The notes beneath the pieces are model-generated. The model saw nothing but the letters and a program-made list of their open reading frames with translations. It was not told the origin of the DNA and searched no databases. This document shows positions 1-64,000 of a DNA stretch of 64,000 bases, one piece after another (position 1 is the first letter of the stretch; each line of letters begins with the position of its first letter). Position numbers and translations under genes: made by a program. Where the stretch lies: assembly GCA_028015205.1 (NCBI GenBank), contig CM051521.1, forward strand, positions 88,574,513 through 88,638,512, written 5' to 3'. The stretch comes from Mytilisepta virgata. Its lineage: Eukaryota > Mollusca > Bivalvia > Mytilida > Mytilidae.

Positions 1-950
1 GAATGGACGGCAGGCACATGTTTATGTCGCTACACAGATCAGGGTAAGCATGTACTTTATCGTAACTGAAACCGAATAAGTAAATAAAAAGTAGCAAGTT
101 AGATGAAAAATGTACATCTCTTGCACGCAATCAAAGTAAAGACGATGAAATAACGTATTTAGTTAGCCATACATTCCAATGGTGCATTGAAAAAATTGGT
201 CTTATTAAAAAGTTTGTATGCTTTAACCAAGCTGTACAAGATACATTATATTGGGCCTTCTTTCTGACTAGTTTATTATCAATCATCCTCTATTAAACAT
301 ATATTTGACGAAATCGTACATCGGTTATGTTCGTGTAAGGTTTGTCCTTGTTGCTTTCTGGTGTTCTTTCACTTCTATAACGTGTTAAAGTTGGAATAAG
401 CTCCTGTACATGCTAAATGTCAGAATTAATATTACACCACTGTTAGATGACAGTTCATGGCTATAATAATGGATAAATTTGTACTTATATCTGATTAATA
501 TTCATCGTTTTTTTCTCGGTAAATTATTCTGATTAATGAAAGATTCGTACACATGCCCACTCAACTCTCTAATTGATAAAAATTGGTTACGGTTAATGTT
601 TACAAGATACTGGGTAATTTCAAATTTATGGAATATGATTCGATAAAATACTTCCCTTTTGATGTGTGTTTGTATTATCTATTAAGATACTCACAAGTAT
701 GGTTAAAATGTGTAGTCAGAACAAAAACTTGCAATGAAAGAGATTGACATTAGTTCCGAATTAATTTCTACTTATACTCTAATGGAATTAACTAGAATTA
801 AACAAACACATTATTGCTGAATTTTCTGACAAAAAACTAAAATAATAATATTTACCACTACCAGTTGCTATGCATGGCAGAGATAAGCAGGCGTGATGTA
901 TACATTTCCATGTTCTCCTTTCTTTAAGGACCAATTTCGGATCAGTAGAG
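1..950. other. AT-rich non-coding stretch
   Basis: No reading frame of convincing length or composition and no clear repeat was found. Only short frames broken by stops are present. Confidence 0.5.
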
Positions 951-1234
951 GTCGTATAAATGAGTTGTCGGATCAATGAGTCTTGGACTAACGAGTTGTC
1001 GGATCAATGAGTGTCGGACTATTGAGTTGTCGGATCAATGAATGTCGGACTAATAAGTTGTCGGAGTAATGAGCCCTCGGACCAATGAGTGTCGGTCTAG
1101 TGAGTTATCGGATCAATGAGTGTCGAACTAACAATTGTCGGACTATTAACCGTCGAACTAAAGAACTATCCGACAAATGAATGTCGGAGTTATGAGCTGT
1201 CGAACTGGTGAACTGTCGGACCAATGACTAATGT
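951..1234 (+). repeat. Minisatellite of degenerate ~15-16-bp units
   Basis: About 18 imperfect units built on GTCGGATCAATGAGT and GTCGGACTATTGAGT run head to tail. The alternation of GATC- and GACTA-type units gives a rough ~31-bp super-period. Units decay towards the right end, where they read GTCGAACT. No coding function is visible. Confidence 0.8.
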
Positions 1235-3370
1235 TTAACGCCGTCCTGGCGGTATTGCGACGAGAACTAATTAGGATCGAGCTGATTTAAATTGCAAACA
1301 GTATCTAAAACCAAAAGACTATTTACAGATAAAAAATTAAAGGCAGAGTAAACAGTAAAACAAAAATCACAATCGAAATTACAGTCAATTAAATGATGTT
1401 TAACAGTGTGTAGATATCGGCATGGGATACACTCCGGAGGCGGCTCATTCTATTCTCTAAAATAAAGGAATGAGTCGTCCTGGTGTGTCCAATGCAATAC
1501 CCAGTTAAACCAACTTGGTCTCTGCGGGATCTGCCAACAGACGGGACATTCTCCCCATCAAAGTTCGCTGTTTAGCATGTAACTTATTCTCTATTTACAG
1601 ATCCCACTGTGACTGCCATAGTTTTAAAATATATTTAGATATATATCTTGCTGATAGATTTATTAAGCGCACTCTTCGCTTCCTGGTCTACGGCGGTGTT
1701 TCCCCTAGATACCGACGTGGCTTGGTATCCAGAATAACACTATCTCTTTGTCAATTTTAATCAACATTTTATGAAATTCAATAATATGAGAAAGAGAGGT
1801 GTTTTTTGTATTTTTTTTTTTAACTTCAAATAGCTAACAGACAAGAGATTGAATCAGAGCAAATTAAGAACAACTCTTTGTCGGACGACCCTGATAAATT
1901 TCAAGGCAAGTACAATAGCCCTTCCTTTATAAGTAAAAATGGAATTGCAAGATGCAAAACTAAGGGTTGCTGCTTTCTGCCCATCAACAGCAGCTGCAGC
2001 CACTTGGTCTCCATCAACTGATGTGTCATCAATTGGATGAAACATTTAAAATCTTCTGCATCAGATTGGTTTTTCATTTTTTTTTAAATCAATGCATTTA
2101 ATGTTATTCATAATGTTTGAAAATTTTATGGATCATTAAAATTTATAAATTGCCTTTTTATGTAATCCTTAAAACATTTTATATGCAGATTTATGTATGT
2201 TTTTCATTAGACGTTTTGTAACGCAAATATGTGTCATAGTGCAGTGACTGGAACGTCTAATATTTTTAAATTGCACTTCGCTCCGTGAGTCTAGATATAA
2301 AATCAATAATATTACTTCTTGTCATACAACAGTGCACAGGAAAATAAAAACGATTCTGTGATTAATCACAGACTAGTTATTTCATTATATCCCTGTTTTT
2401 GAAGAAAATTGGAATCATATCATATCATCGTCTGAATGATGCATCATTATTTGTATGTGTTTTGTACCGGAGAGGACATTTCGTAAGTTATTATAACCCA
2501 TGTCCAGTCCAATTGTATTACACGTGTATCTGTTTTTTCTCTTGAAGTTTAATTACCAAGAATATTCTATTTAAACACTTATTTACATATATAATTCATC
2601 ACATATTTTTCCTGTAGTTTTATTGTTTGGGTCAACCAAGTAAAGCGTGCATGTCTGTTTAGGATCAACAATTACTTTGTTTATTCAGCAGTTCAAAAGA
2701 TCTATTGACTTATACCCTAGAGGGTTTGAGTCCATATAGCTCTGCTGACAAATAATCAGGAAAAACAAACTTAATTAGAATGTTTTTATCATTTGCATCC
2801 CAAATTGTGCTAATTTTTCATAAATTACAGCTTAATTTACAACATCCGAACACACTATAATGATTTTCGTAAAGGAAATATTATGCAATTATGATTCAGA
2901 AAAAGTTTCATTTGTTAAAATCAAGGTCCTGTTATTATTTGAAACCATGTATAGGAGCAAAAAATATGCCATTAATTAATACTTTATGGCATTCTTATTT
3001 GGTGTTGCATAGTAATAAATCGGAACGATAACATTTCAGTAAAAAACAATGCTAAGAAACCGAAACTGAAAATTAGTTTATCTACCCAGTCTACAACGGT
3101 CCTTTCAATGGTATCAGTTTTTTTACTCATAAATCGTCCATGAAATTTATGTCAATGTTTTTAATTTTGAAAAATTAGGACCTAGTATTGCTGTGTAATA
3201 TGAAATTAGGGATATACCCTATCAATTCTTGAAAGAAAATTCTTACGTAAATGTGAACGCGACAAAAAATTAACAAACCTTCATTGCTGCTCTTCATATC
3301 AAAGTCATGGTGAGGTCTTTAACACAGAGAAAAATTCCAACCGCACTGTGCGATCGAGAGCGACCTATCG
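1235..3370. other. Intergenic stretch without a recognisable gene
   Basis: Short frames exist at 1,515-1,760 (+) and 1,854-2,045 (-), but neither shows a family motif or a splice context I can defend. The rest is AT-rich with homopolymer runs. Confidence 0.4.
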
Positions 3371-3375
3371 CCGGT

Positions 3376-3466
3376 ATGGAGAGATTTTTTTGGTTTGTCA
3401 TTGTTAATCTTTTCTGTTATCTCTGCATTGCAAAATACCCATTTAACTCGAAGAAACAGTCTGACA
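3376..3466 (+). CDS. Candidate orphan signal-peptide exon
   Basis: An ATG at 3,376 opens a frame starting MERFFWFVIVNLFCYLCIA, a hydrophobic stretch typical of a cleavable signal peptide, followed by a basic polar segment. The frame meets a good splice donor (ACA followed by GTGAGT) at 3,467. That is the usual layout of a first coding exon of a small secreted protein. No downstream exon was recognised; a Penelope-like fragment lies immediately downstream. It may be chance or a gene remnant. Confidence 0.2.
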
Positions 3467-3544
3467 GTGAGTATATCGGAGCATGGTAAAGTTTATGTCG
3501 CAAAAATGACGACCTAATTTTATCCCTAATTATGACACAGAAGG

Positions 3545-4228
3545 ACGCACTCTCTTCATTGCAATATTTAAAAAGATTATCAGCGCCATGTCTGTAATAT
3601 TAAATAGGCTTAGTAATTTTTGTGAGGTTGATCATGGATGTCTTTCCGGTTATTTCCGAACCTCTCGTGATCAGATATTTGTAAAACACAATTATCAGTG
3701 GCGCCAATCAGATGTGGAATCTTAAAAACCCCAAAAATTTATTACAATATCTAAAATCAAAATCTTTGGCCCCACGCAACAAAATAACAGTATTCGACTT
3801 ATCTACACTCTACACTACCATCCCACATTCTCGATTTAAATATCGATTGAAACAACTAGTTCATCAATATTTTTTTTCAAGAAAAAGGGCAAACGCAGGT
3901 ATATAGTTCTAGTTTCATTTACAGAAAAGGCTTATTTCGTGAAGAACTACTCTGGTCCCGATAAAAAGTATTCTGAAGATGAAATTACAAACATGTTAGA
4001 TATTCTCATGGACAACATATTTGTTGAATTTGGCCGTCCCATTTTTCAAAAAACCCATCGGCATTCCAATGGGAACCAACTGTACTCCTCTCCTCGTCGA
4101 TCTGTTTCTGTACTCATATGAAACGGACTTCATTCAAGGGCTAATCCTTTGATTTCACTTTTCGTTATAAAGATTACGTGTTGTCGTTAAATAACGACAA
4201 ATTCCAAGACTTTCTACATCTCATCAAA
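3545..4228 (+). pseudogene. Penelope-like reverse transcriptase fragment, copy 1
   Basis: Conceptual translation over several frames gives blocks typical of the Penelope-type RT family abundant in molluscs. They include TVFDLSTLYTTIPHS (RT motif near 3,800), KKYSEDEITNMLDILMDNIF (near 3,945), a corrupted IPMGTNCAPL-type block (near 4,055) and DYVLSLNNDKFQDFLHLI (near 4,175, where the second aspartate of the catalytic YxDD-type box is Y instead of D). Frameshifts and stops separate the blocks, so it is inactive. It is cut off abruptly at 4,228 by the SINE hairpin, and the C-terminal part and 3' tail are missing. Copy 2 at 20,590-21,840 is the same family. Confidence 0.7.
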
Positions 4229-4436
4229 GGGGCCTCGGTGGCCAAGTGGTCTAGGTAGTTCGTCGTGACTACTAATGATCACTAGCCTGAGGTTGTAAGT
4301 TCGAATCTCACCAGTGGTGGTGTGTGTTCGACTCCAATCTGAATTGACAAGGATTGCAAATTTTCCTAGCGTTGACAGGCTAGTGATCAGTAGTAGTCAT
4401 GACGAACTACCTAGACCACTCGGCCACCGAGGCCCC
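4229..4436. mobile_element. tRNA-derived SINE in snap-back configuration
   Basis: The left arm (4,229 to about 4,299) begins GGGGCCTCGGTGGCC and carries RNA polymerase III boxes: an A box TGGCCAAGTGG at about 4,239-4,249 and a B box AGTTCGAATCT at 4,298-4,308, as in class II (Leu/Ser-type) tRNAs. The right arm (about 4,366-4,436) is the reverse complement of the first ~70 bases, ending GGCCACCGAGGCCCC. The result is a 208-bp hairpin with a tRNA-like head facing inward from each end. It sits exactly at the junction between a Penelope-like fragment and a LINE fragment. Confidence 0.7.
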
Positions 4437-4437
4437 T

Positions 4438-5420
4438 AATGGTAACTTGAGCCATAGTCTAGAGTATCTTGCTAGAAAGGCCAAAAAAGTTATGTTTTCT
4501 ATAAAAGCCAGAACTTCTTTATTGGAAAATCTTCCTATGCAGGCCTCAAATAACCTTTTTGACAAATAAGTACGCAGTGTTGACATTCAACTCTGAAATT
4601 TCATTTATCGATAATTTTTTTGACTTATCATAGGGTAAAAATTAGAGCAGAAAAAAGTGGGAACGGTCTTGATCCATTTTATTTTATCGATAAAACTCCC
4701 TCTGAAAAAGTTCATTTAAATTTTTTTAAATTTATATTGGGAATAAAGAAGTCTGCATCAAATGCTGGGGCACGATCTGAACTTTGAAGATTGCAAGCAG
4801 ACCTTTCATTTCGATTCAATCTTTCATTTATCTACCAAGACTTTTCACCGAAAGCATAGATCTCCTTCTTAAAGAAGCTTTTATGTTGTCAAAATCTCTT
4901 GACAGCAGCGGTGCATATTATTGGTATATGTTTGTCAAGAATATAAATATTGTGCCTGGTAGCGATATCGTATATAAAATAGAAAATTGTAAAAATTTGA
5001 AAGAAATCCTAATCAAGAGAGAAATAGAAGATAAATATAAAATAGTAAATGTAAATAAATTAAATAGTTATGATGAAAAAAGTAAGTTATTTAATATAAA
5101 AATATTAAACTTGGTCCAGATAAAGAATTTTACTCAAGTTACCACGATTTTATCATACGAAAGTGTGACCACAACCTAGAAATTGAAAATGGTAGATATT
5201 TAAAAATTCCTGGAGAAAATAGGCTTTGTATAAACTAAGTCAGTTACTTGAAAACGAGGGACATTTCCTCCTAGATTGTAGAAATTAAGGTTAGATTTAT
5301 TTAACAAATTAAACTGGAAAGATGAATTTATGTAACTTCCAAAAGACCAAATAAATTATTAAATTATTAAACCCTATTTCAACAGAAAATGTGAAACTAA
5401 TCGGCTACTATTTTTTGAGG
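4438..5420 (+). pseudogene. LINE reverse transcriptase C-terminal fragment
   Basis: Several frames together give the region downstream of the RT domain in a common bivalve LINE family. Recognisable pieces are LEYLARKAKKVMFSIKARTS (near 4,460), RLFTESIDLLLKEAFMLSKS (within the open stretch 4,784-5,179) and CDHNLEIENGRYLKIPG (near 5,170), followed by a decayed cysteine-rich tail. The frame is broken at 4,564, about 4,760, 5,177 and beyond. It is a 5'-truncated dead copy. A related LINE tail lies at 34,609-35,135. Confidence 0.65.
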
Positions 5421-6566
5421 CAGTCATTAGAACTGAGAACAGAAACAGCTTAATTTTCATGTTTATATATATGCGTTTACAGTCAATTAAGGAACTGATA
5501 CGTCATGATTTAACTTTCAATTAACTTATGTAGCATTCTGGATAATTTTCATACGTATTATTCAGTAGCAAAAGTGCAATATCAGACGAAACTGCAGATT
5601 TGTCAAAAGTGTGTGCCCTTATCCTCGTACGAATCTGCGATTATGTCGAAGTGTTTGAACAGAGGATGCGATTGCTTTGGGCAACTTTTACTGGCGAGGG
5701 TCACTGAAGTTGTCAGAAGTACGGTGTGCTTATTGGCAACATCCACTTCAAGTATAATATTGTAAGAAAATACGGATTCTCACCTTAAAGCGGACTTTCT
5801 GGCGGCCATTTTTGTTTGCCCTTATCCCGGTATATGACGTAGATTCCCCACTGTGTGATCTATTCAGGGCAACATACATAATGAAATCCTAACATTGAAA
5901 TAAAACCAATCAAATTGCAAATTATATTTTTTTATGGATTATGTTATTTTTGTACGGCGTTTTGTCAGTTGGGTTGCTTTGATTGGTATTTTATTGCTGA
6001 CCTTTCCTATTATCCATTTTGTTATTTATTTGTGAATGAACTAACCATTTACACACATTTCAATAATAATGAGTCATTTTTTCATGACTTTACTTTGTTT
6101 CATTCCAATGAGTTGCACTGATATATTCAGGATAACACAGGTAAGGACATTATATAATGTAGTTGTAAAATTTAACCAATCGAATTGCAAATAATGCAAT
6201 GCATTACGGATGTTAATTGCATGTGATAAAACGTCACTATGTTTTGACGATGAAATATAAATAAGATTGCTTTCAGCGTCTATATCTTTTGTTTTAAAAC
6301 TATTTATTTCGCTGCTGTTTTACGATTTTTCACAGTTGAAATACGGCTTGCAAGTGTCTATGGAAGAATTTCAATGACATTTTGTACAGGATTATAGGAA
6401 TAGGCTTAAACAATTGAAATATGTTACAACATTTGAAAGGTAATATTATGTCTCAAAATGTAAGTTTTAAATGTAAAACTCACTATGGCATATTCTGTCA
6501 CCAAGTAAACCTGAAATCATTTATAAGACCAATTATCTGAGATATCGAGCAAAAAGGTTAGTCTAG
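5421..6566. other. Intergenic stretch, no gene seen
   Basis: Short frames at 5,574 and 5,915 lack recognisable domains. The DNA is AT-rich. Confidence 0.4.
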
Positions 6567-6662
6567 TCTGAATTTGTCTTAACTTCATCAAAATGAGTTT
6601 ATTTTATCCCAACCTGTCCTGGCTGAAGTTTTAAATAGTCTAAGCAGGCTTAATAAGTCTAT
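6567..6662 (-). repeat. Dispersed ~95-bp repeat, inverted partner of 11,869-11,961
   Basis: The reverse complement of this block matches 11,869-11,961 over about 95 bases with scattered mismatches. Shared words include AAGCCTGCTTAGAC, CTCATTTTGATGAAGT and AAGACAAATTCAGAC. The pair brackets the LINE at 6,971-11,273 in opposite orientations. Confidence 0.7.
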
Positions 6663-6970
6663 GATATTAAAAATGACTCTCATCCAATTTAGCAAAATGT
6701 ATATAAATATATTTTAAATTTGTCTCGAGAAATTATGATCTGTTTGAATTAATTTCTTTGTTAATTACACTTTGTTCCATAAATAGCAATAAGGAAATAA
6801 CTAATAATAAAACACGCCAGCCACGCTGCATATCCCCGCGCCACTGTTGTGTTAATCACAAAATTAATGCTACGAGTTCAATCAAGGAACATTTCACAAA
6901 AGAACAATACCATTTTTTCACTATTTCACTACCATTTCTTCTTTTTTAAATAAAATAGCCAGTGCTATGA

Positions 6971-7582
6971 ATGGCAAAACAGCTAAGCCTATCTGAATTA
7001 AAAACGAATGTTACAAACTCATACGCAAACGCAGTTTCCCCTAATAGAACCCCAGTTAAAGAAACTACTCAAGACGTGAATAGTAATACAACTCAGACCG
7101 TTACACCTGTTTGCGTTACACCTGAGCGCACCCCTTTACAGTTGTCTAGCCCATTGATCGCTATTAATAACCCGAAGTCCGATAACGCCACTGATCTTGA
7201 CTCTAATTCGAATACAAGTACTCAAGCCAATACATACAACATACCAGTTCGAACAAATGGAATTACGGAAAAAGTCAGTACGATCAACGAAGATTCATTC
7301 ACTGGTGTCACTAGAAACCGAACCGCACGTTATTACTTGTATGGCATCTCGATGAAATCAAGAAATGGTATTTGGAGCTATTTAACCGAACGCGGAGTCA
7401 CTGCAACTTTTTTGAGAATATTTGATCCGAAACATGACTATTCTCGTGTTTTCTCAGCTAAACTGAATGTTACCTAAGACAGTGTACAACTTATCGAAAC
7501 ACCAAGTTTTTGGCCGAAAGGTGTTTGTTGTAGGAAGTGGTTGAGTAATTGCGAATGGTACGGTGAGCAAGATAACAATTAA
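6971..7582 (+). pseudogene. LINE ORF1, one in-frame stop
   Basis: The frame from ATG 6,971 begins with a Ser/Thr/Pro/Asn-rich N-terminus, followed by a compact segment starting RYYLYGISMKSRNGIWSYL. A TAA at 7,475-7,477 interrupts it, but the same frame continues with sensible sequence, including WPKGVCCRKWLSN, to a second stop at 7,580-7,582. I infer a point mutation in an ORF of about 203 codons. ORF1 proteins of such LINEs bind the element RNA. No zinc knuckle or RRM core was recognised with confidence. ORF2 starts 73 bases downstream. Confidence 0.6.
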
Positions 7583-7655
7583 ACATTACATCATGATTTT
7601 TAAGCCTTATATTTTTTATTTGTTATTCCCAACTGTATTTATAATTTTGGTAACT

Positions 7656-10600
7656 ATGGGTTGTATCAATATTATGACCTGGAATGTAAGCGGCATAATG
7701 TCCTCAACTGTATGCCTGTCTAATCTACTTGAAATGTCAAATTGCGATATTTTTATTATAACTGAACACAAATTGAAACCAAACTCATTGCAATATTTAT
7801 CTTCTATAGATAATAGGTACAATTGTATTAGTAAAGCTGATGAATTACCAAACTGTTATAGAGCTTTTCATGGAAAAGGTGGTGTTGCATTTTTATACAA
7901 ATCTACACTTGAATTTTCGATAAGTGAAATAAATGATATTCAATCAAATCGTATTGTAAGCATTGAGTTAAACAGTCAAATACTGTACCTTTTTATATAT
8001 TTGGAACATATTTACCCCCAGATGACGACATAGATGCTTATAGAAATGAACTGAATCTTTTAGAATCATTGTTCTCATATTACATTAATTATGGTTACGT
8101 TATTATTGTAGGTGATTTAAATGCTAGCTGTAGTATACATAACACTGTTAATGTAAACAAGCCTAAATCAGTTTTACTTAGTAATTTTGTATCACAGTAT
8201 AACCTTCAGTATGCAGGTTTTGGTTTTCAATTCAAAGGGCCTAATTATACTTTTATAACAAAACAAACCATGTTAGATTATATTTTATTAGACAAAAGTG
8301 TATTGAGACAACTGATCTCTTATGAAATCCTTGATGAGGGGTCGATTAGCAGCAGGTCAGATCATCTACCCGTATCAGCTTTTTTTCGTTTAAACTGTAA
8401 TCCGCACTATGTTATAAATACGATGCTCCGTCTTCCTGCATGGCACAAGACCGAAGACTCTCTACTTTCGCAATACAATAAACATTTAAGCGATAACTTA
8501 GAACCATTAATTGACAGTATCGAGACTAACAATGAATCTGTTGATGAAATCTATAATCGCTTTGTTACAATTGTACATTTATCTAGTGACAATTCTATAC
8601 CAAAATATGGTTTTTACCCGAAACTTAAGCCCTACTGGACCGCTGAAGTCAAAGCTGCTCACAAACATGAAAGGGCAATGCGTCGAATCTGGTTACATGA
8701 AGGCAGACCAAGAGGAATGCTGCACGAATCCTACAGAAACTACAAAAAAGCTAAAAACAATTTCCGAAACGTTCAGCGATACGCATCCGAAAAGTTTTTG
8801 CAAAAATCATTAGATGATCTTAATGAAGCAGCAGACTGTGATATTCGTCTGTTTTGGAAGTTAATGAAACGTTCAAAGCCTACATCGAAACGAATTTACC
8901 CTGAAATAGTGTTCAATGACAAACTTGGTAATACTCCGGAAACAGTAGCTGAAGCTTTCAAGGAATATTTTACAGACTTGTATAGCGAAAGTGAAAATGA
9001 GAACTTTGACGCTGAAAACAAACGTAGTGTAGAAGAGACTTGTGAAAACATTCACAAATCTCTAGTGCGTGGTGACACTCTTCCAAGGTGGTTCTATCAC
9101 AGAGGATGAGGTAGCCAACATAGTTAAAAATCTTAAACGAAAAAAAGCAAGTGGTATTGATCGAATTCAACACGAAAATATTTTGTATGGTGGTAAAACT
9201 ATTATTAAATTTCTAACCTGTTTTTAAATACTATTGTTGAAACCGCTGAACTACCTACAGCTTGGAAGCATGGACTGATTGTTCCACTGTATAAAGGCAA
9301 TAACAAACCTAAATACTTACCGGATAGCTACAGGCCTATTAGCCTTCTTTCTTGTACTCTTAAAATATTTGAACGTGTCTTATACTCTCGAATTCAAGAT
9401 GTAGCTTCAAAAAACATAACCTTTCCCAGCCCTCAACAACAGGGGTTTCAAACAGGGCTCAGTTGTCTCACTGCATCATTTAATTTGCAAGAAACTGTGT
9501 ATTTTAACTTAGAATTATCAAGTAAAGTGTATGTAGCCTTTATGGATAGTCGAAAAGCCTTCGACACAGTATGGCGAAAGAGGTTATTAGTCAAATTAGA
9601 TAGATTAGGTATAAAAGATAAATTATGGCAATTGATAGATAACCTTCATAATAATACATATACTGCAATTATTGTAAATCAATGTCAGTCTGACTTTTTT
9701 CTTGTCAGTGAAGGTGTTCGACAAGAGGGTGTCCTTTCAGGTTTACTATATGTAGTGTTTATTAATGATTTGCTAACTGATCTTCAGAATGTAAACTCAA
9801 ATACTAGTGTTAATAATGTTGTAAGTTGTGCCCCATTATTAGCTGATGACATTGCTTGTATTAGTACAACCCCCGTTATGTTACAACGTATGATTGATGT
9901 CTGTTATAAGTTCTCACGAATGTGGCGATTTACATTTAACGCACAGAAGTCATACATTGTGATATTTACGCTTAACCGAGGTCGGCCACATCCAACTTGA
10001 ACTGGACTATAGGACAGGAGTGTATTCCTATTTCAGACAAGGTAACCCATCTTGGTATAATCTTAAATGCTTACATTAAGACTCACGAAAAAACTATTAA
10101 AGCCTGTCAAAAAGGAAAGAACTCGTTTTTTGCATTTAATGGAATTTCTTCGGATACAACAAACCCGAGTGTTCTTGTTAAATTATATTTCGCTGTCGTC
10201 CTTCCATCTACATTGCATGGTTGTGAACTTTGGTCTAACCTCAAAGGGCAAGTCTTGTCTACTCTTAACCGATTTCAACACCTGATAGTCAAAAACATTC
10301 TGAAACTCAAAATTACTACTCGTTCGGATATGTGCGAAAGTATTCTAGGCTTCCATCCTATCACAAGTGAGATTGATAAACGCACAACAAACATTTATGT
10401 TTGGACAACAAACATTTATCTAAAGCAATCTTCTTGAATCGATTATTTTCATATTTGATGGACCCCAGTCGTAAACATCTTGGTTATGTTCCTGATGTAG
10501 TAACTTTACTTCATAAATATAGATTACACGAATATCTACTTGATTTATTCAAGATGGACACTTCCCCTCAAAACAAGAATGGAAAAGAATAGTTAAACAG

Positions 10601-11148
10601 AACGTGTCTAACGTACAATCCAGCGAATGGTCTACTCGCATAAATAACGATAGTGACTTTGTTAAATTTCGCGAAATACATAATACTGTCACATTTGCAA
10701 AATTTTGGAGAAACTCAAAAACATTAAATGAAATAAAAAGGTCATACTTTATAATAAACCTATTGACAGACGTTCCCAGTGGTTCACCAATGGTATGTTT
10801 AATATGTAATAGACAATACGTAGACTTTTTTGCCATATTTCTTGTACATGTTCTGCAACCAACGTCTTGAGACAAATCTGGTTGGACTTGATAATCGAAA
10901 ACTTCGACCTAGAACTGTTTACAGAACTTGACTCATACTCCCAGGATGATCTTTTTATTATTCTACTTAGGAAAATACCGAACACTATACAAAGCAGCGA
11001 TGATGATGCAATCAACTTCACTAAATTGTGCCAAGCTCATGTTGTACAATGCGCCGCAGAATACAACCGACAATTTAGACTTGTTCGTGATAACGTTAAC
11101 GTGGATGTACTAATACAGATATCCCCGATTGAAATGCATGTTTCATGA
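7656..11148 (+). pseudogene. LINE ORF2: endonuclease and reverse transcriptase, frameshifted
   Basis: From ATG 7,656 the N-terminus INIMTWNVSGI is the first motif of the apurinic-type endonuclease. GDLNAS (near 8,115) and SRSDHLP (near 8,350) are its catalytic GDxN and SDH motifs. The RT domain shows DSYRPISLLSC (near 9,325), FMDSRKAFDTVWR (near 9,540) and LADDIACIS (near 9,840), the latter being the catalytic xADD box. A C-terminal region with a CLICNRQYVDFF cysteine motif follows. The frame is lost near 8,005, 9,085, 9,225, 9,990, 10,400, 10,580 and 10,860. Function in life: nick target DNA and copy element RNA into the genome. It is now dead. Confidence 0.8.
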
Positions 11149-11273
11149 AATAATTGTAAATATTTGATATCTTTTTCCATTTTTTACACGTAATAATGTT
11201 TTGTTATTTGCTATATATATAAATTGTTCATATATCTCATGTATTTGAGGAAATAAAGGTATGAATGAATGAA

Positions 11274-11868
11274 TAATGTTAAATGAAGTTATCATACATT
11301 GATAATGTAAATACATGTAGTGAACTGTTTTTATGATGACATTTCTACTAATTAAGTGTAAATTTACCGCGGCAAAGTTGGAATTGTTCATTTTATTACC
11401 AATAATAAACGATAAATAACTTTCGATGATCCTGTCTATTAAGTCAGCTATAATCTAAACTACTTACTAGTACTAGGTGACTTCAGCAAAATAAGCGTGC
11501 TATAACAAATTTCAAAAATTTGTTTTAAATGCAGTATATAAATAGTATGATGAAAATGACATAAATCAGAATAATATGCACGTAATTACCATTTTTAATA
11601 TTGAGCCAGTTCAAAGTTGTAAATTTTCTGGAAATTTAGAAAAAAAAAAATCATTCCATTATATATATATAACCACAGTCTTCATTTCATTGTTATGCAT
11701 TGTCCTTTCCAAGTTTCTTGATCATAGGCAAAGTCAGTAACTAATAGCTGATATGCGTTCTAATTTTATTTGTGGCAAATATATAATATCTATCTTTAGT
11801 GGCTTTTATGAATGTGTTTGAAAATTCATTTTGAGATATGATTGGGGGTTATTTACAAGAGCCAAGAC
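11274..11868. other. AT-rich stretch, no gene
   Basis: A poly(A) run and a (TA)n run occur near 11,640-11,670. There is no coding signal. Confidence 0.4.
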
Positions 11869-12180
11869 TTATTAATTAAGCCTGCTTAGACAATTTAAAA
11901 CTTTAGTCAAGACAAGTTGGGACTGGGTCAGCTCATTTTGATGAAGTCAAGACAAATTCAGACTTTACAGACAGGGTGAGAATCTTGGTTGGAGATTGCG
12001 ACAGGTTTAGATTAGGTTGAGACTTGTTTAGCATTAGTCGAGACAGTTCAGACTAAGGTGAGACTCATTCAGCACATGTCAAGTAAATTTCAGACAAACA
12101 GAAATTGTTTAGACTAATTCAGACTTATTGAGACTGGTCATGACTGTGGTTCAGACAACTTAAGTACATTTCATTAAATG
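11869..12180 (+). repeat. Dispersed repeat copy followed by GAC/CAGACT-rich degenerate repeats
   Basis: The first ~93 bases are the inverted partner of 6,567-6,662. From about 11,940 to 12,150 the sequence keeps returning to short words such as TTCAGACT and GAGACT at irregular 12-25-bp spacing. This looks like a worn minisatellite leading into the 40-bp satellite. Confidence 0.55.
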
Positions 12181-12183
12181 TCA

Positions 12184-14170
12184 CAATATCTATCAAAGCT
12201 ATAACTGTATATGTTGTCTCGTTATATCTATCAAAGCTATTACTGTATCTGTTGTCTCATGTAATATCTATCAAATCTAGTACTGTATCTGTTGTCTCAT
12301 GTAATATCTATCAAAACTATTACTGTATCTGTTGTCTCATGTAATATCTACCAAAGGTATAATTGTATATGTTGTCTCATGTAATATCTGTCAAAGCTAT
12401 TACTGTATCTGTTGTCTCATGTGTTATTTATCAAAGCTATTACTGTATCTGTTGTCTCATGTAATATCTATCAAATCTAGTACTGTATCTGTTGTCTCAT
12501 GTAGTATCTATCAAATACGTTACTGTATCTGTTGTCTCCTGTAATATTTATCAAAGCTATAACTGTATCTGTTGTCTCATGTAATATCTATTAAAGCTAT
12601 AACTGTATATGTTGTCTCGTTATATCTATCAAAACTATTACTGTATGTGTTGTCTCATGTAATATCTATTAAAGTTAGTACTGTATATGTTGTCTCATGT
12701 AATATCTATCAAAGCTATTGTTGTATATGTGGTCACATGTATTATCTATCAAAGCTATAACTGTATCTGTTGTCTCATGTAATATCTATCAAAGCTTTTA
12801 CTGTATTTGTTGTCTCGTGTAATATATATCAAAGCTATTACTGTATCTGTTGTCTCATGTAATATTTTTCAAAGCTATTACTGTATCTATTGTCTCATGT
12901 AATATCTATCAAAGCTATAACTGTATCTGTTGTCTCATATAATATCTATTAAAGCTATAACTGTATATGTTGTCTCATGTTATATCTATCAAAGCTATTA
13001 CTGTATCTGTCTAATGTAATATCTATCGAAGCTATTACTCTATATGTTGTCCCATGTAATATCTATCAAAGCTAGTACTGTATCTGTTGTCTCATGTAGT
13101 ATCAATCAAAGTTGTTACTGTATCTGTTATCTCCTGTTCTATTTATCAAAGCTATTACTGTATCTGTTGTCTCATGTAATGTCTATGAAAGTTTTTACTA
13201 TTGTATGTTTTGTCGCGTGTATTACCTATAACAGCTAATGTTGTATGTGTTGTCTCATGAATATTTATCAAAGCTAATACTGTATCTGTTGTCTCATGTA
13301 ATATCAATCAAAGCTAATACTGTATCCGTTGTCTAATGTAATATTTATCAAAGCTTTTACTGTATCTGTAGTCTCATGTAATATCTTTCAAAGCTAATAC
13401 TGTATCTTTTGTCTCATGTAATATATATCAAAGTTAGTACTGTATATATTAGCTCATGTAATATCTAACAAAGCTAATACTGTATCTGTTGTCTCATGTA
13501 ATACCTATCAAAGGTTTTACTGTATCTGTTGTCTCATGTAATATCAATCAAAGCTAATACTGTATCTGTTATATCCTGTAATATTTATCAAAGCTTTTAC
13601 TGTATCTGTTGTCTCATGTAATATCTTTCAAAGCTAATACTGTAACTGTTGTCTCATGTAATATCTATCAAAGCTAATACTGTATATGTTGTCTCATGTA
13701 ATATATATCAAATCATGTAACATCTGTCAAAGCTAACACTGCATCTGTTGTCACATGTAATATCTGGCAAAGCTTTTAATGTATCTGTTGTCTCATGTAA
13801 TATCTATCAAAGCTAGTACTGTATCTGTTGTCTCATGTAATATCTATCAAATCTAGTACTGTATCTGTTGTCTCATGTAATATCTATCAAATCTAGTACT
13901 GTATCTGTTGTCTCATGTAGTATCTATCAAATATGTTACTGTATCTTTTGTCTCCTGTAATATTTATCAAAGTTATTAATGTATCTGTTGTGTTATGTAG
14001 TATATATCAAAACTATTACTGTGTTTGTTGTCTCATGTAATATCTATCAAAGCTATTGCTGTATATGTGGTCACATGTAATATCTATTAAAGTTAGTACT
14101 GTATCTGGTGTCTCATGTAATATCTATCAAAGCTATTACTGTATCTTTTGTCTCCTGTAATATTGATCAA
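12184..14170 (+). repeat. 40-bp satellite array, about 50 units
   Basis: The monomer can be written TATCAAAGCTATTACTGTAT plus CTGTTGTCTCATGTAATATC. It repeats in register across nearly 2 kb with point changes and a few short deletions (around 12,220, 12,625, 13,010 and 13,710). Because 40 is not a multiple of 3, the frames rotate and give spurious open stretches with a 40-residue period. Variant units with TCTAGTACTG or TTTTACTG recur in neighbouring groups, suggesting local homogenisation. Confidence 0.95.
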
Positions 14171-14362
14171 CTGAACTTCTGTTTCCTGTAACGGTTCCAT
14201 TTGTTTACTTTTAGTCCTCACACCATCTGATGAATAAAGCTTTCTCTGAGAGCAGTGTTTTTAAGTTTTGAGCTAGTTTCCTTGTAGAAAATGTAAGGTT
14301 ATTGGACTTTTATATCATTTTTAACACAATTTCCGGTATTTGATTATTTAAGAAAACATAAT

Positions 14363-14455
14363 TATCCCCGCACTTCGAATGAAGTTTGGGGATATTTGTA
14401 ATCGGTCCGTCTGTCCGTGCGTCTGTCCGTAAGTTCGTCCGTTAGATAATCATGT
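14363..14455 (+). repeat. Hairpin and CCGTCTGTCCG tract at the edge of a tandem-repeat element
   Basis: An imperfect hairpin (ATCCCCGCACTTC, loop GAAT, GAAGTTTGGGGAT) at 14,363-14,392 is followed by CGGTCCGTCTGTCCGTGCG and then the ~155-bp array. The same hairpin-then-GTCCGTCC order recurs with different sequences at 36,147 and 39,672, and inverted at 42,588. Confidence 0.6.
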
Positions 14456-14479
14456 CTCCAGATCTCCTCGTTCATTTTT

Positions 14480-15365
14480 AATTTCATGCATTTAATTTCT
14501 ATACAGTATTGTCATAAACTGTATGTACATGCGAAATAAGGTTTTAGAATTTTGATTTTCAAATATAGGGGCCTAAAGGGGTAGAATTTCGAAAATTGGA
14601 AATTTAAACTTGTGACCTAAACTCATTCATTTCTCATTTATGCTTTTAGTTTCTATTCAGTATTATCACATAATGTGTGCATTATGTGGACGCGCAATAA
14701 GGTTTTCGAATTTTGATTTTTAAAAATTTGGGTTCAAATGGGTCGAATTTCAAAAATTGGAAGTTTAAGCTTGTGACCTAAACTCCTCATACATTTTTCG
14801 TTTCATGCTTTAACTTCTATACATCATTGTCACATACTATATGTAGATGCGCAATAAGGTTTTAGAATTTTGATTTTCAAAAATTGCGGCCCACAGGGGT
14901 CGAATTTCGAAAAATGGAAATTTAAACTAAACTGCTTATTAATTTTTCATTTTATGCTTTTAATTTCTATACAGTATTGTCACATACTGTATGAAGATGT
15001 GCAATAAGGTTTTAGAATTTTGATTTTGACAACTTGAGGTCCACATGGGTTGTATTTCGGAAATAATGAATTTAAGCTTATGCCTTAAACTCCTCTTTCA
15101 TTTTTCATTTAGATTTAGCGAATTTATTTGAATATAATATTGTTCTTTATTTTCTGTAGATATGCGAAAAGGTTTTTAATTTTGAAAATCTATTAAGGGA
15201 TCAAATTTTGGGACCGAAAATTGTGAAATTGCTAATTCTCTGGAAATACTCATTCATTTTTTGTTTCAGTGGTTTCATCTGTGTATAATATTTTTCTTCA
15301 CTATGTGTAGATGTGCAATAAGGTTTTCAATTTTGAAATTTGATTCAGGGTTCCAATTTTCAGAT
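14480..15365 (+). repeat. Tandem array of ~155-bp units, about six copies
   Basis: The landmark CAATAAGGTTTTAGAATTTT or a close variant appears near 14,535, 14,695, 14,850, 15,000, 15,155 and 15,310, giving a period of 150-160 bp. Other shared words are TTTCTATACAGTATTGTCAC and GTCGAATTTCGAAAA. Later copies are more diverged. Inverted copies of the same unit lie at 17,935-18,365. Confidence 0.85.
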
Positions 15366-15367
15366 TG

Positions 15368-15441
15368 TCTCCCCGAGTTTTGTCCGTCTAATGGATTGCG
15401 TTTTTTGGATTGCTCCTTAGGTATATTTGTCCTCTTTGTAA
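15368..15441 (+). mobile_element. Penelope-like element 3' tail, truncated copy
   Basis: The stretch TTTGTCCGTCTAATGGATTG through TATATTTGTCCTCTTT matches the 3' end of the RT element at 20,590-21,840 and the tails at 22,437, 53,955 and 60,195. All stop at the same point after GTCCTCTT. This is a very short 5'-truncated insertion abutting the ~155-bp array. Confidence 0.7.
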
Positions 15442-17934
15442 GATCCAGGGAAGGGCACTGTTATCTTTAAACTTAGTGCTCCGAATCAGAAGATAGTAAA
15501 GAGACCTCGGTGGGCACTTTATAGAAATTGTCTCGGGGTCATTGAATAATTACAATACAGTTATGGCAACTACTGTTTTATAAAATAAAGACTCGCCATT
15601 TTATTGGGTGTCAGGGAATTCTACCACAATACTATTATCAATTATGACAAATCGTCATAAATAACAGAAGAGAAGCATGCTTCAAAGGATTACACCTACG
15701 CAAAAGTAATTTCAATCATGTAATACATATATAAAAAATATGTTTATGAAGGATCACGGAATCTTTCCTATATATGAGGGTTGAGTTATCCCTTAACTGC
15801 TTTAACCTAGCCAAATTTGTTAAGTAACCATCCCAAAATGTTTATTTCGTTTTGTTTATTTATTTGGAGTTTAATTTTATTAAAAAAAATGTACTTTCGG
15901 TTGGATTTATTCACAAGGTTTCCTCGATCTAGTTTCGACTGGAATTGTTTGGGTTCAAATTTTCTTTATTTTTCTTTTTCAGTTTTTGCCTTATACAAAA
16001 GGATTACTGTTGTGACAATCGAGGTTAGTTCATTGAGGCTTTCTCAAAACTTTCCATGTATGACATGTTATCTTTTCAATAAGAATTGTCTGTGTTGGTC
16101 ATCACACTTTTAAAAATACATCTCCTCAAGATTACTTGAAAAACATTTACAGATGACGGCCCAAAGAGTTGTTCGACGACACTGTCCGAATTGTCCAATA
16201 ATTTACACGATCCGAGTGGTCATGTGCCGAGTGGTCCGCGGGCCGATTTGCCTTGTTACCGTGGCGGGAAAATGTGACACTTGCGTCGGATGTCGCCATG
16301 TTGTTGAAACTTTTTAGCCAGCATAGGTATAGGAATAATTCGATTGACGATCTACATTATATAAACACACGAAAAACATAATATTATCGTATCCTATACT
16401 CTTTGTCCAGAACCGACAAAAAATTTGTAATGATTTACGGCATTCTGTATAATTTTGGAAAAAAACCAATGCATTGAATTATTAGCTTCAAGTGTCAAGA
16501 ATAATTTTTCATCTACTTGTGATATTATATATTGTATTCAAATTAACGATTCTTATCTTATTATAGATTTTTTTAATAATATTTTTATCACCACGTGGGA
16601 CCACCCCACCCCCCCCCCCCCCCTTCCCCCGCTGCATTTATGTCACTTATACATTGTAGGACCATTTTCAAAAAGTCGCCTAAAACCTTTCAAAATCTCT
16701 ACGGACATTTTTATGTGGTCTCCAAAGATTTGCTAACAATAACTAATAAATAAGATAATAAATAATTTTGTACCTACCTTTAGAGTATAATTTTGAGAGA
16801 CATTTTTAAAACAAAATTGCCAAATTAACGTCTTTAAGACAGTTTTCAACATGAAGGACACTCAAAACTATTTTTTCCTGTGAGTTTATTTATCTCCTTT
16901 CATATGACAGTAGAACGTGTTTGGTTCTGAATGTCCTTCTCTGCAAAATTCCAAAAAGTGAAACAAACTGACCCAAATCGCCTATATATACAAACTTTAC
17001 GGATAGAAAACGTGTCTGAACTTATTATAAAATTTTTGTTTGATAAAATACAAATGCATTGCATAAAATCGTTTGGTAAATATATAAGATTAAAAAATCA
17101 ATAGTTATGAGTGAAACAAGTACACAACATGTACCACGGGAAGTAGAAAAATGTCTTTAGAAATTAAATTTGGTACTTGAATGCCAACTGAAATTGGCTA
17201 AAATAAGAAGAGTGCATTTTTTCAATAATAATACAATTATTGTATGTAATGGAAATTAAAAAAAGCTGCGATTCAAAGGCACATATAAAAAACTGACCGA
17301 CATCACTTAAGAAAGTTTTTTACGGAAATGCATGCACACACGTACGTCTCGGGTGTGTTAAACTTCACTTTTCTATTTTTTCTTTTTCATTTTGTTGCAG
17401 CATAAAAGACGAAATAAGTAAAGAAAGACATAAACATAAAAGTCTAAATAATTAACAAGATATGTAAGTTAGTACACCTGAGACAATGTTTAGGTCTAGG
17501 TAATCCCTTCCCCTTTTTCTGTTTATATGGTCACATAATGTGAGTGAGAATAGACATTTATTTCGTGTGCATGGAAAATTATCTTACTGCTGGTATGAAT
17601 ATTCGCTGTTCCGTATCATGTACACAGTCGCTGTGATTTCTGATTTTGTCAGTGTCGTATGACTTTCGCTCAATCACGAATGGTTAGATTTTATAGAACA
17701 ACCATGCAGTCAGTAGTGGTTCTTGGGAAGTATCCATTTCTCCGCTACTGTATATATGTGCATTGTATAAATGCCTACTTATTTAAAAAAAAAAAACCCA
17801 ACTTTTTCTACCAGTGTACAGTTTCACGACTATATAGATTGTATATATAGTGTCCGAAGTGTAATAAAAAAAATTGATTGCCCACTTACAAACAATGTAC
17901 AGATACATGTAGCATGCAACCATTCAATTAAGAA
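15442..17934. other. Non-coding stretch between inverted satellite copies
   Basis: There is a GC-richer patch at 16,140-16,270 with two GAGTGGTC words, and a poly(C) run at about 16,605-16,625. Open frames at 15,817 and 16,455 are low-complexity and have no domain. No gene is supported. Confidence 0.4.
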
Positions 17935-18365
17935 ACTGAATCACTAAACCCAATGAAAAATGAAAAAAATGTATGTCACAAGTTTAGAAATTCGACCTCT
18001 GAGAGGCCAAATTTTGTAAAATCAAAATTGTATTTTAACAATTGCTTATCTACATAAAGAATATGAAAATGCTGAAAAGAAATTGAAAAATAAAAGAGGA
18101 GTTCAGGTTACAAGCTTAAATTCCAGTTTAAAAAAATTGACCCCTGTGGGCCCCAAGGTTTGAAATCAAATTCTAAATACAAATTGTGTATCAAAACTAT
18201 AAAGAAATAAAATGCATAAATGGAAAAATGAAAGAGAAGTTTACATCACAAGATTACATTACAATTTTCGAAGTTCCACAGATTTTATCAAATGAAAAAT
18301 ATATGTATTGAAGACAAATTGTAATCTAAAATTCATCCTATAGTAAAATTTGTCAAAAAATATAT
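17935..18365 (-). repeat. Inverted copies of the ~155-bp unit
   Basis: Read on the minus strand, this block contains the same landmarks as 14,480-15,365. These include a ...GTCGAATTTCTAAACTTGTGAC-like segment (reverse of 17,975-18,000) and AGAATTTGATTTCAAA (near 18,150). Two to three units are present, more diverged than the plus-strand array. Confidence 0.65.
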
Positions 18366-18492
18366 TTTTAAACATATTAATAAAATCTTAACGGATGTTC
18401 TGCAGTTAGTTCAAGTAGGTTTTGCTCTTCCTAATAAATCATCTCCATATATATTTTCTAAGGATCCTAACTTTGATTTCGTTTATTTTTAG

Positions 18493-19619
18493 ATGAAACA
18501 TCCCGATGGCGATGCTTGTCTTCGTGGAATAAAGCGTTTCCATTTGCCTTAGTCACGCTAGCTTTATTCTGCACTGTGATAAATTTCAAATGGCAAATAC
18601 CGTCCTCACTGCCGAAACATTACATAAGGTGCTCGGTGGATTACGATGACGGAAGAGACGTTTTATGGGGTGTTTATTACCGCAGTATGCATAAGGTGTT
18701 AGGAATTGAACCGTACAAAATGAAAAACACAAACAGCTGTCCACATGCTTTTTACAGTCGCCAAGAATTTAATCTGAAAAGAGCTAGACTGTATCCAGTC
18801 TTACGAACGACAAACTGCTTTCGACAATATAACACGTTATCAATGCTGAATAATTCACTTCCTGTTATAGTGACAGCCGTATCGTCTACACATTTGGAAG
18901 AATCCTTAGGAATGATACAAACTGTACATAAATCTATACGTGTATTATACCCATCAATTAAACTTATAATGTTCGATATTGGATTAAAGCCGTCTGAGTT
19001 ACGTCACTTGACGCAGTATTGTATGTGTGAAATTCGACGTTTTCCGTTTGAAAGCTACAAACCATATATATCAATTCTATTTAATTATATTTGGAAGCCA
19101 ATCATTATATACACTGTCTTACAAGAATATAGGTTTGTAATTTGGGCTGATTCGTCAATACATTTTTTCGGAAATACGACATCGTTTGACTCGTTTTTCG
19201 AAAGAACCAAATCTGTAGGCATATTGGCAAGAGAAATAGGTGGTTACCAAACGTCGGGTGTTACCAAATTAAACTCATTCTCATATTTTAACGAATTACC
19301 ATGTTTATATGACGAGAATTTAATGTTAGAGGCAAGTATGATTTCAATTTGGAATACAGATTTAGTTTGGAAATATGTTATTTTGCCTTGGATGTCATGT
19401 GCTTTAACCGAAGATTGCATGTCGACTGTAAATTATCACTCTCTGCGTTTGTGTAAAACCAGAGAACGACACGCATGTCATAGATTTGATCAATCTATTT
19501 TAAATATAATATTGATACGAATTTTTAACACTCACATGTCCTTAATAATGAACAATAATCTTTTACCTATATATAATGTCAGCAGATCTCAAAAAAGAAG
19601 CATTACTAACTTACCATAA
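18493..19619 (+). CDS. Type II membrane protein, DUF1647-like putative glycosyltransferase (main exon)
   Basis: A pyrimidine-rich acceptor (TTCGTTTATTTTTAG) ends at 18,492. The frame is open from there to TAA at 19,617, about 374 codons, with no good upstream ATG in this exon, so the start lies in an exon I cannot see. Near the N-terminus a basic stretch (SRWRC) precedes one hydrophobic helix (FPFALVTLALFCTVINF), the signature of a Golgi-type signal anchor. The lumenal part has VIVTAVSSTHLEESLGMIQ and later FNYIWKPIIIY and VIWADSSIHFF, which resemble the conserved blocks of metazoan DUF1647 proteins. In those the DSS segment sits where nucleotide-sugar transferases have their DxD. There are several cysteines and NxS/T sites (NNS, NTT). 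The frame is intact, so probably a real gene. Family assignment is from memory; the substrate is unknown. Confidence 0.65.
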
Positions 19620-19965
19620 AACAACACAGTTTTTTTTATTTAGTCGACATATATATTAGTGACGATTCAGCATAAATTTTTATAACACCGCTCTGTGTTC
19701 AAATGAAATCAAAATTTCTAATTGGATTTCAGATCGCCTTCTATCAAAATTCAAATATTTATTCAGTATGGACGACTGACTTTACCTGTTAGCCAGTCCA
19801 CGATTCCTCACACTGTTTTAAGAAAAGAGTGGGGCCTTGGAACGTCCTGGCACACACCATAAAAAACATCTATTCAGAATCGGAATTTATCAGTGTGTAT
19901 ACGACTGACTACATGTAAGAGAAAATCGTACTATGTACTTAACGTTCACAACCATTTGTCGCTTA

Positions 19966-19971
19966 AATAAA
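19966..19971 (+). promoter_or_regulatory. Candidate poly(A) signal for the DUF1647-like gene
   Basis: AATAAA lies about 350 bases after the stop codon at 19,619, within GCTTAAATAAAGG, a plausible 3' UTR distance. Confidence 0.35.
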
Positions 19972-20589
19972 GGTTTGCTATGTACTTTAATTATCAAAAA
20001 TCAAATTTGAATAATTTTTTACTTGTTTACATTTAAATGTGTGTTGTTGACTTTCATTTTGCCGACTATATACTATAGTAATACAGCAATCTCATGCTGA
20101 CAAAATTTTGGGGAGATAATTTTTCAAATGGTTCCGGACTGAAATGAATTGTTATAGGATTTTTTGGCAGAAAATTAATTTATATTATTAAAAAAACACT
20201 GTCTAATAGAATAGAAAATGGAAACGGGGAATGTGTCAAAGAGACAAGAACCCGGTCGAAGAGCAGAAAACAGCTAAATGTTTATCGCAAAATTTTCAAG
20301 TAATATACATATCCCATAGCCCCTGTCAATTTAACCTGCAAAGTTCGTTAACTTAGACGCCTGACGAATTAATCTTGCACTATTTAAAGAAAACGTATGT
20401 GACAATTTGTACATGTAAAATGCATCAAGTAAAATAAAGAAATACCAAAGGGATATTCGAATGAGGGGAAAATCAAAACAACTTACAAACTCCGGAGAAT
20501 AACGAAGACAAGACCAAAACAATTCATGCACTACTAATTCTTCTGTGTTATATTTTCACCTTTGCTTGGTTTTTTCTTCCCTCTTCACA
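19972..20589. other. Non-coding stretch with a dispersed repeat remnant
   Basis: The phrase GGAAACGGGGAATGTGTC followed by AAAGAGACAAGAACCCGG (about 20,220-20,255) resembles a repeat I associate with mussel genomes. Otherwise AT-rich and non-coding. Confidence 0.35.
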
Positions 20590-21840
20590 CGTTTTTTCTT
20601 TTTCTTTTCAATCATGGATACAAAAGAGGACAAATATACATAGGCAGCAAATCATAAAACGTAATCCACTGGACGGACAAACCCGGGAAGACAAATGAAC
20701 AACCACAAGCACAACAAATAGCCACTGAAAACTAAAAAATAATGAACAACACGAACTCCTATAAAAACCATGAGTGAACCCAGGTGCCCCGGAAGGGTAA
20801 GCAGTTCCTACTCCGTATACGGCACCCGTCGTGAAGTTCAACAAAGTCAATCCGGTGGAAGTCACAAATCGGTGGAGGCACATGAAATATTACGACAGTA
20901 GGAACAGGTCCAACATCATCTTAGATATTGGAACACTGTAACGTTCAATCAATTGGTGATGACGACCGTAAAATTTCCTAATTGATGACATCAACTTATC
21001 CCTAATAAAACCCTTGTTAAGAAGCTTTTGTGACAGCAGTTATCATCTTTGTCGAAAGTCAGGGTAACTCACGCATACCCTTGAAAATCGGATAAGCTGA
21101 GAAACGTAGACGCCATATGCAGGCGATGCTGGTAAATTGATACTCAATAAGGGAAAGTTAACAATAGGAAAGTTGAAGTCATCACGTTTGTCATAAAGTT
21201 TTGTCTTCAAATGTCCCTCATTGTGTATTTCAAGAAACAAATCCAAATATGAAGCGGACTTTGGTGTATCTGTAGTATCCTTAATTTCAAGCTCACTGGG
21301 GTAGATGAGATGTAGAAAGTCCTTGAATTTGTCGTTATTTAACGACAACACGTCATCTGTATAACGAAAAGTGAAATAAAAGGATTGGGCTAGTTTTTTT
21401 TTGTTTTCACGTAGTAGCCCTCGAATGAAGTCCGCCTCATATGAGTACAGGAACAGATCGGCGAGGAGAGGAGCAAAGTTGGTTACCATTGGAATGCCGA
21501 TTGCCGAATGAAATTAGACCGTCAAATTCAACAATTATGTTTTCCACGAGAAAATCGAACATGTCTGTAATTTCATCTTCAGAATACTTTTTGTCAGATT
21601 TTCTCTACCTAAAACTAGAAATTTATACAAGCGTGTGCCATTTGTCTAAAAAAGAAACATTGATGAACTAGTTGTTTCAAGCGATCTTTTAATTGAGAAT
21701 GTAGTATGGTAGTATTCGAATGTTTTTATGCTGTTGCATGTAGCCAAAGATTTTGATTTTAGATATTGTAGTAATTTTTAAGAATCCACATCTGATTGAC
21801 GCCAGTGGTGGAATATGATGTGTCGTAGTAATTCTGGAGG
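20590..21840 (-). pseudogene. Penelope-like reverse transcriptase with 3' tail, copy 2
   Basis: On the minus strand the element runs from a WRQSDVDS-type block (about 21,820) through a frameshifted N-terminal RT part into an open stretch (21,489-21,043). That stretch contains APLLADLFLYSYEADFI, FTFRYTDDVLSLNNDKF (the catalytic YxDD-type box is present as YTDD), SASYLDLFLEIHNEG and KLYDKRDDFNFPIVNFP. After a frameshift the C-terminal thumb follows (KLLNKGFIRDKL, IRKFYGRHHQLIERY), ending in a stop near 20,890. The last ~290 bases (20,600-20,890) are the 3' tail shared by the other tails in the window, ending TTTGTCCTCTT. An intact element would copy its RNA into DNA. This copy has lost its 5' end, and stops break the frame. 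Confidence 0.75.
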
Positions 21841-22436
21841 TCCTCTTAAATACATGTCAATATGAATGTTAAAATCATTGAAAGATGTTTTGTAGAGCAA
21901 TTAGCTGACCCAGCAATGTACTTTTGTTTAAACAAAGTAGGCGAAGAGATCTGATTATATTATGATTGAGAGTACATGTATGTTAATAAGCTACATGTTT
22001 ATGTGTTGGTTGGAATTCTGTAAAATTTGTTTCAGATTTGTAAGTCTGAGGGAAAGATTTAATAAATTTTAGCTATTTTGTTCAGTTATAAATCATTCAA
22101 TTATGGTAAATTTTTCTATAATTATGATTTTTCTTGATATGTCTGTTCTGAAGTTTGTGCCGGTTCATTTTTTTTAAATTTGACTAACGATAATATGAAA
22201 AATAGTTATGGCTCCGGACTAAGGAGATGAATACGACAAATAACAAATATTCAGTCTAACGGCTTTAAAAAGAGTTACATGTATGTATGATTTTGAAAAC
22301 ATTTTGATTTTAGGTTGTACAATGTATCGCCAACGGTATTCATTTTCTTATGAATTAAGTTGGAGGTAATACCACACATGGAAGAAGTAAGTACATATAT
22401 CGGCATGCACTGTACTGTTGAATTATCAAGTTAAAG
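21841..22436. other. AT-rich stretch, no gene
   Basis: Nothing recognisable on either strand. Confidence 0.4.
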
Positions 22437-22560
22437 AGGACAAATATACCTAAGAAGCAAACCAAAAAAAAAACGCAATCCATTAGACAAAAAAACCCGG
22501 GAAGACAAATGAACAACCACAAGAACAACAAATAAACACTGAAAACTAAAAAACAATGAA
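22437..22560 (-). mobile_element. Penelope-like element 3' tail, truncated copy
   Basis: On the minus strand it reads TTTTTTAGTTTTCAGTG, GTGGTTGTTCATTTGTCTTC, CTAATGGATTGCG and TATATTTGTCCTCTTT, the same order as the 20,600-20,760 tail. It ends at the same base of the family. Confidence 0.75.
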
Positions 22561-24840
22561 ACGCTTTTAATTTGCGATTATGTGCTACTGTGACAGGTTT
22601 CATTAATCTCGACTCTAAGACTATCAAAAAATTAAAAAGTTATTTCCATTCTATGGATCAGTTTGTCAGATTATGTCAATACATAGCAGCCATGAACGGT
22701 GAAAAGGTACATGTAATTCTTAATACATATTATACAAAAATGTTCAAGTTTGATATGGAAGAATAGATATGGTAGATTAATTCTTGCAACAGAATCCCTA
22801 CATACACGGAACAAAAGCAAATAAAAAAAAACATCAACATCGCTTCTATTGCTGTTTTTCATCTTTAAGTCAAAATGAGGCTAAAAATACATGGGAAAAA
22901 TACTACGCTATACTGTAAGTTCAAGACTATGTCCTAGCATCGGTGTTATATAGCCGTTTCCTCCCACGCCATAAATGTATGAATCTGTCATGAGCATATT
23001 TTTGTCCCACCTTTCAAAATAAATATTTCCTTCGTTAAAAATAACAATTTCGTTCTACAGAAATAACGTTTCGTCACAAGAACAAAATAAATATTTCGTT
23101 CACACGAGCCATTAGTTTTTCCCTTTGATATAATTAATCTTGCATTGGCACCAAATAATTTTCGTTCGAATTAAATGTATTTAGTGAGAAAGAAATACAT
23201 CTCTTACAAACGTAACAATATATTAACTTTCTGACGAGGAAAGATTTATTGCTTCGAACGAACGAAATATGTGTTTTCCTCTGCCTAACTAAAATAGCAC
23301 TGTGAGTAAGTTCTTAACAAAGAGATGTCAAGTACACGGCGGTAATTCATTAAATTAAGGGACAGCGACAAGACTATCTTGACGAAAAGTTTTTATAACT
23401 TTAATGGATTTGCTGAAGACATTTCAGCAAAAAACGTTCTTATACAAAAGATAAGCATCCAAGATTAATCTTTTTAGTTTGGTACATAAGTTGACTGTTT
23501 TTGTAAGCCCGTGTTAGAACATGGTTCCACTCTTTTTTTTCGTGGCAGCCTATTTGAATTAATCTTATTTGTGAATCAATCAATTTTATTGTACATGTTG
23601 GCTTGTATACAGTGTATGTCTCTTTTGCTACACAAATGGCCTATTATGTGGGACAGTTGTGTAGAAGAAAAACATGTTTAACAGACAGCATATTTTATGC
23701 AACTGTCTCATGGTTCTTGCCGAAATAAATATCCTGTTTCCTGACTTTTCTTCTTAAGAACATAAACTGAACATAATTTTTCCTTGATAACTCGATTTTC
23801 ATCTCGTTTATGACAACTGGTGTAGTTCTGGGATAAATATTTTATCCCCCCAAAAGGGTCATGCCTATTTTTTGGGGGTAAAACTTACACAACATCTGCA
23901 CATTTGAAGGACAGAGTTGGAAGGTTTACAAATACATACAGTGTAACAAGCAACAAAAAAAGATGTCATAAGTGGCACGAAATCTTACAATAACAAAAAA
24001 ACCCCTCAGACCGGAGATATTATTAGATAACATATTTTATTTGTAATTAGAATACAAAATGGATAAAACACAAGTAAATCTTACTTACGAAGTCTTCTTC
24101 TCACAACTAACATATGAGGCATGCAAACGACAATAACATGCATAAATTATATATCGAATGGAAATTGGATGTCTGTGTATGTAATTATATAAGTGCATTT
24201 GGCCGAAAATATTTAAACAATAAGGAATCGGTCCGTTTTCTTTATATAATCGTAAACACTGTTTAGTACAATGGAATATTGATTCTACAGATATATCTTT
24301 TTTATAAACCTCTTTTCTTGTCTGCTAAATGGCATTTTTCGTTTGGTTGGTCATTTTGTGCAGATACAGTAGTGAATAGTAGTGGCGTGTATTATATTTC
24401 TAAGTTTTTTTTTCTCACCAAATTGGCAACCTTTTGAAGAATAACACTCTGAAGTATTTTTATGGAGAGAATATAAAATTCAGAGGTATTTGCCATGAAA
24501 AATTATTTCATATTTGCATGGAGTCAATAAATAATATTTGGTGTAATTTTGACTTTGAACAGAAGTGTTTAAATATTTACAATATTTACTGATTGTAATC
24601 ATGACACACACAATCTAGATTGGATGTTGGAAAGGGAGAAGGGCGTGAAACTGTTCTTTGGTAGATATTTTGGGGGTTCAGATTTTTTCCCAAGTATTTA
24701 AGAATACTTATTTATACTGGTATTTCGGGGTGCATCCGGAAAGAAAATCTACTTTATGGAAGGGGTGTGGATAAATTATTTTCGATAATGAGTCTATATA
24801 CAGATGTTTTAAGCGATTAAACCATTACGGGCTAATCCAG
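22561..24840. other. Long non-coding stretch
   Basis: The 23,000-23,290 part repeats ATTTCGTTC and TTCGAACGAAC-like words. A (C/A)-rich patch near 23,845 reads ATCCCCCCAAAAGGG. No coding region is supported. Confidence 0.35.
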
Positions 24841-24845
24841 CATCG

Positions 24846-25216
24846 TTATCTACATGTGATTTGTAAATATAATATAAGATACACTTCATAACACTTCTGG
24901 TCAAAATGGCAAAATAGGGACTGACAGGTCACTCCAAAAATATTTGAAGGGTTTCTTCTTGAGGAGTGTCGATGACGTAGGCACTTTGGTAACCGTGCCT
25001 GGCCTTTCAGTACTAGTGAAACGCGGACATCGCATATTTTTGGATGCCTTCGTGGTTTTGGCACTTTTATTTGCAAGCATTTCATTTTCTGGTCCTCTGA
25101 CAGTGCGGGAAAACGTTGCTGATCTTGTTCCCCACCGGCGACACTGCCTGCGTCGTCCATTCCTTTGGTCGTCTGTCAACAATATTCGGAATCACTTTTG
25201 CGTTTTATTAAAGTAA
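24846..25216. other. GC-richer block with overlapping open frames on both strands
   Basis: Open stretches of 90-104 codons overlap here: one on the plus strand (24,944-25,216) and two on the minus strand (25,160-24,846 and 25,182-24,901). The block is richer in CpG than its surroundings. The minus-strand frames are rich in K, R, S and T, while the plus-strand frame is partly hydrophobic. I recognise no family. It could be one exon of a gene, a transposon fragment, or a CpG-rich non-coding patch. Confidence 0.3.
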
Positions 25217-25607
25217 AGTAACTCTCATCGAACTTGAGCCATCCATTATCTGGTATTTCCCGGCAATACCAGAAATTTGGACTAATTGTATCAATACCAC
25301 AGAACACAAAATGACATGTGATCGCTTCTAGACCAATGAAATTGTATATTTTTTATTGATATGCAATAAATTACAATATGGCCCTCAGTGTCATGAACTA
25401 TTTCTTAAATATTAATGTAATAACCCATATAATATAATGTTGTAAGCTAAAATATATTGAGCACTGCGAAAAATATTAAAAACCAAAATGTTCAGTAAAA
25501 AAATTTAAGTCAGCTTAATATTGCTAATAGTGGAATTTTATTTTCGCAAAGATCCTTCAGTCCCTTCTTTAATACGAGATTCCTCTGAACTTAAACTTCA
25601 AATTTTA

Positions 25608-26898
25608 ATCCTCCATGTAATCACAAAAACTGGACTTAAAAGCCTGACTCGCAGGACATTCCAACTTATTGGTAACAAGGGGTGTCGTACAAGCACTGGA
25701 CTTGGGCTTATTATCTCTTTCATTCTTCTTCTGGAGTCTAAAACAATCAGCCATCAGGTGACCATTTTTCTTACAATAAGCGCAAGTTAGTGACTTCTTC
25801 TCAAAAGTATCAAATTTTGGACCAGACATATTATAACTAGACGGACTCTTATTCTTTGCAACAGGCTTACTATCAGTACGCTCAGTGCTTTGATTTTTGT
25901 AATTTCCGCTTAAAATTTTGACCTTTGAAACTTCTTTTATGTGAAAGGGTATAATTATCGGAAACAACAGCTGCATCTTGCAATGTCTCAACAGTTTTGT
26001 TATCTAAATGTGTTTTTACGTCTAAATTAACACACTGCTTGAAATCTTCTAATAACATTAATTGTCCTCATTTATCAAAATTGTTATCGATTTTCTTTGA
26101 CGTAAGCCATTTATCAAATAGATCTTCTTTTTCCTTAGCAAATTCAACATGGGTTTGTGATTCAAACTTTTTATAAGACCTAAATTTCAGTCTATATGCT
26201 TCTGGCACTAGCCCATAAGCTTTCAAAACTTCCTGTTTAACAGTGTCATAATCAGAACTTTTTTCTGAAGAAAGTGCTGAGTAAATTTCAGCGGCCTTGC
26301 CCACAAAAACACTTTGCAGCATTGTAGCCCAATAAGGCTTTGGCCATTTCAAATTTTGAGCAATTTTCTCAAACTGTGGAAAAAATTTATCAACTGTTTT
26401 TTTCACAAAATTTGGGAACCAAACGTATATTTTTTGCTGCATCAAAATGTTCTGATTTTGACTCATATTTAGTGTTGCTTTTTACTTTGACCATTTCTAT
26501 TTTTATTTTCTCCATCTCTAACCTTTCTCTCATTGCAAGTTCTTCCTGTTTTTCTTCTTTTTCTTTTTATAATTCTTTTAATATAACTTCGTTTTCCAAT
26601 GGTTTTAATTTAAATTCATCTTCTTTTTCTAATTGTGTTAATTTAAGTTCATGTTCTAATTCAATCTGTTTTAATTTGAAAGCATCAACATTTTCGACCT
26701 TGAGGTCAAGAGCCTCTTCACCAAAAATTTCTGAGTCAACTAAATTGTCTATTACCAAATTTTTTATAATTTGTTTTCTCATAGATGTTCTAAAATCTAT
26801 TTTTAGATGTTTAGCAAGCAACGATAATTCTTCTTTCTTTAGTTTATCAAATCTTCCAGGTCTGGCGTTTTCAAAAATTTACCAGTATCAAATGCCAT
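25608..26898 (-). pseudogene. gag: LTR-retrotransposon gag polyprotein, frameshifted
   Basis: The minus-strand start MAFDTGKFLKTPDLEDL (from 26,898) is followed after a frameshift by LSLLAKHLKIDF and a Lys/Glu-rich coiled region. Then comes a capsid-like segment with WPKPYWATMLQSVFVGKAAE, YDTVKQEVLKAYGLVPEAYR and FRSYKKFESQTHVEFAKE. A single CCHC zinc knuckle, CAYCKKNGHLMADC, lies near 25,785. This is the order of a Gypsy-type gag: assembly domain, then nucleic-acid-binding knuckle. At least four frame breaks occur (about 26,840, 26,570, 26,450 and 26,070). No protease, RT or integrase follows downstream, so only the 5' part of an element remains. Confidence 0.75.
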
Positions 26899-26963
26899 TT
26901 TGTAGAATTTTGTTGGCTAATTCTAATAAAAATACTGAAAAAATTTAATAAGATATTAACGGT

Positions 26964-26982
26964 ATCCCAAGACGAGCCCCCA
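26964..26982 (-). promoter_or_regulatory. Primer-binding site, tRNA-Pro-like
   Basis: The minus strand reads TGGGGGCTCGTCTTGGGAT, which matches the complement of a tRNA-Pro 3' end apart from a small change in the middle. It sits five bases after a CA dinucleotide that would end the 5' LTR, and about 65 bases before the gag start. Confidence 0.65.
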
Positions 26983-26987
26983 ATATC

Positions 26988-27328
26988 TGTTACGGCCGAA
27001 ATCACCTTTAAATTTTAGCCAACAAAAGACACAAATCAATAATTAAATTTAACAAGATTTATTATATACAATTTTACAAAAAATATTATACAATTGAAAT
27101 GTTAACTTAACTGTTAAAATATAAGTACGATCCTTTTGTCTTTTCTTTATCCGGAATTCTTCTCGTCACTGTTGCGGGAATCCAAACAGAATACTATGTC
27201 CAATAAGTCACAATCTAGTATGATGTGTGTAACGTTAATAAAAGTGTGTCAATCCAACGTCTGACAACACAAGAATGTTGATGTCTGGTCTGATGCGATC
27301 TGTTCTGCAAGTCTAACTTTTGTGACCG
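26988..27328 (-). mobile_element. Probable 5' LTR, left border defined, right border uncertain
   Basis: The LTR would end in GGCCGTAACA on the minus strand at 26,988. An AATAAA-like segment (TATATAATAAATC on the minus strand near 27,060) may serve RNA processing. I could not find the opposite LTR or the TG start; the right limit given here is only where the next repeat begins. Confidence 0.4.
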
Positions 27329-27735
27329 TTTATCGTATTTCCCCATGCCTATATCGACCTGCTGAGGCATTCACAATTTCCCATATTTCGGCACTGTGAC
27401 GTCTTAAAGAGTTGACCCGACCCTAATATGAGCTGACCCGAATATATCAGCGACGTCTTAATGTTTGACCCAACGTTGGCCCGAATATATCAGGAAAACA
27501 TCCGGTTATAGGCGGATGGCCATTGAAAAGTAAGAAATTCCATTAAGATTGCTAGTTAACAATACGATAAATTTATCATCAAGTTTTCTTCAAACAAATA
27601 TTGTAAAATATAAGCCGTTCGACACAATATGAAGCTTTTTGGCTCGTTCGCTACTCTCACCCGCCGAAAAAGCTTCACATTGTGTCTCGCGGCTGATATT
27701 TTACGATATACGTTTGCAGAAAACCTGATATGTAC
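27329..27735. mobile_element. Non-autonomous element with terminal hairpin, copy A
   Basis: It begins TTTATCGTATTTCCCC, contains GTGACGTCTTAA and ATATATCAGCGACGTC, and ends in a large hairpin (about 27,576-27,733). The hairpin arms share GTAAAATAT(A/C)AGCCG, GACACAAT and GAAGCTTTTT. Copy B at 32,878-33,290 has the same order of parts. Confidence 0.65.
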
Positions 27736-27929
27736 ATATACACCACGGAAATTCATAGAATCCTTCTAGAATACGGTAGAAGTTTGAATTACACATCGCA
27801 TATTATGATCATTCCAGAATTATTACGTAAGTCAAATAGCAAGTTCTAGTCATTCCATCAATATCTATTATTGTTCCAGTGATTTCTAAACTGCGCAGTT
27901 ATAACATTATTTCGTAAACAACTATAAGT

Positions 27930-28440
27930 ATTATGTAAGCATATTATACATTTTATAAGGCCACACAAAACAAATTAGGGCAAGATAAATTATAATAATT
28001 GCAATATCATAACATGGTTGACTGCAGCAACAGGATGCCAAGGTAGTTTCGAAAAGGGGTGAAGTAGAGAGATATATCCCTATAATTTCGCTATAAATGA
28101 TTAAATTTGCCCTATTATACCCTAATATTATAGGCCTGCAAGTAATTCCGACAGATAAATCGTAAAACGATGCGAACAGTTCACGTCTAATAGCAGTATA
28201 GAAAGGGCAGTAAATCAAAAAATTCGAAGTAAATTTGCAATTAGGACTTGCAACTAAATTCATGTGGAAAAGATGAGAATATAAGGAGCTGCTATTCATT
28301 TGTAAACGAGCATGAAGAATTTGACCTATACGATTGCCTAAGTAATAATAGAACAGCGATTTTTCGTTTTGGGTTTGAATTTGTTTCTCAAATAACGACA
28401 AAGAATTGCAGTTTCTTATATTTAAAGGTAAACTACTCCC
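27930..28440 (-). pseudogene. LINE C-terminal (post-RT) fragment
   Basis: The minus-strand translation contains NRIGQILHARLQMNSSSLYS, HLFHMNLVASPNCK and then, where a CxCxx-type zinc ribbon is expected, a corrupted stretch, followed by LIYCPFYTAIRRELF. This is the cysteine/histidine-rich end typical of many CR1-like LINE ORF2 proteins. The frame stays open for 156 codons but has lost some cysteines, and the rest of the element is absent. It is a 5'-truncated remnant. Confidence 0.6.
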
Positions 28441-28780
28441 AATTTTTATAGTAGAAGGGATAAAATATAAATTTTGACCTTATCTGGTATAATGACTGTA
28501 GCGAGTGTCAATAGGATTTTGTATTGCTCCATCGAATTCTAAAAACAACCTTCTGACGAAAGACCAATCTCGGACCACTCCCTTCTTCAAGTTAGTTTTT
28601 TAAGATCCGTGAACAGAAAGAGGGTTTGTAAACTAGTCATATAACTATTCAACTTATTTCTTTTAATATTGAAATTTGTATTTATTTTTGAGAAATTTAT
28701 TGAGATTTCTGAATTCTCAATACTTAAATATTTAAGGAATTTTTAACGAAGCGTGGTATAACTTGTAGTACTAGTATATA

Positions 28781-29015
28781 TATCGAAAAGAACATTTAGT
28801 CCTATTGTGTGAAATAGCCGTTGAATTGGACCTAGAAGTATATATTGAATCGCAGCCACAGGATGATTACAAAGATATGGATTTATCACGGAGAACAATT
28901 ACTTTGAACGGTTCCACGCAGGTTTTACCTGAAATTACGAAGATTCAGGACTTGACTTCTGACTTACGACAGGTACCGTTGATAGAATCGTATGACATTT
29001 TAATTTACTTGGTGT
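28781..29015 (+). pseudogene. Orphan exon, N-terminal part of a SWIM/YqaJ-type protein (tentative)
   Basis: The open stretch contains HLVLLCEIAVELDLEVYIES, a basic middle, TKIQDLTSDLRQVPL and SYDILIYLV. It ends at GT followed by a good donor GTAAGT (29,016). The arrangement (cysteine helix, then DLxxLPxxxxYDIYxYLV) recalls the N-terminal region of invertebrate SWIM-zinc-finger/YqaJ-nuclease proteins that often derive from mobile DNA. No flanking exons were found. It may be a pseudogene or part of a gene with distant exons. Assignment is from memory and weak. Confidence 0.35.
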
Positions 29016-29019
29016 AAGT

Positions 29020-30892
29020 TTGCCAGTGGAATGAATCCCGTCTTTCGACTTACAAGTGTGACAATAGCTACCATTTGTTTATTGCAAATGATATACACGA
29101 TGTTTCTTTACACAAGGTTAAATCCGCAGACTTTTTCACGTTGTGTACAGAGACCAGGCAGTCAGAAAAACCCTATATCGCATGGCTGATTATTTGGTCA
29201 GATGTCAGATCAAAAGTGGCGGATGTACATGTGTTGTATAAGTTATTTTGACAAGAAAATACACCACCATATGTCACTTAAATGCACTAGGCTTGTCTTG
29301 AAGTTTAATAATCATGTTACTAATTAAGAATTGAATCATGTCCATCTTCACTTGTTCAAATTAGATTATTCTAATAAATATAAGGTTCCTCTTTGGTGCT
29401 TAGCTTTTCCATTTTATGAAGAAAAAATGAATTTTAACAAATGATGATTTTAAGCTTTAGAATGTGAATCTAGAATATTGAATATTCTTCCCAAAAATTA
29501 GAAATTTAATTATTTAAGGAATGACTGATTTTTTTTTACTGAGTGTAAAAGAAATTTCTTTTTCACCTCAATAAAAAAATAAAATATTAAAGACCGTCCT
29601 TGTAAATAAATTATTTTTATCGAAAAAAGAAATAAAAATGTAACAATTTATCAAATAAACACCGAAGGAATGTACTTACTTTTTAAGTGGACATGTCTCC
29701 CACGAAATTTATTTGACGAGATATAAAAAATAATTTTGTCCAATCAAATTATAAGATTTTGTCTAAATTTATTTATAAGAACATAAATTAAAGTTGTATA
29801 CAATGGAACATCGGACTGTCTGGTCTGACACATGAGTATTCAAGAATCCTGTAGTATCTGACACTTTATCATGTTTATGTTGGTTTCAAATTTGATTTAT
29901 TTTTCAACCTGTGTATTCAACAACCTGTCTCATCCAATTAAATCCGACGCTCTTGAAAATGGAAAAGCTTGTGAACCTATTGCCAGGCATCTATACTGTA
30001 AAGGATATAAATAGAAGCATAAATGTGCTAAGCTTCAACTAGCTGGCTTTTGTGTGTCACCGTCCGTACCATACATGGGAGCATCCCGGATGTGATGGTT
30101 AACTGTAAATGTTGTAGACATGGTTTACTGGAGATCAAAAATAAGCTTTTCTTTCAAGGACTTAACTCCATCAGAAATTTGTAGTAAAAAATATCATCTC
30201 TATCTGGATGAAAATAAAATTTTCATCTAAAACAGAAAGCCCATGGTATTCTCAATTCGGGGACAAATGGGAGTTTCTCATCTTGAATAGTGTGATTTCA
30301 TCTGCTACACAGATAAATCAAATCTTAGTTGAAAGAATTTATTTGACAATAATTCCATTTTAATTTGCATATGATAAAATACAAGAATTTCATTGGTCGG
30401 AAGGGCAAAATCATAAAAGTTTATATATCGATAAACCCGTATTTGGCAAGTATATTCATGCGCGTTCTTGATTATTTAAAGTTTCAAATGAGACATTAAA
30501 TGTGAAGAATGCTGTAAAAGAATAAATTTTAAGGATGATTCTGACAATAATAGTTAAAATTTAATGAGAAATAGTTTAAAAATTTATGAAAATTGCGTTT
30601 TCAAAAATTCTGCGAAAATTTGCTGCACAGACGTCATAGTCAAGATTGCAACGTCATATTTGTATACAACGCAAAAAAAAATTCGGACATTCTGTACGCT
30701 TCAGATTATATTAAAATCTATCAAAACGTAAATTCTAGTTTTTTCGATTTGTAAATGACTTTGTTGACTTTTTATTCAATTGCTCAGCTGTCAAAAATAG
30801 TACCAGATTCAAGATGAATGTCGCCTAAAAGGTCAAAGTTATTTTTTTTATTTTGGTTAGGAACAACTTTTCGATGTTTGAAATGGAATTAT
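29020..30892. other. Non-coding AT-rich stretch
   Basis: No coding region or clear repeat. Short frames only. Confidence 0.4.
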
Positions 30893-31050
30893 AAGGATTA
30901 AATACGATTTTGTATGAGTTTATCGATGTGTAAACTCGGCTGACTCACTCACAAAATAAATAAAGTCCGAAGGACTTTATGTTGAGTTTGTGAGTGAAAA
31001 GGCCGAGTTTACACATCGATAAACACATACAAAATCGTATTTAATCCTAT
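30893..31050. mobile_element. Hairpin (fold-back) element, ~158 bp
   Basis: Nearly the whole block is one inverted repeat. Left AGGATTAAATACGATTTTGT pairs with right ACAAAATCGTATTTAATCCT, then ATCGATGTGTAAACTCGGC with GCCGAGTTTACACATCGAT. The centre ATAAAGTCC-GAA-GGACTTTAT is perfect. No ORF. It is a MITE-like element by structure; no target duplication was identified. Confidence 0.8.
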
Positions 31051-31062
31051 ATTAAACACACT

Positions 31063-31155
31063 TTAACCATCTCTGTGCCACGGGCCACTTTTGGGCCACT
31101 TTTTTCATACTACGTTCACTGCCACGGGGCCACTTTTGGGCCATTGTTTTTTTTT
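31063..31155 (+). repeat. Two copies of a GCCACGGGGCCACTTTTGG-type unit after TTAA
   Basis: GTGCCACGGGCCACTTTTGG and CTGCCACGGGGCCACTTTTG lie about 57 bp apart. The first is preceded by TTAACC. A similar CTGCCAC motif next to TTAA occurs inverted near 45,800. These may be piggyBac-type ends, but the link is speculative. Confidence 0.4.
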
Positions 31156-31486
31156 CTTGACGTTAAACAATGGGAATAACGTGGCATTACTATGACGTCC
31201 CAAACTTCATTGCCGTGTACACAGTGACGAGGTTTGGTAAGGGGCATCTCCATAATGAATCTAAAACTTTTTTCCAAAAATAAGCAGTTGATAATTACGT
31301 AGCATTTGATGGATGGATGAATTATTGTTTAACGTCCAGTGTAAATTAGGACAAACGTAGTATTTGAACAAACATAGATACGTCCGGGGTAATAATCCAT
31401 CTTTCCATGGATAACACTTATCTTTTTTAAAACTTAAAAGGGCAAAGTTCCATGACACTTTTTTTTTCAAAAACAGATCAGATGTA

Positions 31487-32326
31487 CAGTTGACTCTCGT
31501 TATCTCGAACACATTTAAGTCGAAATTCCGGGTAACTCAAATTATCTGTTTGGACCCGCAACAGCAGGTTACACTCCACTTAGTTTCAGAGAAATGCACC
31601 CGCAGAATTTTATTAATTATTAGAGTTGGTAAAGTTTGACTACATGATAGATGAATAATAAATGTCTTAACCTCAAAATTGTAATATTGACCGAAAGAGG
31701 ATAGATTTTAGTTTTAAAAAATAGGGACACATTAACTGATTTTGCTTCTGACAAGTAATGGGAGGTCATAAACTGGGACTTGTGTATTGACATGTGGTGT
31801 GTAAAACTTTGACAGTGATAATCGGCACCTGCACTGGTAAGTTAAATTGCGAAAAAAAGAGCCGGAAAAGTAAACCTTTTTTTCCCCACATATGCAATGG
31901 AATTTTATGCAGAATCTGAAAAATTAAGTCTCAATTGGATTGAAACGCTGCATCAGACCTCAATTTTAAGCCGAAGTGGAGTGAAATTTAACATTTTAAA
32001 GCTTTTTTATGAAAATTTTTGAAATGTTGCTATGCCAACTAGGTTTCCATGGATATTTTTTATTTATTTTATCATGATTGAAACAATGCTAACATAATGG
32101 CCTTTCAGAATATATATATATATATATGTATATGGGTATTATTTACTCTGAAGATGGCACAAGACCATGATATTTGTTAGCTCACTTCACATTTATTTAT
32201 CCACTATTAATTTGTGGAGTGCAACCGCAGTAACTATACAGATTTCTCCTGATATCTCGAATTTTTATGCTTAAGTTGAACTAGATTTTCAGGTCCCAAT
32301 GGATTCGACATAACGAGAGTTGACTG
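31487..32326. mobile_element. pogo/Tigger-like non-autonomous DNA transposon, 840 bp
   Basis: Terminal inverted repeats start CAGTTGACTCTCGTTAT at both ends (with TCGAA after one mismatch), and a TA dinucleotide flanks each end (31,485-31,486 and 32,327-32,328). TA target choice and the CAGTxGACTCTCGTTAT-type terminus are characteristic of pogo/Tigger members of the Tc1-mariner superfamily. The interior has no transposase frame, so it would need an enzyme supplied elsewhere. Confidence 0.8.
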
Positions 32327-32639
32327 TATATGAGTATTACCATAATCCTGACTTTCTGGCCGCCTTTAATGAAATAGCATGGATTATTTACCACCACCCC
32401 TAATGAAACTATCTCTTGTTTTTATTTATTTTTGTAAATACTCAAATTTTTCGCAACAAACTTTTATGCAATCAAATTTTGGTCAAAATTTTCAAATGGA
32501 TATAATGAGCACTGAAATGTGTTGACATAGTGGATGAGGAAAGGTGGATGTGAAATTGAAGATATATACCTTACATGTATATTTCTATTTTACCGGCAGT
32601 ACTAACTCATGTGAGTCATATCTTTTTATCATATAAAAA

Positions 32640-32877
32640 TAACAATACAAAAAAAAAAAAAAAATAATAATACAACATTTCAACAAACAAAACAAAACAT
32701 TCTAAAAAAATATCCCTTTTTAAATGGCATATCCCTTTAAATTTTTTTTTAATTCATAGATTTATTATTGGTCCAAAAAAGTTTTAACCATAGCACAAAG
32801 TGCTCATGCCCAGTACTGATGCTAATATGCACGCTTTAGCAATGGATTTTGAATTAATACCAAAATATTTATAATTA
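32640..32877. other. Low-complexity A-rich stretch
   Basis: A poly(A) run at about 32,650-32,666 is followed by CAAAACAAAACA-type sequence. No gene. Confidence 0.5.
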
Positions 32878-33290
32878 TCGTACTTCCCTGCGTCTATATC
32901 ACCCTGCTCAGCCGCTCTGTAATCTCTGTATTAAGGCTTTGTGACGTATTAAGAGACATTATCCGCGACAGCAAAACTTATCAGCGACGTCACAATATGA
33001 GAGCAGGATTTATTAGCGACGTCACAATGTGAGAGCAGACGTTATTAAGCTTACCTCCAGGAGGACAAAAAAGCGTAAAAATGTCTTACATGGGCGACTA
33101 AAATGTATAGAATTTGTACGATAAACAGATTATCGGGTTTTCTGCGTAAACATATTGTAAAATATCAGCCGCTCGACTCAATATGAATCTTTTAGGCTCG
33201 TTCGCTACGCTCACTCGCCAAAAATCTTCATATTGTGGTTCGCGGCTGATATTTTACGATATCAATGTGCAGAAAACCCGATAATCTATA
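32878..33290. mobile_element. Non-autonomous element with terminal hairpin, copy B
   Basis: Same family as 27,329-27,735. It begins TTATCGTACTTCCCTGCG, has a tandem pair of ATCAGCGACGTCACAATATG / TTAGCGACGTCACAATGTG, and ends in a hairpin (about 33,129-33,288). The hairpin arms are GATTATCGGGTTTTCTGC / GCAGAAAACCCGATAATC and AAAATATCAGCCGC / GCGGCTGATATTTT. The hairpin half is the best-conserved part between the copies. Confidence 0.75.
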
Positions 33291-33733
33291 CTTATTTACG
33301 GGGTGCTTCATAAAAGGAAATCTCAAACATTTTATATAACGTAGGAAGATAGCAAGGGTACCTGCATCATTTGCAAGTTCCAAGACTTCATGAAAGTTTA
33401 TTATCACAAGCAGTCATGACAGTATTAAAAAAAGCAAAGCAACTAAAATTCACAGAGGATACTCTAAATTTATATATGGTTATAGGGTGGGAATCTCAAA
33501 GTTTTCAAATTTATAAAGATAAACATATTTTGAGAGGCAGGACATAATACCCACTAGGTACCCCCATTATACATCAATGAATGTGTATACTAATAAGGAG
33601 AAAAAATACGGTTATAGGGTGGAGATCTCTACCATTTCCAGTTCGAGATCATATCGCAATCCATTTTTGTTTCCGAAATTTATCACTTTTTGTTCCTTCA
33701 GATAGCTGTTTATTATTAATAAATAAATATTAT
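33291..33733. other. Left flank of the 11-kb TIR element
   Basis: Holds two direct copies of GGTTATAGGGTGG followed by (A/G)ATCTC (about 33,480 and 33,612). No gene. Confidence 0.5.
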
Positions 33734-33739
33734 TAATTT
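33734..33739 (+). repeat. Target-site duplication, left copy
   Basis: TAATTT directly precedes the left TIR and is repeated exactly at 44,911-44,916 directly after the right TIR. Confidence 0.8.
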
Positions 33740-34016
33740 GGTCCGTGTATCACTTAACAATTCAATATTTCAAAAAGTTTTAGAATTTTACTTTTTTCAA
33801 TTTTTAATCAAAGTTTTAAAATATCAACATTCCAAAATTTTGAAATTTTGAAAATTTCACCAAATATCTAAAATTCTAAATTTCTAAAACACGTTTTAAA
33901 ATTCAATATTTTGGATTTTTAATCAAACTTTGAAAATACTAAACTGCATGTTCAGTTTTGATAATTTAGCCTTTTGAAAATTTGAATTTTTAAATTTTTG
34001 ATTAAAAAATTAAGAA
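33740..34016 (+). repeat. Left terminal inverted repeat
   Basis: 277 bp, AT-rich, begins GGTCCGTGTATCACTTAACA and ends GATTAAAAAATTAAGAA. It aligns end to end with the reverse complement of 44,635-44,910 with scattered substitutions and a few single-base indels, roughly nine in ten positions agreeing by eye. Confidence 0.85.
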
Positions 34017-34108
34017 TCGAAAATACTCATCTGGATCATTATTGCGTTTGACACTTTTTCGCGGTAATTTGTTACGCGCTAATATACTGCAGACGGCGTG
34101 AAAGAATC

Positions 34109-37100
34109 ATGGCGAAGAGCTTCATACTGCATAAAGATGCAAAGCGTCTTAATATTGGAGACAGTGACCTGACAACACAAAGAATATCAGCTATTTTCCA
34201 GGTGAATATTTTTCTTTTCAAGAATGTTTGGAAAGATTCTTTTAATAAGGATAAAGAAAGCCGGGAACAAGTTGTCTTAGAATAAAAAATACACAATATC
34301 ACTTTCATTCCTTCAAAATAATATATTAATCCCAAAGTCCGTGCTACAAACTGTGATTATCAATTAACGATAAATATAATGTATGGCATAGGCGGCGGAA
34401 CAAAATTGAAAGTGTGTGTGTGTGGGGGGGGGGGGGGGGGGGGGCTGGGGCAAAAAAAACCCCAAAACATTTTTACTCCGAATTTAGGGGGCAAAATCAT
34501 TGTTTTCTCCTGTTCCGACGCTTATGAATATAGAATTATGTAGCCTTTGTAATACCCAAATACCTAACTCTACAAAATCATTCTTTCTAACAAATTGACT
34601 GATTTTGTTATATTAACAACAGTTGAGCCCACATTAATTGCTTCAAACAAACTTTGAAAATAGAAAAAAACTTATAATAACTATGATGAGTGTTAGTGAC
34701 CATTTTTCAGAAATTGAAAGAGGACGGTATAAAAACATCAAAAGAGGCAACACAACATGTCAAAAATGTAATTTAAATGAGATAGAGGATAAAATATATT
34801 TGTTCTTCAATTGTCAAAAATATGACATTTTGAGGCAAGATTAGTTCAATAACCTCATTGAAATACAACCAAGCATTAATAATTATTTGCATTTTGAAAA
34901 ACTAAAACTTATTTTATCTTCTAACGATCTTATGCGGTTTGTTGCTCCATTTATAAAAAAAGTCCATAGTACTGAGGAAAGTGGACTCTACAGCTGCATA
35001 ATATATGTATTTGTTTACACATTTTTTTTTATGTATTTCTGTTCCACTTTAAATTTATGTTACTTTAATGTTTAAATAATGCTGTCAATCCTTCGGGTAT
35101 AAATTTGCATTTCAAATAAAGAATTATTATTTATAATAAACAAGCGGCATGTGCTTTTGAATCAGCTCCAATAGGAAAACACTGTCCCACATAGCCGCTA
35201 CCACCGCCTATAGAAAGTAGAATATACCGTGGGAGAACCATTGGAAAATCTGCGGCGCATGAGTTTTTTTAAAAAAAAGGTAGTTTGCTTCCCAATAAAT
35301 GCAGAAAAAATGCAAGGTTAGAAAAAACGTTTTATCAAGGTAATTGGCCATTTATATAATGACTACGTTTATATATACATACATGTACAGTCTATTGAAA
35401 AAGATATAAGCATTTATTTCTATAAAATTTCATTGTCTACATTAAAATCGCGCTTACAAAAATGAAAACTGTACAAGGTTGAACGTTTGTATCTGGTGTG
35501 GGTATTAAAATGTTATCAGAGAGAAATCTCGGGAATGAAAAAAAAGTGGACTTTCGGTAAGTGAAAAATAATATTAAATACATTTATACATTCAGGTCAA
35601 ACCAGACGGCCTTTACCTGGAAGACGATATTACTAGAGAAACATTTTTCCCGACCATAGAAATGTTTCCCATTAACAACATGCGTGACAAAGGGTCTTTT
35701 GCTGTGTGTGGAACACCCCTTGTGGCTACAGAATTCCCAAATTTTGGAGCTGCCAGTTTGCACTCGACTTTATGGTCTACTGGATCTGGACAAGCTGGAC
35801 CCTCTTCCTCATTTAGGCCACAGACTGCGTTCCAGCACCCTGTGAATGCACGTCGGACAAAGACCTTTCGCAAACAAGTACTTGTCGCCGATCTAAATGA
35901 CGGAGAGCTAAATGTGTACAGTAAGTATAAATTAATATCATCTTTATATTAATTGTAAGTCAGGATTGAAGTATTCTATACTATAGACAGCAAGAATATG
36001 AAGGAAAGTGATTGACTGGTCACTGTTTGCGTCCGTTCGTTTAGTTATGGTCATAGAAATAGTTAATATGTAAATATCATAGTGTGGAAACTGTGTATTT
36101 TACGATTTCATTTTAAGTGTAATAGCGGAGAATTTCGAATGTTGTCTCCCGCCTTTCGCGAAAGCGGGGACTATAGAATTCGGCTTTTCGTCTGTCCTTC
36201 CGTCAGTCCGTCCGGAATTTGGTTTCCGGCGCATAACTTCTAACTTCTGTTAGCCTTCATGGATTTAACTCAAACATATACAGGTGAAGGAAGACACCTT
36301 TTGATTTTGGGATGAGCTAGTAGGTCGAAGTTCAAAGTCACACGTGCTTAATAAAAATAGATTTTTTAATGTTGATTTGCAAGGCGAGAAACATGAGCAC
36401 TGCTCTTGTTAATTAATACACTTAAAGATGACTTTTTGTTTTCTGCAATAATTCTCAATTTTACATGCTTTTTATTTTCCAGCTTCAGTGCACGTAAATA
36501 TATCCGAAAATATGAGAGTAAAAGAAATTTCCAAGTCTATACAAGAAATCCTCAATACTGAAGAAACCTTTACCATATGTGACTCTAAAGGGATAGAGAT
36601 TACAGACAGCCAGGAAACGAGAGGTATTTTAAACTCATATTAAAACACGTTTGACATAACCCTTTGTACCTCATCATACATATTTTGGCCCTTGACACCG
36701 TTGTAAGGCTGAATTATCTGTCCCTATCCATTCTCCAATATTTTTCTACTTCACCTGCTCTCCCCAACCAATTTACGCTTTTTTTATCTTTATTTTTCCA
36801 ATTGATTGTTATCTAACTTATTCTCAACCTGATTGTGCAGGAAATATTTGCGATCACCATAAAAAATCAATCAATAATTTTGCTCAATTCCAAGACTCCT
36901 ATAATAAACTTTACAGCTCACTTTGTCCTAGCTAGATCAGGTCCCAGTTATATACAATATATGTACATTCTCAAAAAATATACGGTTTATTTGTACGATC
37001 CTTATGGGTAGAAATGCGAGGTTTACCAAACATTTCTCGCCCGTTTCGGGGCGAATACAAATAAACTTATATTTTATGATAATATACGTATTGCTTTTAT

Positions 37101-39333
37101 CCTGCAACACTAAATTCTTATCTGTTTGAGCTAAATGGTATTAAAATGGAACATTCATAGCTGATTTGAAGAAGGAACGTTTTTGGTGCGTAATCTAGGG
37201 AAACACGACGTCCTAAACACTGTGAACCAGAACGCAATGCAAAATATCGTTGAATGTGAGGACAAGGTACCAGGAGACTATATTGGACTACTGATCCAAT
37301 ATCGAAAGCAATATTGGGCAGGCTATATTTTCAGCTAAAGGCGTAGTTGCAGGATAGAATTAAGAACTGGTGAACTAAATGCCTCCGTACTAGTGGCGAG
37401 TCTTATATACATATATATTAAGCATTTGGTATGTATTTCAATGCGTAATCTCATCTGACATTATTGTCCAATTAAAGCATACATTTTTCAGTGAATGCAA
37501 GCCTTTAATAAAATTGTTATATGTTATAATTTTAGCGCTGGAGTTCTGGAAAACACCGAACAGAAAGGTACATGCGGTTAAATCTTCAGAGCTACCAAGA
37601 CTTGTTCACAAGTCAAAGAGGAAAAGGTTGGAAGTTATTTTAAAACTAGAAAAAACTGTGAACATAGCTCGAAAAGAAATACCCCACTCCCTAAAATAGG
37701 ATGGATGGGTTAAAGCCATGTTTTGCTATGCGGGGTTTGTCCTGACCATGAATGAAATACTTGTGACTGAACGCTAAGCAGCCAGCAATCAACCAATCAA
37801 AGTGGGGGTGTAAATCTCCTTAACATTATGATTTTTTAGAAACAATAAAGGATTACAAAGCATAGATTACTAGACGTTTCCAATATGGCTAAATTATTCA
37901 TCTATTTTTTACTAAACCTGGATTAATCAGCGAATGGGTCATTTACAACCCGCATCTTTTAACCGTGGACTTTTCAAGCATTTGACAATTGAACTGACCA
38001 ATGAAACTAAATCTCGCTCACTTCAATCACAATATCCGTATTTTTCATCTGACATTTCAAAAGCATTCAAAAGAAAATTGTCATTTTTTAATTGAAGCGA
38101 TTTATATTTATAGTGTGCAGTTTTGGAAAAGACCATAGCTAATTAAAATACGATCGTTGTAATCGGCTATTCTTTTGGTCCATAGTCTCTTTGGGTCTTT
38201 TAACATTTTGTTGGAGTCAATGATAGCCTCATTGGCACTGAGTTCACTTGTTACTCAATTAGGTTGAATTTAGTTATTTATTATAATAGTGGATTTTGAA
38301 ACAAATTATACCAACTGTCATCTTTTCGGGTTGCGATATCAGAGCCCGGGGCCTCAAAACCTGAGAATTTACTTAAGTCTGATCATATTCTTAACTTCCA
38401 TGGTTACATCTAAATACTTAGATGATATTGACTGAGAATGAAAATTTGAGTAAAGAAATGCTCAGCAAAAAGATTTCTTTATGTTATCAGAGGAAGGCAT
38501 TTTTAGCGTACTCCTTTTCGAACTCGACAATGTACCTATAATCAACCGTGAAGTTAAAGAAGAAGAAATATATGTGCTGGACCTTCCATCTGTAGCAACC
38601 TATTGGACCATTTTTCAGACATTTAAGATATTTTTCAAATAGTATTTGGAATGACTTCATTGGTCAAATTTCAATGCCTTGACTAGGCTACTAGGGAACT
38701 TCGTTCTTTTACATCTACAAAAGTCTAATTTAGAATTACTACTATATTGTAATACTGAAGTACAATGTATTTATTGGTTATGTATGAGGAAATGCATGTG
38801 AATAATTTTTTCTGATAAGACACTTATTTCACGCGATTATTTTAAAAATTTTCAGGTCAAACGTTCGAGATGAGAATTTAGAAAGTGAAAATCGCCTTAG
38901 GATAGAAGATCTCTTGGAAAACTTAGAAATAAACACAAAATTAGAGGTTCAAAATATGAGAGATGACCTGAAAGAAAGTATTGGTGAACAGACAGAGGAA
39001 ATTATGGGCTCAATCAGTCAAATCAAAACATCCCTTGCAAATGCCAGTACAAAACTTGAAAACCTTGATGAAAGGGTCAGCGATGTAAAGAACGAAACAT
39101 ATGTGACGTCAGCTTTGAGGGAGATTTTAAGATGTAAGGTGTGCACTCAAGTACCGGTAAATACAGTCATTGTTGCCGCCTGTTGTGGTCAAGTGTTGGG
39201 GTGCGGGACATGCGTTCAGAAATGCCTTGCAGAAAATGAATTTTGCATTTTGTGTAAAAACGAGAATGTTGTTGATAAAATAGTAGAACTTAAAGGCTTT
39301 CAGATGGTTCTGGATAAGTTCCAATCTACATAA
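34109..39333 (+). CDS. RING-like accessory protein of the TIR element, five exons (predicted)
   Basis: Exons by eye: 34,109-34,201, 35,596-35,920, 36,483-36,623, 37,536-37,626 and 38,856-39,333. They join in frame to 375 codons. The first three donors are good (CAG/GTGAAT, ACA/GTAAGT, GAG/GTATTT) and all four acceptors end in AG after a T-rich tract. The fourth donor (AAAAG/GTTGGA) is weak but is the only phase-compatible one I found; without it exon 4 ends at TAG 37,697. The N-terminal half starts MAKSFILHKDAKRLNIGD, continues with LYLEDDITRETFFP and has no fold I can name. Residues ~235-300 look coiled-coil. A RING/U-box-like cluster follows: C310-x2-C313, C326-C327, C333-x2-C336, C340, C347-x2-C350. 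The pattern is common to ubiquitin-ligase-type or structural zinc domains; the partner of an integrase in a mobile element suggests a role in transposition, but that is inference. Confidence 0.6.
34420..34447 (+). repeat. Poly(G) run in intron 1
   Basis: A GTGTGTG(T) segment runs into about 22 consecutive G. Low complexity only. Confidence 0.8.
34609..35135 (+). pseudogene. LINE 3' fragment inside intron 1
   Basis: Translation in two frames gives SDHFSEIERGRYKNIKRG, CQKCNLNEIEDKIYLFFNCQ (the cysteine motif of a LINE C-terminus) and, after a stop, LRLF-like and FIKKVHSTEESG. It ends with CAAATAAAGAATTATTATTT, a LINE-type 3' tail with a poly(A) signal. It is a 5'-truncated insertion younger than the host element, related to 4,438-5,420. 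Confidence 0.6.
36147..36410 (+). repeat. Hairpin plus GTCCGTCC-type dispersed repeat (intron 2)
   Basis: The hairpin CTCCCGCCTTTCGCGAAAGC with GGGGA closing the stem (36,146-36,170) is followed by CGTCTGTCCTTCCGTCAGTC and then GGTTTCCGGCGCATAACTTC. The architecture matches 14,363, 39,672 and (inverted) 42,588, with unrelated sequence in the stem. Confidence 0.6.
36975..37080. mobile_element. Hairpin element in intron 3
   Basis: Outer arms AAATATACGGTTTATTTGTA and ATACAAATAAACTTATATTT pair with a few mismatches. An inner pair AGAAATG / CATTTCT frames a short loop, followed by GCCCGTTTCGGGGC, itself a small hairpin. No ORF. Confidence 0.55.
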
Positions 39334-39552
39334 ATCACCTAATTTATGCATCAATGATTATTGGGGGACTAATTCACAGGACATGCAGAGATTGATATAA
39401 TTTTTCATGCAGTTGAGCTGAAAGGATTTCAGAGAATTATTAATATTACATTACTTATTTGAAAACATGTACAAGCAAGTTCATAGTACGACTCTTTAGA
39501 ATTCCAGAGTTGAATTTGTAGGTAGGTTAAACCGTTTGAACAGTTAGTTTAT

Positions 39553-39558
39553 AATAAA
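39553..39558 (+). promoter_or_regulatory. Candidate poly(A) signal of the RING-like gene
   Basis: AATAAA about 220 bases after the stop at 39,333, within TATAATAAAGT. Confidence 0.4.
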
Positions 39559-39671
39559 GTAATTGAGTTGAAAATATTTTATATGGTTTTGTTTTTTAGA
39601 CTACTTGCTTAAAACGCCATGTGAGCTTTTGTCATTATCTGGTGTCCACCTGTCGTCCATGTATCTCATAT

Positions 39672-40240
39672 TTATACCCCATGCAACAAAGTTGCAAGAG
39701 GTATAATTTGTTTTGACCCGTCAGTCCTATTATGCTTTCCAAACAATACTTTGAGAACGGATTGATGAAATGTCTTATAACATGTCACAAAGGTTTACAA
39801 AATACAGATCAGGTTGGAATTGGGGTTCGATCAAATTTCTTATTCTATAGAGTTATGGCCCTTGATTGACTGAAAATATGAAAAATGTACCTTTTACAGA
39901 CGAACACAGGAGGGATTGTGATATTTTCTTCAAACTTGCCACAAAGGCTAATGACTTTAAAATACAGATCACGTTCGAAGTTGGATTCGATCAAATTTCT
40001 TATTCTAGAGTTACGGCGCTTTACCGTTTCAAGACAATAACTTTAGAGCGGATTTTCTTCAAACTTGGCACAAAAATCGGTCGTCATATAGATGTGTCTT
40101 TTGATTAAAAAATTATATGACAGATAAATTAAAAAAAAAAAAAAAATATTTATTGCCATGCACAAAACTTATGTGCCATCTGTAGCAAAAGGGGAAGGTG
40201 GGACGCATGGGGTAGGTGAGCTTGCTCACTAAGGTTCTTT
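39672..40240 (+). repeat. Hairpin-led tandem-repeat element
   Basis: The hairpin TATACCCCATGCAAC-AAA-GTTGCAAGAGGTATA (39,672-39,704) is followed by TTTGACCCGTCAGTCC and then about three ~130-150-bp units that share CGATCAAATTTCTTATTCTA, AGAGTTATGGC/AGAGTTACGGC and ACTTGGCACAAA or ACTTGCCACAAA. A short frame at 39,866-40,108 is repeat-derived. Confidence 0.65.
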
Positions 40241-41109
40241 AATTTCATCTGTTTGAGAACCAATACTCAATTTAACCAAACTTTGCAGTTATAGTTCTTA
40301 CATAGTCATATGGAAGTTGGGTTATTTAGGTCCTGATTCGGCAATAAAACACGGCATACATAATGGTTGTGCTTATTAATTCATCATTATATCTAACCGG
40401 ATTTTTAACATTTTGATCTCGAGCACTGCTGATGAATTGTCAGTCAACGAAATGGCCATACAGTGCATCAAATTTAATTCGGTATTTTGTGATATATTTT
40501 ATTACTAAACATAGGTAATCATCGATTATAAAGCCCACCTCTCTCCCCAAATATATTTGTCGACAACAAATTTCAATCTACTGTGAAATGTGTTATTAAA
40601 GCTTAAAAAATTAGTACCAGTAACCTACCTTTACCTGGATAGGTCAAAGGTCATAGTTGAGATATGGCTCAGTTTAACTCCGACTTAACTTTAGCTAAAT
40701 CTTTCAAGATTCAAATATAGATCGCAGTGCCATTCTTTTCCCTGGATGCTAGATGCATCTTTTAAGTATATCAATCTTAAAATATAAGTCAGAGGGATCT
40801 ACATTTGCATTAATGCTGCCATGAAACGGGACTAGCTCATAGTAGGTGAACTATGACTAGGTCTGACCGAAACTAAACTAATCACACAAACGTGAAATTT
40901 AGGTCACATTGGTGCCTCTGTCCGGATGCTACCATGCAACCCTGGATTACATGACTCTAGAACTGCTATAAGTTTGACATACATTTAACTAGTCGGTAAA
41001 GTAGCCAATCAACCATTAAATATAGGTCACAATGTCGTACATTCTGTCTGAATGTTGTAAAGCTACCCAGTGAGTTGTATCTATGTGTTTCTAGTACACT
41101 TCATGTACA
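40241..41109. other. Central gap of the element, degraded repeats
   Basis: Loose repetition of TATAGGTCACA / TTAGGTCACATTGG and AACTTTAGCTAAA-type words suggests a decayed ~150-bp array. No gene. Confidence 0.35.
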
Positions 41110-41308
41110 GGGCCCAGTTGTTCAAATGTTAATCACTTTTTTCACTTTCCATTATTTCGATTGTTAAGTAATATTTCTGTACAAAATTTTGCATACACAC
41201 ACAAAGTCATAGGATTAACCCATCAGAAAATTTTCAGTCATTAGGCATAACCAAAGAAGTGAAAATTTGAAACCAGAAACTGTGGTTAACTTTTGAACAA
41301 CTGGACCC
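41110..41308. mobile_element. MITE-like element, 199 bp
   Basis: Terminal inverted repeats GGGCCCAGTTGTTCAAATGT at the left and, reverse-complemented, GGGTCCAGTTGTTCAAAAGT at the right. The following bases TAATCAC / TAACCAC also pair. No ORF and no certain target duplication. Confidence 0.7.
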
Positions 41309-41658
41309 AGATGTTTAGAAAGAGCTATCTCTAACCCAAACTTTAGACAGGTGTGGATGCCGATGGTACTCCAGCAGCAACGGAAGATGTCCGATTGTTA
41401 AACTGGATTCAATGGAAATGTAACAATATTATTTCCGTTATTTTTACATTAAAAAAAATAAGTTTCGGTATGCAACGACGGTCAAAAAACCGAATTTTCC
41501 GAGTGTAACCTTATAATATGGAGTTATTTCCCAATATGAAAAATAACAATATGCGATCATAAAATAAAAGTAATACTTTCTGGCGTATAAATGATTACTT
41601 CAAGTTTTATTTTATAAAATAAGCAAATATGGCAAATAAATAAAACCCATTGAACGAA

Positions 41659-42590
41659 AGGCTCCAAGGAGCCTCAATCGCTCACCTACTCGATTGTTTC
41701 CCATTGGATTTAAAAATCTTGTGGTTCTCAAGAAGAGGATCAAAATGTGAAAAGTAAACGGACATAAGGTGATGGTTTGTAACTTAAAACTATTAATGTA
41801 CGTAAAAGTAACAGTTGTACCTTTCTAGGTCGACATATTTTGACGACTACTTGAAGTGTAAATGATCATGATTCTTTATATATAAAGATAACTAGAAAAT
41901 GTGACTATAAGACACGGATGCCCTGTCCTAAAAACAACATGGGTTTTGTATATCCAGTTGTTAAAATGAAAAATGAAGTTTATAACGGGGCAAATATATG
42001 GTACAGAACTGTGTTGTACTTTAAAAAACCAAAATTGTTTTGTTTAAGTATCATTGACAACAAGATTTCTAAGATATTGGGCTAAGGCAGTATGGAATTG
42101 ATTTCTTTTATTATATGTTCTAATGAGCAGATTTAAAAAAAAACCTTTTCAAATGCAAGAAATATGAGGAAATGGACCTAAACATAAACCTTAAGCAAAG
42201 TCATTTGACCATGAAATGTAGGTCAATGTGACTCAAATATTGCTGAATAGCGTAGTACTATACAAGAGGACTGTAGTGGTGAAAAATCGTTGATATATAG
42301 ATAAGATTCTGATAAGTTGACCCTTATGTAGTAAAAATGAACCTAAACGCAAAACTTAACCAAAGTCACTGAAGCATAAATGTAGGTCATAGCGACCCAA
42401 GTGTTGCTGAACTGTGTTGTACTATACAAGAGGACTGTAGTGGTGAAATATCATTGCTATATTACTATAGGTTTCTGAGAAATGAGGCTTAACACAAAAC
42501 CTAAGCGAATCGGGACGTACGTACGGACGGGGGGACGGACGGACAAGGGCCATTCCATATGCCCCAGCCACATTCGTGGCGAGGCATAAA
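41659..42590 (-). repeat. Hairpin-flanked tandem-repeat element
   Basis: The left edge holds a perfect hairpin AGGCTCC-AA-GGAGCCT (41,659-41,674). The right edge has a hairpin TATGCCCCAGCCAC-ATTC-GTGGCGAGGCATA (42,558-42,588) next to ACGGACGGGGGGACGGACGG. Between them two clear ~150-bp units share GTACTATACAAGAGGACTGT and AGTGGTGAAA(A/T)ATC. On the minus strand the order is hairpin, GTCCGTCC tract, then tandem units, as in the other three members of this architecture. Confidence 0.7.
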
Positions 42591-42707
42591 AAGTGCTGTC
42601 GACCGCAGAAGACCAAATTTAATTAAAATTAGACTACCATAGACCTAATATTTCACACAAAGAAGAAGGTTTTCTAAAAATTGACTCCACAATAATTGCT
42701 AAGGTTT

Positions 42708-42713
42708 TTTATT
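42708..42713 (-). promoter_or_regulatory. Candidate poly(A) signal of the integrase gene
   Basis: AATAAA on the minus strand, about 95 bases after the stop codon at 42,807. Confidence 0.45.
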
Positions 42714-42806
42714 CATTCATATAACTAAAACCAAAATAAATTTCGAGTAACATATGTACATGTATCGATTTATTTCAAGATGAGAACAGAATTACGGTAT
42801 TTCATC

Positions 42807-44556
42807 TTAACCCGATAAGGCTGAAGTTATATTTATATATGTAATAAGTGCGTCCTTAAAATACAAAGGATTTCCATTTACGAGACAAAACATTATTGGA
42901 TTTATATCTGGAAAAACTTGACTGAACAAAAAGTCTCTCCTTTCTTTAAGAGCTTTGTCCGGCTCTAAGGGGTCAATCCCATATGGTCCCGGCATAGTAA
43001 GACTTCCCCCATCTTGTATATACTGTGCAGCAATGACTTCGGAAGGAGGAAAAAAGATAGGTGGCAATCTTTGTGTGTGTAGATTTGATGTCAACAATCT
43101 GTCTGGTATGCCTTTGCCTGGTATTGAATGTGCATTCCACGAAGGAATAAAGTGTTGAAACCCTATATTGCAACAAGCCATAGTTAGTGTTGACACGCAA
43201 AACTTGGTAACTGGATCATTCATATCAACTTCAAAATCGTCCGACATTTTTCTCAAAATACACTTTAAAGGATAATTGATTCTTGAATTTACTTCAACCC
43301 ATTTTCTTTCAGCAGCATGATTTTGTCGAGACATTGTTTGAATGTATTCTGGTCTGTTAGTATTCGTCCTGTGTTGCTTTAAATTTTCCTGGTGGTACAA
43401 ACAAAGATAGAACTCTTTTCCGAAATCAACTCTTATTTGGTCAAACAATCCATACTTCAAGCATGTTGCTCTGTATACATTATCATATATCAAAAGATTG
43501 TTCTTGATCGGCATAAGGCCAAAGGCGGTAATTTTTCCACTAAATCCATCGCTTGCCAAAACCTCAGTTACACCAAATTCTGTAAGTTTTTCATTTTGAT
43601 CCATATGTAATTTATGTCCGGCGTACTCGGCATAATATGCGGATGGGTTAGTATTTCTTTCAACGCCAGCTCTACGCTGTGATACATAAAACGGAGAAAT
43701 CTCAAGTAATGACGACCTTACACTCCTTTCGCCAAGTCTGTAACCTTTCGATCTCAGAAAACCGGTAACAAGTTTTCGTCCATAAGTTGGTCCGGTAACT
43801 TGTACAGCTGATGTAGCTATGTTTTTTATTTCCGAGTTTGACAATCTCCCGTAATCATATTTGTGGATATTTTTTTCTTGACAGAATTTGTATATGCTTG
43901 ACTGACTTGAACCTATAAAAGAAGAATGCACACAAGTATTCTATATGAAATTCATAATTATATCATATAAAAAAGTTGATAGGCTAAAATGTCTCGCCTG
44001 GCTCCCATAATCTAACCTGGTAATTCAAACTGTACATTTGACCACTGTGTCGAGTTTGTGAAAATGAGGTCAAGGTCAGGTGACACCTGTTAGACTGACA
44101 TGTACACCTTACAATGTATTCATAGACTAAATAATTTTAACCTTGAAAATGAGGTCATTGACAAGGACATTTGACATATGACGGACAGAACGTGCAACAT
44201 AAGATATCTACCGACGCTCCCTCTGAATGGCCTAATCGGACGTATGGACTTACCGGACCCAATGGTGTACTTCCTGTCGAATATGAAAATTTTGGACTAA
44301 TAAAAATATACCAAACTTTCCATGCTCGTGGCATTTTTGGGGTCTACAATCTGTTAATAATTAAATGATATTTTTAAAACCCAAAAACAGTTGGCCTCTC
44401 CACGAAACATTTCCAACACCAAGTACAGATTATTGAATACAAACCTTTTGTTATTTTGAAATGCATCTTTAATGTACTGGACACTTCCGCACAAGTATAT
44501 CCTTGCTGTTCGATCATAATTCGAATGGCATCTTCATGATTTTCCAATGCAGACAT
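42807..44556 (-). CDS. rve/DDE-type integrase (transposase) of the TIR element, two exons
   Basis: Exon 1 is 44,556-44,445 (ATG, 37 codons plus one base). The intron starts GTTTGT and ends CTTCTTTTATAG. Exon 2 is 43,912-42,807. Joined length is 405 codons without a break. Exon 1 plus the start of exon 2 resembles a helix-turn-helix (IRIMIEQQGYTCAEVSSTL ... SIYKFCQEKNIH). The catalytic core has D142 in HMDQNEK, D200 in IRVDFGKEF and E239 in NHAAERKWVE, spacings close to the D,D-35-E of retroviral integrases. SRQNHAAER is typical of the stand-alone integrase family seen in fish, cnidarians and molluscs. Conserved SWNAHSIPGKGIP lies further on. The enzyme would cut the TIR ends and join them to staggered target DNA. 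Its start is 79 bp inside the right TIR. No stop or frameshift, so it is young or under selection. Confidence 0.8.
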
Positions 44557-44634
44557 CTTGGATATTTTGCATTAAAAGCCCGCGGAAATTCCAGCAAGCG
44601 CAATCGTGATAAAGATTTTCACTTTTTGGGAGTC

Positions 44635-44910
44635 TTCTTAATTTTTAATCAAAAATTTAAAAATTCAAATTTTCAAAAAGCGAAATTATCAAAACTGAAC
44701 ATACAGTTTAGTATTTTCAAAGTTTGATTAAAAATCTAAAATATTAAATTTTAAAACGTGTTTTAAAATTTTAGAATTTTAGATATTTGGTGAAATTTTC
44801 AAAATTTCAAAATTTTGGAATGTTGATATTTTAAAACTTTGATTAAAAATTGAAAAAAGTAAAATTTTAAAACTTTTTAAAACATTGAATTGTTAAGTGA
44901 TACACGGACC
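44635..44910 (-). repeat. Right terminal inverted repeat
   Basis: Reverse complement of the left TIR, ending TGTTAAGTGATACACGGACC. The integrase start codon is 79 bases inside, so the TIR probably provides its promoter. Confidence 0.85.
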
Positions 44911-44916
44911 TAATTT
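44911..44916 (+). repeat. Target-site duplication, right copy
   Basis: TAATTT, identical to 33,734-33,739. Confidence 0.8.
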
Positions 44917-45918
44917 CTACACGGCAGTAGTTAATTCCCTAATGATTACTTTTGATAGCAACTTGCGTCCCCGATTTTTCTGATTTTTAACTTCTATCCC
45001 GATTATTTTGTGCAATTTTGACCTGTGATTCTATAGACTTGGACCTCTTTTCTTCTTCATTGGAGGGGGGGGGGGGGGGTATTCGAGATTTTCAGGATGT
45101 ATCATTACGGAAAGCATGTAATAAGTTCAAAATTGTACCCTGCGCACAACTGATGAGTTGAAATCGACGAAATTTGCACCACAGTTTATATCAAAGATTT
45201 TGTTAAATTCAGTAAAAAATATGACAAAAAATGAATGAGGTCATATATCTATATATTGATGCATACATGCCAATGCTCCGGATTTCTCCCTGAACCTCAG
45301 GAAATTTGACCCCATTACCGGGTTACTGGGTGAACTGTAATATTCTCCGGGATTTCTTAATTTCCCAGGGATTTTTTCAGTGCTTATACATCGTTTAATG
45401 GTTTAAAAAAAATATCTGTTTGATCTGATAAAAAACCGACGGTTATGAAACTTCATTGGTAATACTTAATTCACATTTTCGCACTCTAGAAACAGCTTCA
45501 AAATACCTTAAAATCGTTTTTGGGTGGGGGCTTAGCCCTGGAACCAACCCCCTGTCGATTTTATCAAGGATTCTAGCAAAAATATGTTGGCAAGTATATA
45601 GATGTATTAAAGAATATTCCATGAAATTTAAAATCTCGAAAATTGTCCATATTCAGATTCAGTATTCCCTAATTTTACCCCTTTTATGGAAGCTAAAGCT
45701 GTGCCATTGTTAACGTCATGCTATTGTGAACGTCACCGGACAATCGGCAGTAAAAAAAACAGGTTGGCACTGATGTATATATTTATGTGAATTTCCTGTG
45801 GCAGTGAAAGGGTTAATAAAATTGTTACCAAATATGAATTTTTTCTCAGAAGTATATTAAAAATCTGTCCTTAGATACTAGTAGTTTGGCTTTATCCTTT
45901 TGGTCATTTTGTGAATAG
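44917..45918. other. Right flank of the TIR element, no gene
   Basis: Poly(G) run at about 45,064-45,079. Degenerate repeats around CTCCGGGATTTCTT (45,345) and GTTACTGGG. The open frame at 45,456-45,713 has no domain. Confidence 0.4.
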
Positions 45919-48175
45919 AGGACCATGATGTAGTCCATCCAACAAATGTTTCACTTGAAGATCCAACTTTTATTGAGGTAACTGGACCTGTCAATTTTGC
46001 AGCAAACACGTCTATATTGGATTACTATTTGAAGTTTTTAGAGATTCCACACAATAGTATTTTAGACATTTTAGTAACTGAGAAAAACAGATATGCAGAA
46101 CAATGTATAGCTGCTAGAACAAGACCGCCGAGAGTGTTACCAAAATATGCTAGATGTAGGAATTGGACACCCGTAAATCGCCAAGAAATGCTCGCGTTTA
46201 TCGGTTTGCTGCTTACAATGGGAGTTGTCAAAAAGCCAACATATGAATCATATTGGGAGAAAAATGCACGGTCTTGGTCCATGGACACACCAAGTTTTTC
46301 TCAAGTAATGTCACGGAATAGTTTCCAAGCTATCCTTCAGTTTTTACACTGCAATGATAATTCCACTGCTATTCCACATGATCAAGCAGGATACGATCCA
46401 CTTCACAAAATAGGTCCTGTTATCAACATTCTCAATGAAGCCTCAAAAAAGTTTCCCGTTTTGGAGAAAAATAAAAACCCTGAAAGAAAAATATTGTTTT
46501 ACTCTCAGTTGGCACTATAGGATATATAATGGTGTTTTCGAGTTGTAACAAAAATAACTGTTTTTCGTCTTAAGTCGAGAAAAAAGGTTTGTAGTGAGGA
46601 AAAATCAATGGTACCTCCCTTCCCCCTACCCAGAAAATCAAATGGTAATGCCTAAATACTGCGATGTACAGAACGAACAAAATTAGTGTATTATTTTTCG
46701 TTTCTTTTTATTTAAATTCTGGCATTGAATGAGATGTCAATTAATTACATATCAATACGTGACACTATGATAAATAAAATTTATTAAATTTATTATTATT
46801 TATTACAATAAATCGTAATAAATTACATTGGCATAAAAATAGATACTCACCTTAAGAAATTTCTGATACATATTGACAATGAAATAAAATTTATTGTCAT
46901 TGTGGATTTATTTTACACAATGTGTCCGCCAACATTAACATTGTATTTTTTCCGACCGATTACATCAAAATGTGTGTGTTGATGAACGGATGGTAGGATT
47001 TAAGGGGAGGCACCAGCTGAAAGAATATTATCGAACAAGAAAGCTCATAAGTGGGGTATAAAGTTATGGGTACTGGCAGATTCAACTACCGGCTACACAC
47101 ACCACATAAATGTTTACAAAGGAAGGAGGAATGAACACAGGAGTCCAAATGGACAGGTACTATCTGTAAAATATTTGAACAAGCTCTTTTTGAATCGTTA
47201 ATTAATTAATGAAATTGTTGTCAATACAAATAAAACAAATTCTAATTTATGGGGTGAATTTGATGACATTTTGCAAATCTAATAATGTACATGTATCACT
47301 TATTAAAATGGGTCCGATGTTATCAAAGATTTAATACATTTTTGTTGGTATTGTTTAAAACAGACGAAAAAGATGATCAAAATATACAAGATCAACCTTT
47401 AATGGGGCCTCTATTATCGTTTGTTTTATGTGCTGATGGTAAAATGACAATCTCCTTACATTTTGTATAAATTTCAGGGATATCAAGTGTGGATTTAATG
47501 GCCCCGCACTTACATAAGGAGCACCATGTTACCATAGATAGCTTCTTCACTAGCCCCAAGCTTGTACATGACCTGAAGGACAATGATACGTTTTGTACAG
47601 GAACTGTAATCAAAAGTAGAAAAGGAATGCCGCAAAGTTTCAGAAATGCCCGCTTACCAAAAGGGGAGATGATTGTTAAATCGCAAGGTCCAGTTATGGC
47701 AATCCTCTGGTCCGATCGTCGTCTGGTAACAGTTCTTACATCCACAGGTGATGCGAGGTATGTTTTACAATGATTTCGTTTCTATTCTATATTATTGCAA
47801 GAATTTAAAGCTATTTCATTTCCTACAATGCTTGGTCACCTTTATGTGAATTTAATTTGAAAAAGTTCAATTGTTGAAAAAATGAACATGAACATTTAAA
47901 TATTTGTAAAGGTATTACATTTGTCCATTTGTTCATCTCGCATTTTATATGCGTTTGTGTTTGTTGTATGTAAAATTCAAATAGTCCACATATGCAAATT
48001 GTATATTTGAATTTCAGTAACGTTGACACTACAAACAGCAGAGGGACAGACATATCTATGACCAACAGCAGTGCAGAGGTAGAATTACACAATGGGTGGA
48101 GTAGATGTGGGGGATCAGATGATTCAGCCATTTGAACCTCAGTTCAAGAGTTTAAAGATGTGGATAAAGATGCTA
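45919..48175 (+). pseudogene. piggyBac-type transposase gene, broken
   Basis: A first block (45,919-46,519), after a plausible acceptor AATAG, translates to sequence with FAANTSILDYYLKFL, MLAFIGLLLTMGVVKKPTYE and YWEKNARSW, the N-terminal part of the piggyBac DDE family. After an AT-rich gap, 46,965-47,165 gives VDERMVGFKGRHQLKEY (the conserved 'E-x-M-x-x-F-K-G-R' region) with a frameshift. A third block (47,477-47,773) has VDLMAPHLHKEHHVTIDSFF and SPKLVHDLKDNDTFCTGTV. A fourth (48,085-48,175) has MGGVDVGDQM. Order matches the family. Gaps may be introns or insertions, but the internal frameshift near 47,060 argues for a pseudogene. The cysteine-rich C-terminus was not found. Confidence 0.75.
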
Positions 48176-48358
48176 TTTGATTTCTTTGCTACTGCTGCAG
48201 GTATACTAGTTTTAAACATATTTATTCTAGTGATATTAGAATGAGTAAATTCAAATTTTTTTATGGAATATATGGCAAGGATCCGAAACAAGTTCCGTCT
48301 CCAAAGCTAATGGTATAGTGTTGAAAGTGATACAGTATACATGTATATTCTTTATGAT

Positions 48359-49299
48359 GAACCATTATTATCCAGCGTGCTTGAATACATCTTGACCGGA
48401 AGTATTCCCTGCTTGCGGGGCTCGGGATGCATATGTATTTTATCATTTTTTCACAGACTTATCGTTCCTTACAGCAGGTGTGATTTCGAGGTCACTCGTG
48501 GCATTTCGCCAGAACTGAATAAAAAAGATTGAGGAGTTCTAACAAAAACAAAACAAAACAAAACAAAACGGAATTCCCTACAAACAATATTAACTGTGCA
48601 ATCGAGAACTTACGGCTTTTCCATTTTATTTTACTGGTAAGACATTGAAAATTTTCATATGTATCCCAACTACATAAAAGTTGACAGCACATTCTATATA
48701 ATGAGGAATTCCCTTCACCTTTCGGGATTTTCTGTTTTATCATTCGGATTGAAAGATAAATCGGCGTGTTCGTAGTGAGACACCTGCTATAAAGAACGAG
48801 ACGTTTGGCTGGATAGTCAACCGCAAGTCAGGAATAGGTGAGAAAAAAAAATTAGTATCACGTGACCAGGGATGTATAATTCAGGAATATATTCCGAAGG
48901 ACTATGACTCAAAACACAACTATTGAAAAGATGGAATCAGAAAACGTCTCAAAGCCTTCATGCTACCAGTTCGGCCAGGCCGTTACCACAATATTTCATG
49001 TGCTGTATTTAACATTATTATACTTCATGCCAGAAACAACTGTGATATTTGGTACATTAATAATTCGCATATATTAAATTCCAACCTATCCCTATCCGGC
49101 AAATACGGCATATAAACTACAGTAATATGTCCAAGTTCGGCTTTATCGCGTGAGTTTTTGTGTACATTTACGGTTATAAGAATAGAGCTATTTTCATGAA
49201 TATAAAAACAGTAAGAAATGTCTCTGTCAGCATGCGCTTTTTTATATGAAAAAAATCGAATTAATTTTAAGTTAGATGACTTCTTAGCATGAAGTATAA
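48359..49299 (+). repeat. Direct duplication, left copy (~0.94 kb)
   Basis: Starts GAACCATTATTATCCAG and ends CATGAAGTATAA. It aligns with 62,616-63,474 in the same orientation, 14.26 kb away. This copy carries an AAAAC pentamer run (about 48,545-48,569) and an extra ~65-bp segment after CATGCCAGAAA (about 49,038-49,100) that the right copy lacks. Confidence 0.85.
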
Positions 49300-50816
49300 G
49301 TATGATTACCAACAAGTTAACGCCTAGCTAAAAAATGGCAATTTTGGTATTATATTTAATCAAAATGTGTTCACTTTCGCTGAACTGCTAAGGTTCTGAT
49401 AGCTGTTGGTTTTAATATAAAACGAAATAGTAAAAAATAATACTTTGGTGAAGATTTTAATGCCATCACTTTGAAAAGTTAATTTAAATCTTAATAAATA
49501 TGAGAGGTCAGTATAAATTCAAAGTCTTTCACCCTGTGTTAGATGCCATTTTTGAAAACGTCAGCAGAATAGGGAATTCATGTCTCTTTGTGTCCGAACC
49601 TATATCACCTCAGTTTCACAGATTAGTATTTCAATGGTTAAACTTAAAATAATAGGACCAAAACTTCCTGTCTATGTAAAAATGTTTTATTTATGATTAC
49701 ATTACGAAGACAGATTAAAAATAGAATGATATTGTATTTGATTTGTGTAAGATGCAACTTGTTGGATAATAGTATTGACATTTTAAATTTATTTAGTAAT
49801 TCTTTTATAAATTCAGTTGTAAATTTCCGAATGTTTAGATTCGATATGTGTTCAATTTAACTTCCTCGGTGGTCTCGTGGTAGCGTGCTGTCCTCGATTT
49901 CGGAGGGACATATCTATTTGCAAAATCAGGCTTGGGTTAGAATAATACATGTAGTTCAGTCTCTAGCTTGATTAACTATCAAAATTTTTCACCTGCTTGT
50001 CTATTTGACTATTTTGAAAACATTTTTGAAAACAAAGATCCCCAATTTTAGTCGTTATGCTTGTATCTTGCAGCATTTTCAGAACTTAGACACCCGCCAG
50101 TCAGCATTGTTGTCAAAATAGAAGCAATTTCGATTACAAATTTGAACCATTTGAATAAATAAGCAAATATTGTTGATGAATCTTTACGTGACAATGGAAC
50201 CTATTCCGGTTTTTAATTTATTACTTAAAATTTGACTTGAATAAAGAAGATTTTTTAATGACATAGGTATCTTTATAACAAACTTTTAAACGGATTTAAA
50301 GCTAGAAAGAGGTAAAAATCGACAAATATTAAGTAAATTTAGCGTCTCTGACCATGATTCAAACTAGATGAAAGATCATTGGTATTGAGACAGTAAGGTC
50401 CATTTCGATCATCGTTATGCGCCCTTGCCTGTACATTAAGAATATATTGTACTTGCTGTTTTTTTTATATGTGTATTTCTTGACTGCTAACCGTTTATAT
50501 GCAATAATTAGATATATTATGTATACCATAGCAATTTAGCGATGTAACAAGTCATATTTACGGAGACCACAATAAATTTGATTTTATTGTAGTGACACTT
50601 GCAGTTAACTTTTGATAGAAAAATATCGTTTACTGTGTGGTTTTTTTTTCATGGAAAACTAAGTTAAAAAACCAATCAAACATCATGTTTGTGTTATTCC
50701 AGAAATTTTAGTTTTTCAGGGAATGATAGCTACTTAAAATGAAACACAATACTACGAATGCAACATATGCCATTGATCAGCATTCCATGTTGAAATCCCT
50801 GTACGCCAAGATTGAA
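49300..50816. other. AT-rich stretch upstream of the antistasin-like gene
   Basis: No coding region. At 49,862-49,905 there is a tRNA-like A-box phrase (GTGGTCTCGTGGTAGCG) without a matching B box. Confidence 0.4.
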
Positions 50817-52174
50817 ATGAAGTGGTTAATTTATTTTCTGATAATTGGATTAATATTAAATGGTAAGTTTGATATTCATTTCTTTATACGATCTTGTGAT
50901 ATGCATGAAATATTAGAAGTGTAATATCTAGAATATCTCTTTTTCCTGAAACAAATATTTCAATCGTTTATCTAATTAACCATTTTGTACCTTTAGAACT
51001 TATACATGTATATCATAAATCAAATATTTATCTGAATATTATTAGGAAACAAATTCCTTCGAATAAATGAAACCGGTTAAACGCTAATAAAGTCCCAAAA
51101 ACCTTCTTTCTCCTTAGGTGCAATTTGTAAACCAACGATAGAAACAAGAGATGCAGATAGAACCAAAGATTGTAACAGAGTAAGATGCAGGCGTATCTGT
51201 CCTAATAACCTGTTTCAAGTCAGTGCAGAAGGTTGCATTCTCTGTAGATGTAAGTTTACTTACTTTTGATGATATCTTTCCTCGGTGAAAGCTGTCATTT
51301 TGAATGTTTAGGTAAAAGATATTGAATATTTGACAACAAGCTGGCCAGAGAGAGAGAGAGAGAGAGAGATGTCTAAAAGTGAAATAAAGACGGGTAGATT
51401 TGATGCGTGAGGATTAAACGACCGATGAGAAATGCCAATTTAAGAGTACATTGTATATTAATGAACTGTCATCTTCAGATGATATCACTAACACTAAGAC
51501 TAACCCTTCATTATGCGGGAACAAATTCACAAAATTAATGCTTCTGGACTACATTAGGTTTAAAAAGGTGTTACAATGTGGGGACGGAAACCATGCATAC
51601 TCATGATTTTCGACAGAAGGATGTGCTGTAGCATAGACAATATTATGTTCAAACTTTTCATCATCACTCCAGAAGTTTTACTGTCGTCATCAAGACTTGT
51701 CTAACCCGAATATAAATTTCTGTTATATTTCTTTACTTAATTTTCACGTCTTATTGGAAACGACACCTCACTGAAACTGCAATTTTATCTTTTACGGAGA
51801 GGGACATGCTTAAACTCCCGGGGTACATGTACGTGTACCTGATGTCACTACCATTTTTTTACATTGCTAATGTTTTTTTTTTGTATTATCTTCATATAAT
51901 CCATTTAGGTATTCTGTGATTTTTTGTTTTTGTTTACATCTGTGCAGTATTTATTTGTTTGTTTTTTTTTGCTGTAGATAAAGGGACTTTCCCCATTTTC
52001 CTATCGGTCCGGTATCTTTTGTCAATATTTCATATTCTGTTTACTACTTTGTATAACAAATAGGTTTTGCATGTATCTATTAAAGTTGTATATGTATTGT
52101 ATTTTGCAGGTTGCGAGCCCGGTGTTGAATGTGCAAGTACACGACCAGTCAATAAAAAACTTGGTCTGCAATGA
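50817..52174 (+). CDS. Small secreted antistasin-like cysteine-rich protein, three exons (predicted)
   Basis: Exons 50,817-50,862, 51,118-51,249 and 52,110-52,174 join in frame to 80 codons. Donors are GTAAGT at both introns; acceptors are CTCCTTAG and TTTTGCAG. I chose ATG 50,817 because it gives a signal peptide (MKWLIYFLIIGLILNG); an upstream in-frame ATG at 50,739 would bury it. Exon 2 encodes a six-cysteine pattern C-x4-C-x3-C-x11-C-x2-C-x-C (DCNRVRCRRIC, then GCILCRC), which matches the antistasin domain of leech-type serine-protease inhibitors. Three more cysteines lie outside it: one before, two after. The mature protein is about 64 residues, a single domain. It probably inhibits a protease outside the cell or in haemolymph; the target is unknown. 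No broken codons were seen. Confidence 0.65.
51347..51369 (+). repeat. (AG)n microsatellite in intron 2 of the antistasin-like gene
   Basis: About eleven AG units in a row. Confidence 0.95.
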
Positions 52175-52670
52175 AAAGTCTGAAAATGTACAAGCAAGAA
52201 ATAAAGTATTTGAATACTTTTACCAGTCTGTTTTTTTTCCTACTCCAATGTATATTTTAGTTGACTGTCATGACTGTACTTTGTTATTAAGATAACAAGA
52301 CAAGACAGATTGTAATTTTTTGTTCATATTTTATAAGGGTTTTGATAGATACCATGGAAACACCTTCTAAGTAATTAATATTTTCAAAGTCTGTGTAATA
52401 TGGTTTAAATATTTCGTTTAGGAATTTGTATGGATAATTTATTGTTTTTCTTAAATTAGTGTAGAATATTCTATGGTACTAATTTTAGTTTTGATGCACA
52501 AGATGTGCACATTTCGTCGATTTAGTTGTGATCGATGCCTAAAATGTTCAGAGCAGAAACAACAATCTTAACCATCTTAGAGCTAGTAAAATACAAAAAT
52601 AATCTAAAAAGATAAAGCCAAAAATCTAAGAAAAAAGCTGTGCACTTGATAGATACTTCTTAGTTTTAAT
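52175..52670. other. 3' region of the antistasin-like gene and left flank of the inverted repeat
   Basis: Non-coding. TTGATGCACAAGATGTGCAC near 52,493 contains a small palindrome. Nothing else is recognised. Confidence 0.4.
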
Positions 52671-53439
52671 AGGCAATGCCAGTAAGCACCAGGCAGAAGT
52701 GTTCAACGAAAAAAAAAAAAAATTTGTGCAATTTATTTTTTTCCAGCCTAGACTAACATACTGACTGAGAAAATATAGTTTTTATGTAATTTTTTATCAT
52801 TACCACCTTTTTAATGATGAAATTCATTATATGGGCTTAATCGGTGGATTTTCAATGAAATGATAGGGGAAAAACGTGTTTTTCAGTAATTTTCAATTAT
52901 GCATAGCAAACAGAGAACAACAGTTTGGACCCATCTATCTAAACGCTGACATATAAACTAGATTACAAGATATGTTGGAAATAAACTGTTTCAAATTATT
53001 TATTGAAAAATATAATTTTTCATAAATTATGATTGTTTTTTTTTTAGGAAAATTTCATTTTTATTGAAAAATCACTAAAAACTGGAAAATAGTTTTAGCT
53101 GCAATTTGTATTCGATGACACCATTACTAGATTACCAAATATGTTAAAAATAAGTGGTTTTAAAAAATAAAATTAAAAAACATATGTAATATGGTTATTT
53201 CTGGGGGAAAAATCATAGTTTTTTCAGATAAAATTGCTGAAAACTGGAAAATTGCTCTCATTTCTATATTTGGATGATGACATTTATATAGATTACAAGA
53301 TATTTTGGAAATCAACTGTTTCAAAGTATATAATTGAAAAATATAATTTATAATAAATAATGATGGCTTTTTTTGGGGGGGGGGGGGGTGAGATTGCATT
53401 TTTTTTTTGATAAATAATACCTACAATAAAGATTTTTAG

Positions 53440-53950
53440 TCCTCAGATACCTTATCGTATAACATTTGACGCAGTATGCTTGTCTTGTGACCCTGATCTC
53501 GTTTTCACGGTTCACTGACTTCATAAACATAAATGTAAAATCTGCATCCCAAGTTTTTTGGTTAAATCCATATCTCAGCAACTGTAATACCCAGGCCAAC
53601 CATATTTGGTCTATAGATAGTTCTTAGTGGATACATGCCGGTCTGACAGCTGGCTTGGGACCTTGACCTCAATTTATGCCTGGGTGCCTTTGTCACATTT
53701 TCGTGGTTAAGTCTATTTCTCAGCAACTATAATACCGTGACCCACCATATTTGTCAGTAGATAGTTCTTGATTGGTAAATGTCAAGTCTGACACCTGACT
53801 TTTCATACTTGACCTCAATTTAATGGTAGAATGACCTGCGTCGCATTTTCGTGGTTAAGTCCATTTCTTAGCAACTGTAATACCTAAGCACACCATATTT
53901 GGTTTATAGATAGTCCTTGGTGGGTATACGGCTGTCTGAGACGTATGCCT
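53440..53950 (+). repeat. ~145-bp tandem units in the left arm
   Basis: Units share CTTGACCTCAATTT, CATTTTCGTGGTTAAGTC, TTTCTCAGCAACT and ACCATATTTGGTCTATAGAT. Three to four copies occur here and further diverged ones at 54,375-54,640. Mirrored in the right arm at 60,600-61,060 and 59,930-60,165. Confidence 0.85.
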
Positions 53951-53954
53951 GAAT

Positions 53955-54345
53955 TTCACAGGGTTTAATAGGGTTTTATCAGGGATAAGTTGATGTCATT
54001 ACTTAGCAAATTTTACAGTCATCATAACGAATTGATTGCCCGTTACAGTGTTCAAATATCTAAGATGATGTTGGAACTGTTCCCACTGTCGCTACATTTC
54101 ATGTAGCTCCACCGATTTGTGACTACCACCGGATTTACTTTGTTGAACTTCACGACGGCTGCCGTATATGGAGCAGGAACTGCTTACCCATCCGGAGCCC
54201 CTGAGTTCACTCCTGGTTTTTGTAGGAGTTTGTGCTGTTCATTTTCTTAGTTTTCAGTGCTTGTGGTTGTTCATATGTCTTTCCAGGTTTGTCTACTAAT
54301 GGATTGTGTTTTTTGGTTTGCTCCTTATGTATATTTGTCCTCTTC
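53955..54345 (+). mobile_element. Penelope-like element 3' end, left-arm copy
   Basis: Starts within the RT C-terminus (GTTTTATCAGGGATAAGTTG, the equivalent of a GFIRDKL region) and continues through CATTTCATGTAGCTCCACCG and CCCATCCGGAGCCCCTGAG to the common end TATATTTGTCCTCTT. The same insertion is present in the right arm (60,195-60,590), so it predates the inverted duplication. Confidence 0.85.
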
Positions 54346-55261
54346 ACACATTTTTATGATAAAGTCAATTTCTTTGTAGCTATAAGGCCTATATCCACTG
54401 TATATGGTCTGTAATAACTTCTTGGCAACTTCCTGACACCTTACCTTGACTACAATTTAAGGTTTTAGTGACTTTCACCCCATTTTTACAAATAAGTCCA
54501 TTTCTCAACAAATGTTATAAATGTATGTAGACCCACCATTTTTGGTCTATAGATAGTTTTTGGTAGATCCATACCTGTCTGAGACCGGTCTGCTGACCTT
54601 GGACACAGTTGTAGGCTTGAATGGTATGCATGAGATTTTTCAGACAATTGTTGCCTGACTATTTCTTTTTATTTTCCTTTGACTTGCAATGTCGGGCATC
54701 AGATAATCTATTCTGTGTCCATGTGCGTACTCAGGAGAGATATTTAGTGTGTCCACTCTTGTTAGTATATACAACATTAACCTTCTTTAATTTATTATGC
54801 AATTGCAAAATCACATTTTTTCAAACATCAACAACTACTTTTTATTTTTTTTTCAAGTTTAACCTCTGAACATTGAAGCAAATAACACCATTAAGCCAAT
54901 TAGATTCTTCTCAGTCATGTGTTGAAATGTTTGATTTTAAAAAAAAATTCTTATTATTCAGGAACTGAATAAACAAGAACAATGAGGGACCTCACTAAGA
55001 AATACCTCCTTTTTTCTGCTTCAAAATAAAAAGTTTAATTATCTCCCTTTAGTGTCAGATTGGATAAATTTTTCTTCATACTCATTTTCATATGGTGGGC
55101 TACCACTGTTTGAAGTTCCGTTTCATAGTTTTAGGCTTACTGGATAATATGACAAATAAAAAGGGGGAAAAATCAGACAGCTATGTAACCTAAAAAAATG
55201 TGACATGTTCAAGTTTTTTTGTGTGTCAACAACCTTCCCCTTATTTATCAGGTCAAGAGGC

Positions 55262-55900
55262 AAAATGATAATAAACAAGAGTGGACACACCAGATGTCTC
55301 GTCTGAGTATGCACATGGACATAGTATAATTATTATCTGATACCCAACATATTGCAAGTCAAAGGAAAATACGACAAAAAAAATTGAGGTCACGATTAAA
55401 AGGCAGGTGTCATACCGACATGTTTCCACTAAGAACTATCTATTGACAAAATATGGTGGGTCTAGGTATTAACGTTGTCGAGAAATGGACCTAATCTCGA
55501 AAATGTGACAAAGTCACTCATGCATGAAATTGAGGTCAAGGCCACAGCCAGATATCAGACTGAGATGTACCCACCAAGAACTATCTATTGACCAAATATA
55601 GTGGGTCTAGGTATTCTAGTTTCTGAGTAATGTACTTAACCACGAAAATGTGATGCAGGTCACTCAAGCATGAAATTGAGGTCAAGGTCAAAAGCCAGAT
55701 GTCAGACTGGCATGTGCCCACCAAGAAATATCTATAGACCAAATATGGTTGGCCTAGGTATTACAGTTGCCGAGAAATGGATTTCCACGAAACTTGGACG
55801 CAGATTTTAAATTTATGTTTATGAAGTCAGTGAACCGTGAAAAATTAGGTTAGGGTCACAAGACAAGTAAACTGCGGCAAACCTTATACGATAAGCTACC
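55262..55900 (-). repeat. Inverted ~145-bp units within the left arm
   Basis: Read on the minus strand these are the same units as 53,440-53,950, preceded by GCATACTCAGACGAGACATC and GTGTCCACTCTTG, which also occur in plus orientation near 54,725-54,765. Each giant arm is therefore itself partly a palindrome. Mirrored at 58,640-59,290. Confidence 0.8.
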
Positions 55901-56893
55901 TTGTGGACCATAATTCTTAATTGTATGTATTACATGTGCAAAGTTATTAAAGTTTTAAAAATTTTTACACTGCCGCCAGAATGTAGTACCTATATCTCGC
56001 CTCTGCGACTATTTGTCGCAGGCCAGACAAAAACGAAAAAAACCAAAATCAAGTTAATAGGTATTTAATCATAAGAGCTTGACTTGATTTGATATATGCA
56101 TCAACCAAAAAATGGAATAAAACTAAACCATCTTGTGTAGATTTAGAAAACAGGAATTTATATTATTTATAAATATTTGTGCAAAATTAATATGAACATA
56201 TAGAACACCGGAAATTGCAAAATAACTGAGGAAAAATTCAAAATAATAAAATTACATATTGACTTTTTTGAAATACATGTAAGATGTCAATTGACATTAA
56301 GAGTGGCGATTCCAGAGGGCATAGAGGTGGTACGCCGCCGCCCCCCCTCCCTCTTTGATAGCCAAAAAGACGTTTTTTTATCCATATACATGATTTTTTT
56401 AGCATTTGATCATTAAAAAAAAAATTTCCGCCTTGCTCCGCTGGCCTTAAGATTTTTCAAATTTTAATTTTACGCCCCCCCCCCCCCGCACCCCTTTTAA
56501 AAAATCCTGCATCCACCACTTAGTTTGTTCTATATTTATCACACAACCATTATATATAATTGACATTAAAATGTTCATAAAGTGTTTTTCTTTTCTATTA
56601 ATGATCACAAATCTACACTGAAATACAATACAATATTTCCACCCAAGCATGTCAAAATGTAGATAAAAAAAGGAGTAGCCAAACGCTACTACAAGGGTCA
56701 CTCTTGCAACCAACACAGTGGATAGGGATAAAAATAAGTTTCCCAATCCACTATAAACAAATAAATACATGTAAGATTAAACTTAACTAATACAATTTCA
56801 GACCTGTGTCCTCTTTAATCTCAGACTTCACACGTTCTAAATATCTCTTCCTTCATGTCTGACATATTCATGTAAGCTTATTTTAAAATCATC

Positions 56894-57654
56894 ATGATTT
56901 GTTAAATTTTAAGATAAATTTTGTATGTTACATAAATTTATTTTTTTTATTTATTATTCTTTTTTAAGTTCTAAACATTACAGTTATGTACTTGTATAAA
57001 CTTCAACTCATAGTATAATAGCAAACACATAAATGATGTAGAATATTTATTTTCCAATGCAAGGAACACGGAGGAAATAATTTAAAAAAAAATCTTTATG
57101 ACATGCATGTATGAATCTTTTTTTATCTTTCAAATATTTTTTAACATTTAACTTACTTTTAAAAAGACAAAACTTACATATTTTAAAGTGATACATGTAA
57201 ATGACACAAAATCTCGAAAGAACATTCAGTTTGGTCAAATTTAATTGAGAATTAACAAATTAGCAAATAAACACAATTTTCTGTTAAATGCCATTATACA
57301 AAAGGTCTCAGTTTATGAGATTTATGTAAGCTTATATAAATGGCACAATTAATTTATATTAAAAAACAAAAGAGTCTAGATATTCTTTATTCTAAATTTT
57401 CTTGTGACCCTGGTCAGACAGAAATTAATAAAATAATATTTTGGGAATTGACAGTATAGGATCATACTGATGTACACTAATTTTTAAATGAATAAGCTTT
57501 ACCTCAAAAGTTTGACCAAGGTCACATGTGGTGGTCAGCTAGTAGTTCTTGCCAATCAAGATTTTTCACATTTTAAATAAGACTGTAATATTTGGAAAAC
57601 AAATTAAAAAATTTGTTCAAGATTTTCACAAAAATCGGAATCAAATTCTATACC
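56894..57654. other. Spacer of the giant inverted repeat
   Basis: 761 bp, very AT-rich, no gene and no repeat of the arms. Confidence 0.8.
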
Positions 57655-60600
57655 GATGATTTTAAAATAAGCTTACATGAATATATCAGACATGAAGGAA
57701 GAGATATTTAGAACGTGTGAAGTCTGAGATTAAAGAGGACACAGGTCTGAATTTGTATTAGTTAAGTTTAATCTTACATGTATTTATTTGTATATAGTGG
57801 ATTGGGAAACTTATTTTTATCCCTATCCATTGTGTTGGTTGCAAGAGTGACCCTTGTAGTAGCGTTTGGCTACTCCTTTTTTTATCTACATTTTAACATG
57901 CTTGGGTGGAAATATTGTATTGTATTTCAGTGTAGATTTGTGATCATTAATAGAAAAGAAAAACACTTTATGAACATTTTAATGTCAATTATATATAATG
58001 GTTGTGTGATAAATATAGAACAAACTAAGTGGTGGATGCAGGATTTTTTAAAAGGGGTGGGGAGGGGCGTAAAATTAAAAATTGAAAAATCTAAAGGCCA
58101 GCGGAGCAAGGCGGAAATTATTTTTTTTGATGAATTAATGATAAAAAAATCATGTATATGGATAAAAAAAACGCCTTTTTGGCTATCAAAGGGGGAGGGG
58201 GGCGGCGGCGTACAACCTCTATGCCCTCTGGATTCGCCACTCTTAATGTCAATTGACATCTTACATGTATTTCAAAAAAGTCAATATGTAATTTTATTAT
58301 TTTGAATTTTTCCTCAGTTATTTTACAATTTCCAGTGTTCTATATGTTCATATTAATTTTTGCACAAATATTTATAAATAATATCAATTCCTGTTTTCTA
58401 AATCTACACAAGATGGTTTAGTTTTATTCCATTTTTTGGTTGATGCATATATCAAATCAAGTCAAGCTCTTATGATTAAATACCTAACTTGATTTTGTTT
58501 TTTCGTTTTTGTCTGGCCTGCGACACATAGTCGCAGAGGCGAGATATAGGTAGTACATTCTGGCGGCAGTGTAAAATTTTTAAAACTTTAATAACTTTGC
58601 ACATGTAATACATACAATTAAGAATTATGGTCCACAAGGTAGCTTATCGTATAAGGTTTGCCGCAGTATACTTGTCTTGTGACCCTGACCTCATTTTCAC
58701 GGTTCACTGACTTCATAAACATGAATTTAAAATCTGCGTCCAAGTTTCGTGGAAATCCATTTCTCAGCAACTGTAATACCTAGGCCAACCATATTTGGTC
58801 TATAGATATTTCTTGGTGGGCACATGTCAGTCTGACACCTGGCTTTTGACCTTGACCTCAATTTCATGCTTGAGTGACCTGCATCACATTTTCGTGGTTA
58901 AGTACATTACTCAGAAACTAGAATACCTAGACCCACTATATTTGGTCAATAGATAGTTCTTGGTGGGTACATCTCAGTCTGACATCTGGCTATGGTCTTG
59001 ACCTCAATTTCATGCTTGAGTGACTTTGTCACATTTTCGAGATTAGGTCCATTTCGCGGAAACGTTAATACCTAGACCCACCATATTTTGTCAATAGATA
59101 GTTCTTAGTGGAAACATGTCGGTATAACACCTGCCTTTTAACCGTGACCTCAATTTTTTTTGTCGTATTTTCCTTTGACTTGCAAAATGTTGGGTATCAG
59201 ATAATAATTATACTATGTCCATGTGCATACTCAGACGAGACATCTGGTGTGTCCACTCTTGTTTATTATCATTTTGCCTCTTGACCTGATAAATAAGGGG
59301 AAGGTTGTTGACACAAAAAAAACTTGAACATGTCACATTTTTTTAGGTTACATAGCTGTCTGATTTTTTTCCCCTTTTTATTTGTCATATTATCCAGTAA
59401 GCCTAAAACTATGAAACGGAACTTCAAACAGTGGTAGCCCACCATATGAAAATGAGTATGAAGAAAAATTTACCCAATCTGACACTAAAGGGAGATAATT
59501 AAACTTTTTATTTTGAAGCAGAAAAAAGGAGGTATTTCTTAATGAGGTCCCTCATTGTTCTTGTTTATTCAATTCCTGAATAATCAGATTTTTTTTTAAA
59601 TCCAACATTTTAACGCATGACTGAGAAGAATCTAATTGGCTTAAAGATGTTATTTGCTTCAATGTTCAGAGGTTCAACTTGAAAAAAAAAATTAAAAAGT
59701 AGTTGTTGATGTTTGAAAAAATGTGATTTTGCAATTGCATAATAAATTAAAGAAGGTTAATCTGTTGTATATACTAACAAGAGTGAACACACAAAATATC
59801 TCTCCTGAGTACGCACATGGACACAGAATAGATTATCTGATGTCCGACATTGCAAGTCAAAGGAAAATAAAAAGAAATAGTCAGGCAACAATTGTCTGAA
59901 AAATCTCATGCATACCATTCAAGCCTACAACTGTGTCTAAGGTCAGCAGACCGGTCTCATACAGGTATGGATCTACCAAAAACTATCTATAGACCAAAAA
60001 TGGTGGGTCTACATACATTTATAACATTTGTTGAGAAATGGACTTATTTGTAAAAATGGGATGAAAGTCACTAAAACCTTAAATTGTAGTCAAGGTAAGG
60101 TGTCAGGAAGTTGCCAAGAAGTTATTACAGACCATATACAGTGGATATAGGTCTTATAGCTACAAAGAAATAGACTTTTTCATAAAAATGTGTGAAGAGG
60201 ACAAATATACCCAAGGAGCAAACCAAAAAACACAATCCATTAGTAGACAAACCTGAAAAAACATATGAACAACCACAAGCACTGAAAACTAAGACAATGA
60301 ACAGCACAAACTCCTATAAAAACCAGGAGTGAACTCAGGGGCTCCGGATGGGTAAGCAGTTCCTGCTCCATATACGGCAGCCGTCGTGAAGTTCAACAAA
60401 GTAAATCCGGTGATAGTCACAAATCGGTGGAGCTACATGAAATGTAGCGACAGTGGGAACAGTTCCAACATCATCTTAGATATTTGAACACTGTAACGGG
60501 CAATCAATTCGTGATGATGACTGTAAAATTTGCTAAGTAATGACATCAACTTATCCCTGATAAAACCCTATTAAAGCCCTGTGAAATTCAGGCATACGTA

Positions 60601-62200
60601 TACCCACCAAGGACTATCTATAAACCAAATATGGTGTGCTTAGGTATTACAGTTGCTAAGAAATGGACTTAACCATGAAAATGCGACGCAGGTCATTCTA
60701 CCATTAAATTGAGGTCAAGTATGAAAAGTCAGGTGTCAGACTTGACATTTACCAATCAAGAACTATCTACTGACAAATATGGTGGGTCACGGTATTATAG
60801 TTGCTGAGAAATAGACTTAACCACGAAAATGTGACAAAGGCACCCAGGCATGAAATTGAGGTCAAGGTCCCAAGCCAGCTGTCAGACCGGCATGTATCCA
60901 CTAAGAACTATCTATAGACCAAATATGGTTGGCCTGGGTATTACAGTTGCTGAGATATGGATTTAACCAAAAAACTTGGGATGCAGATTTTACATTTATG
61001 TTTATGAAGTCAATGAACCGTGAAAACGAGATCAGGGTCACAAGACAAGTATACTGCGTCAAATGTTATACGATTAGGTATCTGAGGACTAAAAATCTGT
61101 ATTGTAGGTATTATTTATCCAAAAAAAAAATGCAATCTCACCCCCCCCCCCAAAAAAAAAATGCCATCATTATTTATTATAAATTATATTTTTCAATTAT
61201 ATACTTTGAAACAGTTGATTTCCAACATATCTTGTAATCTATATAAATGTCATCCAAATATAAAAATGAGAGCAATTTTCCAGTTTTCAGCAATTTTATC
61301 TGAAAAAACTATGATTTTCCCCCAAAAATAACCATATTACATATGTTTTTTAATTTTATTTTTTAAAACCAATTATTTTTAACATATTTGGTAATTTATT
61401 AATGGTGTCATCGAATACAAATTGCAGCTAAAACTATTTTCCAGTTTTCAGTGATTTTTCAATAAAAATGAAATTTTCCTAAAAAAAACAATCATAATTT
61501 ATGAAAAATTATATTTTTCAATAAAATAATTTGAAACAGTTTATTTCCAACATATCTTGTAAGCTAGTTTATATGTCAGCGTCCAAATAGTGAAATAGGG
61601 CAATTTTCCAGTTTTCAGCAATTTTCTTTCAAAAACCAAGATTTTAACCCAAAATTACCACTCTTTTACATGCCCAGTCTTGGTAGACTTTCAGAATTCA
61701 TTTTTAATTGTTTATCTATGCCAAATACAGGTGAAAAAACATTCTGTTGCAAATTTTGCAGTCTTTTTCATAGATTTACTAGACTATCTGTAAAAACCGT
61801 GTTCATTCATTATTGTTGCCATTTTCACAATTATTTGACTTTATCTGCTTAGTTTACAGATAGATGGGTAGAGATACCAGCAATTTTATTTTTGTTAGTT
61901 GAAGTTTCAATATTGGTCTAAACTTCCATTTAGATAGATGGGTCCAAACTGTTGTTCTCTGTTTGCTATGCATAATTGAAAATTACTGAAAAACACGTTT
62001 TTCCCCTATCATTTCATTGAAAATCCACCGATTGAGCCCATATAATGAATATCATCATTAAAAAGGTGGTAATGATAAAAAATTACATAAAAACTATATT
62101 TTCTCGGTCAGTATGTTAGTCTGGGCTGGAAAAAAATAAGTTGCACAAATTTTATTTTTTTTCGTTGAACACTTCTGCCTGGTGCTTACTGGCATTGCCT
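57655..62200 (-). repeat. Giant inverted repeat, right arm
   Basis: Reverse complement of the left arm. It is 323 bp longer, mainly because of a ~340-bp segment at about 61,585-61,925 that has no counterpart in the left arm (near 52,955). Single-base differences are spread along its length, so the arms are not identical copies. A frame reading MYLFVYSGLGNLFLSLS appears mirrored at 57,778 (+) and 56,770 (-). Confidence 0.95.
60195..60590 (-). mobile_element. Penelope-like element 3' end, right-arm copy
   Basis: Mirror of 53,955-54,345. It ends at the same base of the family (AAGAGGACAAATATA on the plus strand). Confidence 0.85.
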
Positions 62201-62371
62201 CTTAAAAGGTATACTATAAATTCACATGAAAATCAACATTTATTATGTTCAAATATACATATACATTTAAATTATGCATTACATTCATTTATCAAGTTTT
62301 GTTGTTAAAAAACATTAAAAGAAAGGGGGCACTGTTAGCTATATACAGGAAAATACTGAAGGTTTACAAAC
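62201..62371. other. Short AT-rich flank
   Basis: No feature seen. Confidence 0.4.
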
Positions 62372-62600
62372 CTAATCTTTCACCAGCAGGGCTCCGAATA
62401 CCATAATGAACTGTCTGTGATGTTCCGCAAGTGGTTGTATATGTGTATGTTGAGTTCCTTGCAACTTCAACAATTTCTCACGTAGTTTTGGGTTCGTTTT
62501 AGCAGTTGGGAAAGAGAAGAACTAGACATTTTCCATGTAAGGGTATTTAGATCTCTTTCTGTCATCAGAGGTACATCCTTCGGCAGTACAATGATACCAT
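62372..62600 (-). pseudogene. THAP-like zinc-finger domain remnant
   Basis: One minus-strand frame reads YHCTAEGCTSDDRKRSKYPY, then a stop, then FFSFPTAKTNPKLREKLLKL. The CxxxGC start, a basic loop and FFxFP followed by a basic helix are the order of a THAP (C2CH) DNA-binding domain, and THAP domains are common in animal transposases and their derivatives. The later cysteine/histidine pair is not intact and a TAG interrupts the frame. It is a remnant cut off by the direct-duplication block at 62,616. Confidence 0.4.
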
Positions 62601-62615
62601 TTTGTTTCCTTTAAC

Positions 62616-63474
62616 GAACCATTATTATCCAGTGTGCTTGAATACATCTTGACCGGAAGTATTCCCTGCTTGAGGAGCTCGGGATGCATATGTATTTTAT
62701 CATTTTTTGACAGACTTATCGTTCCTCACAGCAGGTGTGATTTCGAGGTCACTCGTGGCATTTCGCCAGAACTGAATAAAAAAGATTGAGGAGTTCTAAC
62801 AAAAAACGGAATTCCTATAAACAATATTAACTGTGCAATCGAGAACTTAGGACTTTTCCATTTTTTTTTTACTGGTAAGACATTGAAAATTTTCATATGT
62901 ATCCCAACTACATAAAATTGACAGCACATCCTATATAATGAGGAATTCCCTTCACCTTTCGGGGTTTTCTGTTTTATCATTCGGATTGAAAGATAAATCG
63001 GCGTGTTCCTAGTGAGACACCTGCTATAAAGAACGACGACTTTTGGCGGGATAGTCAACCGCAAGTCAGGAATAGGTGAGAAAAAAAATAGTATCACGTG
63101 ACCATGGATGTCTAATTCAGGAAAATATCCCAAAGGACTATGACTCGATACACAACTATTGAAAAGATGGAATAAGGAAACGTCTCAAAGCCTTCATGCT
63201 ACCAGTTCGACCAGGCCGTTACCACAATATTTCATGTGCTGTATTTAACATTATCATACTTCATGCCAGAAATACGGCATATAAACTACGGTAATATGTC
63301 CAAGTTCGGCTTTATATGTCACGTGAGTTTTTGTGTACATTTACGGTTATAAGAATAGAGCAATTGTCATGAATATTTACAGTAAGAAATGTCTCAGTCA
63401 GCGATGCGCTTTTTTACATGAAAAAAAATTGAAATAATTTTAGGTTAGATGAATTCTTAGCATGAAGTATAATA
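62616..63474 (+). repeat. Direct duplication, right copy (~0.86 kb)
   Basis: Same orientation as 48,359-49,299 and co-linear apart from the shorter A/C run and the missing ~65-bp segment at about 63,271. Confidence 0.85.
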
Positions 63475-63486
63475 ATCACACTATTA

Positions 63487-63660
63487 AGGTCTTGTGACGG
63501 TTATATGCGAAATATTTGCCAGGTCTGAGTGACAGATTACCCTCCACTTCGCGTTTGCGAAATATTTGCCAGGTCTGAGTGACATATAAAACTTCGCTTC
63601 GGGTCAGTAATATGTCACTCAGACCTGGCAAATATTTCGCATATAACCGTCACAAGACCG
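63487..63660. mobile_element. Hairpin (fold-back) element with a duplicated arm segment
   Basis: The left arm AAGGTCTTGTGACGGTTATA and GCGAAATATTTGCCAGGTCT pair with the right arm AGACCTGGCAAATATTTCGC and TATAACCGTCACAAGACC. The segment GCGAAATATTTGCCAGGTCT-GAGTGACA occurs twice on the left (about 63,509 and 63,557) and once on the right, so alternative foldings are possible. No ORF. Confidence 0.8.
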
Positions 63661-64000
63661 CGGCTCTCGAGCTAATATCATGACCTACATGTAAGACTGA
63701 TAAAGTATTAAATCTGGCAACTTTACTACAAATTGATCACAGAGAAGTAACTAATATATGATACATTAGAATGTCACCGAAGAAAGAGGGTGCTCATAAA
63801 AAAGAAGAGCACAGTCATTATTTTATAGTCTCCTAAGTTTAATAAAACCTATAACAAAAAATTGTCAAAACATTTATTTATTTAATAAATCACAAAAAAT
63901 TTTAACCCAGAACGGGAATTATATATAGATACATGTATTAAAACATTTCCAGGTTGTAGCTGCTGAAAGTAAAATTCAAATTATAGACTAAGGAGGTTTT
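63661..64000. other. AT-rich end of window, no gene
   Basis: Nothing recognisable. Confidence 0.4.

What the first reader, a model, noticed from the sequence alone, without database searches (positions are those of the whole stretch)
33734..44916. Apparently complete 11.2-kb integrase transposon with long TIRs and an exact 6-bp target duplication
The ends GGTCCGTGTATCACTTAACA match in inverted orientation over ~276 bp and are flanked by TAATTT on both sides. It holds an unbroken spliced DDE integrase and a second spliced gene. Seen directly: TIRs, duplication, open exons. Known: retroviral-type integrases make 4-6-bp duplications; IS3EU-type eukaryotic transposons are recalled as using 6 bp. 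Inference: this is a recently active member, with its accessory gene, of a little-studied class.
Basis: partly seen in the sequence, partly recalled or inferred. Interest (0 to 1): 0.9.

Follow-up and report, generated by a model that had tools for sequence, protein, structure and literature searches.

The report
Complete mussel integrase transposon with partner gene
An 11-kilobase jumping gene in a mussel-like genome, with an intact cutting enzyme, a partner gene also found in fish, and direct evidence of how it inserted, belongs to a poorly studied branch of transposons related to retrovirus integrases.

Summary
33740-44910 (11,171 bp) is a DNA transposon with 269-bp inverted ends (259/269 identical) ending GGTCC..GGACC, flanked by TAATTT. 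The insertion is shown directly: the joined flanks occur elsewhere in the genome, and 7 of 7 such empty sites read have one TAATTT. The ends recur genome-wide (222 places, control 1), with other 6-bp duplications. The minus-strand gene (2 exons, 405 aa) is a DD38E integrase-type transposase, the only copy of its family detected in the 1.03-Gb assembly; shorter copies sharing its ends (1.4-3.9 kb in those read) are presumably mobilised in trans. The plus-strand gene (5 exons, 375 aa) encodes a coiled-coil protein with an eight-cysteine RING-like end. It sits behind the same end in decayed copies and has relatives in Mytilus, Solemya and bony fish; one fish gene model fuses both genes. The nearest known kind is IS3EU/GingerRoot, but the published TA..TA termini are not met, and two other families of the same genome match the integrase profile far better, one starting TATGG. 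I call it a new variant of a known kind. That the partner is an E3-type helper is inference. Whether Repbase already holds such a family could not be checked.

The parts
33734..33739 (.). left target site duplication TAATTT
   Evidence: one copy in 7 of 7 empty sites read
33740..34008 (+). left terminal inverted repeat, GGTCCGTGTATCAC...
   Evidence: 259/269 identical to the right arm
34109..34201 (+). accessory gene exon 1 (start ATG)
   Evidence: at nearly the same distance from the end in a decayed copy, L063
35422..35480 (+). 59-bp segment in intron 1 shared with the 19 non-autonomous copies examined
35596..35920 (+). accessory gene exon 2
36483..36623 (+). accessory gene exon 3
37536..37626 (+). 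accessory gene exon 4
38856..39333 (+). accessory gene exon 5: coiled coil, then RING-like zinc finger, stop
39133..39255 (+). RING-like region, eight conserved cysteines (residues 310, 313, 326, 327, 333, 336, 347, 350)
42807..43912 (-). transposase exon 2, with the DDE core
   Evidence: model of a 61% identical relative
43308..43601 (-). catalytic triad span D142 - D200 - E239 (DD38E)
44445..44556 (-). transposase exon 1 (start ATG)
   Evidence: similar N-terminus in M. edulis P0008
44642..44910 (-). right terminal inverted repeat, ...GTGATACACGGACC
44911..44916 (.). right target site duplication TAATTT

Best explanation
It is an autonomous, probably cut-and-paste DNA transposon of an animal lineage related to IS3EU/GingerRoot. 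Steps: (1) the 405-aa integrase-like transposase binds the 269-bp ends (inferred); (2) it uses an RNase-H DDE site (residues seen in the sequence, fold from a model of a close relative) to join the GG..CC ends to target strands 6 bp apart, giving a 6-bp duplication (product shown by empty sites; chemistry inferred); (3) it supplies this activity in trans to non-autonomous copies sharing the ends (inferred); (4) the 375-aa second protein, a coiled-coil protein with a RING-like C-terminus, is a resident gene of the family (shown) and most likely a ubiquitin-ligase-type helper that either remodels the transposition complex or counters a host repressor (inferred, weak).
Against: Non-autonomous ends are on average only 88-91% identical to this element's ends and form another cluster, so another, lost or unassembled, autonomous relative may have driven them. 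The RING assignment is below Pfam cut-offs, the best PDB matches are weak and mixed with one to an unrelated enzyme elsewhere in the protein, E 0.019, and the accessory model was poor, pLDDT 43. dN/dS against decayed paralogues was 0.57 pooled, with exon 2 at 1.23, so selection is not proven. Accessory relatives number 6 and 12 in two searches against 116 for the transposase: many relatives may lack the gene, or it may be unannotated. No transcript evidence.
Confidence: 0.78

Rival explanations
1. The second gene is a passenger: a host gene caught by an ancestor, carried along without a role in transposition.
For: Kojima 2025 shows fungal IS3EU and other superfamilies carrying exchanged TET genes (passages); pooled dN/dS of 0.57 is not strongly constrained; 6 and 12 relatives against 116.
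Against: 40% identical to a fish protein over 98% of the length; 6 of 11 named species with an accessory relative are also among the transposase hits; same place behind the end in a decayed copy; fused model in Alosa.
Confidence: 0.25
2. This copy is a bystander: the dispersed non-autonomous copies were mobilised by a different autonomous relative, now lost or not assembled.
For: Their ends cluster apart from this element's ends (means 88-91%), and they have one T-type and one A-type end where this copy has two T-type ends; an A-type end stands before accessory exon 1 at C6:45656424.
Against: No other transposase of the family detected in the assembly, 61 of 61 candidates scored; the terminal 20 bases recur at 222 places with at most 2 mismatches.
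Confidence: 0.4
3. Two unrelated MITE insertions happen to bracket the genes.
For: Short copies with such ends are common.
Against: Empty sites with one TAATTT and continuous flanks, 7 of 7 read: the 11.2 kb came in as one insertion.
Confidence: 0.01
4. The element is an ordinary, already catalogued IS3EU or GingerRoot family.
For: 6-bp duplication (definition) and membership of the Pfam family PF24764; GingerRoot relatives in fish and corals are recalled from memory.
Against: Ends begin GG, not TA, at 44 of 45 ends read (definition); deep split from two other families of the same genome that fit the profile with 252-284 bits against 46.
Confidence: 0.3

Closest known systems
IS3EU (Repbase superfamily; Kojima and Bao 2023, PMC10045372, passages read)
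   Same: Integrase-like DDE transposase without HHCC motif, 6-bp duplications, inverted ends; a fungal member, Styx, also carries extra genes (PMC10853768, passages and part 1 of 2 of section 13 read)
   Different: Published termini TA..TA; here GGTCC..GGACC. Transposase forms a separate deep clade from two better-matching families of the same genome. RING-like partner instead of the alpha-kinase, TET, GATA, CCHC or DUF3577 proteins named in those papers
GingerRoot (its paper is not held; features from PMC10045372 passages and recall)
   Same: 6-bp duplication, integrase-related transposase; relatives in animals (recalled, and supposed)
   Different: Termini mostly TA..TA, occasionally TG..CA; inverted ends of 100-150 bp (recalled) against 269
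IS481EU
   Same: Integrase-type DDE transposase in a DNA transposon
   Different: Duplications of about 4, 15 or 25 bp and TNT..AYA ends in T. vaginalis
Transib/RAG (recalled)
   Same: DDE recombinase together with a RING domain
   Different: In RAG1 the RING is in the recombinase itself; different transposase family and 5-bp duplications (all recalled)

Membership tests
IS3EU | integrase-type DDE transposase of Pfam PF24764 (equation of PF24764 with IS3EU is inference) | tested here: met
   45.6 bits, cut-off 26
IS3EU | 6-bp target site duplication | tested here: met
   window and 13 of 23 end pairings exact, 4 with 5 of 6; empty sites
IS3EU | TA..TA termini (TAYGG..CCRTA in Pucciniales fungi) | tested here: not met
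   GGTCC..GGACC in the window; of 45 ends in the pairings, 44 begin GG and 42 begin GGTCC; definitions
IS3EU | no HHCC motif before the core | tested here: met
   no C-x2-C in residues 1-140 of the protein (read by eye)
IS3EU | transposase nests among Repbase IS3EU families | not testable with these tools
   Repbase not held; separate clade from two local families and a fragment, 100/100
GingerRoot | termini TA..TA or TG..CA | tested here: not met
   definition; ends
Ginger1/Ginger2 | 4-bp (4-5-bp) duplication | tested here: not met
   6 bp; definition
IS481EU | duplications of about 4, 15 or 25 bp | tested here: not met
   6 bp; definition
Polinton/Maverick | DNA polymerase B gene (recalled) | tested here: inconclusive
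   within the element only exons of the two genes give stop-to-stop frames of 130 aa or more; no direct search made
RING E3 ligase (accessory protein) | RING zinc ligands and fold | tested here: inconclusive
   eight conserved cysteines, weak matches to RBBP6 and MDM2, below Pfam cut-offs, no good model

The most novel reading that the evidence does not exclude
A distinct superfamily-level animal lineage of integrase transposons, defined by GG..CC ends, 6-bp duplications and a DD38E transposase, whose autonomous members carry a conserved transposon-encoded RING-type partner shared between bivalves and fish; the partner is part of the transposition machinery, to my knowledge the first integrase-class transposon with its own ubiquitin ligase.
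Probability: 0.3. Interest if true: 0.72.

Novelty: new variant of a known kind. Interest (0 to 1): 0.56.

Why it matters
It gives a complete, intact autonomous copy (the only one detected in its assembly), its ends, its insertion product and a partner gene, in a class for which I found few descriptions of animal members in the papers I could search. That makes direct tests possible: does the transposase move these ends, and what does a RING-like partner do for an integrase-type transposon? Transposase relatives reach fish, sponges and cnidarians, so the answer could apply widely.

Tried and rejected
MITE coincidence: rejected by the empty sites. Age from divergence of the two inverted ends (3.7%): rejected as a clock, because in other copies the two ends differ by type (within-element mean identity 90.2%). 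Non-autonomous copies as simple deletion derivatives of this element: not supported; in the copies read only the ends and a 59-bp segment match. Viral contigs with the two M. coruscus proteins: no relatives. NCBIfam: nothing useful for the P0009 transposase or a fish accessory protein. AlphaFold of the accessory protein: poor.

Literature searches: IS3EU, 35 papers, 20 listed; IS3EU with mussel, 3; with RING finger, 0; with accessory and transposase, 2; with Mytilus, 2; with fish, terminal inverted repeat and integrase, 2; GingerRoot with transposon, 4; DNA transposon with RING finger and 6-bp TSD, 0; transposon-encoded, RING finger, DNA transposon, E3 ligase, at least three of them, 22, of which 20 listed; PF24764, 1, on Micrococcus, listing only. 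I opened passages of four papers (PMC10045372, PMC12730594, PMC10853768, PMC9587614) and part of one section of PMC10853768; all others were seen as listings. PMC9587614 names IS3EU once, in a list of superfamilies. The library lacks most subscription papers and Repbase was not searchable, so absence from print is not shown. Right end and duplication of the TATGG family: not reached within 14.1 kb; the pattern search for it did not complete.

Dropped from the count: of 29 loci fetched (L019, L023, L024, L042, L045, L046, L049, L050) lacked one or both ends in the stretch, as did one nested end in L022. Against my reading in that call: 4 of 23 pairings (L009 twice, L010, L011, one array on C13) show no duplication, and L026 and L047 show one only after an offset of 6 or 1 bases. 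The outer element of L022 was not among the 19 and showed no 59-bp match.
Full report
OBSERVATION. The inverted ends are 33740-34008 and 44642-44910, 259 of 269 bases identical without gaps. The terminal 20-mer has two matches in the window, both exact, with up to 3 mismatches allowed, against a mean of 0.00 in 100 shuffles. TAATTT abuts both ends. The element is 11,171 bp.

EMPTY SITES. I joined 140 bases of left flank (with one TAATTT) to 144 bases of right flank and searched the window's own 1.03-Gb genome (40 of 67 candidates scored, so counts are lower bounds). The window locus matches as two halves. Of 41 rows, 38 at other places span the junction, 31 of them over nearly the whole query. 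I read seven of these places: 7 of 7 have one TAATTT and continuous flanks, 95.4-98.2% identical over the aligned bases. The element thus inserted, as one 11.2-kb piece, into a copy of another dispersed repeat and duplicated 6 bp. The host copy is about 2% from the nearest relatives read, so the insertion is probably younger than that repeat's spread.

OTHER COPIES. The left end found 64 matches in the genome, 40 of 269 candidates being scored; besides this element's two ends, 39 nearly full-length ends are 88-90% identical. The pattern GGTCCGTGTAWCACTTAACA with up to 2 mismatches has 117 forward and 105 reverse places, against 0 and 1 for the reversed control. Of 29 loci fetched, 21 gave 23 end pairings: 13 with an exact 6-bp duplication (12 different sequences), 4 with 5 of 6, 2 exact after an offset, and 4 without, in one array on C13. 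Matches between left and right flanks are 16-20 of 23 at the six duplication positions and 0-10 of 23 outside. Of the 45 ends, 44 begin GG and 42 begin GGTCC. These copies are 1.4-3.9 kb; in the sequence read they share with the window element only the ends and a 59-bp segment, the latter in 19 of 19 tested but not seen in the outer element of L022. Pairs at different sites are up to 99.4% identical over 2.1 kb (L014, L015), the median of 171 pairs being 89.6%: some moved recently.

ACCESSORY GENE. Plus strand, five exons, canonical borders, 375 aa. First search: 6 relatives, in three Mytilus species (77-82%), two Leuciscus fish (40% and 32%) and Solemya (32%). Profile search: 12, adding two Alosa species, Misgurnus, Sardina, Sinocyclocheilus and two metagenomic proteins (only 7994 candidates scored). 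Of the 11 named species, 6 (M. coruscus, M. edulis, L. chuanchicus, both Alosa, Sardina) are also among the transposase hits. A fish gene model, P0044 of Alosa pseudoharengus, contains accessory residues followed by the integrase: 1 of 116 transposase hits, each compared with three accessory proteins. In the window's genome decayed accessory copies lie at C14:80.46, 80.63 and 59.4 Mb, with fragments on C6 and C4 (39 of 39 candidates scored). At C14:80464240 the same end precedes exon 1 at nearly the same distance; coordinates show an end before exon 1 at C14:80624705 and C6:45656424 too. In 6.2 kb read from C14:80470600 the match to the window element stops at window position 40640, and one search found no transposase there. 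I take the gene to be a resident of this family. Its C-terminus has eight conserved cysteines in RING-like order. Best profile matches to solved structures are the RINGs of RBBP6 (E 0.0033) and MDM2 (E 0.016); Pfam matches are below cut-off. The model, of M. coruscus P0001, shows only a long helix with any confidence. dN/dS against decayed exons: 0.32, 1.23, 0.69, 0.35, pooled 0.57, which is consistent with, but not proof of, past constraint.

PLACE AMONG KNOWN KINDS. Passages of PMC10045372 state that complete IS3EU families always have TA..TA termini and usually 6-bp duplications, GingerRoot 6 bp and mostly TA..TA. PMC12730594 gives TAYGG..CCRTA for IS3EU of Pucciniales fungi (passages). Here the ends are GG..CC. 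In the same genome two other families have transposases with 284 and 252 bits to PF24764. One of them begins TATGG in 4 of 4 copies and has IS481 and IS3 matches below their cut-offs: by its left terminus it is the canonical type, though its right end and duplication were not reached. Profile comparison relates the window group to these families (E 3e-25, 17% identity, 285 columns), and a tree of 30 rows separates 27 from 3 of them with 100/100 support and a very long branch. So it works like an IS3EU element and is related to it, but I do not file it as a member. Styx (PMC10853768, passages and part 1 of 2 of section 13) is a precedent of an active, multi-gene IS3EU element with 6-bp duplications.

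ORGANISM. Not named. The 80-90% identity to Mytilus proteins points to a mussel-like bivalve; this is inference.

MECHANISM. Shown: ends, 6-bp duplication, insertion as a unit, intact DDE reading frame, partner gene behind the same end in other copies. Inferred: end binding, strand transfer at 6-bp stagger, trans-mobilisation of the short copies, helper role of the partner through a RING-like domain (remodelling of the complex, by analogy recalled from phage Mu and ClpX, or removal of a host repressor). Against: the short copies' ends cluster apart from this element's, so another source may have driven them.

VERDICT. A confirmed, complete and well delimited element of a little-studied class; unusual termini and a conserved partner make it a new variant. 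Whether it is catalogued in Repbase is unknown.

Noticed in passing
L055-L062 (G000 C9:4.06 Mb, C11:82.15 Mb): A second integrase transposon family, transposase with a SAM domain, left end TATGG in 4 of 4 copies, copies 99.4-99.6% identical, two of them alike over at least 14.1 kb: apparently a young, very large IS3EU-type element.
   Followed up: partly
L051-L054 (C6 twice, C7, C92): A third PF24764 family: four copies alike at 99.6-99.8% over about 10 kb, ends not reached.
   Followed up: partly
35422-35480: A 59-bp stretch in intron 1 of the accessory gene recurs in 19 of 19 non-autonomous copies tested at 350-407 nt from one end, though nothing else inside matched: a deletion relic or an internal binding site.
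   Followed up: partly
33600-33739 and 44917-45060: The target is itself a dispersed repeat with 38 other junction-spanning places listed; not identified.
   Followed up: partly
34638-35130: Frames with a cysteine-containing stretch like the tail of a LINE (recalled); 34937-35129 matches a place outside the element in L026 at 71%; Pfam gave nothing for the one frame tested. Perhaps a LINE piece nested in intron 1.
   Followed up: partly
45915-46517: PiggyBac-type transposase fragment (DDE_Tnp_1_7, E 1.3e-23) about 1 kb right of the element.
   Followed up: no
7545-10437: LINE-like frames; endonuclease and reverse transcriptase domains found in 7967-9997.
   Followed up: no
18477-19616: Open frame with DUF1647 (E 1.5e-12).
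   Followed up: no
25605-26481: Minus-strand frames with zinc-knuckle and SCAN matches below cut-off, perhaps gag-like.
   Followed up: no
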